Origin: Williamsia soli
GTDB lineage: Bacteria; Actinomycetota; Actinomycetes; Mycobacteriales; Mycobacteriaceae
NCBI RefSeq assembly: GCF_017377795.1
Contig: NZ_JAFRDR010000005.1
Location: 1-64,000 of the forward strand
DNA: 64,000 nt
Direction of reading: 5' to 3'
Shown here: positions 1-64,000 of the stretch, one piece after another
Layout: each line of letters begins with the position of its first letter
Numbering within the stretch: the stretch's first letter is position 1
Position numbers and translations under genes: made by a program
The notes under the pieces: model-generated
Seen by the model: only the letters and a program-made list of their open reading frames with translations
Database searches by the model: none
Told to the model about the DNA's origin: nothing

Positions 1-2
1 AG

Positions 3-416
3 GCCCAACGCCTGGCGATGTTCGCCGCGCACCGCGGTTGCTCATCCCCGGGATGCTCAGCTCCGGCGATGTGGGCCGAAGCCCACCACACCGTCGAATG
101 GGCCCAGGGCGGGCTCACCGACATCACTTACCTGGCCCCGGCATGCCCGCAGCACCACAAGCTGATCGGGCCCGGCGAGCATCAGTGGCAGACCATCATG
201 AACACTGACGGCCCCGACGCCGGCCGCTGCGCCTGGATACCACCAGCATTCCTCGACCCCGAGCAGAAGCCGCGGGTCAACCGTGCCCACCATCCCGACG
301 AAGCCTTGATCGAGGCCCGTCAGGCCATGCTCGCACGCCGGAAAGCCCAACTCGAACAACGCAAACGAGAGATCACTGGACAACCGCCGGACCCACCCGA
401 CCCGCCAGGCGAATAG
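3..416 (+). CDS. HNH endonuclease, DUF222/13E12 family, C-terminal part (cut by window start)
   Basis: The reading frame is open from the first bases of the window, so the gene starts upstream and only about 137 C-terminal residues are visible. They contain the HNH nuclease signature of the 13E12 repeat family: a Cys pair (GCSSPGC), then AEAHHTVEWAQGG, then a second metal-site segment with PQHH. The tail is rich in Arg, Lys, Gln and Pro, which is common in this family. The role is probable DNA cleavage; the biological function of these multi-copy genes is unresolved. A full-length relative lies at 17050-18333. The assignment is secure as a family, but nothing can be said about the missing N-terminal DUF222 part. 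Confidence 0.85.
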   Translation, partial: AQRLAMFAAHRGCSSPGCSAPAMWAEAHHTVEWAQGGLTDITYLAPACPQHHKLIGPGEHQWQTIMNTDGPDAGRCAWIPPAFLDPEQKPRVNRAHHPDEALIEARQAMLARRKAQLEQRKREITGQPPDPPDPPGE

Positions 417-419
417 TCG

Positions 420-1376
420 TCAGTTGTTGTCGTAGAGATCGTCCAGCTCGTCGATGGTCTTTCCGGACGCGTCGGTGATGATGTCGAGTATCTTGCCGTA
501 CACCGGGCGGTCAGCACTGACGATGGACACGTGGTCTTCGCCGTCGGCAAGAACAAGATCGCCGATTCCGTTCTGGCGCTCCACCTCGTCGATGTACCGC
601 TCCGACAGGATCGGCGGCACGAGGGTGTCGGCGGTTCCATGGATGGCGACGACCGGCATGGTCGGATCGATGTTCTGTACCGGGTCCACCGACGCGTACC
701 GGCCGGGGACCTGCTCGGGTGTGCCGCCGAGGGCCGTCACGATCCGGTCGTTTCCGTGGTGCGCGGCGTAGACCATGTCGAGCGGACCTGCCAGGGACAC
801 CACCCGGGTGGGGCGGAACTTCGGATCGTGCCCGATCTCGCTCTTGGACAGCTTGTTGCGGGTACCGGCCCACATGGCCAGCTGTGCGCCAGCACTGTGT
901 CCGACGACAAGCTCGTCGTCGGTGGTGAGCTGGGGGTACTGCTGGTCGAGGACCACCACGTAGTCGAGGGCATTGCCGACGTCGGTGAAGGTGTTAGGCC
1001 ACCCGCCGCCGGACCCGACCCGCCTGTATTCGATGTTGTAGACAGCCATCCCGCGCTTGGCCAGGTCGATGGCGTAGGGGCGCATGGTCTGTGCGTCGAG
1101 CTGCGACTTCCACGATCCGCCGTGGATCAGCACGACGAGGGGGATGGTGTCGACGGCTTGTTCGCCTGCGGGTAGGTACAGGTCGCCCCAGTTCTGGGTC
1201 GAGTCGCTGCCCTCGGAGATGTCGTAGGAGACGCGGTGAACGGTGACATCGCCAAGGGACTGCACTGTGGACGATGTCGAACTGGGGGTGTCGCTGCTCG
1301 TGCAAGCGCACGCCGCCGCGATCACTGCGAGGAAAGCCACGGTGGTCGACACCGCTCTCAAGGTCAGCATGGTCAA
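420..1376 (-). CDS. secreted lipoprotein alpha/beta hydrolase (esterase/lipase type)
   Basis: The 318-residue product begins with a hydrophobic signal segment ending in AAACAC, a lipobox-like site, followed by a Ser/Thr-rich linker, so it is probably a membrane-anchored exported lipoprotein. The hydrolase fold is shown by the oxyanion-hole motif HGGS near residue 86, the nucleophile elbow GHSAG with Ser161, a GTADTLVPP segment carrying the likely catalytic Asp, and DHVSI carrying the likely catalytic His. It resembles carboxylesterases of the BD-FAE type that act on acyl or aryl esters; the substrate cannot be read from sequence. It ends 3 bases after the stop of the convergent HNH fragment and lies just downstream of the acyltransferase gene on the same strand, so the two may be co-transcribed. 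Confidence 0.85.
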   Translation of the reverse strand: MTMLTLRAVSTTVAFLAVIAAACACTSSDTPSSTSSTVQSLGDVTVHRVSYDISEGSDSTQNWGDLYLPAGEQAVDTIPLVVLIHGGSWKSQLDAQTMRPYAIDLAKRGMAVYNIEYRRVGSGGGWPNTFTDVGNALDYVVVLDQQYPQLTTDDELVVGHSAGAQLAMWAGTRNKLSKSEIGHDPKFRPTRVVSLAGPLDMVYAAHHGNDRIVTALGGTPEQVPGRYASVDPVQNIDPTMPVVAIHGTADTLVPPILSERYIDEVERQNGIGDLVLADGEDHVSIVSADRPVYGKILDIITDASGKTIDELDDLYDNN

Positions 1377-1379
1377 CAG

Positions 1380-2042
1380 TTAATCCTGCCCGGGGCATGA
1401 CGATGGACGGTTCACCGGGATGACGTGCTCCCGGAGCGCGTAGGTATCCACATACCTTTGCCCGGACATCTCCCGGATCTCCATCATGAGCTGGTCGGTA
1501 CACACGCGAATGTTGTTGCTGTGCAGAACAGATGGCGGCCCGATGGTGATACGAGCCCGGCGCCACGGGCGCACGCGTGCGGTGCCCTGCAGAGCGACGG
1601 GGATCACCGGTGCGCTGGTCGCCGCCGCAACCCTGGCGACACCGGTCCGGCCACGATGGAGGTGCCCGTCTGGCGACCGCGTGCCTTCGGGGTGGATCGC
1701 CCAGACACCGCCCGACTCCAGGATGTCCGTCGCGGCGTCCAGGGCCGCGGTCGCGGCGTTTCCACCCGCGCGATCGACGGGCACCTGACCTGCGGCAGTG
1801 AAGAACCAGCGTTGCACAGCGCCGCGCACCCCGGGCCGCGTGAAGTACTCGCTCTTGGCGAGAAAGGTCAGCCGCCGGTTGATCACCAGGCACAGCAGGA
1901 ACGAGTCGATGACGGCCAGGTGATTGGCGGCGATGATGACCGGACCCGACCGCGGAACGTGCTGGAGACCGGAGACGATCGGGCGGGCGGTCAGTCGCAG
2001 CGCAGGTCCGACCAGCGCATACTTCAAGATTCGGTACCACAT
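1380..2042 (-). CDS. 1-acyl-sn-glycerol-3-phosphate acyltransferase (PlsC family)
   Basis: This is a 220-residue glycerolipid acyltransferase of the PlsC superfamily. The catalytic block NHLAVIDS (HX4D) and the phosphate-binding block PEGTRSPDG are intact. A membrane-associated N-terminal helix is typical. It should acylate lysophosphatidate or a related lipid in phospholipid synthesis. The start at 2042 (MWYRILKY) was preferred to the upstream ATG at 2105 because GGGGA lies about 10 bases before it and the longer form would read through an operator. It is divergent from a TetR gene across two identical palindromes and lies 3 bases upstream of the lipoprotein esterase, which suggests a small lipid-related unit controlled by that TetR protein. 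The acyl acceptor is not certain. Confidence 0.85.
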   Translation of the reverse strand: MWYRILKYALVGPALRLTARPIVSGLQHVPRSGPVIIAANHLAVIDSFLLCLVINRRLTFLAKSEYFTRPGVRGAVQRWFFTAAGQVPVDRAGGNAATAALDAATDILESGGVWAIHPEGTRSPDGHLHRGRTGVARVAAATSAPVIPVALQGTARVRPWRRARITIGPPSVLHSNNIRVCTDQLMMEIREMSGQRYVDTYALREHVIPVNRPSSCPGQD

Positions 2043-2072
2043 GGTCAGAGGGTCCCCTTGTCGACGGCATAC

Positions 2073-2112
2073 GTAGACAATGTCTACGAATGCGATGGTA
2101 GACAATGTCTAC
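2073..2112. promoter_or_regulatory. two identical 15-bp operators between plsC-like and TetR genes
   Basis: The sequence GTAGACAATGTCTAC, a perfect 7-bp inverted repeat with one central base, occurs at 2073-2087 and again at 2098-2112, 25 bases apart. The second copy abuts the ATG of the TetR gene at 2113, and the first lies about 30 bases upstream of the acyltransferase start. The arrangement is typical of TetR autoregulation and control of a divergent target. The proximity of the second copy to the start codon suggests a short or absent leader. Binding by the adjacent regulator is an inference. Confidence 0.8.
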
Positions 2113-2682
2113 ATGACCCAGGATGTTGGAACTCGAGCGCGGCTGGTTCAGGCAGGCGTGGAGCTACTCGAGGATGGGGGATTGCCGGCTGTCGGGCTCA
2201 GGGCGATCACGCGGGCCGCGGGCGTCTCTCATGGCGCACCGAGACGCTACTTTCCTACGCATCGCGCGTTGCTGGCCGCTATCGCAGAAGCGGGCTTCGC
2301 AGATCTGCGAGCTGAACTCGAACCGGCGCTGTGTGGTCCGGGGCCGGCTGATTTGGCGGGCGCGCGCGCACGATTGCTCAAGATGGCCGGCCTCTACGTG
2401 GCTTTCGCGCGCCGTCGCCCGGACATGTTCGCGCTGATCTTTCGACACGATCTGCTCAAGGGTGCCGGGGAGAACCTCCGCGACAAGACCGGTCCGGTGG
2501 TCGATGCGCTGGCAGGGCTGATCGGTGGGCATGCACAGATGCACCGCGCGCTGAAGCTCTGGACATCCGTACACGGCGTCGCGATGCTCACCTCGACCCG
2601 AGCGCTTGACCTGTTCGATGCTGACGTAGACGCACTGGTCGCCGCAGCCGTCGATTCGGTGATTGCGCAACGTGATTCATGA
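2113..2682 (+). CDS. TetR/AcrR family transcriptional regulator
   Basis: The product has 189 residues. The N-terminal helix-turn-helix reads AITRAAGVSHGAPRRYFPTH, the standard TetR recognition region, followed by an all-helical ligand-binding domain of the WHG type. The start was set at 2113 (MTQDVG) because the upstream ATG at 2080 would place an operator inside the coding sequence. No Shine-Dalgarno precedes 2113, so a leaderless transcript is plausible. It probably represses itself and the divergent acyltransferase/esterase genes through the twin palindromes. The ligand is unknown; a fatty-acyl compound would fit the neighbours, but that is only inference. Confidence 0.88.
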   Translation: MTQDVGTRARLVQAGVELLEDGGLPAVGLRAITRAAGVSHGAPRRYFPTHRALLAAIAEAGFADLRAELEPALCGPGPADLAGARARLLKMAGLYVAFARRRPDMFALIFRHDLLKGAGENLRDKTGPVVDALAGLIGGHAQMHRALKLWTSVHGVAMLTSTRALDLFDADVDALVAAAVDSVIAQRDS

Positions 2683-2699
2683 CCGGACGCAGCCAACCC

Positions 2700-3302
2700 C
2701 TACGTCGCGGCGGCGATCTTCTGTCCGAGCTGGGTGAGCACGTCGATGAACTCGTCCTGGGTGAATTCGAGTGTGCCCCGTAGCCACCGGTCGAGCAGTT
2801 CGGTCGTGCCGGCGACCATGAGGATGGTCGAGGCACGGTCCCGCGGGTTGTCCGGGTCGGTGCCGAGAACCTCGGTCATGAGCAGCGGCGTCAGCTCGTC
2901 GACGATCGATCGTCGGCGTCCCTCCAGGGTGGTGTTGCCCGACGCCGCGGTATAGAGGTAGGCCGCGCGGGGGTCCGCAGTCAGGGCTTTGACCACTGAT
3001 GTCGCGACGTGTCCGATCCGCTGGTCGGTGGACAGGTCGGGCGGGAGTTGCTCCACGAGTGCGGTGCCCAGGGGCCTGAGGACGCCGTCGATGGCCTCGA
3101 CGAGAATCGCGTCCCGATCGCGGAAGCTCTCGTAGAAGTACCGCTTCGACAGACCAGCCCTGGCGCTGATCGAGTCGACGGTGATCGCGGTGGCGCCCGA
3201 CTCGGCAACCAGGTCGAGACAAGATTGGAGCAATTGCTCGCGGCGCTGGTCTCGACGCGTTTGCGCGGCGACACCCCGGTAGGGACGTACGACGGCGGCC
3301 AT
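2700..3302 (-). CDS. TetR family transcriptional regulator
   Basis: This 200-residue TetR-type repressor has the DNA-binding domain at about residues 20-65, including DSISARAGLSKRYFYESF. A conserved N-terminal basic stretch (TRRDQRREQLL) precedes it. The C-terminal helical domain has no recognisable ligand signature. It converges on the TetR gene at 2113-2682 with a 17-base gap, and its promoter faces the response-regulator gene at 3414. No obvious target gene is adjacent, so the regulon is unknown. Confidence 0.87.
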   Translation of the reverse strand: MAAVVRPYRGVAAQTRRDQRREQLLQSCLDLVAESGATAITVDSISARAGLSKRYFYESFRDRDAILVEAIDGVLRPLGTALVEQLPPDLSTDQRIGHVATSVVKALTADPRAAYLYTAASGNTTLEGRRRSIVDELTPLLMTEVLGTDPDNPRDRASTILMVAGTTELLDRWLRGTLEFTQDEFIDVLTQLGQKIAAAT

Positions 3303-3413
3303 GAAGCCATATTGACACGTACACGGGACGGGACCTGCAGCTCATCCACAGGTAGGCGGTCGTCGGTCCGATCACATTAGGATCAACCGAGCACGGTGCC
3401 GACGGAAGGACAT

Positions 3414-4073
3414 GTGGTGGACGGACTCCAGGTCGTGGTGGCAGACGACGATCTGCTGCTGCGGGAAGGCCTGGCGAGTCTGCTGAGCCAGTCGGGGCTC
3501 AACGTGATCGGACAAGCCGGCGATGGCGACGAGCTCATCACGCTGGTGCGCAAAGCTCCTCCGCAGCTGGCCATCATCGACATCCGGATGCCCCCGTCGC
3601 ACAGCGCCGAAGGTCTCGACGCGGCGAAGCTGATTCGGCAAGAGTTCCCTGACGTCGCAATGCTACTGCTGTCTGCCCACGTCGAGGTCGATCACGCGCT
3701 GGAATTGCTCGACAGTGGCAAAGGCATCGGCTACCTGCTCAAGAGTCGGGTCACCGACATCGCCGACTTTGTCGACACCCTCGCTCGTGTGGCGAACGGC
3801 GCGTCGGTCATCGACCCGGCGCTTGTCCAAGAATTGATCGCCGCGAAACGGCGTGACGATCCACTGGCGGTGCTGAGTGCTCGCGAGCGCGATGTCCTGA
3901 CGTTGATGGCCGAAGGACTGTCGAATTCCGGAATCGCCAAACGCCTGTGGATCACCGAGGGCACGGTCGAGAAGCACGTCCGGAGCATCTTGAACAAACT
4001 GGACCTCAGCGAGACCTCCGAAGATCACCGGCGAGTGCGCGCGGTCATCCTGTATCTCGATGCGATGAGCTGA
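3414..4073 (+). CDS. LuxR (NarL)-type DNA-binding response regulator
   Basis: An N-terminal receiver domain contains acidic VVADDD and the phospho-acceptor in AIIDIRMPP. A C-terminal LuxR helix-turn-helix reads ERDVLTLMAEGLSNSGIAKRL with TEGTVEKHV. The GTG start at 3414 (or 3417) was preferred over GTG at 3396 because GGAAGGA sits at 3404-3410; spacing favours 3417. A possible -10 box TAGGAT lies at 3378-3383. It lies close to a single-domain receiver (4084-4500) and a GAF histidine kinase (4553-6385) that has a NarL-partner type dimerisation domain. The three probably form one signalling unit; the signal and targets are not evident. Confidence 0.9.
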   Translation: MVDGLQVVVADDDLLLREGLASLLSQSGLNVIGQAGDGDELITLVRKAPPQLAIIDIRMPPSHSAEGLDAAKLIRQEFPDVAMLLLSAHVEVDHALELLDSGKGIGYLLKSRVTDIADFVDTLARVANGASVIDPALVQELIAAKRRDDPLAVLSARERDVLTLMAEGLSNSGIAKRLWITEGTVEKHVRSILNKLDLSETSEDHRRVRAVILYLDAMS

Positions 4074-4083
4074 TCCCGGGAGT

Positions 4084-4500
4084 TCAGGCGCCGTCGCCGC
4101 CGCGCGACATGATCTGCAGAATACGATCGGCCGAGAGCTCGAACTTCGGCAGGAACCCGATCGCCGAACTCGCATCGACCATGTCCGCGAAATCTTCTTC
4201 GTCGTGTGTCGACACCAAGATCATGGTGAATCGGGGATCGTCGTCGTGAAGTGCTTCGACCACGTCGAATCCGCTTTCGCCGCCGAGGTCGATGTCCACC
4301 AGGATCAGATCGGGGTGGGTGGACCGTGCTGACTGCATCGCCGTGGCAAGAGTCGAAGCCGTCCCGACCACCGTCATCCCGGCAGACTCAAGCACACCGC
4401 GTGCTGCGAGGCAGAATGCGGTGCTGTCGTCCACGATCAGACAGCGAGCGTCGGCGGGCTTCACCCTTTCGAGGGTGTCAGAGAAGGACCGGCGAGGCAT
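4084..4500 (-). CDS. single-domain response regulator (receiver only)
   Basis: The 138 residues consist of one receiver domain: CLIVDDS at the N-terminus, the phospho-acceptor in LILVDIDLGG, a conserved Thr/Ser region (ILVST) and a Lys in LPKFE. There is no output domain. It is convergent with the LuxR regulator (10-base gap) and divergent from the histidine kinase (52-base gap). Stand-alone receivers usually act as phosphate sinks, phosphorelay intermediates or protein-protein switches. Here it could compete with the LuxR regulator for phosphate from the kinase; that is inference. Confidence 0.85.
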   Translation of the reverse strand: MPRRSFSDTLERVKPADARCLIVDDSTAFCLAARGVLESAGMTVVGTASTLATAMQSARSTHPDLILVDIDLGGESGFDVVEALHDDDPRFTMILVSTHDEEDFADMVDASSAIGFLPKFELSADRILQIMSRGGDGA

Positions 4501-4552
4501 GCCCGCTAGCGGTACTTCCGCCCGATGACCGCATCCGGATTACGATCGCCGT

Positions 4553-6385
4553 GTGCGTGATCACGACGGTGGGACCTGGCGAGATCAACTCGTCACCAGT
4601 GTATTGCGACCCAGTACCCCACCCGTGGCGTGGGGAATCGCGGTTGGGGCTGCGCTGATCGCGGTCGAGATGCTGATCGTGTTCATGCTGGAGAAGATCG
4701 CCCCGGACAGTGCGTTCGGCGCGGTTTTCCTGTTCGGCGTGTTGGTGGTGTCGGCGGGGTGGGGCTTCGGTATCGCAATCGCCACCTCCGTCGCGAGCGC
4801 TGCTGCCTATGCGTACGTCCACGTCGCAGAGAACACCCACAGTCTGCTGCCGGCCGTCATCGTGTTCACGAGTGTCGCTCTGCTCACCAATGTGCTCGTC
4901 GGCCAATCTCGCCTGCGCGCAGCGGAATCCGATCAGCGTCGGCGGGAAGCAGACATGATGGCGGCTTTTGCGCGAACCATGTTGCGCGAGCCGATGTCCG
5001 CGGAGATGTTCAGCGCCGCGAGCGCTCGCCTGACCGAGGTATTGGACCTTCCTGCCCCCTATGCGGTCCTCGGCCCCGCGGATGCTCCGGTGACACCGGA
5101 ACAACAACGGATCAACCTGCTCGACGACGGCGTTGCCGCAGGTTCGCTGCTCGTGCCGGCAGTGCTGTCGGCTTCAGACACGCGGCGGGTCCGGAGAATC
5201 GTGCCCGCTCTCGAAGCGCTGCTCGCGGCGGCGCGAGATCGGCACGAGTTGGGGGAGCAGACCGAATCCCTGGCACGCCAGCAGGCAGCTCTGCGACGGG
5301 TCGCGACTCTCGTCGCCCAGCGGGGTGAGCCCGACGTCGTATATCCGGTCGCAGCTGCAGAGCTCGCGGAAGGGCTCGGCGTCGAACATGTATCGCTCGT
5401 ACGTTTCGACGGCGACGATTCCTGCCTCGTCCTCGCGGCGTGGGACGGCGATCCCGAGGGGCATCACCTCACGGTGGGCGAGCGGCTACCGCTCGGCGGA
5501 TACAACGCCAGCACCCTCGTTCACGCCACGGGCCAGAGCGTCGCCGTCGACTACTCGAATGCGACCGGTCCCATCGCCGAGCGGTTACGACGACGCGGTT
5601 TCCTCTCCGGCCTCGGCGTGCCGATCAAACTCGACGACTCCACCTGGGGCGCCGTGATCGTCGGCTCCGTCGACCACCGTCCAGCCCACGACATCGAGGC
5701 GCGCGTGCTGGATTTCGCCGATCTCGTGGCCACGGCCGTGTACAACAGCGAAACACGAGGTCAGCTGACCCGATCTCGGGCGCGCGTCGTCGCGGCGGCC
5801 GACCAAGCACGACGGATGATCGAACGGGATCTGCATGACGGGGCGCAGCAACGCATCGTCTCGCTCGGCATGGAACTGCGGGCCGCGCAGATGACTGTGC
5901 CACCCGGCGAGGAAGACCTCCGCGAGCGCCTGGATCGCAGCGTCGAGACGCTGTCGCAGGTGCACACCGATCTTCAGGAACTCTCGCGGGGGATCCACCC
6001 CGCGATCCTGTCCCGCGGCGGCCTCGGTCCCGCCCTGAAGACCCTGGCCCGCCGTTCGCCGGTGCCGGTGTCGCTCACCATCTCGATTCCGACCCGACTT
6101 CCCGACACGGTCGAGGTCGCTGCGTACTACGTGGTTGCAGAGGCGCTGACGAACACGGCGAAGTACGCCCATGCCACGGAGGTCACGATTGCCGCCACCT
6201 CTGACGCCGGTGTCCTGGACCTGACCGTCAGCGACGACGGGAATGGCGGCGCCGACTCCGGACGCGGGTCGGGGCTCATCGGACTGCACGACCGAATCGA
6301 CACTGTCGGTGGCACATTGACGATCACGAGCCCGGCCGGCGTCGGTACGACCTTGGTGGCCCGCATACCCGCGACGCCCTTCTGA
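4553..6385 (+). CDS. membrane GAF sensor histidine kinase (NarL-type partner)
   Basis: The product has 610 residues. Residues about 20-120 hold several hydrophobic helices of the DUF4118 type found in KdpD-like sensors. A linker helix is followed by a GAF domain (about 240-400), then a HisKA_3 dimerisation domain with the phospho-acceptor in ERDLHDGAQQRIVSLG, and a HATPase_c domain (EALTNTAKYAHA, DDGNG, GSGLIGLHDR). The GTG start at 4553 gives the full N-terminus. HisKA_3 kinases pair with LuxR-type regulators, consistent with the regulator at 3414-4073. The GAF ligand (redox, gas or small molecule) is not determined: no haem or nucleotide signature is obvious. Confidence 0.9.
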   Translation: MRDHDGGTWRDQLVTSVLRPSTPPVAWGIAVGAALIAVEMLIVFMLEKIAPDSAFGAVFLFGVLVVSAGWGFGIAIATSVASAAAYAYVHVAENTHSLLPAVIVFTSVALLTNVLVGQSRLRAAESDQRRREADMMAAFARTMLREPMSAEMFSAASARLTEVLDLPAPYAVLGPADAPVTPEQQRINLLDDGVAAGSLLVPAVLSASDTRRVRRIVPALEALLAAARDRHELGEQTESLARQQAALRRVATLVAQRGEPDVVYPVAAAELAEGLGVEHVSLVRFDGDDSCLVLAAWDGDPEGHHLTVGERLPLGGYNASTLVHATGQSVAVDYSNATGPIAERLRRRGFLSGLGVPIKLDDSTWGAVIVGSVDHRPAHDIEARVLDFADLVATAVYNSETRGQLTRSRARVVAAADQARRMIERDLHDGAQQRIVSLGMELRAAQMTVPPGEEDLRERLDRSVETLSQVHTDLQELSRGIHPAILSRGGLGPALKTLARRSPVPVSLTISIPTRLPDTVEVAAYYVVAEALTNTAKYAHATEVTIAATSDAGVLDLTVSDDGNGGADSGRGSGLIGLHDRIDTVGGTLTITSPAGVGTTLVARIPATPF

Positions 6386-6397
6386 CCCCGGCTCGTC

Positions 6398-6430
6398 GTG
6401 GGTCGTATACCGGCTAGCAGGTATACCCAC
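6398..6430 (+). terminator. bulged hairpin after the histidine kinase
   Basis: GTGGG-tcg-TATACC (6398-6411) pairs with GGTATACCCAC (6420-6430) around an 8-base loop, giving an 11-bp stem with a 3-base bulge. It begins 13 bases after the kinase stop and has no T-run. It may terminate the kinase transcript or act as an operator for the hydrolase gene at 6538. The perfect inner repeat GTATACC/GGTATAC would suit either. Confidence 0.5.
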
Positions 6431-6537
6431 CCGCCGAAACTCCTCCCCTGGGTTGGACGCCAGCAGCGACGACGTATGCCTCCGATAGGACGAATGTTGT
6501 TCTCACACGAGCGAGCCAACAACCGCAGGAGGACACC

Positions 6538-7359
6538 ATGCCTTACATCACCACCACCGACGGAACCGAGATCTACTACACCGAGCAGGGCGCCGGACAG
6601 CCCGTGCTGCTGAGCCACGGTTGGCCGCTCTCCTCCGACGCCTGGCAGATCGAGCTCAAACTGCTCGCCGATGCGGGCTACCGGGCTATCGCACATGATC
6701 GCCGAGGACACGGCCGGTCGTCGAAGACGTACCAGGGCAACGACATGGACACGTACGCCAAGGACCTCGCCGAACTCGTCGATTCACTCGACCTCAAGGA
6801 CCTCATCCTGATCGGACACTCCACCGGTGGTGGCGAGGTGGTTCGCTATGCAGCCCGGTACGGACAAGGCCGCGTCGTCAAGGTGATCACCGCGGGCGCC
6901 GTTCCTCCGATCATGGTCAAGTCCGACACCAATCCAGAGGGCACGCCCATCGAGGTGTTCGACGGTATCCGCGAGGGTGTCCTCAACGACCGCTCGCAGT
7001 TCTACAAGGATCTGTCCGAGTCCTTCTTCGGAGCGAACCGTGAGGGTTCGAACGTGTCGCAGGGAGCCAAGGACGACTTCTGGCGCCAGGGCATGCTGGT
7101 GAACCTCGCTGCCGCCTACGACTGCGTCAAAGCGTTCTCCGAGACCGACTTCACCGAAGACCTCAAGGCACTCGACGTCCCGATCTTCATCGCCCAGGGT
7201 GACGATGATCAGATCGTGCCCATCGTCGCCGCGGCCAAGAAGTCCATCGAACTCGTGAAGAATGGTCGGCTCGAGGTCTACCCGGGAGCCCCGCACGGCA
7301 TCTACGGCGACTACCAGAAGGCCCTGGACAACGACATTCTCAAGTTCATCGCCGAATAA
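6538..7359 (+). CDS. alpha/beta hydrolase, non-haem chloroperoxidase-like
   Basis: The 273-residue protein has the arrangement of cofactor-free bacterial haloperoxidases/perhydrolases and related esterases: oxyanion region SHGWPLSSDAW, nucleophile GHSTGGG (Ser95), acid in GDDDQIVP and His in APHGIYG near the C-terminus. The Trp after SHG and the GHSTGG elbow are typical of the chloroperoxidase F/L group. A strong Shine-Dalgarno (AGGAGG) precedes ATG 6538. The physiological reaction is probably ester hydrolysis; peroxidase activity in this family is a side reaction. It is followed by a second hydrolase and a long inverted repeat. Confidence 0.88.
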   Translation: MPYITTTDGTEIYYTEQGAGQPVLLSHGWPLSSDAWQIELKLLADAGYRAIAHDRRGHGRSSKTYQGNDMDTYAKDLAELVDSLDLKDLILIGHSTGGGEVVRYAARYGQGRVVKVITAGAVPPIMVKSDTNPEGTPIEVFDGIREGVLNDRSQFYKDLSESFFGANREGSNVSQGAKDDFWRQGMLVNLAAAYDCVKAFSETDFTEDLKALDVPIFIAQGDDDQIVPIVAAAKKSIELVKNGRLEVYPGAPHGIYGDYQKALDNDILKFIAE

Positions 7360-7407
7360 GGCCGCCGAACAAGACATCGCGCTCGAATCTTCGAATCTTC
7401 ACCCCCA

Positions 7408-7473
7408 CCGCCCACCCGTTTTTGCACCCTCCACACGCAGTAACCGACGGTTCGTGCGAAAACGGGTGGGCGG
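7408..7473. repeat. 20-bp inverted repeat between two hydrolase genes
   Basis: The arm CCGCCCACCCGTTTTTGCAC (7408-7427) is matched on the opposite strand at 7454-7473 with one mismatch; the loop is 26 bases. A tandem 8-base repeat CGAATCTT lies just before it (7384-7399). It could form a strong transcript hairpin 49 bases after the upstream hydrolase stop and may be a terminator or attenuator. The high symmetry also fits a small miniature-element footprint. Confidence 0.75.
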
Positions 7474-7517
7474 TCGGGCACCAACCCCACGTTCATCCCA
7501 TGCAACAGGAGCTTGCC

Positions 7518-8270
7518 ATGACCACCACACCCACCATCGTTCTCATCCACGGCGCATTCGCGGACGGCGCCAGCTGGGCGCCGGTCACCCGACGCCTGCT
7601 CGACAAGGGCCACACCGTGCTCGTCCCGCCGGTACCCAACCGCAGCCTGATCGGCGATTCCGCCTACATCCGCTCGTTCGTCGAGCAGATCGAGGGACCG
7701 GTGCTCCTGGCGGGACACTCCTACGGTGGAGCGGTCATCACCGTTGCGGGGGCCGCTGACAACGTCGTCGGTCTCGTCTACGTCGCCGGCTACGCGCTGG
7801 AAGAAGGCGAGAGCCTCGGTGAACTGCAAGGGCGTTTCCCCGACTCGGACCTCGCGGCCAACCTCGTCTACTCGCCGTACCCGATCGACGGCGCAGAACC
7901 CGGCACCGACGTATCGGTGAACATCAAGACCTTCCACGAGATCTTCGCCGCTGGTATCCCGCAGGAAGAGGCGGAGGTGCTCGCGGTATCTCAGCGCCCC
8001 TTGGCCGCAGCCGCTTTCGGTGAGGCCGCACCGGTCGCCGCATGGAAGACCAAGCCAGGCTGGGGCATCGTCAGCCGCAACGACCACACCATCAACCCCG
8101 ACGTCGAGCGATTCGGATACGAGCGCGCAGGCCTGCGCAAGGTCGTCGAGATCGACGCTCCGCACCTGGCGATGATCGCCAATCCGGCCGAGGTCGTCGC
8201 TGTGATCGAAGAAGCGCTGACCGAAGTGACCTCGGCTCAGGAAGCCCCGGCATCGGGCGCCCAGTCCTGA
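7518..8270 (+). CDS. alpha/beta hydrolase (EstC/salicylate-esterase-like)
   Basis: The 250-residue protein starts IVLIHGAFADGASW, followed by the nucleophile elbow AGHSYGG (Ser68), and ends with a His in APHLAMIANP. This is the small-hydrolase pattern seen in EstC and plant hydroxynitrile-lyase-like esterases. The start at ATG 7518 is supported by AGGAG at 7507-7511; a longer frame back to 7422 would cross the inverted repeat. It probably hydrolyses a small ester; the substrate is unknown. It may share transcription with the VOC and MFS genes downstream (40-base gap). Confidence 0.87.
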   Translation: MTTTPTIVLIHGAFADGASWAPVTRRLLDKGHTVLVPPVPNRSLIGDSAYIRSFVEQIEGPVLLAGHSYGGAVITVAGAADNVVGLVYVAGYALEEGESLGELQGRFPDSDLAANLVYSPYPIDGAEPGTDVSVNIKTFHEIFAAGIPQEEAEVLAVSQRPLAAAAFGEAAPVAAWKTKPGWGIVSRNDHTINPDVERFGYERAGLRKVVEIDAPHLAMIANPAEVVAVIEEALTEVTSAQEAPASGAQS

Positions 8271-8310
8271 CATTGCTCGACCTCGACAGCGGAACGGAAG
8301 GCTCGATGTC

Positions 8311-8709
8311 ATGACCGGAGCACTCAGCCTGGGGCGGATCGGGAACGTCTTCTACTTCGTCGACCAGTTCGATGAAGCGGTCGACTGGTACTGCGCCCGT
8401 CTCGGACGCCAACCGGTCGAGCGGGGCGGTGCGCTGGTCGCCTTCGACATCGACGGGGTCCGGCTCACCATCCACAGATCCGACGAGTACAACTCCCCGG
8501 GGCCCACGGGTGTCTCCGCGTACTGGACGGTCTCGGACGTCGACGCGATCGTCGCCGATTGGACCGCCCACGGCGCCGTGGCACACCGGGGGCCGAAGAC
8601 GGTCTTCACCGGAGAGAGGCTCTGTCAGCTGCTGGATCCGTTCGGCAACCTCTTCGCGATCCGGGAGACCCCGCCATCGGTCGGTACCGACATAGGTGCA
8701 TCGTCATGA
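8311..8709 (+). CDS. VOC (glyoxalase/bleomycin-resistance) family protein
   Basis: This 132-residue single-module protein has the paired beta-alpha-beta-beta-beta units of the vicinal oxygen chelate fold. It begins IGNVFYFVDQFDEAVDWY and ends with the typical LLDPFGNLFAI segment. An AAGG stretch precedes the ATG. Its stop overlaps the start of the MFS transporter (ATGA at 8706-8709), so the two are translationally coupled. Such a pairing often serves resistance to a small toxic compound (binding or modification plus export), but no specific ligand can be named. Confidence 0.83.
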   Translation: MTGALSLGRIGNVFYFVDQFDEAVDWYCARLGRQPVERGGALVAFDIDGVRLTIHRSDEYNSPGPTGVSAYWTVSDVDAIVADWTAHGAVAHRGPKTVFTGERLCQLLDPFGNLFAIRETPPSVGTDIGASS

Positions 8710-10340
8710 CCACCGTCGACCCCGTCGTGACGGGGAACCCGGCGTGGGCGCCGCTTCGAAACCGGATCTACCGGATGCTCTTCATCGCCCAGTTGGTGTC
8801 GAACATCGGTCTGTGGATGCAAACCGTTGGGGCGCAGTGGTTCCTGGTGGAGCACCACAGCAGCGCGATCATCATCGCGCTCGTGCAGACGGCCAGCCTG
8901 CTGCCGACTCTGTTCCTTGCACTCCCGGCAGGCGGCCTCGCCGACCTGCTCGATCGACGTCGGTTGCTCATCGCGGTGAGCGTGTACACCGCACTCGCGG
9001 CGGGGCTGCTGACATTCTTGGCCTGGACCGACGTGTTGTCGCCGATGATGCTGCTGGCCATGACGTTCCTCCTCGGATGCGGGTCCGCTCTGTCGGCACC
9101 GGCTTGGCAGGCAATCCAGCCCGAACTCGTTCCGAAGGAACAGATTCCGGCTGCTTCCGCGCTGGGCAGCGTGACCGTGAACGGCGCTCGTGCGGTGGGC
9201 CCGGCGATCGGAGGAGTGCTCGTCGCGGCGGCAGGTCCGGCTGCGGTCTTCGCGATCAACGCGCTCACCTTCCTCGCGATCATCGGCGCGCTCATTTGGT
9301 GGCGGCGACCAGCAGACAACAAGGCGATCGATCGCGAACGCTTCGGGCGGTCGATGGTCACCGGTCTGCACTACATCCGGTCAGCGCCGGTTGTTCGCCG
9401 GATCATGCTCCGCTCGGCGCTGTTCGCCGTCCCGGCCTCCGCGCTGTGGGCGCTGTTGCCCCTGGCTTCGGCGCAGCATCTGCACTTCGGTGCCTCGGGT
9501 TACGGACTGGTTCTGGGACTGCTCGGCGTGGGCGCGTTGGTGGGGGTCGTGGTGTACCCGAGACTTCGAAAGAAGCTGTCGAGCAACGGTATCCTGATCG
9601 GCTCGGCAGTCGCCTATGCATCGGGGGTCGTCGCCGTGGCGCTCTTTCCGGTGTGGGCGGCGTTGCCCCTGCTACTCGTCGCCGGCGCGGCGTGGATCGG
9701 AACGCTGACCACACTCAATGCGTCTATCCAGCTGTCGCTCGCCCATTGGGTCCGGGCTCGAGGGATGTCGGTCTACCTTCTGGTGTTCATGGGCAGTCAG
9801 GCTCTGGGGTCGTTCATCTGGGGTGTGATCGCCTCGCACACCGGTTTCTCTGCTGCGCTGTTGATCTCCGCTGCCCTGTTGGTCGTCGCTGCGGCGAGTG
9901 TCAAGGTGCTCCCGCTGCGACCCGAGACCGGGACCCTGCCGCGTGGGGTGTCGACTGCGTGGCCGACGCCGATGGTGGTCTTCGGCCCCGAGCCCGACGA
10001 CGGTCCCGTCATCATCTCCAACACCTACCGCGTCCGGCCCGGTGAACTCGAACAGTTCGAGGACGAGATGGTGGCGGTGGGCAGAGCCCGGCGCCGAACG
10101 GGCGCCTATTCCTGGGGTCTGTACTGCCACGGCGGGGACCCGGATGTCCGCGTCGAGCAATTCACTGTCCCGTCGTGGGGAGAGTTCGAACACCAGCATC
10201 GCGAACGGTGGACCGACTCCGACCACGACCTCATCACCGCTGCGCTCGCCCATACCACCACCGGGGCAACCGAAGACGAACAACAGTTGTTCGCACTTCG
10301 GGCGAAAGACCGTGCGGCGGCTGGTATCACTGCTCGATAG
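8706..10340 (+). CDS. MFS exporter with C-terminal ABM-like domain (MFS_3 type)
   Basis: The product has 544 residues. About 400 residues form 10-12 membrane helices, starting with RMLFIAQLVSNIGLWMQTVGAQWFL, a signature of the MFS_3/EntS-like exporters. The last about 130 residues are soluble and read as a dimeric alpha-beta barrel (NTYRVRPGELEQFEDEM), a recurrent tail in this family. The start at 8706 overlaps the VOC stop. An upstream in-frame extension to 8559 is rejected because it lies inside the VOC gene. It probably exports a toxic or secreted small molecule. Confidence 0.88.
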   Translation: MTTVDPVVTGNPAWAPLRNRIYRMLFIAQLVSNIGLWMQTVGAQWFLVEHHSSAIIIALVQTASLLPTLFLALPAGGLADLLDRRRLLIAVSVYTALAAGLLTFLAWTDVLSPMMLLAMTFLLGCGSALSAPAWQAIQPELVPKEQIPAASALGSVTVNGARAVGPAIGGVLVAAAGPAAVFAINALTFLAIIGALIWWRRPADNKAIDRERFGRSMVTGLHYIRSAPVVRRIMLRSALFAVPASALWALLPLASAQHLHFGASGYGLVLGLLGVGALVGVVVYPRLRKKLSSNGILIGSAVAYASGVVAVALFPVWAALPLLLVAGAAWIGTLTTLNASIQLSLAHWVRARGMSVYLLVFMGSQALGSFIWGVIASHTGFSAALLISAALLVVAAASVKVLPLRPETGTLPRGVSTAWPTPMVVFGPEPDDGPVIISNTYRVRPGELEQFEDEMVAVGRARRRTGAYSWGLYCHGGDPDVRVEQFTVPSWGEFEHQHRERWTDSDHDLITAALAHTTTGATEDEQQLFALRAKDRAAAGITAR

Positions 10341-10382
10341 GTATCACTGCCCGATTGATATCACTGTCAGATAGGGGACGAG

Positions 10383-11282
10383 CTACCCCCGCCTCCCCGA
10401 CATCTTGATGATCGCGATGTTGGTGCCCGAGATCAGTGCGATCCCCAGCCATTCGTGAAATCCGAGAAACTGCTGGAGCACCACCATTCCCGCGAGCGCT
10501 GCCCACACGGGATTGAAGCTGGTGAAGATCGCGAACTGCCCGGTCGGCACCCGGCGTAACGCGAGCAGGTCGACGGCATACGGCACCGCCGACGCCAGGA
10601 CACCGGCGCCGATCGTGAACCACAGCACCGATCCCGTCAACTGCCCGGACGAGATGGCGAGCACGAGAACGGGGAGATAGATGAGCGTGGCACCGGTGGT
10701 CGCCAGCGCGGCACCGTCCAGACCCGGTAATCGGGTGCCGACCACGCGGTTGAGCACGATGTACGACGCCCAGCCCGCCGCCGCGATCAGTCCGAGTCCG
10801 ACGCCGAGGTAGTCGGTGGATGGGTTCGGCCACACGAGGATGTAGACGCCTGCGCCTGCGAGCACCACGAAGACCAGATCGACCGGCCGCCTGGAAGCCC
10901 ACATTGCGACCATCAACGGGCCGAGGAACTCCAGGGACACCGCCAAGCCCAGGCCGATGCGGTCGATCGCCAGGTACAGCGTGAGATTCATCGTCGACAC
11001 GGTGACGGCGAGTAACAACACCGGCCACCACTGCGTCCAGCGGAGCGCGCGCACCTGCGGTCGAGCGATGGCGAGCAGTACGGTCGCGGCCACGACCTGA
11101 CGCACCGCGACCACGGCGGCCGGCCCGATCGCCGCGAACGCGTGCGCACCGAGACCCGCACCGACCTGATTGCTGAGACCGCCCGTGAGCATCAACGCGA
11201 CACCGCCCGCGGTGGCCCGCGATTCGGGGGATGCGACGGTGGCGTCCCCCTGGAGGGAGCCCGCGGTCAGGTCGGTGGTCAT
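10383..11282 (-). CDS. EamA/DMT family transporter (RhtA-like)
   Basis: The protein has about 299 residues with ten predicted membrane helices in two EamA repeats, and motifs such as SLEFLGPLMVA and FTSFNPVWAALAG found in RhtA-like amino-acid/metabolite exporters. The start was set at the second Met (MTTDLT, 11282); an upstream Met at 11312 would add 10 residues. It is divergent from a LysR regulator whose likely operator occupies the gap, so LysR probably controls its expression. The substrate is unknown; RhtA-type members export threonine/homoserine. Confidence 0.88.
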   Translation of the reverse strand: MTTDLTAGSLQGDATVASPESRATAGGVALMLTGGLSNQVGAGLGAHAFAAIGPAAVVAVRQVVAATVLLAIARPQVRALRWTQWWPVLLLAVTVSTMNLTLYLAIDRIGLGLAVSLEFLGPLMVAMWASRRPVDLVFVVLAGAGVYILVWPNPSTDYLGVGLGLIAAAGWASYIVLNRVVGTRLPGLDGAALATTGATLIYLPVLVLAISSGQLTGSVLWFTIGAGVLASAVPYAVDLLALRRVPTGQFAIFTSFNPVWAALAGMVVLQQFLGFHEWLGIALISGTNIAIIKMSGRRG

Positions 11283-11330
11283 GTCGGTCAGTGTGGACCG
11301 CTGAGAAGCCAATCAAAAATGCCCTACGCG

Positions 11331-11354
11331 CATGCGTTATACGCTTGACGCATG
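11331..11354. promoter_or_regulatory. inverted repeat in the LysR/EamA divergent promoter
   Basis: CATGCGT (11331-11337) and ACGCATG (11348-11354) form a perfect 7-bp inverted repeat with a 10-base spacer. The second half overlaps the LysR start codon at 11352. Repeats of this kind in a divergent LysR/target spacer are usually the LysR autoregulatory site. The spacer contains TATACG, which could be a -10 element. Confidence 0.65.
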
Positions 11355-12200
11355 GCACTGGAACTGCATCAGCTTCGTGCCTTCGTGGCCGTGGTCGACG
11401 AAGGCACGTTCACCGACGCGGCCATCGTGCTGCGGGTCTCGCAGGCGGCGGTGTCGCGGGCGGTCGCCGGGCTCGAGTCGGCGGTGGGCGCACGGCTTCT
11501 ACACAGAGGCCCGCGGGAGGCGACGCTGACGACGGCCGGCTCGGGGGTGCTCGGGCACGCCCGGCGAGTGCTGGAGGAGGTGGCTCGACTCGAGGAGTCG
11601 TTGTCGCGGCCTGCAGGTGAGTTCAGGATCGGCTATCACTTCGCTGTGCTCGGCGCGCACACCGTTGCAGTTCAACGGGATTGGTCGGCGTTGCACCCGG
11701 GCAACCCGCTGGTGTTCGTCCAGTCCACCAGTGCGAGTGCCGGGCTGCACGAAGGTCTGGTCGAGGCGGCGGTGCTACGCCGCGTGCCGTCGGTACGCCG
11801 GATCGCCACCGAATTGATCGGCACCGAGAACCGTTTTGCCGCGATCGCTGCGTCGGACACGTTGGCTCGACGCCGACGTTTGACGTTGAAAGACCTGCAG
11901 GACAGGACCATTGCCATCGATCCGCTGGTGGGGACCACCACAGGTGACCTGTTCGCCGACAGGCCGGTGGAGGTTCGCACGACCCACAACATCGACGAAT
12001 GGATGACGGCAATCGCCGCCGGACAGGCCGTCGGCTTGACGCCGGAATCCACAGTGCACCAGTACCGCAGGCCCGGCATGGTGTACCGACGCGTCGTCGA
12101 TGTCGAGCCGGTGTCGGTGTGGCTCGCCTGGCAGCGCGACGCCCCGCCGGATCGCATCGCGGATCTGCTGACGATGATGCGACAGGCCTACGCGAGCTGA
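11352..12200 (+). CDS. LysR family transcriptional regulator
   Basis: The 282-residue protein has an N-terminal winged helix-turn-helix, MALELHQLRAFVAVV then DAAIVLRVSQAAVSRAVAGLE. A substrate-binding domain of the periplasmic-binding fold follows from about residue 90. It probably autoregulates and activates the divergent EamA exporter in response to a metabolite. The C-terminal half is standard and complete. Its stop lies 2 bases from the broken PPOX gene on the other strand. Confidence 0.9.
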   Translation: MALELHQLRAFVAVVDEGTFTDAAIVLRVSQAAVSRAVAGLESAVGARLLHRGPREATLTTAGSGVLGHARRVLEEVARLEESLSRPAGEFRIGYHFAVLGAHTVAVQRDWSALHPGNPLVFVQSTSASAGLHEGLVEAAVLRRVPSVRRIATELIGTENRFAAIAASDTLARRRRLTLKDLQDRTIAIDPLVGTTTGDLFADRPVEVRTTHNIDEWMTAIAAGQAVGLTPESTVHQYRRPGMVYRRVVDVEPVSVWLAWQRDAPPDRIADLLTMMRQAYAS

Positions 12201-12201
12201 G

Positions 12202-12402
12202 CTACTGGAGGTTCCGCTTGTGCGGCTTGATCTGGTGGGGTTCGACGTCGAGGTCGCCCGCGGCGAGACCGTAAGAAATGATCCCCAGTGCAATGTTGCA
12301 CGTGAAACCAACCCGACTGGCTTGCAGTGTTCCATTCGGCCGGGTGGTCGCCAGTCTGCCCAGATCCTCGCTGGTCAGGTACGCGCAGGTCTGCAACTTC
12401 AC
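12202..12402 (-). pseudogene. truncated PPOX-class (F420/FMN-dependent) oxidoreductase, N-terminal remnant
   Basis: The frame reads TCAYLTSEDLGRLATTRPNGTLQASRVGF and ends PHKRNLQ-stop. This matches the N-terminal 60 or so residues of PPOX-class split-barrel flavoproteins (usual pattern YL...LGRLAT..DG.PQ..PVGF), which normally exceed 120 residues. The frame stops 2 bases from the LysR gene, so the C-terminal half is missing, probably deleted. A GTG at 12402 is the likeliest original start; the frame stays open to 12501. Only a non-functional fragment is expected. Confidence 0.6.
12294..12309. other. parS-like 16-mer (14 of 16 match)
   Basis: TGTTGCACGTGAAACC differs at two positions from the ParB-binding consensus TGTTTCACGTGAAACA and keeps the CACGTG core. 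It lies inside the decayed PPOX gene. ParB tolerates some mismatches, so weak binding is possible. No parA or parB gene is in the window. Confidence 0.35.
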
Positions 12403-12419
12403 GCCGACTTGAAGTCGGC
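12403..12419. promoter_or_regulatory. 17-bp palindrome next to the PPOX remnant start
   Basis: GCCGACTTGAAGTCGGC is a perfect inverted repeat with 8-base arms and a central G. It directly precedes the GTG at 12402 on the minus strand, a position expected for an operator or for a structure masking the start. Its regulator is unknown, and the target gene appears dead. Confidence 0.55.
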
Positions 12420-12425
12420 ACAAGG

Positions 12426-12458
12426 GCCCGGGAGCGCATGGACATTGCGCTCCCGGGT
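12426..12458 (-). terminator. hairpin downstream of the secreted-protein gene
   Basis: CCCGGGAGCGCA (12427-12438) pairs perfectly with TGCGCTCCCGGG (12446-12457) across a 7-base loop. It lies about 50 bases after the stop of the minus-strand secreted-protein gene. The stem is very stable; no clear T-run follows, as is common for actinobacterial terminators. Confidence 0.7.
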
Positions 12459-12508
12459 GCCTCCAGACAAGGCTCGGCCTTGCTGCAGCGATATCGCTCA
12501 CAGGGATG

Positions 12509-12991
12509 TCACTTCAGGGTGAACGTCGCATTTGCGTTCGGGTAGGCCGATTGGATGCCGGGGATGAGGACGTAATTCGTCGAGCCGGCCCCATCGATAC
12601 CTGAACCGAATGTGCTGGCCCCGTCGATCTGCGAATCCACGACGCGATACGTGGCGATTGGTCCGGTGGCGCCGATCTGGTATTCGACATCGGTCTCGAG
12701 GAAGTTCTGGCTTCCTGCGACGGCTACGACGGTCTCGCTCTCTCCGGGTGCCAAGGTGTCCTTCGGGGCATTCACCCAGCCGCCCGATGAGGACTCGTTC
12801 CCGGAGAGGTATTCGGTTTGCCCGGTGTTGTTGCTGATCGTCATGGCGATCGAGGGCTCGCCGGGGTGGGTGACCGGGACGGTACCCGCGTTGGCAGCGC
12901 CTGCGACTCCGAAGCCGATTGCGGCAGTCGCTGCGATACCCAGGCAACCGGCGCCGATGCGGTTCACGGTGCGTCGTGTGGTGGTGGTCAT
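12509..12991 (-). CDS. small secreted protein, unknown function
   Basis: The 160-residue precursor has an arginine-containing N-region, a hydrophobic core and an AxA cleavage site (GAANA before GTVPV), so it is exported by Sec. The mature part of about 125 residues is Ser/Thr/Gly/Asn-rich without Cys and reads as a beta-sandwich (TISNNTGQTEYL, SETVVAVAGS, YVLIPGIQSAYP). A distant resemblance to aegerolysin-like or immunoglobulin-like exported proteins is possible but not established. The start at 12991 has GGGAG upstream; an in-frame extension to 13093 lacks a signal peptide at its end and was rejected. Confidence 0.75.
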   Translation of the reverse strand: MTTTTRRTVNRIGAGCLGIAATAAIGFGVAGAANAGTVPVTHPGEPSIAMTISNNTGQTEYLSGNESSSGGWVNAPKDTLAPGESETVVAVAGSQNFLETDVEYQIGATGPIATYRVVDSQIDGASTFGSGIDGAGSTNYVLIPGIQSAYPNANATFTLK

Positions 12992-13089
12992 CTCATTCTC
13001 CCTCTGTGGCAGTACTTCTCGTGATCTTCTCCGGCTTGTTGTCGGTGATGAAATAACTATGTGCCCTGGGGAGGCGAAGCGGTGTCGGG

Positions 13090-13137
13090 TCAACGGACCG
13101 TTGAGGGGATGAAACGGTTGTCCACCGATAGGTGGAC
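13090..13137. terminator. two adjacent palindromes (hairpins) between minus-strand genes
   Basis: TCAACGG-A-CCGTTGA (13090-13104) and GTCCACC-GATA-GGTGGAC (13120-13137) are perfect 7-bp inverted repeats. The second begins 9 bases after the stop of the membrane-protein gene at 13146 and can serve as its terminator. The first lies about 100 bases upstream of the secreted-protein start and could be its operator. Confidence 0.55.
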
Positions 13138-13145
13138 GTCGCGCC

Positions 13146-13592
13146 TCAACTCGGACGGGATCCAGCGTGGGTTAGGCGATCACGCACCACGGTCAGGGCG
13201 ATCACCCCGAGACCCACGAGCAGCACGAAGGCATTGGCGGACGTCAGGGCGATGGTCTCGGTGGTCGTCGCCCCATGGGTGTGACCGAGGTGGAACAAGA
13301 AGTGGGGCAGGGCGAAGACCGTGTAGGCAGCGGCCGCGGGGATGACGAACGCCGCGCGCGGTCTGATTGCTGCGAGGAGCAGCAACAGCGCGATGCCGAG
13401 GGTGGCGCCGCCGAAGTCGCGGGCGTAGTGCTCGCTGTACGGCGGCGTGAGGTCGACGGTGGGGAAGTGCTCGTAGAAGGACGCCGGAAACATCTGATTC
13501 CAGACTCCGACGACGAACTCCACCACAAAGAGGATCAACAGGCCGAGGCGGATCAGAAGGCTCATACCGGACAGACCGGCGACGAACCTCAA
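13146..13592 (-). CDS. four-helix integral membrane protein, unknown function
   Basis: The 148-residue protein has about four hydrophobic segments (LLIRLGLLILFVVEFVVG, ATLGIALLLLLAAI, AAFVIPAAAAYTVFALPHFLFH, NAFVLLVGLGVIAL) and a His-rich loop (HFLFHLGHTHG). Its TTG start overlaps the FetB stop by 4 bases, so the two are probably co-translated; ATG 13565 is an alternative start. I do not recognise a named family with confidence. The coupling suggests a role with the FetB-type permease, perhaps metal-related given the His cluster, which is speculation. Confidence 0.7.
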   Translation of the reverse strand: MRFVAGLSGMSLLIRLGLLILFVVEFVVGVWNQMFPASFYEHFPTVDLTPPYSEHYARDFGGATLGIALLLLLAAIRPRAAFVIPAAAAYTVFALPHFLFHLGHTHGATTTETIALTSANAFVLLVGLGVIALTVVRDRLTHAGSRPS

Positions 13593-14386
13593 ACGTGACG
13601 TGCTCCTACGGAACCCGGGAGTCGTCCGCGCGCGACCAGTTCGGTGATCATCACCAGCGCGCAGGAACTCACCGCGAGGATCGAGATCAACACGAACAGC
13701 TGCATGACAGCGGCATCCGCCGGCGATGCACCACCGAGGACCATTCCGACGAACGCTCCGGGAATCGTCACCAGTCCTACCGTGCGGGTTTGGTCGAGCG
13801 CGGGTACGAGTGCGGTGGCTGCGGCGCTGCGGCAGACCTCCATCCGCGAGTGATAGTCGGAGATGCCCAATGACATCGCCGCCTCGACCTCCCCGCGGCG
13901 GGCCGAGAGTTCATCGAAGGCACGTCGTCCCGCGAGGGACGTCGTGTTCATGGCGCCGCCGATCATGATGCCCGCACTCGGGATCACGGCGAGGCCGGTG
14001 GGGGGAAGTACTCCCGACGCAACCAGGACGGTGACGACGACGACCGACGCGAGGGCGACCGGAAGGAGAAGGGTCGCGGCTTCTCCCACCGTGGGGCGCC
14101 GGTTCACCACCCGGCCGGCAGAGGTCCACGCCGCGACAACAGACATGACGGCGACGAATCCGGCGGATGCCCAGAGGTGCTTGACGAGGATGCCGAGAAC
14201 CAGGGCCAGCAAACCGAGTTGCACCGCCGCGCGGATCGACGCCCATGCCACTGCTCGATGGTGTCCGGTCCGTCCGACGTAGGCGATGCCGGTGGCGGCG
14301 ATGGCCAGCAACACAACTGCAACAGCCAAAGCCGGACCGATGCGGATCACGGTGTCCGACAATTGCCCTCCCGACTCTGATCTCAC
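13589..14386 (-). CDS. fetB: FetB/YbbM-type (UPF0014) ABC transporter permease
   Basis: The 265-residue membrane protein matches the UPF0014 family: helices separated by SIRAAVQLGLLALVLG, IPSAGIMIGGAMNTTSLAGRRAFDEL and the loop LVPALDQTRTVGLVTIPGAFVGMVLGG. E. coli FetB works with the ATPase FetA in iron export. No FetA-like ATPase lies adjacent here: the next gene on this strand is the four-helix protein it overlaps. It may use a distant ATPase. The exact start is uncertain because several non-ATG starts are available near 14386. Confidence 0.85.
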   Translation of the reverse strand: MRSESGGQLSDTVIRIGPALAVAVVLLAIAATGIAYVGRTGHHRAVAWASIRAAVQLGLLALVLGILVKHLWASAGFVAVMSVVAAWTSAGRVVNRRPTVGEAATLLLPVALASVVVVTVLVASGVLPPTGLAVIPSAGIMIGGAMNTTSLAGRRAFDELSARRGEVEAAMSLGISDYHSRMEVCRSAAATALVPALDQTRTVGLVTIPGAFVGMVLGGASPADAAVMQLFVLISILAVSSCALVMITELVARGRLPGSVGARHV

Positions 14387-14514
14387 TGATGGTGTCAGAC
14401 TGCCTCGTTTAGAGGGTTGACTGACCGCCGAGCGTGCGGCGAAGAGGTCGCGCCTGTCGTCTCCGCTTTGCGGTGTGGGTACCGCGGGTCAGAGCTGTTG
14501 AGCAAAAGAACATC

Positions 14515-15078
14515 TCACGAGTCGGTTGATTCGGCAGCGAGCAGTGCGGTGCTCACGGCGTCTATGAGGTGGGTTTCGTCGGCGGGGTCGGTCGGCGGCC
14601 ACAGGACGAGCGCGAGGAAGGTGCGCACAGCCAGCGACGACACGATGATGTTGGTGGGGTCGAGCCCGATGAGCTGAGCGGCGATCGCGCGAATTGCGGC
14701 GGAGTCGGTGGCGGCTCGAGCGCCATCGATGGCGTGCTGCGAGCGCAGGAATTGGCGGGCGATCCGATCGGTCCGGATCTGGGTCAGTGCCTCTGCGATC
14801 GCGGTACGTGCGCGGTCGGTGCCGGACATTTCGGCCACGGCTTCGGTCACTGTGGTGGTGATGCGGGTGGAGGTATGAAGAAAGACCGCCTCTATGAGTT
14901 GTTTCTTGCCGCCGGTGTGGCGGTAGATAGTTGCGCGTGAGCAATGCGCGCGGGTGGCGAGGTCGTTGATGTCGAAACGGTCGATGCCGCGCTCGGCGAT
15001 CAGGGCGCCGGCGAGGTCGATCAGGCGGGCGCGGGCGGTGTCGGAGCGGTCGGAGCCGACGAGCCAATCTGGGGGCAT
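14515..15078 (-). CDS. TetR family transcriptional regulator
   Basis: The 187-residue regulator has its HTH at about residues 20-65 (DINDLATRAHCSRATIYRHTGGKKQLIEAV). It is divergent from the cytochrome P450 gene, with two TGAGACAT-containing palindromic sites in the gap, so it probably represses the P450 and itself. The ligand is unknown; P450-linked TetR proteins commonly sense steroids, terpenes or fatty acids. Confidence 0.87.
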   Translation of the reverse strand: MPPDWLVGSDRSDTARARLIDLAGALIAERGIDRFDINDLATRAHCSRATIYRHTGGKKQLIEAVFLHTSTRITTTVTEAVAEMSGTDRARTAIAEALTQIRTDRIARQFLRSQHAIDGARAATDSAAIRAIAAQLIGLDPTNIIVSSLAVRTFLALVLWPPTDPADETHLIDAVSTALLAAESTDS

Positions 15079-15079
15079 A

Positions 15080-15144
15080 TCTCAGTATGAGACATTCATG
15101 GCGAATGAGTAGCGTGTTGTCGCAGCTCACTGGCCTCATGTGAG
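15080..15144. promoter_or_regulatory. candidate TetR operators between TetR and P450
   Basis: TCTCAGTATGAGA (15080-15092, 5-bp arms) overlaps the region just before the TetR start, and CTCATGTGAG lies at 15135-15144. Both are followed by ACAT, giving a repeated TGAGACAT half-site, which suggests recognition by the same protein. The first site would block the TetR promoter and the second the P450 promoter. Confidence 0.55.
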
Positions 15145-15195
15145 ACATGGAAGGCCGCCCTGGCGACGACGTCGTATCGACTTTTCGTCCAGCTC

Positions 15196-16428
15196 TTGCC
15201 TCTGGCGACGGTGCACCTCAACGCTGGTGCCATGAGAGATCTCGATAACCCGTACCCGTATCTCGCGCACCTGCGATCGCATGCCCCGGTGCACCGGCTC
15301 GGAGATTCCTCGTTCTTCGTCGTCAGTTCGTGGGATCTGATCGCCGAGGTGTTGGCGCGCACGAAGGACTTCTCCTCGAACCTGACCGCAACCATGATCG
15401 TCCATCCCGATGGCGGGGTCTCCGAGTGTCCGGTCGCCGAACTGGCGTCACCGTTGCACGTATTGGCCACCGCTGACGATCCCATGCACCGGGACCATCG
15501 CACGATGGTGATGCCCGCGTTGGTGGCGCGCCGCGTCCGCGCCCTGGCGCCGTTCATCGAGGCTGCCACCGGCGACCTGTGGCGAGAAGGACTGCGTGAT
15601 GGACGTATTGATTGGGTGCAGGCGGTCGCGCAGCGCCTTCCGATGCTCGTGGTGACCGAGCTGGTGGGCCTTCCGGCTCAGGACGTCGACGATCTGGTGC
15701 GATGGGCGTTCGCATCCACGATGTTGCTCGACGGTGTCATCACCGCCGACGACCTTGACGTAGCGACCGCCGCGGTCGGAGAACTGGCCACCTATCTGTC
15801 CTCGGCTTATGCTGCGGCTCTTGAGAATCCGGGACCAGACATTCTGGGCGATCTCGCCCGACTCGCTGCCGCCGGAACTCTTGACCACGACACCGCAGTG
15901 ATGATCCTGATCCAACTCGTGGCGGCCGGAGCCGAATCGACCATCAGCCTGCTCGGCACCAGCGTGTGGCTCCTGGGCCGCCACGGCGACATCGCCAACC
16001 GCCTACGCGGCGACCGCAGCCTGATTGCGCCGTTCGTCGAGGAAGCGCTACGGCTCGAATCACCGTTTCGCGGGCACTATCGTCATGTCGTTGACGACAC
16101 AACCCTCGATGGCATCACGCTGCCCGCCGGCTCGCACCTGTACTTGGCGTGGGCCGCAGCCAACCGCGACCCGCACCGGTTCGAAGACCCCGACACCATT
16201 GTCCTCGACCCCGCGACACGCCCCTCTCACATGGCTTTCGGCAAAGGGATACACCTATGCGTCGGCGCGGCACTGGCCCGACTCGAAACCCGCACCAGCA
16301 TAGAGTTTCTCCTCGACGCGACCGGTGAGTTCACCCTCGATGACCCCACGCCACAGTGGACCCGCAGCCTGCTTTCGAGACGCCTGCACACCCTGCCTCT
16401 CACCGTTCATTCTGCGGGCGTGACCTAA
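15196..16428 (+). CDS. cytochrome P450 monooxygenase
   Basis: The protein of about 410 residues has a complete P450 signature: I-helix AAGAESTIS, the E-x-x-R region EEALRLESP, and the haem-binding loop FGKGIHLCVGAALARLE with the proximal Cys near residue 355. It is a soluble bacterial class I P450 needing a ferredoxin and reductase; none is adjacent, though the FprB-type protein at 47588-49168 could serve. The TTG start at 15196 is weak; ATG 15232 (MRDLDNPYPYL) is a good alternative that keeps all conserved parts. The substrate is unknown. The divergent TetR gene probably controls it. Confidence 0.9.
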   Translation: MPLATVHLNAGAMRDLDNPYPYLAHLRSHAPVHRLGDSSFFVVSSWDLIAEVLARTKDFSSNLTATMIVHPDGGVSECPVAELASPLHVLATADDPMHRDHRTMVMPALVARRVRALAPFIEAATGDLWREGLRDGRIDWVQAVAQRLPMLVVTELVGLPAQDVDDLVRWAFASTMLLDGVITADDLDVATAAVGELATYLSSAYAAALENPGPDILGDLARLAAAGTLDHDTAVMILIQLVAAGAESTISLLGTSVWLLGRHGDIANRLRGDRSLIAPFVEEALRLESPFRGHYRHVVDDTTLDGITLPAGSHLYLAWAAANRDPHRFEDPDTIVLDPATRPSHMAFGKGIHLCVGAALARLETRTSIEFLLDATGEFTLDDPTPQWTRSLLSRRLHTLPLTVHSAGVT

Positions 16429-16547
16429 GCGCCGATGCAGTCGGCCACCGGACTCACACACTGAGTTCATCAACTCGAAAACTACTGCACAGAAACGGAA
16501 TAGACGATGAAGAGAGCGTGCATGTCGCTCTCACAGTAGGCGGGGGA

Positions 16548-16960
16548 ATGGCTGATACCGGTGCAGTGCCTGAGGCCGCGGCGCGCGCGTACATGTATGG
16601 ATTCCCGTTGGTGTTCAATCTCGATCAGGTGAACCGATATGTCAACGAAGGGATCGGCGCCAATTCTGCGGCGCCCTTCAATTCGTTCAGTCACGCACGC
16701 ACCCTGGCGGGTCCGAAAGGCACCTTGTCACCATCAACAACGACACCCTCTACTCCATGGCGCAACTCGATCTTTCCGTCGGCCCGGTGTCGCTGCATGT
16801 CCCCGATACCGCAGGCCGATATTACGTACTGCAATTCGTCGACGCCTGGACGGATAACTTCGCGTACGTCGGTCACCGGGCAACCGGAACCGCCGCCGGC
16901 GAGTGCGTCCTCGTACCCCGGGGTGGATGTCAGACCGCCTTGCTACACTGCCGCCGATAG
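16548..16960 (+). pseudogene. frameshifted and truncated DUF1254 gene
   Basis: The first part, from ATG 16548, reads MADTGAVPEAAARAYMYGFP and continues to GPKGT. The next frame then carries VTINNDTLYSMAQLDLSVGP and VPDTAGRYYVLQFVDAWTDN, ending after GECVLVP. Together these are the start of a DUF1254-type protein, normally over 400 residues. The change of frame falls near 16720-16730. The gene then ends at about 140 residues without the DUF1214 half. It is a decayed fragment between the P450 and the HNH gene. Confidence 0.75.
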
Positions 16961-17006
16961 TGCTCTGCATGGCGAAAGATGTTGAAGCACAACAAAATAG
17001 ATCTTG

Positions 17007-17022
17007 TCGAACACTTGTGCGA
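17007..17022. promoter_or_regulatory. lexA box: LexA-type SOS box upstream of the HNH gene
   Basis: TCGAACACTTGTGCGA matches the mycobacterial/actinobacterial LexA consensus TCGAAC-N4-GTTCGA with one mismatch. It ends 27 bases before the ATG at 17050, the usual position for SOS repression. DNA-damage induction of several 13E12-family genes is known in mycobacteria, so the site is plausible here. Confidence 0.65.
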
Positions 17023-17049
17023 ACACGGATATCGCGGTAGATTTTAGTC

Positions 17050-18333
17050 ATGAACTTCCGGGGGCTGTTCGAACACCTATCAACGATGGCGGCGGATCCG
17101 TTATTGCTCGCACCGCTCGACGACTTGGCGTTGTCAGAGGAGACGGTCTACGCACTGCGGGCGAAAAACGTCTTAGACCAACTTCTGTTCCGGTTCACCG
17201 GCGACCTCGACAAGCGTGGTGTGGCAAAGACATCCGGCGTGGACTCGACCGCTGAGCTACTGCAGTCCGCCGGAGTGCCACCCGCAGTCGCCGGCCGCTA
17301 CGTCCGAGTGGGGCGCGCCCTGGGTTCCATCCCTTCAGTCGCCACCTACGCCATCGACGGGACCCTGTCCGGTGAGCACATGGACGCCATCGTCAAAGGC
17401 CTGGGTCACATTGATCGTCGGGACCCCGATCTGTCGGAATCCGATCGCGCCGACTGCGTCCGCGGATTGCTCACAGAGGCCCGCGTGTCGACACCGGCGG
17501 CAGTGAGCCGGCGAGCCCACGAGATGGCCATTGCATTGTCACCGGCCGACAAAGAGATCCCCGACGCCGAAAACGATGACCTCAATGAAGTGTCGTTCGG
17601 GACCGGCGACGACGGCCGCACCCACGGCACCCTCGACCTCGACAAAACGCTCGGCGAGAAGCTGTCTGCTGCGTTGCGTCCGTTGGCTAAGCCGGTCCCA
17701 GAACCCGATGGGTCACCTGATCCCCGCAGCACGCCGCAACGTCTGTCCGAAGCCCTCGGCAAGATCCTGGATGTGTTCTTCGCTCACCAGGACCGGCCCA
17801 CCGAAGGTGGGGTGAAACCGCGGGTGACGATGACCGTCTCCGCCGAGCAACTCCTGGCCTTCCAGATGAACGGCATCCCCGGCGCGAAAGTACCCACCGC
17901 GGCCGCGACGTTCGAGTGGACCGGACCGGTGTCGTTGCCCACCGCACAGATGACGGTGTGCGATTCGGTGATCACCAAGATCCTGCTCGACAACAACGCC
18001 GTACCCCTCGAGGTGGGACGCGAATTCCGTACCGTCACACCCGCAATCCGCAAAGCGCTCACTGTGCGAGACCGCGGATGTGCCTTCCCGGGTTGCGGCT
18101 GCCCCGCCGGCTGGACGGACGCGCACCACATCAAGTTCTGGAGTCACGGCGGCGAGACGAGCCTGACCAACACAGTCCTGCTGTGCCGCCGGCACCACAA
18201 CTACATCCACCACAAAGGCTGGACTGTCTTCATCGGACACGACGGACATCCCTGGTTCATCGCGCCCGGGAAGACTGAACCAATCCGATCCCACGCCAGA
18301 CGGACCATGACCAACGAACCACTCGCCGCCTGA
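17050..18333 (+). CDS. HNH endonuclease, DUF222/13E12 repeat family (full length)
   Basis: The 427-residue protein has an N-terminal DUF222 helical domain (about residues 20-310) and a C-terminal HNH nuclease domain: GCAFPGCGCPAGW, then DAHHIKFWSHGGETS, then LLCRRHHNYIHHKGW. The HH and terminal His residues and Cys pairs needed for metal binding are all present, so it looks active. These genes are multicopy in mycolata and behave as mobile or satellite-like units; their role is unresolved. The LexA-type box upstream suggests induction by DNA damage. It sits beside a decayed gene, consistent with insertion into an unstable locus. Confidence 0.9.
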   Translation: MNFRGLFEHLSTMAADPLLLAPLDDLALSEETVYALRAKNVLDQLLFRFTGDLDKRGVAKTSGVDSTAELLQSAGVPPAVAGRYVRVGRALGSIPSVATYAIDGTLSGEHMDAIVKGLGHIDRRDPDLSESDRADCVRGLLTEARVSTPAAVSRRAHEMAIALSPADKEIPDAENDDLNEVSFGTGDDGRTHGTLDLDKTLGEKLSAALRPLAKPVPEPDGSPDPRSTPQRLSEALGKILDVFFAHQDRPTEGGVKPRVTMTVSAEQLLAFQMNGIPGAKVPTAAATFEWTGPVSLPTAQMTVCDSVITKILLDNNAVPLEVGREFRTVTPAIRKALTVRDRGCAFPGCGCPAGWTDAHHIKFWSHGGETSLTNTVLLCRRHHNYIHHKGWTVFIGHDGHPWFIAPGKTEPIRSHARRTMTNEPLAA

Positions 18334-18403
18334 ACGGCTCAAAGCGAGCACACGGATTCACGAGAAACTACACACGACGACGCAGTCCCAAGCTACTACC
18401 GCA

Positions 18404-18423
18404 GCACCGGATAACACCGGTGC
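18404..18423 (+). terminator. hairpin after the HNH gene
   Basis: GCACCGG (18404-18410) and CCGGTGC (18417-18423) form a perfect 7-bp stem with a 6-base loop (ATAACA), about 70 bases after the HNH stop. It is a plausible terminator without a T-run. Confidence 0.5.
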
Positions 18424-18482
18424 GGCTGGAACATTGACAACTCAATAGTGTGAGCCGCCCCATCGACGGAGAGGCATCAGCG

Positions 18483-18500
18483 GCATGACATCTGTCATGC
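18483..18500. promoter_or_regulatory. 18-bp operator palindrome upstream of the ABC exporter
   Basis: GCATGACATCTGTCATGC is perfect, with 8-base arms and a 2-base centre. It lies 57 bases upstream of the ABC ATPase start, where a repressor of a drug exporter would bind. A partial copy, GTGACATCGG, follows at about 18508. No regulator gene is adjacent, so the binding protein is encoded elsewhere. Confidence 0.6.
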
Positions 18501-18557
18501 GGTTCTCGTGACATCGGCAGTGGGTGCGACAGTTCCGGTTGCAGCAGGGTTTCTCTC

Positions 18558-19487
18558 ATGAACACAACCGCAATAGAACTGAGCGGACTGACCAAGACGT
18601 TCGCTTCGTCGAAGGGACCCGTCAGGGCCGTCAACGGCATCGATCTGCGCATCGGTGCGGGCGAGATCGTCGCGTTCCTGGGCCCGAACGGCGCAGGCAA
18701 GACCAGCACCATCGACATGATGCTCGGACTGTCCACGCCCGATTCAGGGACGGTCCGGGTGTTCGGCACCGACCCCGTGACGGCAGCGGGGAACGGCCGG
18801 ATCGCCGCAGTGATGCAGACCGGAGGTCTGCTGCCCGACTTCACCGTCGCGGAGACCATACGCATCGTCGCCGGCACGTTCGGGGCAGCCGCCGCTGTCG
18901 ACGGGGTCGTCGAGCGAGCCCGGCTGACCGACATCGCCGACCGCAAGGTCTCCAAGTGTTCCGGCGGTGAACAACAGCGGCTGAAGTTCGCGTTGGCGCT
19001 GTTGCCCGATCCCGACCTCATCGTCCTCGACGAACCGACAGCCGGGATGGACGTCGAGTCGCGGCGAGCATTTTGGGCGACGATGCGCGCCGACGCGCAG
19101 AGCGGCCGGACGGTGGTGTTCGCGACCCACTACCTCGAGGAGGCAGACGATTTCGCCGACCGCATCGTGATGGTCGCCAAAGGCCAGATCGTCGCGGATG
19201 GTTCGACGGCGAGCATCCGGGCACAGGCGAGCGGCCGTACCGTCTCGGCCGTCCTCGATCGCAACGATCTGGCGATGGTCCGTGCGGAGTTTCCGGAGTT
19301 GACCGACGTCACCGAGCGCGGTGGTCGCCACCATCTGCGTACGCCGGACTCCGATGCGCTCGCCCGCCACCTGCTCACGGCAACAGGGGCTCGCGACGTC
19401 GAGATCACCTCCCACAACCTGGAAGACGCCTTCGTCGCGCTGACCAGTGATCACCCACAGAACGCAACACCCGAGAGGACCCGCTGA
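18558..19487 (+). CDS. ABC transporter ATP-binding protein (DrrA-like)
   Basis: The 309-residue ATPase has Walker A GPNGAGKTS, Q-loop MQTGGLLPDFT, Walker B LIVLDEPTAGMD and H-loop ATHYLEE. The signature motif is CSGGEQQR, with Cys where Leu is usual. A C-terminal extension of about 80 residues is typical of DrrA/CcmA-type drug-export ATPases. It overlaps its permease by one base, so the pair forms an ABC-2 exporter at the membrane. The substrate is unknown; an antibiotic or lipid is usual. The Cys substitution is tolerated in some family members. Confidence 0.9.
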   Translation: MNTTAIELSGLTKTFASSKGPVRAVNGIDLRIGAGEIVAFLGPNGAGKTSTIDMMLGLSTPDSGTVRVFGTDPVTAAGNGRIAAVMQTGGLLPDFTVAETIRIVAGTFGAAAAVDGVVERARLTDIADRKVSKCSGGEQQRLKFALALLPDPDLIVLDEPTAGMDVESRRAFWATMRADAQSGRTVVFATHYLEEADDFADRIVMVAKGQIVADGSTASIRAQASGRTVSAVLDRNDLAMVRAEFPELTDVTERGGRHHLRTPDSDALARHLLTATGARDVEITSHNLEDAFVALTSDHPQNATPERTR

Positions 19488-20287
19488 TGACCACCCTGAC
19501 CAGCCCGGCCGCGCATTCGAGGGCAGGTGTCCTGCGCGGCTTCTCCACCACCTATGTCCGCCTCGACCTTCGGCGGGTGATGCGGAATCGGCGAGCGATG
19601 ATCTTCACCCTGGCCGTGCCCACCCTGATGTACCTGATCTTCGGTGCCACCGCCGACTACGGCGGCGACAAGATCGGCAGCGCGAACACCGCCGCGTACG
19701 TGATGATCCACATGGCGATCTACGGGGCGATCCTCGCAACGACGACCACCGCCGCGTCGGTGGCCCTGGAACAGCAAGCCGGCTGGACGAGAACGCTCCG
19801 GATGACCCCGATGACACCGGCGGCCTACGTGGTGTCGAAGGTGCTCGTCGCTCTCACCGTCGCCGCGCTGCCGCTGATCCTGTTGTCGGCGGTCGGCGTC
19901 TCGACCGGTGCGAGTGCGCCCCTTGGTGACTGGGTCGCCGCGGTCGTGCTCGGGTGGCTCGGTTCGGCGCTGTTCGCCGCATTCGGGCTGGCGGTCGGCA
20001 GCGCCCTGAGGTCCGACGCCGCCACGCAGGTGCTCGGCGGAGTCCTGACGCTGCTGGCGTTCGCGGGCAACGTGTTCGTCCCACTCAAGGGCGCGATGCT
20101 GACGTTCTCCATGTTCACGCCGATGTTCGGGGTGAGCCAACTGGCGAACTATCCGGTCACCGGTGGCGTCACGGCGTACGGCGATCACATCTCGCTGCTG
20201 GTCTGCTTCGTCAACATCGCCGTGTGGGCAGCGATATTCGGATACGCGGCAATTCACTACTACCGCAAGAGCACGGCGCGACAGTAG
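19487..20287 (+). CDS. ABC-2 type permease
   Basis: The 266-residue membrane protein has six predicted helices and belongs to the ABC2_membrane family. It begins with a soluble N-terminus and the TM region MIFTLAVPTLMYLIFG; the loop EQQAGWTRTLRMTPM precedes helix 3. The start overlaps the ATPase stop (TGATG), giving translational coupling. It exports the substrate of the DrrA-like ATPase. Confidence 0.88.
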   Translation: MTTLTSPAAHSRAGVLRGFSTTYVRLDLRRVMRNRRAMIFTLAVPTLMYLIFGATADYGGDKIGSANTAAYVMIHMAIYGAILATTTTAASVALEQQAGWTRTLRMTPMTPAAYVVSKVLVALTVAALPLILLSAVGVSTGASAPLGDWVAAVVLGWLGSALFAAFGLAVGSALRSDAATQVLGGVLTLLAFAGNVFVPLKGAMLTFSMFTPMFGVSQLANYPVTGGVTAYGDHISLLVCFVNIAVWAAIFGYAAIHYYRKSTARQ

Positions 20288-20336
20288 GTAACTTCGACAG
20301 TGACCACCCGTAGCAACCACAGTTCGGAGATCTCAC

Positions 20337-20633
20337 ATGTCCCTCACCGCCCTCCTCGAAGTGAAGTTCAAGCCCGAAGCCCTCGACGAAGCTAAGGCAG
20401 TGTTCAAGCGGGTGCTGAACGAGACCAGGGCATTCGACGGATGCGAGTCGGTCGAGGTCCTCGTCGACGCCGCGGATCCGACGCGCTGGGTGATCCTCGA
20501 GCGCTGGGCGTCGGTGGAGCAGGACGCGAAGTACCGCGAGTTCCGTGCAGGCGAAGGCGCGATCACCGACCTGGGCCCACTGCTCGCCGGCGCTCCCGGC
20601 CTCACGTCGTACCACACAGACGACAGCATCTGA
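20337..20633 (+). CDS. antibiotic biosynthesis monooxygenase (ABM) domain protein
   Basis: The 98-residue protein has the dimeric alpha-beta barrel ABM fold (LLEVKFKPEALDEAKAVFK, GCESVEVLVDAADP, WVILERWAS). Members include cofactor-free monooxygenases and quinol-modifying proteins, but many act only as binding domains. GGAG at 20325-20328 lies 8 bases upstream of ATG 20337. It follows the permease by 49 bases and may belong to the same transcript. Confidence 0.85.
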   Translation: MSLTALLEVKFKPEALDEAKAVFKRVLNETRAFDGCESVEVLVDAADPTRWVILERWASVEQDAKYREFRAGEGAITDLGPLLAGAPGLTSYHTDDSI

Positions 20634-20665
20634 GCTCAGAGAATCTGATCCTGGACAACTAAAAC

Positions 20666-20679
20666 AGAAACATGTTCTA
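20666..20679. promoter_or_regulatory. KstR-like palindrome before the thioesterase
   Basis: AGAAACATGTTCTA keeps the AAC-N2-GTT core and 13 of 14 positions loosely consistent with the KstR pattern TNNAACNNGTTNNA (first T replaced by A). It ends 8 bases before the ATG at 20688, so bound protein would block transcription. KstR controls sterol catabolism in mycolata. The match may be chance. Confidence 0.4.
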
Positions 20680-20687
20680 GTTCTTGC

Positions 20688-21338
20688 ATGTTGCACTTCG
20701 CGCACGAGGACGTCGACGACGCCGAACTCGAACGGCTTCGTGGCCTGTACGGCTCGTTCACCGATGCCGTCCGCGATCTGGTGGACGCGACCATCCGCAC
20801 GGAGGTCGACGAGGACACGCTCCACGCGGTGCAGGCCGAGATCGAGGCCGCGACTGCCCGATTGCGGACGAAGCAGCTCGACGGCCCGTACGGGGTGCGG
20901 GTCACCCCGACGGGTAAGAGCATGGCGTGGGGTAATGCGGCGGTAGGACTACGCAACGCCGCAGCCCCGCCGATGGTGATCAATCACGACGGGAAGGGCA
21001 GTTCGTGGGCAGAAGTCGACCTGGGTGCCGCCTACGAGGGCCCTCCCGGTCTGGTCCACGGGGGAGTGGCTGCGCTGCTGCTCGACCACATCCTCGGAGA
21101 GACGGGCAGTTTCGGACGCCGGACCAACCTCACCGGGACGATCGAGATCAAGTTCCTGCGGGCGACCCCGCTGGGACCACTGCGGGTCGAGGCGCGGATC
21201 GATCGCGACGAGCAGTACAAGACATTTGTGGTCGGGAGCATCTCTGATGCCGAGGGTGTCACCGTTCAGGCGCGCGGGGTCTTCATCGTCCCGAAGTGGG
21301 CCCGCGACCAGGGAGACCTCTGGGGCTCGCAGCAGTAG
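20688..21338 (+). CDS. PaaI/hot-dog fold thioesterase family protein
   Basis: The 216-residue protein has an N-terminal helical extension of about 90 residues and a hot-dog domain with GPPGLVHGGVAALLLDHILGE, a PaaI-type signature whose Asp/Gly pattern binds acyl-CoA, followed by TGTIEIKFLRATPLG. It likely hydrolyses an acyl-CoA. The ATG at 20688 follows the KstR-like site and has no Shine-Dalgarno, so transcription may be leaderless. A sterol or fatty-acid degradation link is inferred only from that site. Confidence 0.85.
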   Translation: MLHFAHEDVDDAELERLRGLYGSFTDAVRDLVDATIRTEVDEDTLHAVQAEIEAATARLRTKQLDGPYGVRVTPTGKSMAWGNAAVGLRNAAAPPMVINHDGKGSSWAEVDLGAAYEGPPGLVHGGVAALLLDHILGETGSFGRRTNLTGTIEIKFLRATPLGPLRVEARIDRDEQYKTFVVGSISDAEGVTVQARGVFIVPKWARDQGDLWGSQQ

Positions 21339-21360
21339 TCGGCCCAACCCGTGGCGAGAC

Positions 21361-22440
21361 GTGCGATGGGGCTTTGCTGCCGTCTGGCTGCTGTTCCTGA
21401 TCTACCCGGTCGCGTCGGTGGTGTCGTCGGACACGCTCAGCACCACCGAGCGCGTCTTCACGCTGACCGTGCTCGGATGCTTTGCGCTCGTGTACGTCCT
21501 CGCCTGCGTCTACGTGCTGTTCCGGCGAGGACTCACTGAACCCACCCGTACCCGGAACTCGATCGCGGTCTTCATCCTGCTCATCGCTCTCGCCGGGGCC
21601 GCGATGGTGACGCTCGGCGAGAACATCTTCGCTCTGGCGCCGTACTTGATGGCGGTCTCGGCCTTCGCGTTTGCGCTGCCGATCGCGGTGGCGACCTGTG
21701 TGGTGCTTCTCGGAGCAGCGATCCTCACGCCGGAGATCGTCGACGGCTGGTCCCTCGACACGAGCATCGTGGTGATGCTGCTGGTGGTCGGCCCGACGCT
21801 GCTCGCCGTACGTGTCCTGCGGTCCCGCGAAGAGTTGCGGGAGCAATCCGCCGCCGCGTCGCGGAGACTGAACGAACAACTCGCGGTGGTCGCCGAACGG
21901 GAACGAGTTGCGCGCGACGTCCACGACATCCTCGGCCACTCCCTCACGGTGATGACGGTGAAATCGGAGCTCGCCGGCAGGCTCGTCGATGTCGACCCGA
22001 CCGCAGCCAAGGCCGAATTGGCTGACCTGCACCGGATCTCACGCGAAGCGCTGGCTGAGATCCGCGCGACGGTCGGAGGGTTGCGTTCCCCGGATCTGGC
22101 CACCGAACTGCTCTCGGCTCGCACCGCCCTCGTCGCGGCTCGGATCGAGCCGTCACTGCCCGCCGACGTCGACGTGGTGAATCCGGCCCACCGGATCCTG
22201 TTCGCGTGGACCCTGCGCGAGGCCGTCACCAACGTGGTGCGCCACTCAGGCGCGACGCAGGCTCGGGTCACACTGGGGGAGAACCGGATCGAGGTCACCG
22301 ACAACGGTGTCGGTCTGCAGGGCCCAGCCGACGGGAACGGTCTGCGCGGGCTGCGCGAACGCGTTCAGGGCTCCGGTGGCACCCTTCGTATCGTCGGTGA
22401 CGACGGAGCCGGCACGACGATCGAGGTCAAGCTGCCATGA
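21361..22440 (+). CDS. sensor histidine kinase, NarL-type partner
   Basis: The 359-residue protein has four to five N-terminal membrane helices, an HisKA_3 domain with the phospho-acceptor in RVARDVHDILGHSLTV, and a degenerate-length HATPase_c (REAVTNVVRHSGATQA, DNGVG, GNGLRGLRER). GTG 21361 is the first good start after the thioesterase stop at 21338; the frame is open further upstream inside that gene, so an overlapping start cannot be excluded. It overlaps the response regulator by 4 bases. This resembles the DesK/LiaS group of envelope-stress sensors. Confidence 0.85.
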   Translation: MRWGFAAVWLLFLIYPVASVVSSDTLSTTERVFTLTVLGCFALVYVLACVYVLFRRGLTEPTRTRNSIAVFILLIALAGAAMVTLGENIFALAPYLMAVSAFAFALPIAVATCVVLLGAAILTPEIVDGWSLDTSIVVMLLVVGPTLLAVRVLRSREELREQSAAASRRLNEQLAVVAERERVARDVHDILGHSLTVMTVKSELAGRLVDVDPTAAKAELADLHRISREALAEIRATVGGLRSPDLATELLSARTALVAARIEPSLPADVDVVNPAHRILFAWTLREAVTNVVRHSGATQARVTLGENRIEVTDNGVGLQGPADGNGLRGLRERVQGSGGTLRIVGDDGAGTTIEVKLP

Positions 22441-23048
22441 GCGAGATACGACTACTTCTGGCAGACGACCAGGCCCTCGTCCGCGGGGCGCTGGCGGCAC
22501 TGCTGAGTCTTGAGCCCGACCTGAACGTGGTCGCGCAGGTCGGGCGGGGCGACGAGGTGCTCGAGCAGGCCCGCGCGTCCTCTGTCGATGTCTGCCTGCT
22601 CGACATCGAGATGCCGGGCGCCGACGGTATCGAGGTGGCGGCACTGCTACACACCGAACTCCCGCAGGTCAGGACCCTCATCGTCACCACATTCGGAAGG
22701 CCCGGGTACCTGCGCAGAGCCGTGGAGGCAGGCGCCTCGGGTTTTGTCGTCAAGGACACCCCCGCCGCAGAACTGGCCGACGCAGTGCGCCGCGTCCACG
22801 CGGGTCTGCGGGTCATCGATCCCACGCTGGCGACCGAAAGTCTCACCGCCGGAGGCAATCCGCTGACCCAACGCGAACGGGACGTGCTCACCATCGCTCT
22901 GGCCGGAGCGCCGGTGGCCGAGATCGCGGCGCAGGTCCACCTGTCGGCGGGAACCGTGCGGAACTACCTGTCCAGCGCCATCGGCAAGACCGGCGCGGAG
23001 ACCAGGGCCCAGGCCGCCCGCATCGCGCAGCAGCGGGGCTGGCTCTGA
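22437..23048 (+). CDS. LuxR (NarL)-type response regulator
   Basis: The 203-residue protein has a receiver domain with DD (10-11), Asp56 in CLLDIEMPG, and Lys in VVKDTP, then a LuxR HTH (TQRERDVLTIALAGAPVAEIAAQVHLSAGTVRNYL). It overlaps the kinase gene (ATGA) and is its partner. The motif VVKDTPAAELADAVRRVHAG is typical of the DesR/LiaR class. Its target may be the adjacent ABC exporter, but that is inference. Confidence 0.9.
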   Translation: MSEIRLLLADDQALVRGALAALLSLEPDLNVVAQVGRGDEVLEQARASSVDVCLLDIEMPGADGIEVAALLHTELPQVRTLIVTTFGRPGYLRRAVEAGASGFVVKDTPAAELADAVRRVHAGLRVIDPTLATESLTAGGNPLTQRERDVLTIALAGAPVAEIAAQVHLSAGTVRNYLSSAIGKTGAETRAQAARIAQQRGWL

Positions 23049-23385
23049 CGGCCGGGTCGTGTGGGAACACGAGCACCGCCCGTAAGTCGAGTTCGTCAGC
23101 TCCCGCGGCGACGGTGTTGAGGTCGCCGATTTCAATACGGCGAGGGTGGCGTGAGAAAATGATTCGATGCTCATTGCCGGGGTGATCCTTCGTGCAATGA
23201 TCTTCCGATCATCTGCGGTCAGCAACGGCGCTGGCCTGGAGTAAGAGGTGCAGCCCACCTGTGGAGTGTCAGCGCTGGTGGACGTGATTTGAGGCTTGCC
23301 TAACTGGGTAAGTCCCAGCTCACTTGCCGTATCCTCTGCTGAAACGGTGCGCCCCACGTGGGCGCGATGTTAAGGGCGAAAAAGT
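23049..23385. promoter_or_regulatory. gltB promoter region with CACGTG-centred palindrome; degenerate sequence upstream
   Basis: GCGCCCCACGTGGGCGC at 23349-23365 contains the palindrome CCCACGTGGG and lies 20 bases before the gltB start, inside the 5' leader. CTGGGTAAGTCCCAG (23304-23318) is another short inverted repeat. A TTGCCG-TATCCT stretch lies near 23324-23335. AGGG at 23373 is the only ribosome-binding site. The part from 23049 to about 23170 has no gene I can support, although minus-strand frames there look like decayed coding sequence. Confidence 0.5.
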
Positions 23386-26300
23386 ATGAAGCACGCTCCC
23401 GGCCCCATAGGGCTCTACGATCCGCAGAACGAGCACGACTCGTGCGGTGTTGCCTTTGTCGTCGACATGCATGGTCGACGCAGTCGCGACATCGTCGACA
23501 AGGCGATCTCGGCACTGGTGAACCTCGAACATCGAGGTGCCGCCGGCGCCGAGCCGAACACCGGTGACGGTGCAGGCATCATGATCCAGGTCCCCGACGC
23601 GTTCTTCCGCGCCGTGGTCGACTTCGATCTGCCCGCCGAGGGCTCCTACGCCACCGGTGTCGCGTTCCTTCCGCAGGGCTCCGGCGACGCCAAGACCGCG
23701 TGCGACGGCGTCGAGAAGATCGTGACGTCCGAGGGCCTGACCGTCCTCGGCTGGCGCGACGTGCCCATCGACGAGAGTTCGCTGGGCGCGCTGGCCCGTG
23801 ACGCGATGCCGACGTTCCGCCAGATCTTCATCGCCGGGGCCGCCGGCGACGACCTCGAGCGTCGTTCGTACGTGGTGCGCAAGCGGGTCGAGACCGAACT
23901 CGGCAACAAGGGCGCCGGGCAGGACGGCCCGGGCCGTGAAACGGTCTACTTCCCAAGTCTTTCCGGGCGCACGTTCGTCTACAAGGGCATGTTGACCACT
24001 CCGCAGCTGCGGGGCTTCTACGTGGACCTGCAAGACGACCGTGTCGAGAGTGCGCTGGGTCTGGTTCACTCGCGCTTCTCCACCAACACCTTCCCGAGCT
24101 GGCCGCTGGCCCACCCGTTCCGCCGCGTCGCCCACAACGGTGAGATCAACACCGCCACCGGTAACGAGAACTGGATGCGGGCGCGCGAGGCGCTCATCGA
24201 CACCAGCGTGTTCGGTGAGGGCACCGGCGAGAAGATCTTCCCCGTCGTCACCCAAGGCGCTTCTGACACCGCGCGGTTCGATGAGGTGCTCGAACTGCTG
24301 CACCTCGGTGGACGCTCGCTGCCCCACGCGGTGCTCATGATGATCCCGGAGGCCTGGGAGCGTCACGAGTCGATGAAGCCGGAGCACCGGGCTTTCTACG
24401 AGTACCACTCGACGCTCATGGAGGCCTGGGACGGCCCCGCGTCGGTGTGCTTCACCGATGGCACCCTGATCGGTGCCGTCCTCGATCGAAACGGTCTGCG
24501 CCCGAGCCGGATCTGGGTCACCAAGGACGGACTGGTCGTGATGGCGTCGGAGGTCGGTGTCCTCGACATCGATCACGGTGACGTGGTTCAGAAGTTGCGT
24601 TTGCAGCCCGGCCGGATGTTCCTCGTGGACACCGCCGCCGGCCGCATCGTCGACGACAACGAGATCAAGGACGAGCTCGCCGCCGAGCACCCGTACCAGG
24701 AGTGGCTCGACGAGGGCATGAAGCACCTGGACGACCTGCCCGGTGAGCCGCACAGCCACATGGCGCACGATCGGGTGAAACTGCGTCAGCAGGTCTTCGG
24801 TTACACCACCGAGGAGGTCAGCCTGCTGGTCGAGCCGATGGCCCGCACCGGTGCCGAAGCGATCGGCTCGATGGGTACCGACACTCCCATCGCGGTGCTC
24901 TCGCAGCGCCCCCGGATGCTGTTCGACTACTTCCAGCAGATGTTCGCCCAGGTCACCAATCCGCCGCTCGACGCCATCCGCGAAGAGGTCGTCACCAGCA
25001 TCGGTGTCACGATCGGCCGCGAGGCCGACCTGCTGAACCCGGGACCGGAGTCGTGCAAGCAGATCGTGCTGCCGCAGCCGATCCTCGACAACGACAACCT
25101 GGCCAAGCTCGTACGCCTGGGTGAGGACGAGCGTTTCGCCGACTACCGCAGCGTGCAGATCCGTGGTCTGTACCCGGTCGCCGATGGTGGCGAAGGGTTG
25201 CGCAAAGCCCTCGACGACGTCCGCACACAGGTCTCGGAGGCCATCGCCGGCGGCGCCCGTCTGGTGGTCCTGTCGGACCGCGAGTCCGACGAGACCCTCG
25301 CGCCGATCCCGTCGCTGCTGCTGACCTCGGCCGTGCACCATCACCTCGTCCGCGAGAAGACCCGCACCCAGGTCGGACTTCTCGTCGAGGCCGGTGACGC
25401 CCGCGAGGTGCACCACATGGCCGCACTCGTCGGCTTCGGTGCCGCCGCGATCAACCCGTACATGGCCCTCGAGACCATCGAGGACATGGCGCTGCGCGAT
25501 GCGCTCGGTGGGCTCGACTACAAGACCGCGCAGAAGAACTACATCAAGGCTGCAGGCAAGGGCGTCCTCAAGGTGATGTCCAAGATGGGCATCTCCACCC
25601 TGGCGTCCTACACCGGCGCCCAGCTCTTCCAGGTCATCGGTATCAACCAGGACACCGTCGACGAGTTCTTCACCGGACTGCGGTCACACCTCGGCGGCAT
25701 CGGCCTCGACGAGATCGCCGCCGACGTCGCCGCCCGTCATGCCGTGGCGTTCACCGGTCGGCCCGAAGAGCGGGCGCACCGCGAGCTCGAGGTGGGCGGC
25801 GAATACCAGTGGCGCCGCGAGGGTGAATATCACCTGTTCAACCCGGACACCGTCTTCAAGTTGCAGCACTCGACCCGCACCGGGCAGTACTCGGTGTTCA
25901 AGGAGTACACGAAGCTCGTCGACGACCAGTCCAAGCGCATGGCATCGCTGCGTGGGCTCTTCGACTTCAACTTCGACGATCGCGATCCCATCCCCATCGA
26001 CAAGGTGGAGTCGGCGCGCGAGATCGTCAAGCGGTTCTCCACCGGCGCGATGAGCTTCGGCTCGATCTCGGCCGAGGCCCACGAGACCCTTGCGATCGCG
26101 ATGAACCGCCTCGGCGGTCGTTCCAACTCCGGCGAGGGCGGCGAAGACGTGCGCCGGTTCGAGCCCGACGAGAACGGTGACTGGCGTCGCAGTGCCATCA
26201 AGCAGGTCGCCTCGGGCCGCTTCGGCGTCAACTCGCACTACCTGACGAACTGCACCGACATCCAGATCAAGATGGCCCAGGGTGCGAAACCGGGTGAGGG

Positions 26301-27961
26301 CGGACAGCTTCCGCCGCACAAGGTGTACCCGTGGGTCGCCGAGGTCCGTGGTTCGACACCCGGTGTCGGACTGATCTCGCCGCCGCCGCACCACGACATC
26401 TACTCGATCGAGGATCTGGCGCAGCTGATCCATGACCTGAAGAACGCGAACCCGGCAGCTCGGATTCACGTGAAACTTGTCTCCGAGGTCGGTGTCGGAA
26501 CCGTCGCTGCCGGTGTCTCGAAGGCCCACGCCGACGTCGTGCTGATCTCCGGTCACGATGGTGGCACCGGTGCGACACCGCTGACGAGTGAGAAGCACGC
26601 CGGTGGACCCTGGGAACTCGGCCTGGCCGAGACCCAGCAGACCCTGCTGCTCAACGGACTGCGCGACCGCATCGTCGTGCAGGTCGACGGCCAGCTCAAA
26701 ACCGGTCGCGACGTCGTCGTCGCGGCACTGCTCGGTGGTGAGGAGTTCGGTTTCGCCACCGCACCGCTGGTGGTCTCGGGTTGCATCATGATGCGGGTCT
26801 GCCACCTCGACACCTGCCCGGTGGGTGTCGCGACGCAGAACCCCGTGCTCCGTGAGCGTTTCACCGGAAAGCCCGAGTTCGTCGAGAACTTCTTCCTCTT
26901 CATCGCCGAAGAGGTTCGGGAGTTGTTGGCCCGCCTCGGTTTCCGGACGCTGCAAGAGGCCGTGGGCCAGGTGCAGATGCTCGACACCGCCAAGGCGCTG
27001 AATCACTGGAAGTCGGCGAAGGCGGGCAAGCTCGACCTCTCGGCCATCCTCACGCAGGCCGATTCGCCGTTCATGAACCAGGATCTGTACTGCTCGGGCA
27101 GCCAGGATCACGCGCTGGACAAGGCGCTCGATCAGCAGCTGATCGCCCAGGCTCGCGCCGCCATCGACAAGGGTGAGCGGGTCAGCTTCTCGTCCGATAT
27201 CGCCAACGTCAACCGCACCGTCGGCACGATGCTGGGTCACGAGATCACCAAGAACTACGGTGCCAACGGCTTGCCGGACGGCACGGTGATCATCGACTTC
27301 AAGGGTTCTGCCGGCAACAGCTTCGGAGCGTTCGTTCCGAAGGGTGTGACACTGCGCCTCAAGGGCGATGCGAACGACTTCGTCGGCAAGGGACTCTCGG
27401 GCGGCCGGATCGTGGTCAGCCCGGCCGACAACGCGCCCGAAGGCTTTGTGGCAGAAGAGAACATCATTGCCGGCAACGTCATCGGATTCGGTGCCACAGG
27501 TGGTGAGATCCTGCTCCGCGGTGTCGTGGGCGAGCGCTTCTGCGTGCGTAACTCCGGGGCGACGGCAGTGGTCGAAGGGGTCGGCGACCACGGGTGTGAG
27601 TACATGACCGGCGGGCGTGTGGTGGTTCTCGGATCGACAGGTCGCAACTTCGCGGCCGGTATGTCCGGTGGCATCGCCTACGTGTACGACCCCGCGAATG
27701 TTTTGAAGGACAACCTGAACACCGAACTGGTGCTACCCGAAGAGCTGGAAGCCGAGGATCTCGAGTTCCTCGAAGCCATCGTCGGCAAGCACCGCAACGA
27801 GACCGGTTCGCCGGTCGCAGAGAGCATTCTGAGCGACTGGGACAGCAACTCCCAGAAGTTCGTCAAGGTGATGCCCCAGGATTACAAGCGGGTGTTGCAG
27901 GCGATCGCCTCGGCCGAGAAGGACGGGCGCGATGTCGACGAGGCAGTAATGGAGGCCGCAC

Positions 27962-27969
<8 letters not shown>
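23386..27969 (+). CDS. gltB: glutamate synthase (NADPH) large subunit
   Basis: This 1527-residue enzyme makes glutamate from 2-oxoglutarate and the amide nitrogen of glutamine. A short propeptide precedes the N-terminal nucleophile Cys20 (HDSCGVAF) of the glutamine amidotransferase domain (about 20-430). The central domain follows, then the FMN-binding synthase domain with the 3Fe-4S Cys set C1133/C1139/C1144 ([12 protein letters not shown]), and the beta-helix GXGXG domain at the C-terminus. Length and order are those of bacterial GltB. It overlaps gltD by 8 bases. No truncation or frame disruption is seen. Confidence 0.97.
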
Positions 27970-29428
<1,459 letters not shown>

Positions 29429-29540
29429 GACTCGCGAAACCGAGTCCGAACTGCAATGATGAGTCCGGATCCGGGGAGCTTTTCGAGTCAGTTGACGGGT
29501 GGGAAACTACCCGGCGCGATCAATGAACGAAGGACAGTAC

Positions 29541-30449
29541 ATGCGTGTGCGGCGGTGGGTCAGTGCTCTGGCAGCAGGAATTTTGACGGCGGGGGCCGTC
29601 AGCGTTCTGTCCGCACCGACGGCGGTTGCCGATCCTGCGGACTGCCCGGAGCTCTACGTCCTGGCCATCCCGGGAACCTGGGAGAACTCGGCCGACGGGC
29701 AGGTGCCCGGAATGCTGTCGTACCCGACGTCCGGTCTCGGATCGGAGACCCGCGTGCAGCTGGTGGGTTACAACGCCACCGCATTCCCGTGGGAGACCGG
29801 CGGCAGCATCTACGGCAAGTCGAAGGCCCAGGCAGTCGCCAACGCCGAGGGCCTGGCCATCACGATGACCAAGCGTTGCCCCGCCACGAAGATCGCGGTC
29901 ATCGGCTACAGCCAGGGCGCCGACGCTGCCGGCGACTTCGCCGCCGAAGTCGGCACCCGCCGCGGTGTCATCAAGCCGAGCCAGTTCGCGGGCGCCGTGT
30001 TGATCTCGGATCCACGACGTACCAAGAGGGACGCGCTCATCGGTCCCAAGCTTTCCGGTGAAGGCAACGGTGGACCCCGCCAGGGCGGATTCGGCTGGGT
30101 CAGTGACCGCACGTTCACGATCTGCGAGCCCGGCGACCAGTACTGCAACATCCCACGCGACTACTACGTCTCCCGGATCGCCGGCTACCTGGCGGAGACC
30201 AGTGACCCCAACCCCGATCAGCTCGCTCAGTACCAGGCCGAGGCCTGGGCAATCGTCAGCGAGCTGGTGACCAGGGGTGGACCGGGCGCGCTCGTCGACG
30301 AACTGAGCAACGAGAAGGCGCGCGCACAGATCGTCGCGTTCAACCGGTTCCTGCAGTCCGGTTCGCACGGGGACTACGCCAACTTCGAGGTGGAGCCGGG
30401 CGTGACCGCGCTGCAGTGGGCACAGAACTATCTTGCAGGCCTCGCCTGA
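29541..30449 (+). CDS. cutinase family secreted esterase
   Basis: The 302-residue precursor has a Sec signal peptide (MRVRRWVSALAAGILTAGAV, cleavage after AVA). The mature protein has the cutinase fold: nucleophile in IGYSQGADAAGDFA, an Asp in CEPGDQYCNIP and a His in SGSHGDY. Such proteins in mycolata hydrolyse lipid esters, including mycolate-related or cutin-like substrates, in the cell wall. ATG 29541 follows GAAGGA at 29528-29533 and was preferred to the upstream Met at 29499. It lies just after gltBD but has its own leader. Confidence 0.92.
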   Translation: MRVRRWVSALAAGILTAGAVSVLSAPTAVADPADCPELYVLAIPGTWENSADGQVPGMLSYPTSGLGSETRVQLVGYNATAFPWETGGSIYGKSKAQAVANAEGLAITMTKRCPATKIAVIGYSQGADAAGDFAAEVGTRRGVIKPSQFAGAVLISDPRRTKRDALIGPKLSGEGNGGPRQGGFGWVSDRTFTICEPGDQYCNIPRDYYVSRIAGYLAETSDPNPDQLAQYQAEAWAIVSELVTRGGPGALVDELSNEKARAQIVAFNRFLQSGSHGDYANFEVEPGVTALQWAQNYLAGLA

Positions 30450-30627
30450 CCTTCCGCGGAGCTGCCTCGAGGGCGGCTGCGCTCGCTCAGTGTGATCAGT
30501 GGGACAGATGTGACTCACCCGCGTGTGCTACCCGATGGGATGCCACCTCCGGCGTAACGTGGCCTACGTCACAGCGTTTGGAGATGTTGTCGCGATGACC
30601 TGCGAAGAGTAACAACGCTTTTCGTCG

Positions 30628-30643
30628 TCGCGACATATCGCGA
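30628..30643. promoter_or_regulatory. TCGCGA-CATA-TCGCGA palindrome in a 285-bp gap
   Basis: The gap after the cutinase stop (30450-30734) contains this perfect 16-bp palindrome at 30628-30643. Nothing else recognisable was found in the gap. It could be an operator for the small gene at 30735 or for the gap itself. Confidence 0.4.
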
Positions 30644-30734
30644 GAGATGCTTGTGTCCCGACTGGCGATCAGCCGGCCGACGACATACAGTATCGACAAG
30701 AGTATCCATTGCACTAAACAGGATGTGATCCGTC

Positions 30735-30902
30735 GTGAAGCTGGCGAACCCCCGCACCCGCCGCCGCACTCAACTGCTCGGAATGACCCCGCATATCTTC
30801 GGGGCCGATGGGTACATCGCCCACCGGCGTCTCGCGCGGCGGCTGCCCGAGAACGGTGAACGACTCGTCACCACGGCCGAACTCCGCAGCTTCAACCTCT
30901 GA
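30735..30902 (+). CDS. putative small basic protein (55 aa)
   Basis: GTG 30735 opens a 55-residue frame ending at 30902 with strong GC-rich third positions throughout. It begins MKLANPRTRRRTQLLGMTPH and ends with an ERLVTTAELRSFNL segment. It has no close family I recognise. AGGA lies 12 bases before the start, a slightly long spacing. Its last 11 bases overlap the convergent hydrolase gene. It is a reasonable small gene but may be a fortuitous frame. Confidence 0.4.
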   Translation: MKLANPRTRRRTQLLGMTPHIFGADGYIAHRRLARRLPENGERLVTTAELRSFNL

Positions 30903-31815
30903 CGGTCACCCCGGCGGCGAAATCGCCGATCAGTTTCGCGGCGACGTCGGGTTGCTGCACGATGAAGAAGTGCCGCGCCGGGATCACCGGCGTATACGAA
31001 CCGCCGAGGAATCGCGCGTAGCGACCCTGCTTCCAGTTCCAGAACAAGCGCACCGGCGTGCGTCGTCCCGGTAGCGCCGACACGACATGGACCGGCGCAG
31101 TCAGCGGATGCGTCCGCCGCAGCGCAACCAACTGCGAGTTGAGAACCCCGAACGCCGCCTGCTCGACCAGGAAAGCCCGCGGGAAACGGGTTCCGTTGAA
31201 CACTTCGGATATCCAGTAACGTTGCGCCGCGGTGAATCCGCCCGGCGGACCCGGCGACGTCGCAATCGCGTGTCCCTTGATCCCGGCTGACCGCGGCAGA
31301 CGCAGGGCCTTGATGAACCGCGCCGCCACATGCGCGAGTCGGTTGCTCCAGCCGGGTGGCACCAGCTGCAACGGCAGCATCACGTAGGAACCATCGAGCA
31401 TGATCACGCCCGCGACCCGGTCGGGCCTGCTCCTCGCGTAGCCCTCGACATAGAGCGACGCCAGGGAATGACCGGCCAACAGGACGGGCTCGGTGATCCC
31501 CAGCTCGTCCAGGATGTGGTCGATCCGCTCGACCTCAGCGGCGATCGACGGGATCTGGCCGGCAGGCAAAGGATCGGACAGTCCATAGCCGGGCCGGTCG
31601 TACCGGATCACGGTGTAGCGGGCCCGGAGGATCTCGGTGACCTGATCGAAGTCGAACCAGTTGCCTCCCAACGCCGCGAGGAACAGCAGTGGCGGCCCCT
31701 CACCGTCGACCACGACATGGGTACGGAGCCCCGCAATCGCGTGAAACGTCCCTGGTGGCTGCACCTGCGCAAGTTTAGGCCCGGTGGCTCTACTCGCGCC
31801 CGCCGACGAGGTCAC
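30892..31815 (-). CDS. alpha/beta hydrolase
   Basis: The 307-residue protein has LLFLAALGGNWFDFDQV (oxyanion region), the nucleophile elbow LLAGHSLASLYVEGYA and a C-terminal His in IPARHFFIV. The acid residue is not clearly placed. It may be an esterase or a lipid-related hydrolase. ATG 31815 makes it overlap the upstream membrane-protein gene by 26 bases; GTG 31764 is a possible later start. Co-transcription with the membrane protein is likely. Confidence 0.82.
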   Translation of the reverse strand: MTSSAGASRATGPKLAQVQPPGTFHAIAGLRTHVVVDGEGPPLLFLAALGGNWFDFDQVTEILRARYTVIRYDRPGYGLSDPLPAGQIPSIAAEVERIDHILDELGITEPVLLAGHSLASLYVEGYARSRPDRVAGVIMLDGSYVMLPLQLVPPGWSNRLAHVAARFIKALRLPRSAGIKGHAIATSPGPPGGFTAAQRYWISEVFNGTRFPRAFLVEQAAFGVLNSQLVALRRTHPLTAPVHVVSALPGRRTPVRLFWNWKQGRYARFLGGSYTPVIPARHFFIVQQPDVAAKLIGDFAAGVTVRG

Positions 31816-32530
31816 GCATCCGTTCGCGCCGGTTCACGTACTTCTCGTAACGCCGCTCGGCGCGTTCGATCTTCTTCGGGGAGTAGAACCGTCGTGCCCA
31901 GAATGAGTTCGGATGGGCCAGCCGGCACGCGCCGACAAATCCGAGCAGCGGCACCGGAAGCCCGATCAATCCGGTGGCCAGCTTGCCCTTGAGCAGTGTG
32001 ATGACGGAATAGGTGATGTGGATGACGACGCTACCTGCGGTCACCAGGATGCCGAGCGTGTTTGCGCCGGGCTCGTTGACGCCGATCGGTGAGGTTCCCA
32101 CCAACAGGGCCAGACCCACGACGGCCGCGATCATGACGGCGTCGATCGACTTACGGCCCTCTTCGGACCAATAGACGTCTTCGAGGTGAAGCCACAAGGC
32201 GAACTCGTCGAGGGCCAGCGCCGCTCCGATCCCGAACATGGCGGCCAGGATCTCGCGCCACGGCGGATCCGGCTGAAAGCGGAACTCGAGCAGCCCGGCC
32301 ACGAGGATCAGCAAGATGCCCCACACCTGATGGTGGATGTGCACACCACCGATGTAGATGTCGTTGACGGCGCCTCCGGCATCATCGCCCTCCGGTGCAG
32401 GCGTCGCGTTGCGGGCCTTGATCTTCCGGGTGATCGCGCGGGTGATCCCGTAGGTGACCACGAACCCGATCAGCGCTACCAGCGCGGCGGACCGCCCGGT
32501 GTCGACGACATGTTTGATGTACCAGTCCAC
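31790..32530 (-). CDS. conserved membrane protein next to lysX
   Basis: The 246-residue protein has about six hydrophobic segments, a conserved GGVHIHHQVWGILLILVAG region with HIHH, and a basic C-terminal tail (ERAERRYEKYVNRRERMRDL). It corresponds in place and kind to the membrane protein beside lysX in mycobacteria (Rv1639c next to Rv1640c), so a shared role in envelope lipid modification is plausible. Its function is not established. It lies 90 bases downstream of lysX on the same strand, after a terminator-like hairpin. Confidence 0.75.
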   Translation of the reverse strand: MDWYIKHVVDTGRSAALVALIGFVVTYGITRAITRKIKARNATPAPEGDDAGGAVNDIYIGGVHIHHQVWGILLILVAGLLEFRFQPDPPWREILAAMFGIGAALALDEFALWLHLEDVYWSEEGRKSIDAVMIAAVVGLALLVGTSPIGVNEPGANTLGILVTAGSVVIHITYSVITLLKGKLATGLIGLPVPLLGFVGACRLAHPNSFWARRFYSPKKIERAERRYEKYVNRRERMRDLVGGRE

Positions 32531-32539
32531 TGACCTACC

Positions 32540-32606
32540 CCGCCGACCGTGCCGAACCAGCCGCTGAGCGTGCCGAACCAGCCGCGATCTTTGGCACGGT
32601 CGGCGG
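32540..32606 (-). terminator. 14-bp stem with two 17-bp direct repeats, after lysX
   Basis: CCGCCGACCGTGCC (32540-32553) pairs perfectly with GGCACGGTCGGCGG (32593-32606). The first copy of the direct repeat CGTGCCGAACCAGCCGC (32548-32564) straddles the left arm and the loop, and the second (32569-32585) lies in the 39-base loop. It sits in the 90-base gap between the lysX stop and the membrane-protein start, so it may attenuate read-through. Confidence 0.65.
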
Positions 32607-32620
32607 TGGGGGCAGCGGGG

Positions 32621-35600
32621 TCACTTGGGCTTGGCGAGCGGGAACGCGAGGGTCTCGCGGATCGATTGCCCGGTGAGGAGCATGACGATCCGGTCGACAC
32701 CGATGCCGAGACCACCCGTGGGGAACATGCCGTGCTCGAGGGCCTGCAGGAAGTCCTCGTCCAGCTCCATCGCCTCGGGGTCGCCGCCGGCAGCCAGCAG
32801 TGACTGCTCGGTGAGACGCTTGCGCTGCTCCACCGGGTCGGTCAGTTCGGTGTAGGCAGTACCCAACTCGACGCCCCACGCCACCAGGTCCCAGCGTTCG
32901 GTGACTCCGGGAATGGTCCGGTGCTGCCGGGTCAGCGGTGACACCGACGTCGGGAAGTCCTTGTAGAACGTCGGGAACGTCGTCTGGTCCTCGACGAGGT
33001 GCTCGTACATCTCGAGCGCGACCTGCCCGGCGTCCCAATCGTTGCGGTACGGGATGTCGTGCTTGTCGCACAGCGCCTTGAGGGTGTCGACGTCGGTGTA
33101 CGGGGTGACCTCCTCGTCGATCGCCTCGGACACCGCGCCGTGCAGCGTCTTCACCGGCCACTCGCCGGAGATGTCGACCTTCTCGATCACCCCGTCCTTG
33201 CCCTCGATGTAGACGACCTGCTCGCCGTGCGCCGCGACGGCGGCGTTCTGGATCATCTCCCGGGTCAGGTGCAGCATCCGGTCGTAATCGCTGTGTGCCT
33301 CATAGGCTTCCAGGCTCGTGAACTCGGGGTTGTGTTTGAAGTCCACGCCCTCGTTGCGGAAGTTGCGACCCATCTCGAAGACGCGCTCCAACCCGCCGAC
33401 GCACAGTCGCTTGAGATAGAGCTCCGGCGCGATGCGCAGATAGAGGTCGAGGTCGTACGCGTTGATGTGGGTGCGGAACGGTGCAGCGTTCGCCCCACCG
33501 TGGATCTGTTGGAGGATCGGGGTCTCGACCTCCATGTAGTCGCGACCACCCAGATAGTCGCGCATCGACTTCACGATCGCGCTGTGTACGCGCATCAGCT
33601 CGCGTGCCTTGGTGTTGATCGTGAGATCGACATATCGCTGGCGGACGCGGGCCTCGGGATCGGTCAGGCCACTCCACTTGTCGGGCAGCGGATGCAGGCA
33701 CTTGCCGAGCATCCGCCAGTCCTTGGCCAGCAGCGACAGCTCGCCCTTGCGGCTGCGGCCCACGACACCGCTGACCTCGATGAGATCCCCGAGGTCGACG
33801 GTGCTCGCCAGATCCAAGGTGTCGGGACGCAGTGCGCTCGCGTCCACCAGGACCTGCATGTCACCACTCCAGTCGCGGAGGTCCGCGAAGACGACCTTGC
33901 CGAAGTCGCGCATGCGGATGACCCGGCCCGCGATCCGGCCGGTCGTCCCTTCGGGGGCGGCCACCGCCTCGGCGATGGTGTGGGTGGGGGGATAGGCGGG
34001 TGGATAGGGGTCGACGCCTGCGGCGGTGAGCTGTTCGAGTTTCGCCAGCCGGACGCGGACCTGCTCGGGCCGTCGCGGACCGCGGTGCTCGGCCTTCTCC
34101 AGACCGGCGATCTCGGCGGCGACGGCATCGACGTCGACACCCTCCGGGACCGACGACGCCTGGCCGGTGAAATCCCGGCCCTTACCGAACTTGGGGAGTT
34201 TGACGAACCCCTCGTTGACGACTGCCGCGAGCCCGACTCGCGGAACGGTACGGGCATCCTCGAAACAGAGGAACCGCGGCACCCACTCGGGTTGATACTT
34301 GGCGTTCGACTTGTACAGCGATTCCATCTGCACGTACTTGGATGCGAAGGTCAGTGCGCCGTACATCGTGCGCATGATCGGGCCCGCGCCGATCTGGCCA
34401 CCCTCTTCGAACACGGCGCGGAAGGCGGCGAAGTTCATCGAGATGTACAGGACACCGAAAGCCTCGGCATTCTCGGCGAACTCGGTGACCATCGTCTCGG
34501 TGAGCCCGTTGATCGAGTTGTGGTCGCGGCGCATCACATCGAGCGAGGCGCCCGTCGTGCCCCAGGGCACGAACGAGAGCATGCCGACGACCTTCTCGTC
34601 GTCGGTACCGGCGTTCTGCACCGCTTCGACGAGGATCGACCGGCCGTCCTGCGGATCTCCGAGGCGGCCGAGCGCCATGGAGAAGCCGCGCTCTTCGTCG
34701 GTGTCGCGCCAGGCGTCGGCGCGACTGATCATGGCGGCCATCTGCTCGTCACTCAGGTCTTCGTGACGGGCGATGCGCACCGTGATCCCAGCGCGCTTGG
34801 TACGGGCGACTGACTGCCGGACGGCCTTCATGTCAGGGCCGTTGAGGTTGTAGCCGCGCGTGTGGACGATTGCCTCGTCGCCGATGTTCAGTGTCGTGAA
34901 ACCGGCGTTCTCCCAGACCTCGGCCCCGTGGATGCTGACGCCGATGGCACCTGGATGCCACCCGTACTGATCGCAGACCTTGATGAACTCGGCGATGGCG
35001 TCCGGCCAATACTTCTTGTCCCCGACGGGATCACCGCCGGCCATGGCCGTGCCGACTTCGACGCGATAGGTGACCGCGGCCATCCCGTTGGGTGCGAACA
35101 CCACGGCCTTGTCGTGGCGGGTCGAGAAGAACGCCAGGGAGTCGTCGCCGCTGTACCCCTCGATCAGCAGGCGGATGAGTCGCTCGTCCGCGGGCGTCAT
35201 CGAGTTGCTGGAGCGCTGCGACCGGAACAGGATCAGTGCGGCCGCGATGAGCGCCAAGGCGCCGAGCAGGCCGAGGAACGTCTCAAGCGCGGCGAAGGTG
35301 TGGTGGTTGTCGAAGTCGGTGGAGACGTCGATCGAGCCGAAGGTCACGACATGGTTGATCGCGTAGGGCAACCGCTCGGACTCTTCGAGGTCGCGCGGCC
35401 AGATCTCGACCAGGCCCCAGCCGATCAGGGACGCCGCGACCAGTCCGGCGACGAGGACGCCGAGTGCGCGCCAGATCGCGCCTCGGCGGACCTTTGTATA
35501 GAACTGCCGGTAACTGGCCACGAGGTAGCCGAGTGCGAGCAACTGGATCGCGAGGCCGATGAAGATGTTGACCCGCACCACGGTGTCGACACCGTTCTCG

Positions 35601-35971
35601 GAGGCAAAGGGCTCGAAGAGATAGATGACGTTGGCCGTGCCGAACAGCAGGATGTAGATGACGGTGAGCCACCAGGCGATCCGTTTACGTGAGGCGAGCG
35701 CAAACGCCAACAGCGCGAGCACGAATGCCCACGCGAAACTGGTGTCGGGGGCCACGACAATGTAATTGTCGACGTACGTGCGGGGCACTTCGGTGAGCCG
35801 GCGGAATTGCACCGAGAGACTGCTGATGAGGGATATGGCAGCGAGGACGCCGACCACCCAGCTCGTGTGCCGGGGCGCGTTCTTGAATAATCCCGACGGG
35901 ACGGTTCTCCGCACCACGTGATGCTCGGTTGGCCTTGCCAATTCCTGGCTTTCAGGTAAATCCACGCTCAC
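32621..35971 (-). CDS. lysX: bifunctional lysyl-tRNA synthetase / lysylphosphatidylglycerol synthase LysX
   Basis: The 1116-residue enzyme adds lysine to phosphatidylglycerol, giving resistance to cationic peptides, and charges tRNA-Lys. N-terminal membrane helices (about 40-220) precede a phosphatidylglycerol lysyltransferase domain (about 250-560), an OB-fold and a class II lysyl-tRNA synthetase core with motif 2 [20 protein letters not shown] and motif 3 [18 protein letters not shown] 35971 (VSVDLPES) follows GGAAAG nine bases upstream. This start removes the overlap with the divergent S4 gene that a start at 36049 would create. Confidence 0.95.
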
Positions 35972-36033
35972 AGGTGTTGCCTTTCCACGGCTGGTCCGAC
36001 GTAACGTTAGCGTGGCGATGCGATGATTGAACG

Positions 36034-36279
36034 GTGAGCCGAGAAACAATTCCGATCCGCGACAACATCATCCGCCTGGGCCAGTTCTTGAAACTCGCAA
36101 ATTTGATCGAATCCGGGTCGGAAGCGAAGGAAGTCATCGCCGACGGGCTGGTGAGCGTCAACGGTGACACCGAGACCCGACGGGGCCGACAATTGGTGAT
36201 CGGGGACGTGGTGGAGATCGGTGGTGCCGAGGCGGTCGTCGGGTCCGGAGATGGGCCGGAGCCGGACATCAACTGGTGA
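36034..36279 (+). CDS. S4 domain RNA-binding protein
   Basis: The 81-residue protein consists mostly of one S4 domain ([50 protein letters not shown]), a class that includes RqcP/YaaA-like rRNA or tRNA binders. It is divergent from lysX with about 60 bases between the corrected starts. It may take part in ribosome-associated RNA handling. The rraA gene follows 54 bases later. Confidence 0.85.
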
Positions 36280-36333
36280 CCGACACGAAGCCTTGTTACC
36301 GGTGAGTAAGTACAAGTCGTTACGCTGTTGTCC

Positions 36334-36819
36334 ATGACTGAGACGACCTTTGTCGCGACGGCCGATCTGGTAGACGAGATCGGCCCGGACGTACGCAGCT
36401 GCGATCTTCAACTCACCCAGTACGGGGGCAGGCGCGAGTTCGCTGGCCGGGTCACGACGGTCCGCTGCTTGCAGGACAATGCCCTGCTCAAAGAGGTTCT
36501 CGGCGAGCCGGGCAACGGCGGGGTGCTGGTGATCGACGGCTCAGGATCGCTGCACACCGCCCTCGTCGGCGATGTGATCGCGGAACTGGGTCGCTCCAAC
36601 GGCTGGGCTGGGATCATCGTCAACGGCGCGATCCGCGACGCCAAGATCATCGGGACCCTGGACATCGGCGTCAAAGCGCTGGGGACCAATCCTCGCAAGT
36701 CCACCAAGTCCGGCGCAGGGGAGCGCGATGTGCCGGTCGAGCTCGGTGGCATCACCTTCACTCCCGGCGATCTGGCGTACAGCGACGACGACGGCATCGT
36801 CCTCGTCGCGTCTGAATAG
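36334..36819 (+). CDS. rraA: RraA-like protein (RNase E regulator / HMG-type aldolase fold)
   Basis: The 161-residue protein has the RraA fold: ADLVDEIG start, [13 protein letters not shown], the [16 protein letters not shown] segment and AIRDAKII. RraA inhibits RNase E in E. coli, but many members have 4-hydroxy-4-methyl-2-oxoglutarate aldolase activity; the R-D pattern around AIRD fits both. ATG 36334 is preferred to a TTG at 36328. It ends 10 bases before gabD2, so both probably share a transcript. Confidence 0.85.
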
Positions 36820-36829
36820 GGGAAAAATC

Positions 36830-38383
36830 ATGGCGAAACCAGATACAGCGACATTTGACCGGTTGCGCGAACTGATCGCGATCGACGACCTCGGATCGCG
36901 GCCGACGCGGCCGGTGCTCGAGGCGTTCAGCGGCACGGAGATGACGACGGTTCCGGTGGGTACCGCCGAGGACGTCGATGCCGCCTTCGAGATCGCGCGC
37001 GCCGCACAGCGCACGTGGGCGCAGGTGTGGCCACGTGAGCGGGCGGCGGTGCTCATCGAGTTCGCCGCGTTGGTGATGAAGAACCTCGACGCGCTGGCCG
37101 ACATGGCGCAGGCCGAGACGGGCAAGGCGCGGAGCTATGCCCAGGAAGAGGTGCTCGACGTCGCGATGACCGCGCGGCACTACGCCAAGACCGGCCCGAA
37201 GCTGCTCGCGGCCGGCAAGGTCAAAGGCATGCTGCCGCTCGCGACCGACGCCCGGGTGCGCTATCAGCCCAAGGGTGTCGTCGGCGTGATCTCCCCGTGG
37301 AACTACCCGATGACCCTCGCGGTGTCGGACGGCCTGGCCGCCTTGATGGCCGGCAACGCCGTGGTCCTCAAGCCGGACAGCCAGACCCCGTATTGCGCGC
37401 TGGCGATGGTGGAACTGCTCTACAAGGCCGGTCTGCCCAAGGAACTGTTCGCCGTGGTCCCTGGTCCGGGATCGGTTGTGGGACAAGCGATTGTCGCCAA
37501 AGCGGACTATCTCATGTTCACCGGCTCCTCGGCGACGGGCGCGCAGCTCGCCGAGCAGTGCGGCCGCCGGCTGATCGGCTTCTCCGCCGAACTCGGGGGC
37601 AAGAACCCGATGATCATCACCAAGACCGCCGATATCGACAATGCGGTCGAGGGGGCTGTGCGAGCCTGCTACTCCAACTCCGGGCAGCTGTGCATCTCCA
37701 TCGAGCGCATCTACGTGGAGAACCCCGTCGCAGAGGAATTCTCGGCGAAGTTCGCCAAACGGGTCGCCGCGATGAAACTCGGCAGCGCGTACGACTTCAC
37801 CACGGAGATGGGATCACTCGCCTCAGCGGCTCAGGTCGACACTGTCGCCGCCCATGTCGCAGATGCCAAAGAGAAGGGCGCGGTGGTGCTGGCAGGCGGT
37901 AACCGCCGCGACGACCTCGGACCGTTCTTCTTCGAGCCGACCGTGCTGACCGGGGTCGCCGAGGGTATGGAGTGCTTCGCGGCCGAGACCTTCGGGCCGC
38001 TTGTCGCGATCTACCCGGTGGACAGCGTGGCCGAAGCGGTGAAACGAGCCAACGACACCGAATACGGGTTGAACGCCAGCGTCTTCGCGGGGTCGTCGGA
38101 CGAGGGACGCAAGATCGCCGCGGAACTGCGGGCGGGCACGGTGAACCTGAATGAGGGGTACGCCGCCGCGTGGGGTTCCACTGCCGCTCCGATGGGCGGG
38201 ATGGGGATCTCCGGGGTCGGCCGCCGCCACGGCGCCGAGGGTTTGCTGAAGTACACCGAGCCGCAGACCGTCGCCGAACAGCGGGTCATCGGTCTCGGCG
38301 GTATCAAGGGCGTGCCGCGGGGGTTGTTCCTGCGGATCGTGCCGACCTTCATCAAGTCGCTGAAGTTCTTGCCCGGGCGGTAG
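36830..38383 (+). CDS. gabD2: succinate-semialdehyde dehydrogenase (GabD2 type)
   Basis: The 517-residue aldehyde dehydrogenase oxidises succinic semialdehyde to succinate with NADP. Visible landmarks are PWNYP, the general-base Glu in FSAELGGKNP, and the nucleophile Cys in NSGQLCISIERIY. The length and C-terminal hydrophobic tail match the GabD2 subfamily of actinobacteria. ATG 36830 has AGGGGAA upstream. It may link GABA or alpha-ketoglutarate bypass to the citric acid cycle. Confidence 0.9.
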   Translation: MAKPDTATFDRLRELIAIDDLGSRPTRPVLEAFSGTEMTTVPVGTAEDVDAAFEIARAAQRTWAQVWPRERAAVLIEFAALVMKNLDALADMAQAETGKARSYAQEEVLDVAMTARHYAKTGPKLLAAGKVKGMLPLATDARVRYQPKGVVGVISPWNYPMTLAVSDGLAALMAGNAVVLKPDSQTPYCALAMVELLYKAGLPKELFAVVPGPGSVVGQAIVAKADYLMFTGSSATGAQLAEQCGRRLIGFSAELGGKNPMIITKTADIDNAVEGAVRACYSNSGQLCISIERIYVENPVAEEFSAKFAKRVAAMKLGSAYDFTTEMGSLASAAQVDTVAAHVADAKEKGAVVLAGGNRRDDLGPFFFEPTVLTGVAEGMECFAAETFGPLVAIYPVDSVAEAVKRANDTEYGLNASVFAGSSDEGRKIAAELRAGTVNLNEGYAAAWGSTAAPMGGMGISGVGRRHGAEGLLKYTEPQTVAEQRVIGLGGIKGVPRGLFLRIVPTFIKSLKFLPGR

Positions 38384-38435
38384 GGGCTTCGGCGCGGACG
38401 CCTCGGCCAGAAAGGTCAGCTGACTCTCTGGCCGG

Positions 38436-39020
38436 TCAGGTCCCGCTTCGGTTCCTCCACCAGCGAACCACATAGATCACCAATGCGCCGAACAACGCCA
38501 GTCCGACACTGACCACCGGAACCTGCCGCGACGGCTCGGGCACCGGTGTGGGCTCGGTACGTTTGAGGGCGGTGAACCGGGCGCTGTGCTCCTCGGTGGG
38601 GGTGGGCTCCTCGACGACGAGCTCGGGCGTAACAGGTTTCGGTGCCGCAGGGGGCGCAGGTGCCACCGCTTGCGCGGGTGTCGACTTGGGTGGCGCGGTG
38701 TTACCCGGCTTGTCGGGCCCCTTCTTCGTCGGTGGCTTCCGAGGCGCGGACTTCGCCGCGGCAGACGTGGCGGCAGGCACCGAGTCCGTCGTGGGTGCGG
38801 CCTTCTTCGCGGGTGCCTTCTTGGCCGGCGCTGCCTTCTTCGCCGGAGCCGCTTTCTTGGCAGCTGTCTTCTTCGCCGGAGCCTTTGTGGCGGGCGCTGC
38901 CTTCTTCGCCGGGGCCTTCTTCGCGGCCGCCTTCTTCGCAGGTGCTTTTTTCGCCGGTGGAGTCCCGGGCCCGTCAGGAGAAGGCTGATCGCCAGGGGAG
39001 TTCAGATCCGGGTCGGCCAT
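38436..39020 (-). CDS. Lys/Ala-rich histone-H1-like protein with C-terminal membrane anchor
   Basis: The 194-residue protein has a Pro/Asp-rich start (MADPDLNSPGDQ), then about ten AKKA/PAKK-type repeats (residues 20-75) resembling histone H1 or Hc1, a Pro-rich linker, and a hydrophobic helix (VVSVGLALFGALVIYVVRWW) followed by basic residues. The basic region could bind DNA, RNA or wall polymers, and the C-terminal helix would attach it to the membrane. The start at 39020 has AAGGAG upstream; a longer frame to 39122 crosses into the CopD gene. It follows copD by 67 bases on the same strand. Its role is unknown. Confidence 0.75.
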   Translation of the reverse strand: MADPDLNSPGDQPSPDGPGTPPAKKAPAKKAAAKKAPAKKAAPATKAPAKKTAAKKAAPAKKAAPAKKAPAKKAAPTTDSVPAATSAAAKSAPRKPPTKKGPDKPGNTAPPKSTPAQAVAPAPPAAPKPVTPELVVEEPTPTEEHSARFTALKRTEPTPVPEPSRQVPVVSVGLALFGALVIYVVRWWRNRSGT

Positions 39021-39087
39021 GGAAGATTGCGCTCCTTCGCTCTCTGCTGCGTCCTTGTCAATGATGCCCGGTACCGACCGAGTCGGC

Positions 39088-40014
39088 TCAGTTGGGTGCA
39101 GTGGTTCCCAGGCCGGCGGCAAGGCCGATCACCACCGCCATCAGCATGACTTCGGTGATCGCGCGACGCAGGGACACCTCTTCGCCGGTGCGGTGGGCGC
39201 GCGCCGCGGGCAACCAGGTGGTGCGCTGACGAAAGGCAACGATGATCAGCATCGCGAGGCCTGCAGACTTGGCCAGCAGGATGCGGCCGTAACCGGTAGT
39301 TGTCAGCTCACCGAGCGAATCGAGTTCGAGAAACGCTGCCACCACGCCCGTGAGGAACAGCACGAGGACGCACCATTGCGCATACCCGGAGAACAGTGGC
39401 AGGCTCGTCGCCCAACCCTTTCGGCCTCGAACGGTCAGTGCCAGCGCTGCCAACCCACCGCACCACCAACCGGCGGCGAGGACGTGGACGGCGACCAACA
39501 CCGGCCCGCCGGTCTGCTGACCGAGGTGACCGGTCACGGGTCCGATCAGCAATCCAAGAGCGGTCACCGCGGCCGCGGCCTCGGGAGCCGCCATCGTCGG
39601 CCGGAACATCCAGACCACCGCGAACACCGCCACCACCAGCGCACATCCGGTACCGATCAGGGCCGGCGTCACCCCGCTCACCCGCACGAAGTCCGACAAC
39701 CCGACCGCTCCGGGAGAGCGCCCGGTCCGCTCGGCGACCCCGAGCCAGGCGGCGACCAGCGCGGCCGCGAACCAGACGCCGGCCAGGATCGCGACCATCT
39801 GCAGCGCTCGCGGCTCGGTGGGTTCTCCACCGAGCACCCGCAGGCTGGTCAGCCCCAGCACGGCGATGGCTGCGCAGATGGCCACCGCGCTCGCCGCAGC
39901 ATCCATCTCGGGACCGCCCGGGCGGGCGATCACCCAGCACAACCCGACTCCGAGCCAGGCCGCGGGCACGACACCGATCAACCATTCACGACGCGTCGTG
40001 CCCGCAGCCCGCAC
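39088..40014 (-). CDS. copD: CopD-family copper membrane protein
   Basis: The 308-residue protein has about eight membrane helices and a CopD domain, with HVLAAGWWCGGLAAL and KSAGLAMLIIVAFRQRTTW. CopD-type proteins handle copper across the membrane. The GTG at 40014 lies 3 bases after the CopC stop, so the two are translated together. It is the last typical member of the copper cassette. Confidence 0.88.
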   Translation of the reverse strand: MRAAGTTRREWLIGVVPAAWLGVGLCWVIARPGGPEMDAAASAVAICAAIAVLGLTSLRVLGGEPTEPRALQMVAILAGVWFAAALVAAWLGVAERTGRSPGAVGLSDFVRVSGVTPALIGTGCALVVAVFAVVWMFRPTMAAPEAAAAVTALGLLIGPVTGHLGQQTGGPVLVAVHVLAAGWWCGGLAALALTVRGRKGWATSLPLFSGYAQWCVLVLFLTGVVAAFLELDSLGELTTTGYGRILLAKSAGLAMLIIVAFRQRTTWLPAARAHRTGEEVSLRRAITEVMLMAVVIGLAAGLGTTAPN

Positions 40015-40017
40015 GGC

Positions 40018-40533
40018 CTAATTCCTGCGCTGCAGGCGGAGTGCGACGGCCAGACCGCCTCCGAACACGACCACCGCGACGACGATGAACGGCCACACGG
40101 GGATGCCCGAGGACGAGGATTCGTCGTCGTCATCGACGGAGGCGCCGGGAGTGCCCTGTCCGGCGGTGGTGAGGGTGAACGTCAGCTGACCCTCGACCGG
40201 ATGCCCATCCGCCGACGTCACCCGGTAGTTGATCAGATACTCGCCCGCAGGCCCGAGCTCGCGCAGCTGCGTGCTGACGCTACGGCCGGTGACGGTCGGT
40301 TCGCCGTCCTGCCAGTAGTTTCGATCGGGCCCCACCACGGTCAACGCCGGAAAGCTCTCCTGCAGTGGCTCGTTGAAGGTGAGCGTCACTGTCGGAGGTC
40401 CCGCACTGACGGACGAACCGTCCGCGGGGTCGGAGCTGACCAGCGCCGAGTGTGCCGATGCTGTCGGGGCGAACGCGAACGTCGTCAGCAGTGTTATCAC
40501 GATCGCGCCGAGGGTCAGCGCCAACCGCCTCAC
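40018..40533 (-). CDS. copC: CopC-domain copper-binding protein, membrane anchored
   Basis: The 171-residue protein has a signal peptide whose cleavage (PTASA before HSALVSSDPADG) leaves His1, a copper ligand in CopC proteins. The beta-sandwich domain (LTFNEPLQESFPALTVVG, SADGHPVEGQLTFTL) follows, with an acidic Asp/Ser linker and a C-terminal transmembrane helix. The GTG start overlaps the YcnI stop by 4 bases. It probably carries extracytoplasmic copper to CopD. Confidence 0.92.
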   Translation of the reverse strand: MRRLALTLGAIVITLLTTFAFAPTASAHSALVSSDPADGSSVSAGPPTVTLTFNEPLQESFPALTVVGPDRNYWQDGEPTVTGRSVSTQLRELGPAGEYLINYRVTSADGHPVEGQLTFTLTTAGQGTPGASVDDDDESSSSGIPVWPFIVVAVVVFGGGLAVALRLQRRN

Positions 40534-41234
40534 GAGCGCTTGCGGGCCAGTGCGCCGACCGCCACGCCGATGCCCAAGGCGCCCAACACGATTCCGGTAC
40601 CGGCGAGCCAACGCGCGGTGTTGTCGGTATTCGACTCGGTGTTCGACTCGGACGATTCGGAGGTGCTCTGGCTGTCCTCCTCGTGGGTTGCGGTGTCGAC
40701 GCCGTGCCCGTCGGCGGTCTTGGCGCCCAGTGTCACTGTCGGAGCAGGCTTGTCCGGCTCCGGCTGGCCTTCGACCGTCGGCTGATCCCACGCCACCACT
40801 TCACCGTCGGAGTACGTCTGCACCGCGGGCAGTGTCACCGTCGCCTGCTCGGGTAGCGGTCCGCCGGAGAGCCGGAATTGCACGAACTCACCGGGATTGA
40901 TGCCCGGGTTGCCGGGGGCTGCCGTCCACGTCACGGAGGTCGCCTCCTCGCTGGCGGGATCTTTGGTGATCTCGGCGGTCCAGCCCGGCATCGGTTCGGT
41001 TCGAGCGGACTTCAGGTTGGGCAGTGTCACCGCCACTTTGGTGGTGCTCGCGGTGTCCGACTCGTTGGGGACCCGGAACGTGATGACGCCGTAGCCGCCC
41101 TGCGTGAGGTCGTCGCCGGCTGCGGTGACGTGTGCCGCCGCGACGCCGGCGCCGAGCAGGCTCAGACCGCCGACCACGGTGGCGGCGGCGAGTGAGGCAC
41201 CGAGAACGCGGGCGCGTCGTGAAAATGAAGACAT
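40530..41234 (-). CDS. ycnI: YcnI-like (DUF1775) copper-binding protein, membrane anchored
   Basis: The 234-residue precursor has a signal peptide cleaved before HVTAAGDDL, giving a mature N-terminal His as needed for the histidine-brace copper site of YcnI proteins. The DUF1775 domain (VITFRVPNESDT, MPGWTAEITKD, FVQFRLSGGPLP) is followed by a Ser/Asn/Glu-rich linker and a C-terminal helix (WLAGTGIVLGALGIGVAVGAL). ATG 41234 follows AGGAA. It is the first gene of the copper operon and is translationally coupled to CopC. Confidence 0.92.
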   Translation of the reverse strand: MSSFSRRARVLGASLAAATVVGGLSLLGAGVAAAHVTAAGDDLTQGGYGVITFRVPNESDTASTTKVAVTLPNLKSARTEPMPGWTAEITKDPASEEATSVTWTAAPGNPGINPGEFVQFRLSGGPLPEQATVTLPAVQTYSDGEVVAWDQPTVEGQPEPDKPAPTVTLGAKTADGHGVDTATHEEDSQSTSESSESNTESNTDNTARWLAGTGIVLGALGIGVAVGALARKRS

Positions 41235-41307
41235 GATTGTTCCTGACTTGATATCGCAGTGATGCCACCGCGCACGAAAGGCGGGTGGTTGGGGGAGGAG
41301 AAGGCGA

Positions 41308-41754
41308 TCAGGCCGCCGGCGGTCCCCGGAGTCCGACGCCGCCGGATGCGAGGACACCGACGAGGGGTCGCCGCTGCGGAGCGGAAGTCACCACGAATCG
41401 GGTGAGGTCGGTGATCGGCCCGGCGACCAGGAACCGCAGGGTCCGGATGACCGACGTGATCACTGAGTAAAGCCTGCCCGACCCGGCGATCAACAGTGCG
41501 CAGATCGGGATGGCGATGAGGTGGGTCGAGGCCATGGCCGCGGTCGACGAATGCGTATGGGCCATCGGATCGGCGGTCAGGGACAGGACGGTATGACCCG
41601 CCAACTGGGCGCCGGTGAGCAAGGCGACGAATGCCGCCATCGAAGTGAGCCGGTGTGACAGGGCACCCGCGGCGACGCCTATCACCACGAGCAACACGAG
41701 CCCGGCCGAACCGGGCAGATGGCCGGACGCCACACCGTGGGCGGCAACCGCCAA
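41308..41754 (-). CDS. membrane protein upstream of the copper operon
   Basis: The 148-residue protein has about three hydrophobic segments with His-containing loops (MAHTHSSTAAMASTHLIAIP), which could bind copper. The TTG at 41754 is the annotated start; the frame is open upstream and overlaps the stop of the Lys/Ala-rich gene, where a CTG could start it. It ends 73 bases before ycnI and is likely part of the same operon. The family is not recognised with certainty. Confidence 0.6.
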   Translation of the reverse strand: MAVAAHGVASGHLPGSAGLVLLVVIGVAAGALSHRLTSMAAFVALLTGAQLAGHTVLSLTADPMAHTHSSTAAMASTHLIAIPICALLIAGSGRLYSVITSVIRTLRFLVAGPITDLTRFVVTSAPQRRPLVGVLASGGVGLRGPPAA

Positions 41755-41786
41755 CGCCGGTGCGGTGAAAGTGACGGCCAGAGATT

Positions 41787-42479
41787 TCAGGGACGGACTC
41801 CCAGCCGGGCCAGGAGGTCGGCGTCGATTGCGGCCAGTTCACGACTGATTGCGGCGTGCGCGCTGCGCCGGCGCGCGGCGGGCATGTGCTCGGCTGCCGC
41901 GACCGCGGTCGACAGATCCGACAACCGCTGCCCCATGATCGTGGTGAACGTCTTCGTCTCGGCGTCCGAATGCTTGGCGGTGAGGGTCTGCAGCGACTCT
42001 TTTGCGCCCGAGATCCGTGCGGACAGGGCCGCGCCGTGGCCGCTGTACCGGTTCAGTTCCGCTATCGGAACACCGGCGCGGTCGGCCTGGACGCGGCTGA
42101 TCTGTTCGCGGGCCGCCGTGCTCGCGCGGTAGGCGATGGGTACGAGAACCGGGGACAACACCTTCGCGACCTGCAGGTATCGCTTGACGCGGGCGGTGGA
42201 GAGCAACTTGCCGTCGGCAACGGCCTTGGCGTTGGCCTGCGCGATCTTCAAATTCGTCTCGTTGGTCTTCGCCAAGACCTTCGCGGCGTTCTTGTCCAGC
42301 TGGGCCTGGGCCTTGAACGATTTCTTGGCGAGCTTGCGCTGTTGCTTCCGCTCGGCCTTGGCGTCCTTGCGGCCGGACTTGTCCTCGAGGCGGGCCTCCA
42401 GTTTGGCCTTGGCCTTGAGGGCCTTCGCCTGCGCTTTGCGCTGGGCTCGGCTTGTGCGACCGGAACTGAACAGACCCAT
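41787..42479 (-). CDS. Lys/Ala-rich coiled-coil protein (DUF6474-like)
   Basis: The 230-residue protein begins MGLFSSGRTSRAQRKAQAKA, continues with a highly charged Lys/Ala coiled coil (residues 10-90) and ends in a helical domain (EQISRVQADRAGVPIAELNRYSGHGAALSARISGAK). It resembles actinobacterial DUF6474 proteins of unknown function. ATG 42479 was chosen over 42575 because the extra N-terminus has a Cys/Arg-rich composition unlike the gene. It leads the minus-strand operon and is divergent from the TM0106 nuclease. Confidence 0.75.
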   Translation of the reverse strand: MGLFSSGRTSRAQRKAQAKALKAKAKLEARLEDKSGRKDAKAERKQQRKLAKKSFKAQAQLDKNAAKVLAKTNETNLKIAQANAKAVADGKLLSTARVKRYLQVAKVLSPVLVPIAYRASTAAREQISRVQADRAGVPIAELNRYSGHGAALSARISGAKESLQTLTAKHSDAETKTFTTIMGQRLSDLSTAVAAAEHMPAARRRSAHAAISRELAAIDADLLARLGVRP

Positions 42480-42617
42480 GCGGTGCGACCCTCTCGCTTG
42501 TTTCGACCAGCCCCGCCTGCGGCGGTGTGCGAATTGTCGTGCAGTTGCGGTACAAGCATTACATAGCGTGCTCACCGGAGTTGTAGGCCCGAGCGCTCAA
42601 GACGGAGGATGGTGTCG

Positions 42618-44288
42618 ATGGCAACACGATCATCGGTGCCATCTGGCCCGACACACACTCTGCTGACGCCTCGTGACCTGAGCGGTTGCGAGCATCGTCT
42701 TGCCCTGGACTCGAGGTTCCCCGCCGCGGTTGCCGTGCCCGACGACGCCGGGGTGGCCATGCGCAAAGAAGCGGCCGCCGACCACCGGAGCCGGGTCCGG
42801 GACATGCTCCACGCGCTGCACTCCGACGAACTCGCGGGGTGGGCCGACGCGTCCGCCGGTGGGCGGGCCTACCGCGTGCAGCAGACGATGGCGGCCATCG
42901 CCGCCGGTGCGCGCTGGATCTGGGGCGCCACCCTGCCCGACGACGTCGAGGGTGGTCGCCGCGGCTGGGCGGAGTTGCTGATCCGGGTGGACGACACCCG
43001 GGGTGCCGAGGCCCACGAGGGTGCGGCGTACATGCCGGTGATCGTCGTCAACCACAAGGCGTCCGATCCCGGTTCGGGTGCCATCACCAGTCCTGTGTGG
43101 GCGTGGCAGCCGATGATCGACGAAACCCGCAAGGTGCGCGGGAATTCCCGGGACACCACGCGGCTGGCCCAGCTCTACCGGATGCTGCAGACGCTCGGTG
43201 TCGCGGGAGTCGGATTGCTGCCCGCCGGGCCGGCAGGAGGCGTCATCGGCCTCGACATCGACTGCATGGTCGTCCTCGATCTCACGGATGCGCTGATCCG
43301 GTACGACGCTCTGCTGATCAGACGGCAGGGCATCGCGGCTGGGGACGTGCCCACGGCGCCGTCCCGGATCGGCGAGTGCCGCAGCTGCGCCTGGTGGTCG
43401 AAGTGTGGGCCCGAACTCGAGGCGGCCCGAGACGTCAGCCTCGTCGTCAACGGAAATCTCACCCAACTGCTCGCGACAGTCGATGTACGGACCATCGATC
43501 AGCTGGCCGGATACGACGGACCGGCGCCGGAGGGCTGGCCGGGCACCCTCGACGACGCGATCCTGATGGCGCGCGCCCGCCTGGCAGATGTGTCGCTGAT
43601 CCGTCGGATGCCCGAGGTCGTAGTGGTGCGCGCCGACGTCGAGGTCGATGTCGACATGGAGAGCTACCAGGACGACGGGGCCTATCTATGGGGCACCCTG
43701 CTCACCGACAACACCGATCCGTTGCGGCCGGTGATCTATCGCCCGTTCGTCACCTGGACGCCGTTGCCGACCCGCGACGAGGCCCGCTCGTTCGCCGAGT
43801 TCTGGACGTGGCTGATCGGCGAACGGGACCGCAGTGTCGCGGCAGGCAAGACTTTTGCGGCTTATTGCTATTCACAACAGGCCGAGAACCGGTGGCTGCT
43901 CGGCTCCGCGGACCGGTTTGTCGGCGAGCCCGGGGTCCCGACCCGCGACGAGGTGCTCGAGTTCATCAATTCACCCCAGTGGGTGGACATCTACGAGGCC
44001 GTCAGCAGCAACTTCCTCAGTCCGCAGGGCAAGGGTCTCAAGAAGGTCGCTCCCCACGCCGGTTTTCACTGGCGCGACGACGAAGCCGGGGGTGAGGCGT
44101 CGATGCAGTGGTACCGCCGTGCGGTGGGACTGGACGGTGACCAGATCGATCAGACGCAGCGAGCCCGATTACTCGAGTACAACGAAGACGACGTCCAGGC
44201 GACGAAGGCCCTACGTGAGTGGATGAGCGCAGGTGCCGCCGAGCAGGTCCCGTTGGGCACCGACCTGCCCGGTCCTGCGGCGACCTGA
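42618..44288 (+). CDS. TM0106-family RecB-like nuclease
   Basis: The 556-residue protein belongs to the TM0106 family of putative RecB-type nucleases. The N-terminal Cys-containing part (LSGCEHRLALDSRFP) and the CRSCAWWSKCGPEL segment suggest an Fe-S or metal-binding Cys set. A C-terminal RNase-H-like exonuclease domain has acidic residues in DVEVDVDME and YNEDDVQATKALREW. It likely acts in DNA repair or RNA/DNA processing. ATG 42618 follows GGAGG with good spacing; 42609 is also in frame but too close to the ribosome-binding site. Confidence 0.85.
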   Translation: MATRSSVPSGPTHTLLTPRDLSGCEHRLALDSRFPAAVAVPDDAGVAMRKEAAADHRSRVRDMLHALHSDELAGWADASAGGRAYRVQQTMAAIAAGARWIWGATLPDDVEGGRRGWAELLIRVDDTRGAEAHEGAAYMPVIVVNHKASDPGSGAITSPVWAWQPMIDETRKVRGNSRDTTRLAQLYRMLQTLGVAGVGLLPAGPAGGVIGLDIDCMVVLDLTDALIRYDALLIRRQGIAAGDVPTAPSRIGECRSCAWWSKCGPELEAARDVSLVVNGNLTQLLATVDVRTIDQLAGYDGPAPEGWPGTLDDAILMARARLADVSLIRRMPEVVVVRADVEVDVDMESYQDDGAYLWGTLLTDNTDPLRPVIYRPFVTWTPLPTRDEARSFAEFWTWLIGERDRSVAAGKTFAAYCYSQQAENRWLLGSADRFVGEPGVPTRDEVLEFINSPQWVDIYEAVSSNFLSPQGKGLKKVAPHAGFHWRDDEAGGEASMQWYRRAVGLDGDQIDQTQRARLLEYNEDDVQATKALREWMSAGAAEQVPLGTDLPGPAAT

Positions 44289-44297
44289 CCAGCGCTG

Positions 44298-45101
44298 TCA
44301 GCCGCGGAGAGATCCGCGAAGGGATTCGAGGAACGAGCCGCTCCCCAGCAGTGCCAGCGCGCCGAGCGCGAGCAATCCGGCCGGGGCGAGGTCGCGCGCC
44401 GTGTCCGCGCCGGCACATCCGCCTGCCGAGTCGGCACCGAGTAGGCAACTCGCCGAGGCAGGTAGAGGAGCTCCCGCGTCTGTGTTAACCGGAGCCGGAT
44501 TCGGCGGCGTCGCGGCGGGGTTTCCCGGGGCTCGGGTGGCCTGCGGCGCGGCGGGTGACGAGATGGTCTCGGGGACATCGACGGTCGGTACCGGAACGAT
44601 GGCCCCGCCGCTTCCACCGGTACCCGACCCGCGTCCACCACCCCCGGCCACGCCGGGGACCTGCTCGGCAGCGGGTTTGGAGGACTCTGGATTCTTGTTC
44701 GGTGCTGTGCCGGGCAGCCGCGTGCCGGGCAGTCGCGTGCCGGTGGGCGTGGCCGTCGGGGTCGGTGTGGTGCGCGTCTGGCGGGTGCCGCCCGTGCCGC
44801 CACCGTTGATCGGCGGTACGAAAGCCGACGTGGTTGTCGAACTGTCGGCTGTCGAACTGCTGGTGGTCGACGTGCTGGTGGTGGCCTCGGTGGTCGTCGT
44901 GGCCTCGGTGGTGGTCGTTTCTGTCGCGGTCTCACTCGGACCGTTGCAGTGGTGGTGGTGGTGATCACCGGGATGACAGTGCGCGTCGGCGGGAGACGAG
45001 GTGGTCAAGACGAGTGCGGCGCCTCCGGCGACCAGGGCGGCTGCCGCCAGGGTTGCCGACCACCGCAGGACACGCACCCGCGGCGCACGGTGCTTCGACA
45101 T
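44298..45101 (-). CDS. His-, Thr- and Pro-rich secreted surface protein
   Basis: The 267-residue precursor has a signal peptide (MSKHRAPRVRVLRWSATLAA, cleaved near ADA) and a mature start HCHPGDHHHHHC, a dense His/Cys cluster suited to metal binding. Thr/Ser/Glu repeats, a Pro/Thr/Gly-rich region and a C-terminal hydrophobic helix (GLLALGALALLGSGSF) follow. It is probably a wall-spanning protein. Low complexity prevents a family call. It is convergent with the TM0106 gene. Confidence 0.7.
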   Translation of the reverse strand: MSKHRAPRVRVLRWSATLAAAALVAGGAALVLTTSSPADAHCHPGDHHHHHCNGPSETATETTTTEATTTTEATTSTSTTSSSTADSSTTTSAFVPPINGGGTGGTRQTRTTPTPTATPTGTRLPGTRLPGTAPNKNPESSKPAAEQVPGVAGGGGRGSGTGGSGGAIVPVPTVDVPETISSPAAPQATRAPGNPAATPPNPAPVNTDAGAPLPASASCLLGADSAGGCAGADTARDLAPAGLLALGALALLGSGSFLESLRGSLRG

Positions 45102-45313
45102 CGAAACCTCCATGGGGGTGAACGGCGCGTGACTCTTGAAATTTCGTGCTGTTCACGGTTTATTCAGGTGGGCCCGGTCAGCGTCGACCTGGAGTCCGAG
45201 AGCAATCTGCATGCCATCGCGGGCAGTCTGCACCGCCTTGGCAGCAATATTTCGATAAGCTACCATATGGCAAACACGACGTGCGGAGTAGTGAATTTCT
45301 TACTTCTAGCTGG

Positions 45314-45327
45314 TCGCTGCGCAGCGA
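45314..45327. promoter_or_regulatory. 14-bp palindrome upstream of the XRE gene
   Basis: TCGCTGCGCAGCGA is perfectly palindromic and lies about 30-47 bases before the possible starts of the XRE regulator at 45356 or 45374. It is a candidate operator for that regulator. The rest of the gap (45114-45313) contains nothing I can name. Confidence 0.5.
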
Positions 45328-45373
45328 TCGGCCCTCATTGGGAGGCACACCTGAGATGCGCGTGGAGCGTGGA

Positions 45374-45904
45374 ATGTCTGACATTGTGAACCCGGTGGAT
45401 CCCGACACCACCTTCGATCCGGGCCTGTTCGCACGGCGTCTCGAAGAGCTGTTCCGCACCGTTCCCGGCCCGAATGGGCGTGCATACAGCGCCAAGGCGA
45501 TCGCGAATCGGTCGACCGAGCTGGGATTCCGCCTCGGTGAGTCGTATTTGAGTCAGCTCCGGTCAGGCAAGGCGAAGTCGCCGTCGTTCCGGACCGTCGA
45601 AGGCATCTCCGCCGCGTTCGGCGTCGACGTGCATTACTTTCTCGAGGACCGGGCGGCGCAGCGCACCCGCGACCAGATCGATCTGATGCGACTGCAGGCC
45701 GACACGAGCGTTCAGCTGGCCGCCTTCCGGCTGGCCGGACTGTCCAGCGACTCGGTCACCGTCGTGAACGAACTCATCAAGGTCCTGCGGGTCCAGCAAG
45801 GCCTTCCCGCGGATCCGCCGGATCTTCTCAAGTCGTCAGAGCCCGAGCTCGGCCACGGCCATTCTGGTCTGCGCGTGGTGGAAAGGCGCGAGGCCGCCGA
45901 CTAG
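45374..45904 (+). CDS. XRE/EspR-like helix-turn-helix regulator
   Basis: The 176-residue protein has an N-terminal HTH-like domain of the EspR kind (FARRLEELFRTVPGPNGRAYSAKAIANRSTELGFRLGESYLSQLRSGKAKSPSFRTVEGISAAFGVDVHYF), shown here in separate pieces rather than as one run: residues about 20-60 and 60-90, and a C-terminal helical part with a possible leucine-rich segment. ATG 45374 has GGAG six bases upstream; ATG 45356 is an alternative. It is followed by an ImmA/IrrE protease and a MAB_1171c-type membrane protein, which suggests a protease-controlled repressor system. Confidence 0.8.
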   Translation: MSDIVNPVDPDTTFDPGLFARRLEELFRTVPGPNGRAYSAKAIANRSTELGFRLGESYLSQLRSGKAKSPSFRTVEGISAAFGVDVHYFLEDRAAQRTRDQIDLMRLQADTSVQLAAFRLAGLSSDSVTVVNELIKVLRVQQGLPADPPDLLKSSEPELGHGHSGLRVVERREAAD

Positions 45905-45929
45905 ACCGTCAGGAACCGAAGGATGGTTG

Positions 45930-46442
45930 ATGCGATCCGAGAGAATCCTGCGGGCCCTGTGTCGTCGCGAACTCGCCGACCTGGACCTCGATCTGCCTCT
46001 TGACGCCGAACAGTTGTGTGCCCGATATGGCGACAGGCGCGGCCGGGCGATCAAGATCCTGGCGCACCCGCTGCCGGCCGGCACCCCGAACGGGGTCTGG
46101 CTGATGGCGGACGACGCAGACTATTTCTTCTACCAGGCGAACACCACAAGACTGCATCGCGATCAGATCATCATCCACGAGTTCGGCCACCTCATCGCGG
46201 GGCACCAGATCCTGGGCACTCCGGGGTCGTTGCTGACCGCCGACGCACCGGACCAAGCCGGTACCTCTGAGGCTTTGAGCCGGACGTGTTACTCGAATGA
46301 GCGGGAGTGGGAGGCCGAGATGTTGGCGACGATCATTCGCGAATGGGCGACCACAGCAGCGCAGGGCGTCGGTCGATCAGCCGAACACGATGGGCTGCGG
46401 GGGATTCAGAGCATTCTCGGAGGACATTCCGGATGGTTGTAG
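45930..46442 (+). CDS. ImmA/IrrE-type zinc metallopeptidase
   Basis: The 170-residue protein has the HEFGHLIAGH zinc site (HExxH plus downstream His) typical of ImmA/IrrE peptidases, which cleave XRE-type repressors in response to stress or signals. It begins MRSERILRALCRRELADLDL. AAGGA lies six bases before ATG 45930. The position directly after the XRE gene supports that substrate. Confidence 0.88.
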   Translation: MRSERILRALCRRELADLDLDLPLDAEQLCARYGDRRGRAIKILAHPLPAGTPNGVWLMADDADYFFYQANTTRLHRDQIIIHEFGHLIAGHQILGTPGSLLTADAPDQAGTSEALSRTCYSNEREWEAEMLATIIREWATTAAQGVGRSAEHDGLRGIQSILGGHSGWL

Positions 46443-46449
46443 GCCACCG

Positions 46450-47580
46450 ATGGTGATCGCAACCGTCAACGCAGGTGCGCTCGCGTTGTTCGCGATCGCG
46501 TTGTGCTGGCGCATAGACCGGATACGACGCGAGGGCGCGGGACTTCAGCCGACGGCCATGACCGTCGCCATCTCTGCGATGACCCTTGCCTTCGTGAGTA
46601 TCAACCCGCATGTGCGGGAATGGCTGGACACGACCTTGTTCACCGGGGCGGCTCGGGTGATCTTTTACTGTCTGTTGGCAAGTGGGGTCGCGGCGCTGGT
46701 CATCGTGTTCTTCTTCGGATCTGCCGAGGAGCAACGTCAGCGGCGAGCCGGGATGGAAGCGGTGCCGCTCGTCATCGCGATGATCGGGCTGAACGTGGCG
46801 ATGTTGGTCACCCCGACCCCGGTGCGCACCGAGAACGTCTCCGAATGGACGGTGCAGCACTTCGGATTTGCGCTGTTTTTCGTGATAGCCGGGTGCTACC
46901 TCGTCTATGGCCTCGGCGCGTGTGTGCTCTCCATCCGGAGATATGTCGGATTGGCAGACGGCTATCTCCGACATTCCCTGATGGTTCTGCTGACCGGTCT
47001 CTCGCTCGTCGGGCTGGGTTCGCTGGTACAGACCGCATTCGTGGTGTTGTCCGGGCTGAGTCTGGCCACTGTTCCTGTCCTGCTGAAGATCTCGGCGGTC
47101 ATCTCGTCCGTCGGAGCGGTTCTCTTCCTGGCCGGGATCTGCTACCCGATGCTGCGGGCCCGCTGGATCAAGGTGCGGTACAACTTTCGCCACCGCCGAG
47201 ACCACTCGGACCTCGAGCCACTGTGGTCTCTGACCACGTCGGCACTGCCGGAGGTGGTGTTACCCCTTCGCTCGGGTACCGATGTCGACGGATCGATCAA
47301 TCTGCTCTACCAACGTCGGGTCGTGGAGATCCGGGATGCGCTGTTGCAGCTCAGTCCGTTGTTGCCCGACGACTTCGATCGACTGACCGATCGGGATCAG
47401 GTCTTCTACCTGCGTGACGCCGTGGAGGTCTATCGCGAGGCAGGCGGCTCGTCCGGTGCTGTTCGGCAGGTGCTCGTCGGCGCAGGTGATGACCTGGACG
47501 CCGACGCCGCACCGCTACTTCGTATTTCACGGGCGTTGGCCGACCACCCGGTCACCCGGGGGAGCAACCGGACCGGCTGA
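46450..47580 (+). CDS. MAB_1171c-type membrane protein
   Basis: The 376-residue protein has about seven hydrophobic segments in its first 250 residues and a soluble C-terminal part (RDALLQLSPLLPDDFDRLTD). It corresponds to the MAB_1171c family (DUF6545) of putative transporters, often found next to XRE and ImmA/IrrE genes in actinobacteria. ATG 46450 lies 8 bases after the protease stop. It may sense or transport a signal that activates the protease; this is inference. Confidence 0.75.
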   Translation: MVIATVNAGALALFAIALCWRIDRIRREGAGLQPTAMTVAISAMTLAFVSINPHVREWLDTTLFTGAARVIFYCLLASGVAALVIVFFFGSAEEQRQRRAGMEAVPLVIAMIGLNVAMLVTPTPVRTENVSEWTVQHFGFALFFVIAGCYLVYGLGACVLSIRRYVGLADGYLRHSLMVLLTGLSLVGLGSLVQTAFVVLSGLSLATVPVLLKISAVISSVGAVLFLAGICYPMLRARWIKVRYNFRHRRDHSDLEPLWSLTTSALPEVVLPLRSGTDVDGSINLLYQRRVVEIRDALLQLSPLLPDDFDRLTDRDQVFYLRDAVEVYREAGGSSGAVRQVLVGAGDDLDADAAPLLRISRALADHPVTRGSNRTG

Positions 47581-47587
47581 CCGCGGA

Positions 47588-49168
47588 CTACCTGGCGCGG
47601 CGGCCGGCCGCGCGGACCATCTCGCCGACCGTGGTGAACTTGACGCGCGGACGCTCGAGTTCTGCCCCGGCCTGCCGCTCGGCGCGGTCGATGGCTCGGA
47701 CGCCCCGATAGCCGATGACGGTGCGCTTACGCTTTCGCAACAGGGTCCCGAAATCAGATGGTGCGTGCTGTGAGCGCGAGATAGCGCCGGCGGCAGCATC
47801 TTTCAGGAACATCTCAACCGTATTCTCGGCGCACACCTTGTTTGCGCCGATCCCGCCGCGGGGTCCACGCCGGGCCCAGCCCGCAACGTACGCGCCGGGA
47901 ACAACGGCGCCGTCAGCGCCGACGAGCCGACCGTCGACGTTGGGGAACACCCCGCGGCCATCATCGAACGGGAGGCCGGCGATCGGGGTCGAGCGGTAGC
48001 CGATGGACCGGACGACGAGGTCGGCGGCGATCTCGTGCCGGCGCTCACCCGTGACGACCCGGAGCCCCTCGACATGGTCCTCTCCGACGATGGCCTCGGG
48101 CGTGGTGTGGAAGAGGAATACGATGCGTCGCCGGGCAGGGTCCGCCGGTGCCGCGAGGTCGACGGTGGTGCCCGGATCGTCGTGGACGATCACCTCGACG
48201 CCGGGGATCGACGACAGCGCACGATATTCCGCCGAGGAGTACGCGGCACCGGCCTGATCTCTGCGGCCCACCACGATCACCTCGCGGACGTTCTGTTCCC
48301 GCAAGACGGCCAAGGCGCGATCAGCGATGTCCGTGGTCGCCAGTATCTCCGGCGGCGAGACCAGGATGCGCGCGACGTCGAGTGCAACGTTCCCGGTGCC
48401 GACGACCACCACCCTGCCGGACCGGTCGGTGGCGGCTATCGGGATCTCGCCCAAGTCGGGTGCAGAGTTGTACCAGGCCACCAGGTCGGTTGCCGACGTC
48501 GAGCCGGGGAGATCTTCACCCGGGATCCCCAGGCGGCGTGAGTCACTCGCGCCGACGGCGTAGATGACACCGTCGAAGTGTTCGCTGAGTTCGGCAGGCG
48601 TGATCTGGCCGGCGGCCACGTCGTCGCCGATCTCGATATTGGTCGCCATCGTCACCCGGGGATTGCGGTAGAGCAGATCAAAACCCTGGAGCACCTTCTT
48701 GGTGCCGGGGTGGTCGGGGGCGACACCGGCCCGGACCAGACCGCCGGGGGTGGGAAGCCTGTCGATCACGGTCACCTGCGCGGAGCTGCGATCGAGCAGG
48801 GTGCGCAGGGCGTACCCGCCCGAGGGCCCGGTGCCCACCAGCGCAACCCGAAGTCCGGCAGGGAGTTTCGGGATGACAGGGTAGGTGATCGGGGTCCAGC
48901 CGGATGTGACGTCGGAGTTGTCGCGGTAGTACGAGGCATTGATGTCGATGAAGACCTTGTCCCGGGTACCGAGCTTGTCCGCGGGATAGATGGCGTCCAC
49001 GGGACAGGCATCGGCGCACGCGCCGCAGTCGATGCAGGCCTCGGGGTCGATGTGCAGGATGTCGGAGCTACCGAACCCGCGCTCCTCCGGAGTCGGATGG
49101 ATGCAGTTGACCGGACAGACCGAGACACATGCCGCGTCGCTGCAACAGGTTTGGGTGATGACGAACAT
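47588..49168 (-). CDS. fprB: ferredoxin-NADP reductase with N-terminal ferredoxin, FprB-like
   Basis: The 526-residue protein fuses a 7Fe-type ferredoxin domain (CCSDAACVSVCPVNCIHP and CIDCGACADACPVDAI) with an FAD/NADP oxidoreductase of the adrenodoxin-reductase class (RVALVGTGPSGGYAL for FAD; VVVVGTGNVALDVARIL for NADP). The layout is that of mycobacterial FprB. It can supply electrons from NADPH to oxygenases. Its start overlaps the stop of the diiron oxygenase gene by one base, so the two are translated together and it likely feeds that enzyme. Confidence 0.93.
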   Translation of the reverse strand: MFVITQTCCSDAACVSVCPVNCIHPTPEERGFGSSDILHIDPEACIDCGACADACPVDAIYPADKLGTRDKVFIDINASYYRDNSDVTSGWTPITYPVIPKLPAGLRVALVGTGPSGGYALRTLLDRSSAQVTVIDRLPTPGGLVRAGVAPDHPGTKKVLQGFDLLYRNPRVTMATNIEIGDDVAAGQITPAELSEHFDGVIYAVGASDSRRLGIPGEDLPGSTSATDLVAWYNSAPDLGEIPIAATDRSGRVVVVGTGNVALDVARILVSPPEILATTDIADRALAVLREQNVREVIVVGRRDQAGAAYSSAEYRALSSIPGVEVIVHDDPGTTVDLAAPADPARRRIVFLFHTTPEAIVGEDHVEGLRVVTGERRHEIAADLVVRSIGYRSTPIAGLPFDDGRGVFPNVDGRLVGADGAVVPGAYVAGWARRGPRGGIGANKVCAENTVEMFLKDAAAGAISRSQHAPSDFGTLLRKRKRTVIGYRGVRAIDRAERQAGAELERPRVKFTTVGEMVRAAGRRAR

Positions 49169-50112
49169 CAGAGCATGTTGACTTTCCGGTAGACCCGCGC
49201 GGCGGGTTTGGTGAGCAATCCTGCTTCGTCGAGGAAGCTCATGAGGTGGGCGCAGCTGCTCCGGACCATCGACTTGAAGTGCTCGTTACCCCGGCGGGCG
49301 GCGACTGCGCGCTTGGCGTCGAGTCCGGCGTCGGAGTAGGCCTGTGGCCGGATCATGCTCGTGAAGATGAACGCGGCGGCTATCGAGACGACCAGCGCGC
49401 TCCACTGACGGCGCACCCACCCGACACCCTTCATGGAATCCCGCACCTCTTCCCGGGCAAACTTCATGTGGCGCGATTCCTCGAGGACGTGGATCTCGTT
49501 GACCGTGCGGATGAAGGGGAGCACCTGCTCATCACGCATGCAGCCGCGCTGGAAGACGTCCAGGATCTCCTCGGCGACCAGGATTCCGGTGTAGGCCACC
49601 TCGGCGCGGGCCGTACGCATGAACACCTTGCCGAGACGCCCGACGAACTTCGACGGGTGGTACGACTTGCCGACCATTTTCTGTGAGGCCTTGGCGAACA
49701 TGATCGAATGCCTGCACTCGTCGGCGACCTCGGTCAGCGCGAACTGGAACTCGGAGCTGTGGTAATTGCCGAGGTACTGGTCCCGGATCACCATCTCCTG
49801 CAGGATCATCTCGAACCAGATGCCGATGTTCATGATGGATGCGAACTCATGCCGGGTCAGCGCAACTCGCTGCTGCTCGGTCATCTCGTCCCAGTAGTCG
49901 GTGCCATAGAGCGACGACCACTCCGGACTGCACCCGTACTTCGCCGGGTCCATCGGCTGATCCCAGTCGATCTCCGTCATGGCGTTGCGGGACAGCCGCG
50001 CGGACGACGCGAGCAGCCGCTTCGACACCTCGTCGGCCCCCTGATCACGCAGGCTGACCACGTTGTCTCCGTGATCGCGAATGGTCGAGGCGTTTGCAGC
50101 TGTGGCCACCAT
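49168..50112 (-). CDS. AurF-like diiron oxygenase
   Basis: The 314-residue protein has two acidic/His iron-ligand motifs, ADECRHSIMF and EESRHMKFAREE, with further Glu residues (EEILDVF, FEMILQEM) expected for a di-iron N-oxygenase of the AurF superfamily. The substrate is unknown; AurF itself oxidises aryl amines. AGGGA precedes ATG 50112. The partner FprB follows directly. This arrangement is also found in mycobacteria (Rv0885-Rv0886). Confidence 0.87.
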   Translation of the reverse strand: MVATAANASTIRDHGDNVVSLRDQGADEVSKRLLASSARLSRNAMTEIDWDQPMDPAKYGCSPEWSSLYGTDYWDEMTEQQRVALTRHEFASIMNIGIWFEMILQEMVIRDQYLGNYHSSEFQFALTEVADECRHSIMFAKASQKMVGKSYHPSKFVGRLGKVFMRTARAEVAYTGILVAEEILDVFQRGCMRDEQVLPFIRTVNEIHVLEESRHMKFAREEVRDSMKGVGWVRRQWSALVVSIAAAFIFTSMIRPQAYSDAGLDAKRAVAARRGNEHFKSMVRSSCAHLMSFLDEAGLLTKPAARVYRKVNML

Positions 50113-50151
50113 GGGAGTTCCCTTCACCCGAGTCCGACAATGCTCATTGAT

Positions 50152-50171
50152 ATAACAATAGATGTTGTCAT
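50152..50171. promoter_or_regulatory. imperfect inverted repeat upstream of the diiron oxygenase operon
   Basis: ATAACAA (50152-50158) and TTGTCAT (50165-50171) form a 7-bp inverted repeat with one mismatch and a 6-base spacer, in an AT-rich stretch 40-60 bases from the oxygenase start. It is a candidate operator shared with the divergent gene at 50260. Confidence 0.45.
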
Positions 50172-50259
50172 GATGTGACGTGATCGGTCAAGGGATTGTC
50201 CGAAAACCTATGAGGCATGCGTCGTCGGTGAGCTCTCAGGTTCGGCTACCGTCGCTGAC

Positions 50260-50808
50260 ATGCTCGAGATGTGGGACGCCCGCTACGGAACGGTGGTCGT
50301 CGAGACGACGGACGCCGGGCGCGGCATCGTGGTTTCCGGGGACGACGTTCCCACCGCGTCGATCACCAGGACAGGTACCCCCGAAATCCGCTCGGACGTG
50401 CCGATCGGGACGCGGGACGGGCAGCATCTGCAGCTTCTGCTCGATGGCGAGGAGTATGCCGTGCGCCCTGGTCGGGGCAGATTCTCTCGCCGGTCCTATC
50501 GCGTCCGGGTCTCCGGTCACGGCCAAGAGTGGCTCTTCGCCCCGGCAACGCCGAGCAGTCATCGTCTCGTGAAGGGTTCGGGCTACCGGGGAGACAACGA
50601 GGTCGGGATGTTCACGGCCGACGAGGCAAGCATCACCGCGGAATGGTCCACCGAGATCAGGATCGCCGGTATGGTCGCCGGCGCTCCGGATTCGACGTCG
50701 CCGGACTGCGCTCTCGGGTTCGTGCTCGCAGCCGCTTTCGGGACAGGTGCCCGGCTGATGATGGTTGCCATTGCGTCTGCGGCGGCGGATGCCTTCTTGC
50801 CGGGCTGA
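50260..50808 (+). CDS. hypothetical protein
   Basis: The 182-residue protein has no family I recognise. It begins MLEMWDARYGTVVVETTDAG and has a central beta-rich part (RRSYRVRVSGHGQEWLFAP) and a C-terminal hydrophobic/Ala-rich helix (CALGFVLAAAFGTGARLMMV) that could be membrane-associated. It is divergent from the diiron oxygenase operon, with the inverted repeat in the gap. Confidence 0.6.
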   Translation: MLEMWDARYGTVVVETTDAGRGIVVSGDDVPTASITRTGTPEIRSDVPIGTRDGQHLQLLLDGEEYAVRPGRGRFSRRSYRVRVSGHGQEWLFAPATPSSHRLVKGSGYRGDNEVGMFTADEASITAEWSTEIRIAGMVAGAPDSTSPDCALGFVLAAAFGTGARLMMVAIASAAADAFLPG

Positions 50809-50872
50809 TCGTTCCGGTGAAGACACAACAAGCCGGGCTCGAGTGAGCCCGGCTCGTGGTGGCGTGAAAGGT

Positions 50873-51634
50873 CTAGCGCGGTGCCATGCGCAGTGCGCCG
50901 TCCATGCGGATGGTCTCGCCGTTGATGTAGTCGTGATCGACCAGGAACGCGGCCAGCTTCGCGTAGTCGGCCGGCTCGCCAAGGCGCTGCGGGAACGGGA
51001 TCCCTGCCTCGAGGGTCTTCTTGAACTCCGGGGTGATGCCATCGAGCATCGGGGTGTTGATGGTGCCCGGGGCGATGGTGTTGACGCGGACGCCGACCTG
51101 CGCGAGGTCGCGGGCCGCGGTGATCGTCATCGCGTGCACGCCGCCTTTGGAGGCGGTGTAGGCGATCTGACCGATCTGCCCTTCGAACGCGGCCACCGAG
51201 GCGGTGTTGATGATGATGCCGCGCTGGTTGTTCTCGTCGACCGCGTCCTGCTTCTGCATGCGGTTGGCGGCCAGGCGCATGACGTTGAAGGTGCCGACCA
51301 GGTTGATCTCGATGATCTTCTTGAACAGGTCGAGTTCGTGCGGGCCCTTCTTGGTGAGGATACGGCTGGCCCAGCCCACTCCGGCGCAGTTGACCGCAAC
51401 CCGCAGCGGGGCGCCGGACTCCGCAATCGTGTCCAGTGCCGCCTCGACGTCGGCTTCGCTGGTCACGTCGGCGGCGATCAGCGTGACGCCCTCGGTCGCG
51501 CCGGCCTTGTCGATCGACGGCTGCAGATCCAGCCCGAAGACGACCGCGCCCGCGTCGGCGAACCACTTGGCGGTGGCGGCCCCAAGACCTGATGCGCCGC
51601 CCGTGACCAATACTGCTGAACCTGAGATCTCCAC
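50873..51634 (-). CDS. short-chain dehydrogenase, HSD10/3-hydroxyacyl-CoA dehydrogenase-like
   Basis: The 253-residue SDR has the cofactor motif LVTGGASGLGAATAKWF, NAG-type segment AVNCAGVGWAS, catalytic Ser in NTASVAAFEGQIG and YTASKGG (Tyr/Lys). The INTPMLDGI segment and full length match 3-hydroxyacyl-CoA dehydrogenase type-2 proteins. It probably oxidises a 3-hydroxyacyl-CoA or a steroid with NAD. The start lies 57 bases from the stop of the Gdt1-type gene on the same strand. Confidence 0.9.
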   Translation of the reverse strand: MEISGSAVLVTGGASGLGAATAKWFADAGAVVFGLDLQPSIDKAGATEGVTLIAADVTSEADVEAALDTIAESGAPLRVAVNCAGVGWASRILTKKGPHELDLFKKIIEINLVGTFNVMRLAANRMQKQDAVDENNQRGIIINTASVAAFEGQIGQIAYTASKGGVHAMTITAARDLAQVGVRVNTIAPGTINTPMLDGITPEFKKTLEAGIPFPQRLGEPADYAKLAAFLVDHDYINGETIRMDGALRMAPR

Positions 51635-51691
51635 TGCTGTTGCCGTCCCTTCTACAAGTGTCCGCGGGTTGTCGACCCCGCTGTGAACACC

Positions 51692-52444
51692 CTAGTCAGC
51701 GGCTGTGGTGAGCGATCGCTCGGCCGGGGCCTGTTCGTCGGCGATGCGCCCGCGCTCCGCGCGTGCGGCTTCCAGGCGGCCGTGCTCGCGGTGACTGCGG
51801 ACGTACCAGGTACCCCCGCTGACGATGATCGCGACCGCGGTGATGGTGAACATGGTGACGACGAAATTGTTCGCCGTCACGAGCCCTTCGGCCGTCAGCC
51901 AGACGGCGAAGACGAAGAACAGCACAGCTGCTCCGTAGGCGATGGCCTTCTCTGGGAGGCGACGACCCAGCAGGGCGCCCACGGCGATGGCCAGACCGTC
52001 TGCGGCCACCATGCCTATGGTCGACCCGATCCACACGCCGGCCCAGTTGTGGTCCGTGGCCAGGGTGATGGTGGCGAGCATCGTCTTGTCGCCGAGTTCG
52101 GCGAGGAAGAACGACCCCACCACCGCAAGCAGGATCGACTTGCTGACGCGTTCGGCCTTCACCGATTCGTCGTCGTCGAGGGAATCGCCGCGCAACGTCC
52201 AGAATCCGAAGATCAACATCGCGAGCCCGCCGACGATGGACATCAGGTCGGCGGGGATCGACAGGCCGAGGAAATGTCCGAGGCCGACGGAGACCGCATG
52301 CACTGCAGTCGTGGCGATGGTGATGCCGAGGACAACGACCCACCACCGGTAGCGGAGAGCGAACGTCATCGCCATCAGCTGAGACTTGTCACCGAGTTCG
52401 GCAACGAAGATCACGCCGAAGCTGACCAGGAATGCGGTAATCAC
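51692..52444 (-). CDS. TMEM165/Gdt1 (UPF0016) cation transporter
   Basis: The product has about 250 residues and two copies of the ELGDKS/T motif (VAELGDKSQLMAMTF, LAELGDKTMLATITL), which define the Gdt1 family of Mn2+/Ca2+ transporters, with about six or seven membrane helices. A start at GTG 52444 gives the usual N-terminus; ATG 52468 is also possible and adds 8 residues. The leader contains a complex inverted-repeat region that may sense Mn or iron. It likely removes excess manganese. Confidence 0.87.
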   Translation of the reverse strand: MITAFLVSFGVIFVAELGDKSQLMAMTFALRYRWWVVVLGITIATTAVHAVSVGLGHFLGLSIPADLMSIVGGLAMLIFGFWTLRGDSLDDDESVKAERVSKSILLAVVGSFFLAELGDKTMLATITLATDHNWAGVWIGSTIGMVAADGLAIAVGALLGRRLPEKAIAYGAAVLFFVFAVWLTAEGLVTANNFVVTMFTITAVAIIVSGGTWYVRSHREHGRLEAARAERGRIADEQAPAERSLTTAAD

Positions 52445-52525
52445 ACGACCAACGTAAGCCTGCCTCATCAATTACTGCAACAGCTTGCGCACCCGTATTT
52501 CCGCAGGTGGGAGGCCCTTTCTTAA

Positions 52526-52560
52526 AAGTTTGGGAAACCGAAACTTAGGTTTCCCTTACC
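52526..52560 (-). promoter_or_regulatory. interleaved inverted repeats and DtxR-like box before the Gdt1 gene
   Basis: Two pairs interlock: AAGTTT (52526-52531) with AAACTT (52541-52546), and GGGAAACC (52532-52539) with GGTTTCCC (52548-52555), arranged A-B-A'-B'. In DNA these give overlapping palindromes; in RNA they could form alternative hairpins or an H-type pseudoknot. TTAGGTTTCCCTTACC (52545-52560) partly matches the DtxR/IdeR pattern. A Gdt1 transporter gene lies about 80 bases downstream on the minus strand. Confidence 0.5.
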
Positions 52561-52626
52561 CGGGAATTCTGCGCCGGCATACCGCGCTGCCCTGACCTGC
52601 ACGATCGGGGGACAAGTGGTCTGGAT

Positions 52627-53184
52627 CTAAGCAGCGAGGAGCATCGCCAGGACGGCGGTGTCGGGGTCGTTGCCGAGATCGACACCCACCTGATTCCGCA
52701 TCATCACCACCGTGCCGTCGGCCTCGGCCTCGGCCCACCCCGCGCGGTGCTCGAGACCGAGCTCGGGGAGGCCGGGCAGCAGCACACAACCGGAGGCGAC
52801 ATCGGAGCACTCGGGGAGCGACGGACGCGTCTCTGACGGTGGATGCAGCATCAACAGTGCAGGTGGCGGCGTATAGAAAGGACCGGCGTCCGCGAAGTCG
52901 TTGTCGATGACACTGCCGACCGCGAGCATCAACCCGACGGTGTCGGGGTCGCACACCTCAGGGCGGTCCTCGATCACGCTGAACACCGTCGTCGTGCGCA
53001 GGAAGCCGGGGCGGCAGGCGATCCGCACCGATGCGACAAGGGTCTGTGTCCATTCGAGCGTGGTGTCCGGCCAGCGACCCGAGATCAGGATCCCGCGTAG
53101 TTCGCCGTCTCGGTGGAAGGGAGTGAGCCCGATCGGAATGGATCCGGACCGCGACTTCTCGTGACCGGTGGCGTCCTCGCTCAT
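52627..53184 (-). CDS. hypothetical protein
   Basis: The 185-residue protein is acidic and has no recognised family. It begins MSEDATGHEKSRSGSIPIGL and includes an SVIEDRPEVCDPDTVGLMLAV segment and a hydrophobic C-terminus (DPDTAVLAMLLAA). A good AGGAGG ribosome-binding site precedes ATG 53184. It lies between the Gdt1-type gene and sodA. Confidence 0.6.
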   Translation of the reverse strand: MSEDATGHEKSRSGSIPIGLTPFHRDGELRGILISGRWPDTTLEWTQTLVASVRIACRPGFLRTTTVFSVIEDRPEVCDPDTVGLMLAVGSVIDNDFADAGPFYTPPPALLMLHPPSETRPSLPECSDVASGCVLLPGLPELGLEHRAGWAEAEADGTVVMMRNQVGVDLGNDPDTAVLAMLLAA

Positions 53185-53405
53185 GGTGACCTCCTGTTGC
53201 CGGAAGTGCTATTCGTTTATGTGATCGCCCTTGATCTCAAATTTTTGCCTGCTATCGCAGCATGCCCGGTAAATGGTTGGCACACAAGCCGACTCGACTG
53301 CTAAAACAGCGGTTTAACACGGAGTTCTCATCCGGCCCGTTCGCATGCCGTGAGCCAAGCGAACTGACACCGTCCGGCGTGCGAAGCGAGCCAGGGACAC
53401 AACAA

Positions 53406-53427
53406 CGGCCGCCCCGAAGGGCGGCCG
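53406..53427 (-). terminator. rho-independent terminator after sodA
   Basis: CGGCCGCCC (53406-53414) and GGGCGGCCG (53419-53427) form a perfect 9-bp stem with a CGAA loop on the plus strand. Read on the minus strand, it gives a UUCG-type tetraloop followed by TTGTTGTG. It lies about 30 bases after the sodA stop, so it is a strong terminator. Confidence 0.85.
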
Positions 53428-53457
53428 CCGCGTGATGGTGCGTGGAGCGGGGTGCGC

Positions 53458-54087
53458 TCAGGCAGGCACGATGAGGCCGGAGCCCTGCGCCTGAGCCTTG
53501 GCGAAACGCTCGGAGGCGTCGGCCCAGTTGACCACGTTCCACCACGCCTTGACGTAGTCCGGCTTGACGTTCTGGTAGTCGAGGTAAAAGGCGTGCTCCC
53601 ACATGTCGAGCATCACGATGGGGATGAAACCAACGGAAGTATTTCCGTGCTGATCGGTCAGCTGCTCGATCAGGAGCTTGCCCTCGATGGTGTCGTAGCC
53701 GAGGATCGCCCAGCCGCTGCCCTGCAGTGTGGTGGCTGCGGCGGTGAAGTGCGCCTGGAACTTGTCGAATCCGCCGAACTGATCGTCGATGGCTGCGGCG
53801 AGGTCGCCCTCTGGCTTGTCGCCACCGTTGGGCGACAGGTTCTTCCAGAAGATCGAGTGGTTGGTGTGCCCGCCGAGGTGGAAGGCGAGGTTGGCCGACA
53901 GCTGAAAGACCTTGTCAGCGATGGTGCCGTCTTCGCGAGCAGCCGCAAGCTTCTCGACTGCGGTGTTCACGCCCTTGACGTAGGTGGCGTGGTGCTTGCT
54001 GTGGTGCAGCTCCATGATCCTGCCGGAGATGTGCGGCTCGAGAGCTGCGTAGTCGTAGTCCAGATCCGGCAAGGTGTAGTCAGACAC
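53458..54087 (-). CDS. sodA: superoxide dismutase, Fe/Mn family
   Basis: The 209-residue enzyme dismutates superoxide to peroxide and oxygen. The metal ligands are in ELHHSKHH (His28), [11 protein letters not shown] (His about 76) and LDMWEHAFY (Asp and His). It begins [18 protein letters not shown], without a signal peptide, like mycobacterial SodA. The terminator follows. Metal preference cannot be decided with certainty from these residues. Confidence 0.96.
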
Positions 54088-54216
54088 GATGTTCCTCTCA
54101 CTATGCGGGGACGGAAAATCCCCAGTTTGTCGTCCTCTAAATGGGCTCTACCCGTTTGAGTGCACTTCCTACCCTTACGCAGGATATGGCGATGTGCAAT
54201 AGCGTGCGCCAGATGC

Positions 54217-54236
54217 ACCTCAAGCCTGGTTGAGGT
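54217..54236. terminator. small hairpin in the sodA upstream region
   Basis: ACCTCAA (54217-54223) and TTGAGGT (54230-54236) form a perfect 7-bp stem with a 6-base loop. It lies 45 bases after the stop of the small minus-strand membrane-protein gene and could end that transcript. Confidence 0.45.
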
Positions 54237-54280
54237 TTGGCGATGCTGATCGGCCGGGGAAAACGGCCCTGCTCTGCGTA

Positions 54281-54445
54281 CTAGGAGACGAAGATCAGAA
54301 TGGCGAGCACCAGCAGCAGGGCCACGACGCTGATGCCGGTGGTGAGGCAGCGTGCTCCGACATTGATGGGTTCTGCACCCGGCCACGTTCGGGGACGACG
54401 CTCGAACAGCGGAGCGTTGTTTCCGGAACTGGTCGAGGCTGCCAC
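54281..54445 (-). CDS. small single-pass membrane protein (54 aa)
   Basis: GTG 54445 has AGGAG upstream with good spacing and opens a 54-residue frame. It starts VAASTSSGNNAPLFERRPRT and ends with a hydrophobic helix (TGISVVALLLVLAILIFVS) reaching the stop. The topology would be a cytosolic or exposed N-terminus with the C-terminal helix in the membrane. It lies between sodA and jetA and is divergent from jetA (217 bases between starts). The family is unknown. Confidence 0.65.
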   Translation of the reverse strand: MAASTSSGNNAPLFERRPRTWPGAEPINVGARCLTTGISVVALLLVLAILIFVS

Positions 54446-54662
54446 CCGTTCTCCTGCCGTCCGTTCCCACCCGGTGCGCCACTGGTGAGTGACTACCGTC
54501 ACAAGCGCGCATGTGTCGCAAGCTAAGCATGTCTGTGGCCAGGACTCAAGCCGTGATCGCGCGATGGGGCCTGATCGCCCATCCAACTATCATCTTCCGC
54601 GGGGCACGCGATGCGAATGCTGTGCGTCCAAACGCCAGGAAGATCGAGCGGAGGTGGATCGA

Positions 54663-56189
54663 TTGGCACGCCCGACTGCAGCACAGCTGTACGCCGCCTA
54701 CGGTGACAACGCCGACAGCGACGTCACCCTTCGCCTCCTGCGCTCGCGAAACGCGGTTCCCTACCTCGCGATCATGGCGGCCCGGCTGGCCGACGGTCAG
54801 GTCGACGGTGACCATCTGAGCGCGGGCGTGGAGAAAGACCTTGCGGACCTCGCCGACCATTGGCTGCAGCGCGGCTGGGAGCTGCCCACCGCGGACGACC
54901 TGCTCGACCGCTGGGTGCGCGCGGGGTACCTGGCCCGCACCCTGGTGGCCGACACTCAGATCGAGCGTTACCAGCTCACGCGCGGGGCCACCCAGGCCAT
55001 CGCGCAGGTGCAGGCAGTGCGCCAGAACCGCACGGTCGCCACCGAGACGGTGCTCGAGCTGGTGATGTCGCGATTGTCCAACATCGCGGTGTCGATCAAT
55101 CCCGATCCCGGTGAGCACATCCGAGACATCGACCAGAAGATCAGCGAATTGACCGCGCGCAGAGAAGAACTCGCAGCCGGCGCGATTCCGGCGGTCGACA
55201 CCCGCCGGGTTCTCGACGACATCAGGATGGTCAGTTCGCTGGCCGAACGGATGCCGGCAGACATCATCGGCTACGGGGAGAAGATGCGGGAGAACTCACG
55301 CGCCCTGCTCACCAGCGGCCTCGACGCCGAGCAGGGATCGCACGCGGACGTGCTCAACCGGATGTTCGATGGCCACGATGCGCTCGCCGACTCGGACGAG
55401 GGCAAGGCGTTCGACACGTTCTACACGCTGATCGCCGACCACCGGCTCCGCGAGGACCTCGAGGCGAGTATCGCGGCGATCGCCTCGGGGCTGCCGAACC
55501 TGCCCCACGACCTGCTCGACACCCTCACCGGGTTCATCGACCGGATGTGGGACGAGGTGCAGTCGGTCGACGAGGTGCGGGGGCAGGTCTATCGCCGGAT
55601 CAACACGTTCGTCAAGGACGGCGACTTCCTGCACTACCGCGCGCTGCGTAGCCAGATTTCCGACGCCCAGCGCGCCGCCGCTGCCGCATTTGTTCATGCG
55701 GGTCCGGGCAAGGACATGGGCATCGCCGTTCCGATGAGCGCCGCAAGCTCCAATTCCGTTGGAGCCCTGGTCTTTCACGACGGGATCATCGATTCACCCG
55801 GTGCGGTCGCCGATACTGCGGGTGAGATCAGGATCGACCCCGCCGACCTGGTCGGTGTGGAGTCGATCGACTGGCACGCCCTGACCGATGCGGTGAACGA
55901 TGCCATCGCATCGGGACCGGCCGGTATCGACGACGTCCTGGTGTTGCTGCCGACCGCGAGAACCGGCGATGTGATCGGGATCTGGTCGCTGGCGCAGCGG
56001 CACGGTGCGACCGACGACACCCGCGCCGAGATCACCGTCCTGGCCCATACAGCCCGCGGTCTACGTGAGATCAACATGCCCGCCGTGCTTTTCACGCATT
56101 CGCTGCCCGACCCCATAACCGCGCAGCCACATGAGGTGATGCACTTGCTGGACGAGCCAGACGAAGCGGGACAGAAGGTGGTCAGGTGA
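54663..56189 (+). CDS. jetA: JetA-like protein (DUF3375), Wadjet/MksBEF SMC module
   Basis: The 508-residue protein is a DUF3375-type (JetA/MksF) subunit: LRLLRSRNAVPYLAIMAARLADG, QLTRGATQAIAQVQAV and LHYRALRSQIS fit the family's helical kleisin-like structure. TTG 54663 has GGAGG eight bases upstream; the frame is open back to 54489 but without a better start. It overlaps jetB by 4 bases (GTGA). In Wadjet it bridges the SMC-like subunit to the rest of the complex and recognises circular DNA. Confidence 0.88.
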   Translation: MARPTAAQLYAAYGDNADSDVTLRLLRSRNAVPYLAIMAARLADGQVDGDHLSAGVEKDLADLADHWLQRGWELPTADDLLDRWVRAGYLARTLVADTQIERYQLTRGATQAIAQVQAVRQNRTVATETVLELVMSRLSNIAVSINPDPGEHIRDIDQKISELTARREELAAGAIPAVDTRRVLDDIRMVSSLAERMPADIIGYGEKMRENSRALLTSGLDAEQGSHADVLNRMFDGHDALADSDEGKAFDTFYTLIADHRLREDLEASIAAIASGLPNLPHDLLDTLTGFIDRMWDEVQSVDEVRGQVYRRINTFVKDGDFLHYRALRSQISDAQRAAAAAFVHAGPGKDMGIAVPMSAASSNSVGALVFHDGIIDSPGAVADTAGEIRIDPADLVGVESIDWHALTDAVNDAIASGPAGIDDVLVLLPTARTGDVIGIWSLAQRHGATDDTRAEITVLAHTARGLREINMPAVLFTHSLPDPITAQPHEVMHLLDEPDEAGQKVVR

Positions 56190-56971
56190 GTACTCCGGAA
56201 GAGCCGACGGGCGAGCAGGAAATCCAGCAGCAGGAAGGCGAAGACCTGTTCGTCGACGATCCGGGTGCACTGACCGAACCATCGGTCGATCTGTCGCACT
56301 TCGCCTTCGACGGCTCGGAGCCGGTCGGGACGATCAGCGACCCGCAGGTCGACGCGCGATTCGATGGCGACACCTCCGCGCTACCCGCGCCGGTCTGTTA
56401 CGCCCTGCAGGAGCTGGTCGCCGCAGCGCACGTCTCGGTACGCTCGCGCAACTGGAAGACCATCGAGGTGCACGAAGAGGTCATCAGATCCCGGCTCTCC
56501 GAACTGAACCTGCAGCTCGAGATCAATCGGGAACACAAGTACGCCTTCACCCGGCAGGTCTCGGAAAACGATCCGAGGCAACGGAATATCCTGCGCGCAC
56601 AGACCCTCACCCTGGCCGCCTCGGTGCTGGCCCTGTTCCTGCGTCAGAAGTATCTGACGAGTGCAGATGAGTCGGTGGTCGCAGAACGCGGCGAGATCAT
56701 GGACCACATGCTCACCTACAAGCCGGTGTCGGACACCGACGAGGCCGGGTTCATCAAGCGTATTGACGCCGCCATCAACCAACTGGAGTCGCGCAAGATC
56801 ATCCGCGCACTGCCGGGCACCGATCGCTACGTGGTGCACGGGGTGATCGCTTCGTTGCTCGGGCCGGAACAGGTCGCCGCGTACACCGAGGCCTATCGGC
56901 GACTTGCCGGGGAGCATGCCGAAGACGGAACCGACCTGACCGAACTCGACGACCGGGAGCGCACGCCATGA
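56186..56971 (+). CDS. jetB: JetB-like protein (DUF4194)
   Basis: The 261-residue protein has an acidic N-terminus and a DUF4194 domain (about residues 70-240): LQELVAAAHVSVRSRNW, LAASVLALFLRQKYL, FIKRIDAAINQLESRKII. It corresponds to JetB/MksE, a kite-type subunit that stabilises the SMC complex. GTG 56186 overlaps the jetA stop; its end overlaps jetC by 4 bases, so the three are translationally coupled. Confidence 0.9.
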   Translation: MSTPEEPTGEQEIQQQEGEDLFVDDPGALTEPSVDLSHFAFDGSEPVGTISDPQVDARFDGDTSALPAPVCYALQELVAAAHVSVRSRNWKTIEVHEEVIRSRLSELNLQLEINREHKYAFTRQVSENDPRQRNILRAQTLTLAASVLALFLRQKYLTSADESVVAERGEIMDHMLTYKPVSDTDEAGFIKRIDAAINQLESRKIIRALPGTDRYVVHGVIASLLGPEQVAAYTEAYRRLAGEHAEDGTDLTELDDRERTP

Positions 56972-59900
56972 CCGAGATCCTCGAGACCCCGGTACGAGCC
57001 GGCAAGCGGACCATGAACATCGGCCAGTTCCGCTTGACCCGAATCCAATTGGTCAACTGGGGCACGTTCGACGGTTACAAGGACTATCCGATCGACGAGC
57101 GCGGCGTGATGCTCACCGGACCGTCGGGGTCGGGCAAGTCATCGATGATGGACGGTCACTCGGTGGTCTTGCTGCCCACCTACGACCAGGTGTTCAACGC
57201 CTCCGCCGATCTGTCCGCGAAGGGCGCCAAGAAGGCCGCTCGTTCCATGGCTGATTACGTCCGTGGGGCGTGGGCCGAGAACGATGACCGCTACAACCAG
57301 TCGCAGGTGCAGTACCTGCGGGCCGACGGAGCGACGTGGTCGGCGATCGCCGCAACGTACGACAACGGTGCCGGATCGTCCACCACGGCGGTGGCCATCA
57401 AGTGGTTCCCGGGTTCGGGTACGGACGGCAGTTCGCTGCGCTCGTGGTATCAGCTGCACACCGGACATTTCGACCTGCTGTCGTTGAACGTCTGGGCGCA
57501 GAGCGGTTTCGACATCCGCCGGTACCGCGCGGCGAATCCTGCGGTGGAGTGCTTCGACGTGCAGAGTGCGTATCAGGAGGCCCTGCGCCGCCGGGTCGGT
57601 ATCGGGCAGTCATCGGCCGCGCTGTCGTTGATGGGCAAGGCGAAGGCGATGAAGAACGTCGGCGACCTCAACCTGTTCATCCGCACCTACATGCTCGACC
57701 GGCCGGAGACGTACGCGAAAGCAGAACGGCTGGTGGAGAACTTCACCCAGCTCGACGAGGCCTACCAGGCGGCGGCCCGCGCCAACGCGCAGGAGCAGGT
57801 GCTGCGCCCGATCCCTGATGCGTGGGACACCTATTGCAGCGCAGAGGAATCGACGACCCGCGCCGGGACCCTGCTGGGTCCCCCGATGCGGGCGTTCATG
57901 CGCGAGCACCGGATGACGCTGCTGCAAGCGCGCCTGGACCAGATCGACACCGACCGTGAGCGTCTCGACAACGAGGTGGCCAAGTGGGAGAATCTCGCCG
58001 ACGAGCGCGAGGAGCGCCACACGTCGTTGCGTGACCAACTGACCTCGGAGAAGGGCGAACTGACCACCCTCGAATCCGAGCTGAAGTCGTTCGAGCAGCA
58101 GGTCACCGCGCGAAACCGGGCGTACGAGCGGTACGCGACTCTGGTCGGTGGTCTCGGGGAACAGACCCCGGAGACGCAGGACGAGTTCGCGGCGCTGCGG
58201 TTGCGTGCCCCGGAAATCGCCCGTGCGGCAAGGGAATCTGCAGACAAGCTGGCCACCACGGCGCACAGCTTCTTCGCCGCGGAGACCGATGCCCGCCGTG
58301 AGTTCGAGGCCGCGGTCGAGGAACTCGCCAGCCTCAACACCCGACGATCCCTGTTGCCCCGCGAGGTGTTGGGCCAGCGGGATGGGATCGCCCAGGCCAC
58401 GGGTGTGCCTGCCGATGAGCTGCCGTTCGCCGCGGAGCTGATCGACGTCGATCCGGCCGAAAAGGATCGGTGGGCGGGCGCCGCCGAGCGTGTGCTGCGG
58501 GGGTTGGGCATGACAATGCTCGTACCCGAGGCGCACCGGAAGACAATTGGTGATTTCGTGAACCGGACCAATCTGGGTGGGGTGCTCGAATACCGTGTCT
58601 ATCAAGAATATTCATCCAGCGCCGCCGATCCGGTTCCGGGTTCGCTGGCGGAGAAGCTGCTGGTGGACGAACGCCATCCGGCAGGCGGCTGGCTTGCGGG
58701 TGTGGTGGCACGCAGCGCAGAACACATCTGTGTCGATCTTCCGGCGCAGCTCGACCAGCATCCGCTCGCCGTCACACCGCAGGGCCTGGTGAAGTCGGGT
58801 CGAGACCGATTCCGCAAGGACGATCGACGCTCGGTCTCCGATCGCACGCAATGGATTCTCGGGTCGAACACCGACGGCAAGCGGACCGCACTCGAGGAAC
58901 TGCGCGATCACCGGGAAGCACTGTTCGCCGAGGCTCGTCAGGCGGCCCAGGACAAGCGAGATCTGTTGGAGGCCAATCGCGAACGCGCAAAGAACGCGGA
59001 CGCGCTCGCGGCGTACGCCTCGTGGGCCGAGCTCAACTGGTGGTCCTCCCGTCGCGACGCCGACGAACTCAACGCTCGGATCGACCGCGTGCGGGAGAAT
59101 CGTGTCGATCTCGCGGAACTCGAAGAGCAGGTCGAGATCGCCCGCGCCGACTGGAGAGAGGCCGTCGCCCGGGTCGGTGCGCTCGGTGACCAACTGGGCC
59201 ACGTCGGTTCGGACTGGGACCGGTGGTTTGCCGAAGCCGAGCAGGTGAAGGCCGAGAGCACGAAACTCGACGATGCCGACCGGGAGTATCTCGCGGGTGT
59301 GCTGGCGGAAACCCTGTCGGCAGGCGGCAAGACCCTGACCCTCGACAACTACGGCGAGGTGCGGTCGGATCTGCGAAATGCCTTGGAAGCTGTGGTCGGA
59401 AAGGCCAACGCCGAACGTGACGGCGCGGAGAACCGGATCGTGCGAGCGGGCGAGGCGTTCCTGCGGGAGTGGCCGGAGGCGTCGGCGAACCTCAGTGCAA
59501 GTGTCGAATACGCGGCCGATCTGGTGTCCATCCACCAGAGTCTGGTCGAGCACGGACTGGCCTCGACGCAACAGCGGTTCCGGCAGCTGATCACCACCGA
59601 CATCAGCCATTCGGTGTCCAACCTGTACAAGGAGATCGCGGACACCAACAAGCGGATCACCCGCGGTATCGCCGAGGTCAACATCGGCTTGCAGCGGGTC
59701 GACTTCAACGAGGACACCTACCTGCAGATCGCCCAACTGCACAATCCGACGGACGAGTCCCGGGAGTTCGCCAAGATCGTCGACTCGATGATCCGGGATG
59801 CTCCGGCGGCCAAGTCCGGTGACGGTGCCGTGCTGGCGCGGCAGTTCTACCGCATCCGCGGTCTCGTCGCCCGGCTCACCGGAACCGATGCGGAGAATCG

Positions 59901-60369
59901 CCGGTGGTGCGACAACGTGCTGGACGTTCGCAACAGCTACACCTTCTACGGTAAAGAACTCAGCTCCGGAGCCCCCGCCGATGACCCTCCGGTACACACC
60001 TACCGCAACACCGCCTCCAACTCCGGTGGTGAGCAGGAGAAGCTCGTCGCGTTCTGTCTTGCTGCGGCACTGAGCTTTTCTCTCTCGCACGGAGAAGACC
60101 ACCGACCGGGCTTCGCTCCGTTGATGCTGGACGAGGCATTCAGCAAATCGGATGAGACCTTCAGCTCGCAGTCGCTGCGGGCATTCGAGCAGTTCGGTTT
60201 CCAGTTGATCATCGCGGCCCCGATCCGCATGGTCGGCATCGTCGAACCGTTCATCGGTCAGGTGATCCTGGTGGACAAGCAGACCGGAGAAGGTGGCGCT
60301 CGTTCGGATGCTCGCGCAGCGACCTTCGGTGAGCTCGCAGCAGCCCGGGCGACCGGCGGAAGAAAGTAG
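56968..60369 (+). CDS. jetC: JetC-like SMC ATPase (MukB/SbcC-type)
   Basis: The 1133-residue ATPase has Walker A GPSGSGKS (51-58), a long coiled-coil middle (about 290-950) and the ABC signature NSGGEQEKLVAFC and Walker B LMLDEAFSKSD near the C-terminus (about 1010-1060). It is the SMC-type motor of JetABC/MksBEF complexes that extrude DNA loops. All ATPase motifs are complete. The start overlaps jetB by 4 bases. Confidence 0.93.
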   Translation: MTEILETPVRAGKRTMNIGQFRLTRIQLVNWGTFDGYKDYPIDERGVMLTGPSGSGKSSMMDGHSVVLLPTYDQVFNASADLSAKGAKKAARSMADYVRGAWAENDDRYNQSQVQYLRADGATWSAIAATYDNGAGSSTTAVAIKWFPGSGTDGSSLRSWYQLHTGHFDLLSLNVWAQSGFDIRRYRAANPAVECFDVQSAYQEALRRRVGIGQSSAALSLMGKAKAMKNVGDLNLFIRTYMLDRPETYAKAERLVENFTQLDEAYQAAARANAQEQVLRPIPDAWDTYCSAEESTTRAGTLLGPPMRAFMREHRMTLLQARLDQIDTDRERLDNEVAKWENLADEREERHTSLRDQLTSEKGELTTLESELKSFEQQVTARNRAYERYATLVGGLGEQTPETQDEFAALRLRAPEIARAARESADKLATTAHSFFAAETDARREFEAAVEELASLNTRRSLLPREVLGQRDGIAQATGVPADELPFAAELIDVDPAEKDRWAGAAERVLRGLGMTMLVPEAHRKTIGDFVNRTNLGGVLEYRVYQEYSSSAADPVPGSLAEKLLVDERHPAGGWLAGVVARSAEHICVDLPAQLDQHPLAVTPQGLVKSGRDRFRKDDRRSVSDRTQWILGSNTDGKRTALEELRDHREALFAEARQAAQDKRDLLEANRERAKNADALAAYASWAELNWWSSRRDADELNARIDRVRENRVDLAELEEQVEIARADWREAVARVGALGDQLGHVGSDWDRWFAEAEQVKAESTKLDDADREYLAGVLAETLSAGGKTLTLDNYGEVRSDLRNALEAVVGKANAERDGAENRIVRAGEAFLREWPEASANLSASVEYAADLVSIHQSLVEHGLASTQQRFRQLITTDISHSVSNLYKEIADTNKRITRGIAEVNIGLQRVDFNEDTYLQIAQLHNPTDESREFAKIVDSMIRDAPAAKSGDGAVLARQFYRIRGLVARLTGTDAENRRWCDNVLDVRNSYTFYGKELSSGAPADDPPVHTYRNTASNSGGEQEKLVAFCLAAALSFSLSHGEDHRPGFAPLMLDEAFSKSDETFSSQSLRAFEQFGFQLIIAAPIRMVGIVEPFIGQVILVDKQTGEGGARSDARAATFGELAAARATGGRK

Positions 60370-60372
60370 ATC

Positions 60373-61455
60373 GTGGCCCGGCAGATCACGCTGCGACAGT
60401 GGAATCGGACGCTGCTGCAGCGCCAGCATCTACTCGAACGCGTCGACGAGGACATCCTGGAGGTGCTCGATCGCTGCGTCGGACTGCAGTCCCAGGATCC
60501 TCGCGCCGCGTTCTACGGACTGTGGTCCCGTATCACTGATTTCGATCCGCTCGACCTCGACGAACTGATGACGGACCGCGAAGTGATCCGGATGGCACTG
60601 CTGCGGAGCACCGTCTTCCTGATGGATGCCGAGGACGCCCGCTGGGTCCGTCCGCTCGCCCAGGCGAGTCTGATTGGTGAGTTGCGGTCCAACCACGCGA
60701 AAAGGATTGCCGGTGCCGATCTTGCCGAGGTCGCCGAGTATGGCCGACAATTGCTCTCGGGCACACAGCTTCCCGTCAAGTCGCTGAAGGACTCGTTGGG
60801 GGCTCGCTGGCCCGATGCCGACAGTTCATCCCTGGTCACCGTGGTCCGATGCCTGGTGCCACTGGTGCAGGTGCCGCCGCGGGGGACCTGGACGGGGTCG
60901 GCGACCACCACATACAGCCTCTACGACGAGTGGTGCGGCCCTGGGGAATCGTCTGTCACGGGCGAGGATGCGATCAAGGATCTGATCAGGCTGTACCTGC
61001 GCGGGTTCGGGCCGGCCAGCATCAAAGGTATCCAGACCTGGGCCGGCATGACCAGGCTGCGGCCGATCGTGGAGGCCATGGAAGCCGACTGGGAGCTGGG
61101 GAAGCTCGAAGGTCCGGACGGCGAAGAGCTGTTCGACATCGAGGGTGTTCCACTCGCCGACGAGGACGCCGCGGCGCCGGCCAGGCTGGTGGCCCCTTTC
61201 GACAACATCGTGCTGGCCCAGGGACCTGATCGCGGGCGGGTCGTCGACGACGACGTCTTCACGAAGCTCGCCACCCCGAACGGTCGCTCGCCTGGTTTCG
61301 TGCTGATCGATGGCCGCGTCGCAGGCATGTGGCACCCGAGAAAGAACGGCAAGGCCACCGCGATCGAGGTGGACGTCTTCTCGAAGATCTCCGCCGCCGA
61401 TCGGCGGGCCGTTGAGGACGAGCGCGAGCAGCTCGTCGATTTCTGCAACACCTGA
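60373..61455 (+). CDS. AlkZ/HTH_42-type winged-helix DNA glycosylase-like protein
   Basis: The 360-residue protein matches the HTH_42/AlkZ fold (RQITLRQWNRTLLQRQHLL, then GLQSQDPRAAFYGLWSRI). Residues Q39 and Q41 correspond to the QxQ pattern that supplies catalysis in AlkZ-type glycosylases, which open DNA cross-links and remove alkylated bases. The rest has winged-helix repeats and a C-terminal beta-barrel (SPGFVLIDGRVAGMWHP). It starts 3 bases after jetC, a strong sign that it belongs to the same operon. Confidence 0.85.
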   Translation: MARQITLRQWNRTLLQRQHLLERVDEDILEVLDRCVGLQSQDPRAAFYGLWSRITDFDPLDLDELMTDREVIRMALLRSTVFLMDAEDARWVRPLAQASLIGELRSNHAKRIAGADLAEVAEYGRQLLSGTQLPVKSLKDSLGARWPDADSSSLVTVVRCLVPLVQVPPRGTWTGSATTTYSLYDEWCGPGESSVTGEDAIKDLIRLYLRGFGPASIKGIQTWAGMTRLRPIVEAMEADWELGKLEGPDGEELFDIEGVPLADEDAAAPARLVAPFDNIVLAQGPDRGRVVDDDVFTKLATPNGRSPGFVLIDGRVAGMWHPRKNGKATAIEVDVFSKISAADRRAVEDEREQLVDFCNT

Positions 61456-61479
61456 GGCGAAATTGGGCTGCCGGGCAAC

Positions 61480-62235
61480 TCAGTCGTCGGGCAGATTGCC
61501 CGAGCGCGGGTTCCGGTGGGTGATGCAGTACCGGCGACCGATGGGATCTGCCATCACGGTCCAAAAGCGTTGCTGCTCGAGCACGGTCGCACCCCAGCCC
61601 TCGTGCCGGGCCACCTCTTCCTCCGGGTGTGTGCTCGCCAGGTCGAGATGACCCCCCACCTCGGGTGAGCCCACCCGTTGCAACAAGATGCGCAACGGCA
61701 TGTCCTTAGGTCGCTGCAGGTTGCGGAACTCCGGCATCACCCCCTGGCGCCATGCCCAGTTCGTCAGGGTCGCCCAGAACGCGCATTCGGCGTCGAACGC
61801 GGCCGCGGGTACATCGATGCACAACTGGTCGATGATGCTGATGGTGTCCCCGGGCCAGCGAATGGGCCGCGAGCGTTCGTGCTCGCCCTGCCAGGGCACC
61901 AGGCAGAACGGGAAGCCGGCAGGTGAGCTCAGGACCACCACGCTCTTGCTCTCAGTGACCACTTTCGCGCCGAGTGCTTTCGCGTGGGCGGTGGACTCGC
62001 GTAGATCGTCGACGTGGATGTCGAGGTGAACGCCGCCGGGTCCTTCTTTGACGCGCTGCACCCTCAGGTGTGGATCGCCGTTGAAGGGTTCGAGCGATGC
62101 GAACTCCCGGTCCGCGCCACGGGCCGGTGAGACGGTGCTCCCGGCAATGGCGCGCCAGAACGTGACCTCGGGCCCGAAGCTGTCGGCAGGGAGGTCGAGG
62201 AAGGCGGTGAGCCATTTGATCGCCACGGGCGTCAC
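61480..62235 (-). CDS. two-domain VOC family protein
   Basis: The 251-residue protein has two VOC modules (FLDLPADSFGPEVTFWRAIAG and QLCIDVPAAAFDAECAFWATL). The end is FWTVMADPIGRRYCITHRNP. The GTG at 62235 is supported by GAGG four bases upstream. The frame is open much further upstream because it is antisense to sppA, and that extension is not coding. It is convergent with the AlkZ-like gene (24-base gap). Confidence 0.8.
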   Translation of the reverse strand: MTPVAIKWLTAFLDLPADSFGPEVTFWRAIAGSTVSPARGADREFASLEPFNGDPHLRVQRVKEGPGGVHLDIHVDDLRESTAHAKALGAKVVTESKSVVVLSSPAGFPFCLVPWQGEHERSRPIRWPGDTISIIDQLCIDVPAAAFDAECAFWATLTNWAWRQGVMPEFRNLQRPKDMPLRILLQRVGSPEVGGHLDLASTHPEEEVARHEGWGATVLEQQRFWTVMADPIGRRYCITHRNPRSGNLPDD

Positions 62236-62409
62236 CGGGCCTCGGTCTGCGCGTCGTGACTGCCCCTGACGCGCGATGCGGGGTGAGTGCGGCCGAGCGG
62301 CGGAACGATGACCATGACGGTCAGTCTTGCAGTATCGGTATTCCGCGCGGTCGGTACGGCGGCATCGGCAACGGCGATCCTGATCGGAGACCCGCATAGG
62401 CTGGCAGAC

Positions 62410-63282
62410 ATGGGTCCATTCAAGAAGATCGCAGAGAAGTTGGCGAAGGCACACGCCGACAAGGTCGCGGTGGTGCGTCTCGATGGCATCATCGGCGTGG
62501 GCGGTGCGGGTCGTGGCGGACTCACCGCCGACAATCTGGAATCCAACCTGAAGAAAGCGTTCGACACGGAGCGGCTCAAAGCGGTTGTCCTGGTGATCAA
62601 CTCGCCGGGCGGATCGCCGGCCCAGTCGGAATACATCGCCGAGCGGATTCGGCAGCTGTCGTCGGAAAAGGGTGTTCGGGTCCTCGCATTCTGTGAAGAT
62701 GTGGCTGCCTCCGGTGGCTACTGGATCGCGTGCGCCGCTGACGAGATCTATGCGGCACACACCTCGATCGTCGGTTCCATCGGTGTGGTGTCGTCTGGCT
62801 TCGGCCTCAAAGACCTGATCGGCAAGGCGGGTGTCGAACGGCGGGTCTACACCGCGGGGGCCAACAAAGCTCGACTCGACCCGTTCCTGGACGAGAAGCC
62901 CGAGGACGTGGAATGGCTTCGAGGGCTCCAGATGGATCTGCACGCAGCGTTCATCACCTGGGTGCGCCAGCGACGCGGCGCCAAACTCGTCGGCTCCGAC
63001 GCGGAACTGTTCAGCGGCGACGTCTGGATCGGGCGCGGCGCCCTCGACGTCGGTCTCGTCGACGGGGTCGGGGTGTTGCGGTCCGTGCTGGCCGAGCGCT
63101 ATCCCGATGCCGAGCTGGAGGTGATCGCGTCCCCCAAGCCTCTGTTGGCCCGCCTGACCGGAAGCGTCGCGTCTCCGGACGCAGCCCTGTCGTCGGTCGC
63201 CACCGACGCGGTCGACGGGATCGTCACGGGCGTCGTGGCCGCTCTGGAGCGTCGCGCCCACTGGACCCGCTACGGCCTGTAG
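62410..63282 (+). CDS. sppA: S49 family peptidase, SppA-like
   Basis: The 290-residue protein has the S49 domain: VLVINSPGGSPAQSEYIAERI, the nucleophile Ser in AASGGYWIA, the region TSIVGSIGVVSSGFG, and the Lys in GANKARLDPF. It lacks a clear N-terminal membrane helix. It may degrade signal peptides or damaged membrane proteins. ATG 62410 is chosen; a longer frame from 62287 has no obvious ribosome-binding site and is atypical. Confidence 0.88.
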   Translation: MGPFKKIAEKLAKAHADKVAVVRLDGIIGVGGAGRGGLTADNLESNLKKAFDTERLKAVVLVINSPGGSPAQSEYIAERIRQLSSEKGVRVLAFCEDVAASGGYWIACAADEIYAAHTSIVGSIGVVSSGFGLKDLIGKAGVERRVYTAGANKARLDPFLDEKPEDVEWLRGLQMDLHAAFITWVRQRRGAKLVGSDAELFSGDVWIGRGALDVGLVDGVGVLRSVLAERYPDAELEVIASPKPLLARLTGSVASPDAALSSVATDAVDGIVTGVVAALERRAHWTRYGL

Positions 63283-63384
63283 TGGTTCGGCGCGTCGGCG
63301 CGGCGAGTCGGAGCTGTGGCGGCACTCGATGTCGGCGTCCACCCGCCGGCCACCTGTGAGTAGTCGCCAGGCCAAGTTCGGAAG

Positions 63385-63614
63385 TTATCCACAGGCTGCT
63401 CCTAACGTGCTGGTTCAGCGCGTGTTGACCAACACTCAACCTGTGGATGAGGCTGTGGAAACTGTGGAGAACTCGGCAACTTTCCAGCGGCTTTAGTGAA
63501 ACGGGTCACAATTTGAGTTCACTCTGATCTAAAAGAATGTCAGATGATTAATTACCGCAGTTATGGTGTAAGAAAATTGAGCAGAACAAAGGCCTGTGGA
63601 TAACCTGTTGAAAA
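63385..63614. other. DnaA-box cluster with AT-rich DNA (origin- or titration-like)
   Basis: Perfect boxes are TTATCCACA at 63385-63393 (+) and TGTGGATAA at 63595-63603 (minus orientation). Near-matches are TGTGGATGA (63442), TGTGGAAAC (63454), TGTGGAGAA (63463) and TGTTGAAAA (63606). An AT-rich stretch (about 63500-63590), including GATTAATTA, lies between the groups. There is no coding frame in 63283-63660. Such clusters are origins or DnaA-titration sites. dnaA and dnaN are not in the window, so the role is undecided. Confidence 0.7.
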
Positions 63615-63666
63615 CTGCGGGGTGACGGCGCATTCTCCTGCTGCATGCCACCATGGTCAGGTGAAT

Positions 63667-64000
63667 ATGTCGGAGATTCCGTCGGTGCCCGTTTCCGAAT
63701 TGCCGGACGATTTCACCGGAGAGACAAGCCGCCTCCTGCTCGATGTCCGAGAGCACGACGAGTGGGAGTCCGGCCACGTGGCCGGGGCGCTGCACATCCC
63801 GCTGGGCGACGTGCCCGCACGCATAGACGAGATCGACCCCGATTCCGAGCTGTTCGTGATCTGTCACGCGGGCGGTCGCTCGGAGCGAGTGCTCGGTTAT
63901 CTGATCCAGCGCGGTTACGAGGGAACCAACGTCAGCGGAGGCATGGCCGCATGGGCAGGCGCAGGCCGGCCGATGCAGACCGGTCCGGGAGGGTCCCGGG
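63667..64000 (+). CDS. rhodanese-like domain protein (cut by window end)
   Basis: The frame from ATG 63667 (GTG 63661 is in phase) runs to the window end without a stop. It encodes a single rhodanese domain: LLLDVREHDEWESGHVAGALHIP and FVICHAGGRSERV with the active-site Cys in CHAGGRS, then SGGMAAWAGAGRP. It is a probable sulphurtransferase. AGG lies just upstream of the start. The remaining C-terminal residues lie beyond the window. Confidence 0.85.
   Translation, partial: MSEIPSVPVSELPDDFTGETSRLLLDVREHDEWESGHVAGALHIPLGDVPARIDEIDPDSELFVICHAGGRSERVLGYLIQRGYEGTNVSGGMAAWAGAGRPMQTGPGGSR

Follow-up and report, generated by a model that had tools for sequence, protein, structure and literature searches.

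The closest described relatives of the locus reported here are Wadjet type I (JetABCD/MksBEFG/EptABCD), MksBEF without MksG, and the AlkZ/AZL (HTH_42) family of DNA glycosylases. The plasmid-restricting systems described in PMC10123090 and PMC10586767 have a fourth subunit, and according to the latter source all four subunits are needed in Bacillus subtilis Wadjet; both sources cite plasmid restriction by EptC of Mycobacterium smegmatis. AlkZ-family activity is described as lesion-specific, and relatives of AlkZ are reported to unhook interstrand cross-links (PMC9040887). Brig1 is described as an anti-phage DNA glycosylase (PMC11078745).

The window, by which we mean the whole 64,000-nt stretch of Williamsia soli DNA that was analysed, carries four plus-strand genes in the order jetA-jetB-jetC-alkZ between positions 54663 and 61455. 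jetA (54663–56189, +) encodes a DUF3375 kleisin (PF11855, E 8e-95; PADLOC JetA1, E 2e-260), jetB (56186–56971, +) a DUF4194 KITE/MksE-like protein (PF13835, E 3e-31; PADLOC JetB1, E 6e-77; PDB JetB 8dk1, E 1e-6) and jetC (56968–60369, +) a MukB/MksB-like SMC ATPase (PADLOC JetC1, E 0; PDB JetC 8as8, E 9e-78), while the fourth gene (60373–61455, +) encodes a 360-aa member of the HTH_42/AlkZ-like DNA glycosylase family (PF06224, E 3e-77; PDB AlkZ 5uuj, E 1e-13). Gene calls and profiles confirmed the arrangement noticed in the initial annotation: 4-nt overlaps join jetA to jetB (stop 56189, start 56186) and jetB to jetC (stop 56971, start 56968), and the QxQ-containing AlkZ-type gene begins with a GTG at 60373, 3 nt after the jetC stop at 60369. 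The four genes are presumably co-transcribed. Scans for promoter-like sites (1 found v 0.8 expected) and terminator-like sites (6 v 3.0) have no bearing on an alkZ promoter. The open frame of jetA reaches upstream to 54489, but the TTG at 54663, preceded by GGAGG, is the likelier start because residue 61 of this longer frame is where the PADLOC JetA1 profile sets in, and alignments with several orthologues begin at residue 59.

By profile search JetC contains AAA_29 and SbcC_Walker_B domains (E about 1e-20). Its GPSGSGKSS, SGGEQEK and LMLDEAFSKSD motifs, which we take to be the Walker A, signature and Walker B sequences, are intact and were invariant across a 14-sequence alignment. A canonical SMC is encoded elsewhere in the genome (C18). 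The AlkZ-like protein matches PF06224 over the full profile (residues 32–357 against positions 1–329 of 329) and AlkZ 5uuj over nearly its full length, with QSQ at residues 39–41 aligned with QAQ. Both QxQ glutamines were present in all 20 JetABC-linked AlkZ copies, the middle residue being serine in 18 and alanine in two, against (Q/H)-aliphatic-Q in the catalytic motif of the AlkZ/AZL family. In the pairs that were tested the genes showed purifying selection, and within the genus the dN/dS of AlkZ was 2.4–4.8 times that of JetC. The fourth protein has no PADLOC match; none of nine neighbouring window proteins matches PADLOC either, and thus no defence island was seen among them.

The coupling of jetC to alkZ is widely shared. 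Where JetC is close (identity of 73% or more), alkZ lies next to jetC in 20/20 genomes, its start falling between −4 and +22 nt relative to the stop codon of jetC; this set includes Williamsia soli itself, covers Williamsia, Jongsikchunia and Gordonia jinhuaensis, and was counted as five genera. A list of 17 named AlkZ loci adds no evidence, since 17 of these 20 genomes are its source. No alkZ adjacency was found at the 40 other JetC loci examined, so the association is more than chance, and the AlkZ-adjacent JetCs form one clade (SH-aLRT 100). Adjacency in this strain only, which the initial annotation had raised as a counter-possibility, is thereby ruled out. Within the family, JetABC often stands without a JetD or an AlkZ in the vicinity (24/60 JetC loci; 60 of 63 JetC places were taken with wide flanks, G136, G096 and a fragment in G060 being left out). 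The chromosomal site is marked by sodA, a divergent neighbour outside the operon (53458–54087, −; PF02777/PF00081), which lies upstream in 20/20 JetABC-AlkZ loci; neither alkZ nor JetABC occurred in eight of eight outgroup sodA stretches. msrA is near 6/20 of the JetABC loci, and gene content varies both in the interval from sodA to jetA and in that from alkZ to an S49 peptidase gene. This fixed coupling amid variable flanks exceeds what a chance neighbour needs, and it weighs against mere operon partnership.

JetD is absent from these genomes. Neither of its domains, PF09983 or PF11795, was found in the Williamsia soli genome (6.07 Mb, 25 contigs, completeness 100), and a positive control, the C. 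glutamicum genome, gave matches with both profiles; a JetD homologue encoded elsewhere, also foreseen in the initial annotation, is therefore ruled out. Among genomes with the adjacent HTH_42 gene the result was the same: profile searches found no PF09983 in any of the 20 JetABC-AlkZ genomes and no PF11795 in 22/22 genomes searched, those 20 among them. The closest JetC lineage is that of Tsukamurella (62% identity), with neither JetD nor AlkZ beside jetC at 11/11 named loci; in a second set, AlkZ was absent at 9/9 Tsukamurella loci and PF09983 from those nine genomes. A PIG-L gene is common to the Tsukamurella loci only. An apparent in-frame stop in the Tsukamurella JetC matches was rejected, as the JetC stop, by gene calling, coincides with the match end. 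The next relatives (43–47% identity) have JetD as fourth gene in 12/18 loci, and the fourth gene was probably JetD in the ancestor of this JetC lineage. In a Phytoactinopolyspora-type group of five genomes a 47% JetC has no adjacent JetD, and two of the five have JetD beside a second JetC, so that action of JetD in trans is conceivable for them. No shared fourth gene emerged from the other JetD-less systems (32 loci: Tsukamurella, Phytoactinopolyspora and the 33% type).

Loss of JetD goes together with a change in JetB. An N-terminal F-x-x-V/I-F motif was present in 11/11 distinct JetD-linked JetB sequences carrying the core pattern, and absent from 57/57 same-core JetBs without adjacent JetD; the N-terminus of Williamsia soli JetB lacks it. 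The count was drawn from 152 JetC loci, of which 56 were dropped for having no JetB with the core pattern; one of these (L174) is JetD-linked, has another JetB type and lacks the motif, and its inclusion would give 11/12. The 57 include 15 of the 33% type and one locus (L217) whose contig ends in jetC, which prevents any judgement on an adjacent JetD. A short [DE]-D-L-F-x-D stretch is kept in 17/20 JetBs of the JetABC-AlkZ group. As JetD and the JetB motif are both already missing in Tsukamurella, with no AlkZ neighbour, the loss of JetD preceded the adjacency of AlkZ. It is improbable, in our judgement, that the nuclease-free JetABC still restricts plasmids, for example by blocking their segregation, with alkZ a mere passenger. 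The intact JetC ATPase motifs and the case of EptC in M. smegmatis (cited in PMC10123090 and PMC10586767) speak for such activity, but the restricting systems described have a fourth subunit, B. subtilis needs all four (PMC10586767), and here both JetD and its JetB motif are gone.

The reverse combination, AlkZ without JetABC, was found in a sister genus, g9. At 9/9 g9 loci the order is sodA-msrA-alkZ at the same site without JetABC, with −1 to +51 nt between the msrA stop and the alkZ start, and a search of five of the nine gaps detected no JetABC remnant. In two of these nine genomes, G008 and G141, the QxQ of AlkZ is intact and no JetC match was found genome-wide. We infer that g9 is Gordonia, as supported by a 2.7-kb stretch of Gordonia hydrophobica (L241) with 79% DNA identity to one g9 locus (L076). 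A seven-protein tree, built under a simple model with four of the seven proteins available for at most 18 of 30 rows, put g9 inside the JetABC-AlkZ group with a fork support of 87/94, under the program's mark, and rejected monophyly of that group (p-AU 0.019). A tree of GltB alone leaves g9 unplaced, the JetABC group being one clade in 32% of bootstrap trees; a paralogue and widely differing identities made LysX unsuitable as a species marker, and it was dropped. The best tree thus suggests, with moderate support, that g9 has lost JetABC. Retention of AlkZ does not depend on JetABC, as alkZ was kept without it at the site in all nine genomes, and AlkZ is therefore useful on its own.

The initial annotation had placed an AlkZ-like gene where JetD would be expected and proposed that it might have taken over JetD's job. 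The first part stands, as a conserved, tightly coupled operon (20/20) in a lineage whose fourth gene was likely JetD; the second is not supported, given the AlkZ-free Tsukamurella, which lack JetD and the JetB motif, and given g9. As an alternative effector, AlkZ would depurinate small circular or foreign DNA reeled in by JetABC, and host AP endonucleases would cut the abasic sites. That alkZ occupies the exact position that JetD has in relatives from this JetC lineage with JetABCD, that the tight coupling is conserved throughout, and that known anti-phage effectors include a glycosylase with a different fold, Brig1 (PMC11078745), all favour this scheme. We nevertheless consider it unlikely. 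JetD was gone before AlkZ arrived, the JetD-linked JetB motif is absent, no defence island was seen, and AlkZ is retained throughout one genus that lacks this JetABC and in two genomes with no JetC match at all. AlkZ glycosylases, moreover, recognise damaged bases and are not known to recognise DNA shape. Their described activity is lesion-specific (PMC9040887).

In another reading, motor and glycosylase form a functional repair pair. JetABC would fold the chromosome at damaged or cross-linked sites and AlkZ unhook the adduct, the two being co-expressed with no need of a physical complex. Strict operon retention, stress-gene surroundings (sodA always, msrA in 6/20 JetABC and 9/9 g9 loci) and the unhooking of cross-links by AlkZ relatives (PMC9040887) fit this arrangement, which we hold to be doubtful given that g9 has AlkZ without JetABC, that Tsukamurella normally has JetABC without AlkZ, and that AlkZ evolves faster than JetC. 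It would be surprising, too, if JetABC had come after JetD loss to load or expose AlkZ on trapped or cross-linked DNA, as an SMC-guided glycosylase in defence or cross-link repair, so that a base-removing effector took the place of a cutting one.

The explanation we favour, with moderate confidence, is a nuclease-free, MksBEF-like JetABC coupled in one operon to a repair glycosylase that works independently of it. A JetABC derived from Wadjet, to judge from its type I sequence families, would have lost the nuclease JetD with the accompanying JetB motif, and with them plasmid cutting, and now probably acts like MksBEF as a loop-extruding DNA organiser. The most likely substrates of the AZL-like, presumably monofunctional glycosylase are bulky or cross-linked purine adducts, which it would remove to leave abasic sites for base-excision repair. 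At the sodA site, the tightly coupled operon would be an inherited feature of the Williamsia/Jongsikchunia/Gordonia group. AlkZ repair would need no JetABC, as in g9, where alkZ stands behind msrA. Because the sister genus keeps the glycosylase without the motor, AlkZ more probably shares the operon as a partner than replaces JetD as a weapon; a functional link between JetABC and AlkZ may exist.

These loci can be ordered in a natural series that starts with JetABCD (Nocardia, Amycolatopsis, Actinoplanes), passes by way of JetABC alone (Tsukamurella) and JetABC-AlkZ (Williamsia), and ends with AlkZ alone (g9), in which the conversion of a plasmid-cutting SMC system into a nuclease-free one can be tested. 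The series also offers a candidate JetB element that goes with JetD, the F-x-x-V/I-F motif, which within this JetB type is missing from every locus without an adjacent JetD.

Among known systems, Brig1 sets a precedent for a glycosylase in the role of defence effector, but it is described as a single-gene system of the uracil-DNA glycosylase superfamily and is not of the AlkZ type (PMC11078745). The locus resembles the AlkZ/AZL family in its nearly full-length match to 5uuj with QxQ in place, and differs in standing in an operon with an SMC complex, in having no biosynthetic gene noticed among its few annotated neighbours and, from Streptomyces AZL with its aliphatic middle residue, in the serine of 18/20 JetABC-linked copies. 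With Wadjet type I it has in common the JetA1/JetB1/JetC1 profiles, the A-B-C order, a single operon, intact SMC ATPase motifs and relatives of the same JetC lineage with JetD as fourth gene; unlike Wadjet type I, its genome lacks PF09983 and PF11795, its JetB lacks F-x-x-V/I-F, and an AlkZ-like gene takes the fourth place. In comprising kleisin, KITE and SMC only, with intact ATPase motifs and no nuclease subunit, it is like MksBEF, from which it is set apart by its coupling to alkZ and by a nuclease loss that was probably a separate event within the actinobacterial JetC lineage.

As the initial annotation had described, gene calls and profile matches gave jetA (54663..56189), jetB (56186..56971), jetC (56968..60369) and an AlkZ-like gene (60373..61455), in that order on the forward strand. 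The jetA/jetB and jetB/jetC overlaps in the window are 4 nt each, and 3 nt separate the jetC stop from the AlkZ-like start. The window JetC matched the solved JetC chain 8as8 (E 9e-78), and its Walker A, signature and Walker B motifs were invariant across a 14-sequence alignment; a canonical SMC gene lies on another contig of the genome. The fourth protein covered the PF06224 (AlkZ-like) profile end to end and matched the solved AlkZ 5uuj (E 1e-13). No PADLOC model matched it, and none matched the nine window proteins flanking the operon. In the pairs tested, dN/dS was well below 1, at 0.02-0.06 for JetC and 0.09-0.15 for AlkZ within the genus, and 0.19 and 0.32-0.33, respectively, when the comparison was with two Williamsia from a different genus group. 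The annotated neighbours look ordinary: glutamate synthase genes, an SDR gene, a GDT1 transporter gene, sodA, an S49 peptidase gene and, convergent to alkZ, a glyoxalase-like (Glyoxalase_6) gene on the reverse strand (61483-62280). Three other genomes of the genus carry an SDR gene in place of Glyoxalase_6 beside alkZ.

JetC relatives (E 1e-3 or better) occurred at 63 places in 60 of the 151 family genomes, and 60 of these places were fetched with wide flanks. AlkZ adjacency extended beyond one strain: alkZ lay directly downstream of jetC in all 20 loci whose JetC is 73% or more identical, and the distance between the jetC stop and the in-frame alkZ start ranged from -4 to +22 nt. The remaining 40 stretches contained no AlkZ match, JetD being present in 16 and neither gene in 24. 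The best 80 of 281 JetC loci in named genomes comprised 17 with AlkZ, 44 with JetD and 19 with neither, the last including two (L217, L229) whose contigs end inside or just after JetC, so that a fourth gene is not assessable. Those 17 AlkZ loci (Williamsia, Jongsikchunia kroppenstedtii, Gordonia jinhuaensis and one record labelled Kitasatospora arboriphila) come from the same genomes as 17 of the 20 and are not independent evidence. Across 152 JetC loci, plus 29 more with short flanks, AlkZ was limited to the close-JetC group. Two contig names are probable labelling errors: the Kitasatospora contig is Williamsia muralis-like (JetC 91%), and L217, named Acidobacteriaceae, has a JetC that shares 57% identity with the one in the window.

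A JetD elsewhere in the chromosome was sought by profile, with C. glutamicum as a control genome in which both domains were found. PF09983 had no match in the window's own genome or in any of the 20 genomes with close JetC, and was present in 21 of the 151 family genomes; PF11795 was absent from those 20 and two Tsukamurella (0/22). In the operon, JetABC lacking JetD is tightly clustered with a gene for an AlkZ-family protein. Within the family, JetD-less JetABC systems are common. A second JetABC type (17 loci in three genera; JetC ~31-34% identical) has an adjacent JetD in one locus only (L174).

In the 60-row JetC tree, for which the program warned of long branches meeting, among them the branch that connects this entire JetC group with the outer rows, AlkZ adjacency formed one clade (SH-aLRT 100). 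Its sister was Tsukamurella, with neither JetD nor AlkZ, followed by a group that mixes JetD-linked loci (Amycolatopsis, Nocardia, Nocardiopsis, Saccharothrix, Lentzea, Actinopolyspora, Actinoplanes and one MAG) with Phytoactinopolyspora and Actinocatenispora loci that have no adjacent JetD; two of five Phytoactinopolyspora-type genomes had JetD beside a second JetC. We infer that JetD was ancestral in this lineage and lost more than once, and it would have gone before AlkZ became the neighbour of jetC. Separately, jetC was split into two open frames in Tsukamurella sp. PLM1 (L216) and Phytoactinopolyspora endophytica (L168/L218), through assembly errors or as broken genes. A Wadjet-type SMC is apparently plasmid-borne in Tsukamurella tyrosinosolvens, where a 22-kb plasmid record encodes a JetC with 61% identity to that of the window (NZ_LR134444.1:1333-4688).

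According to a review (PMC10586767), part of the contact between JetD and JetABC is made by an IFDR motif at the N-terminal end of JetB. Among JetBs that share this lineage's [RK]F-x-GD...LP core, F-x-x-[VI]-F occurred near the N-terminus in 11/11 distinct JetD-linked sequences and in 0/57 without adjacent JetD. Of those 57, 20 are AlkZ-linked and 37 have neither gene beside them: 14 from Tsukamurella, 5 Phytoactinopolyspora-type, 2 from Actinocatenispora, 15 belonging to the 33% type, and L217. The association (Fisher P = 7e-13) is overstated because the rows are related; the motif was missing from every branch without JetD. JetD-linked L174, with another JetB type, lacks the motif and was left out by the core pattern. 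F-x-x-[VI]-F may be the JetD docking site on JetB, in which case AlkZ could not occupy JetD's seat. A [DE]-D-L-F-x-D stretch was conserved in 17 of the 20 AlkZ-linked JetB N-termini (L041-L053, L055, L058-L060) and was not seen in the Tsukamurella JetBs inspected.

The sister genus g9, which we take to be Gordonia, had an orthologous alkZ (44-59% identity) at the same chromosomal site without JetABC in all nine sampled genomes, arranged sodA(-) msrA(+) alkZ(+) with -1 to +51 nt from msrA stop to alkZ start. Five of the nine gaps were searched for JetABC remnants and none was found (best E 0.13). Another JetC lay elsewhere in seven of the nine genomes; G008 and G141 had no JetC match, yet kept alkZ with QxQ. 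In G057, the most diverged g9 copy (L101) reads LPAGD at that position, and from the sequence its catalytic residues look lost. Among the JetABC-AlkZ loci, msrA lay between sodA and jetA in 6/20; in L056 and L059 it was the nearest gene before jetA, so JetABC there occupies the msrA/alkZ junction. Eight of eight outgroup sodA stretches had neither JetABC nor alkZ. JetABC could possibly have inserted at the site after g9 split off, or moved between genera into one site by transfer. The GltB tree alone did not fix the order of genera, the AlkZ tree placed g9 inside the JetABC-AlkZ group with a poorly resolved base, and a seven-protein tree did likewise (deciding fork 87/94), rejecting that group as one clade (p-AU 0.019). 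Because both latter trees nest g9 inside, the common ancestor probably carried JetABC-alkZ already, with g9 later losing JetABC and retaining alkZ.

Since g9 carries alkZ without JetABC, AlkZ appears independent of JetABC. The initial annotation had proposed AlkZ as an alternative effector; the tight, conserved operon without JetD stands, but this role is improbable given that g9 alkZ does without JetABC and that JetD was apparently lost earlier. A repair partnership of the two, doubtful on the same g9 grounds, shares with the effector proposal the one piece of evidence for joint function, gene order. Plasmid control by JetABC without a nuclease, with alkZ a passenger, is also unlikely.

No paper on a JetABC-AlkZ operon was found, judged by titles and abstract openings, with subscription literature mostly outside the scope. 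The Brig1 paper reports that a soil clone carried a UDG-type glycosylase gene close to a Wadjet system (PMC11078745). JetABC would here organise DNA in the manner of MksBEF, and the AlkZ-like protein, whose QSQ aligned to the QAQ of AlkZ 5uuj, would strip adducts in base-excision repair, as PMC9040887 describes for characterised AZL enzymes.
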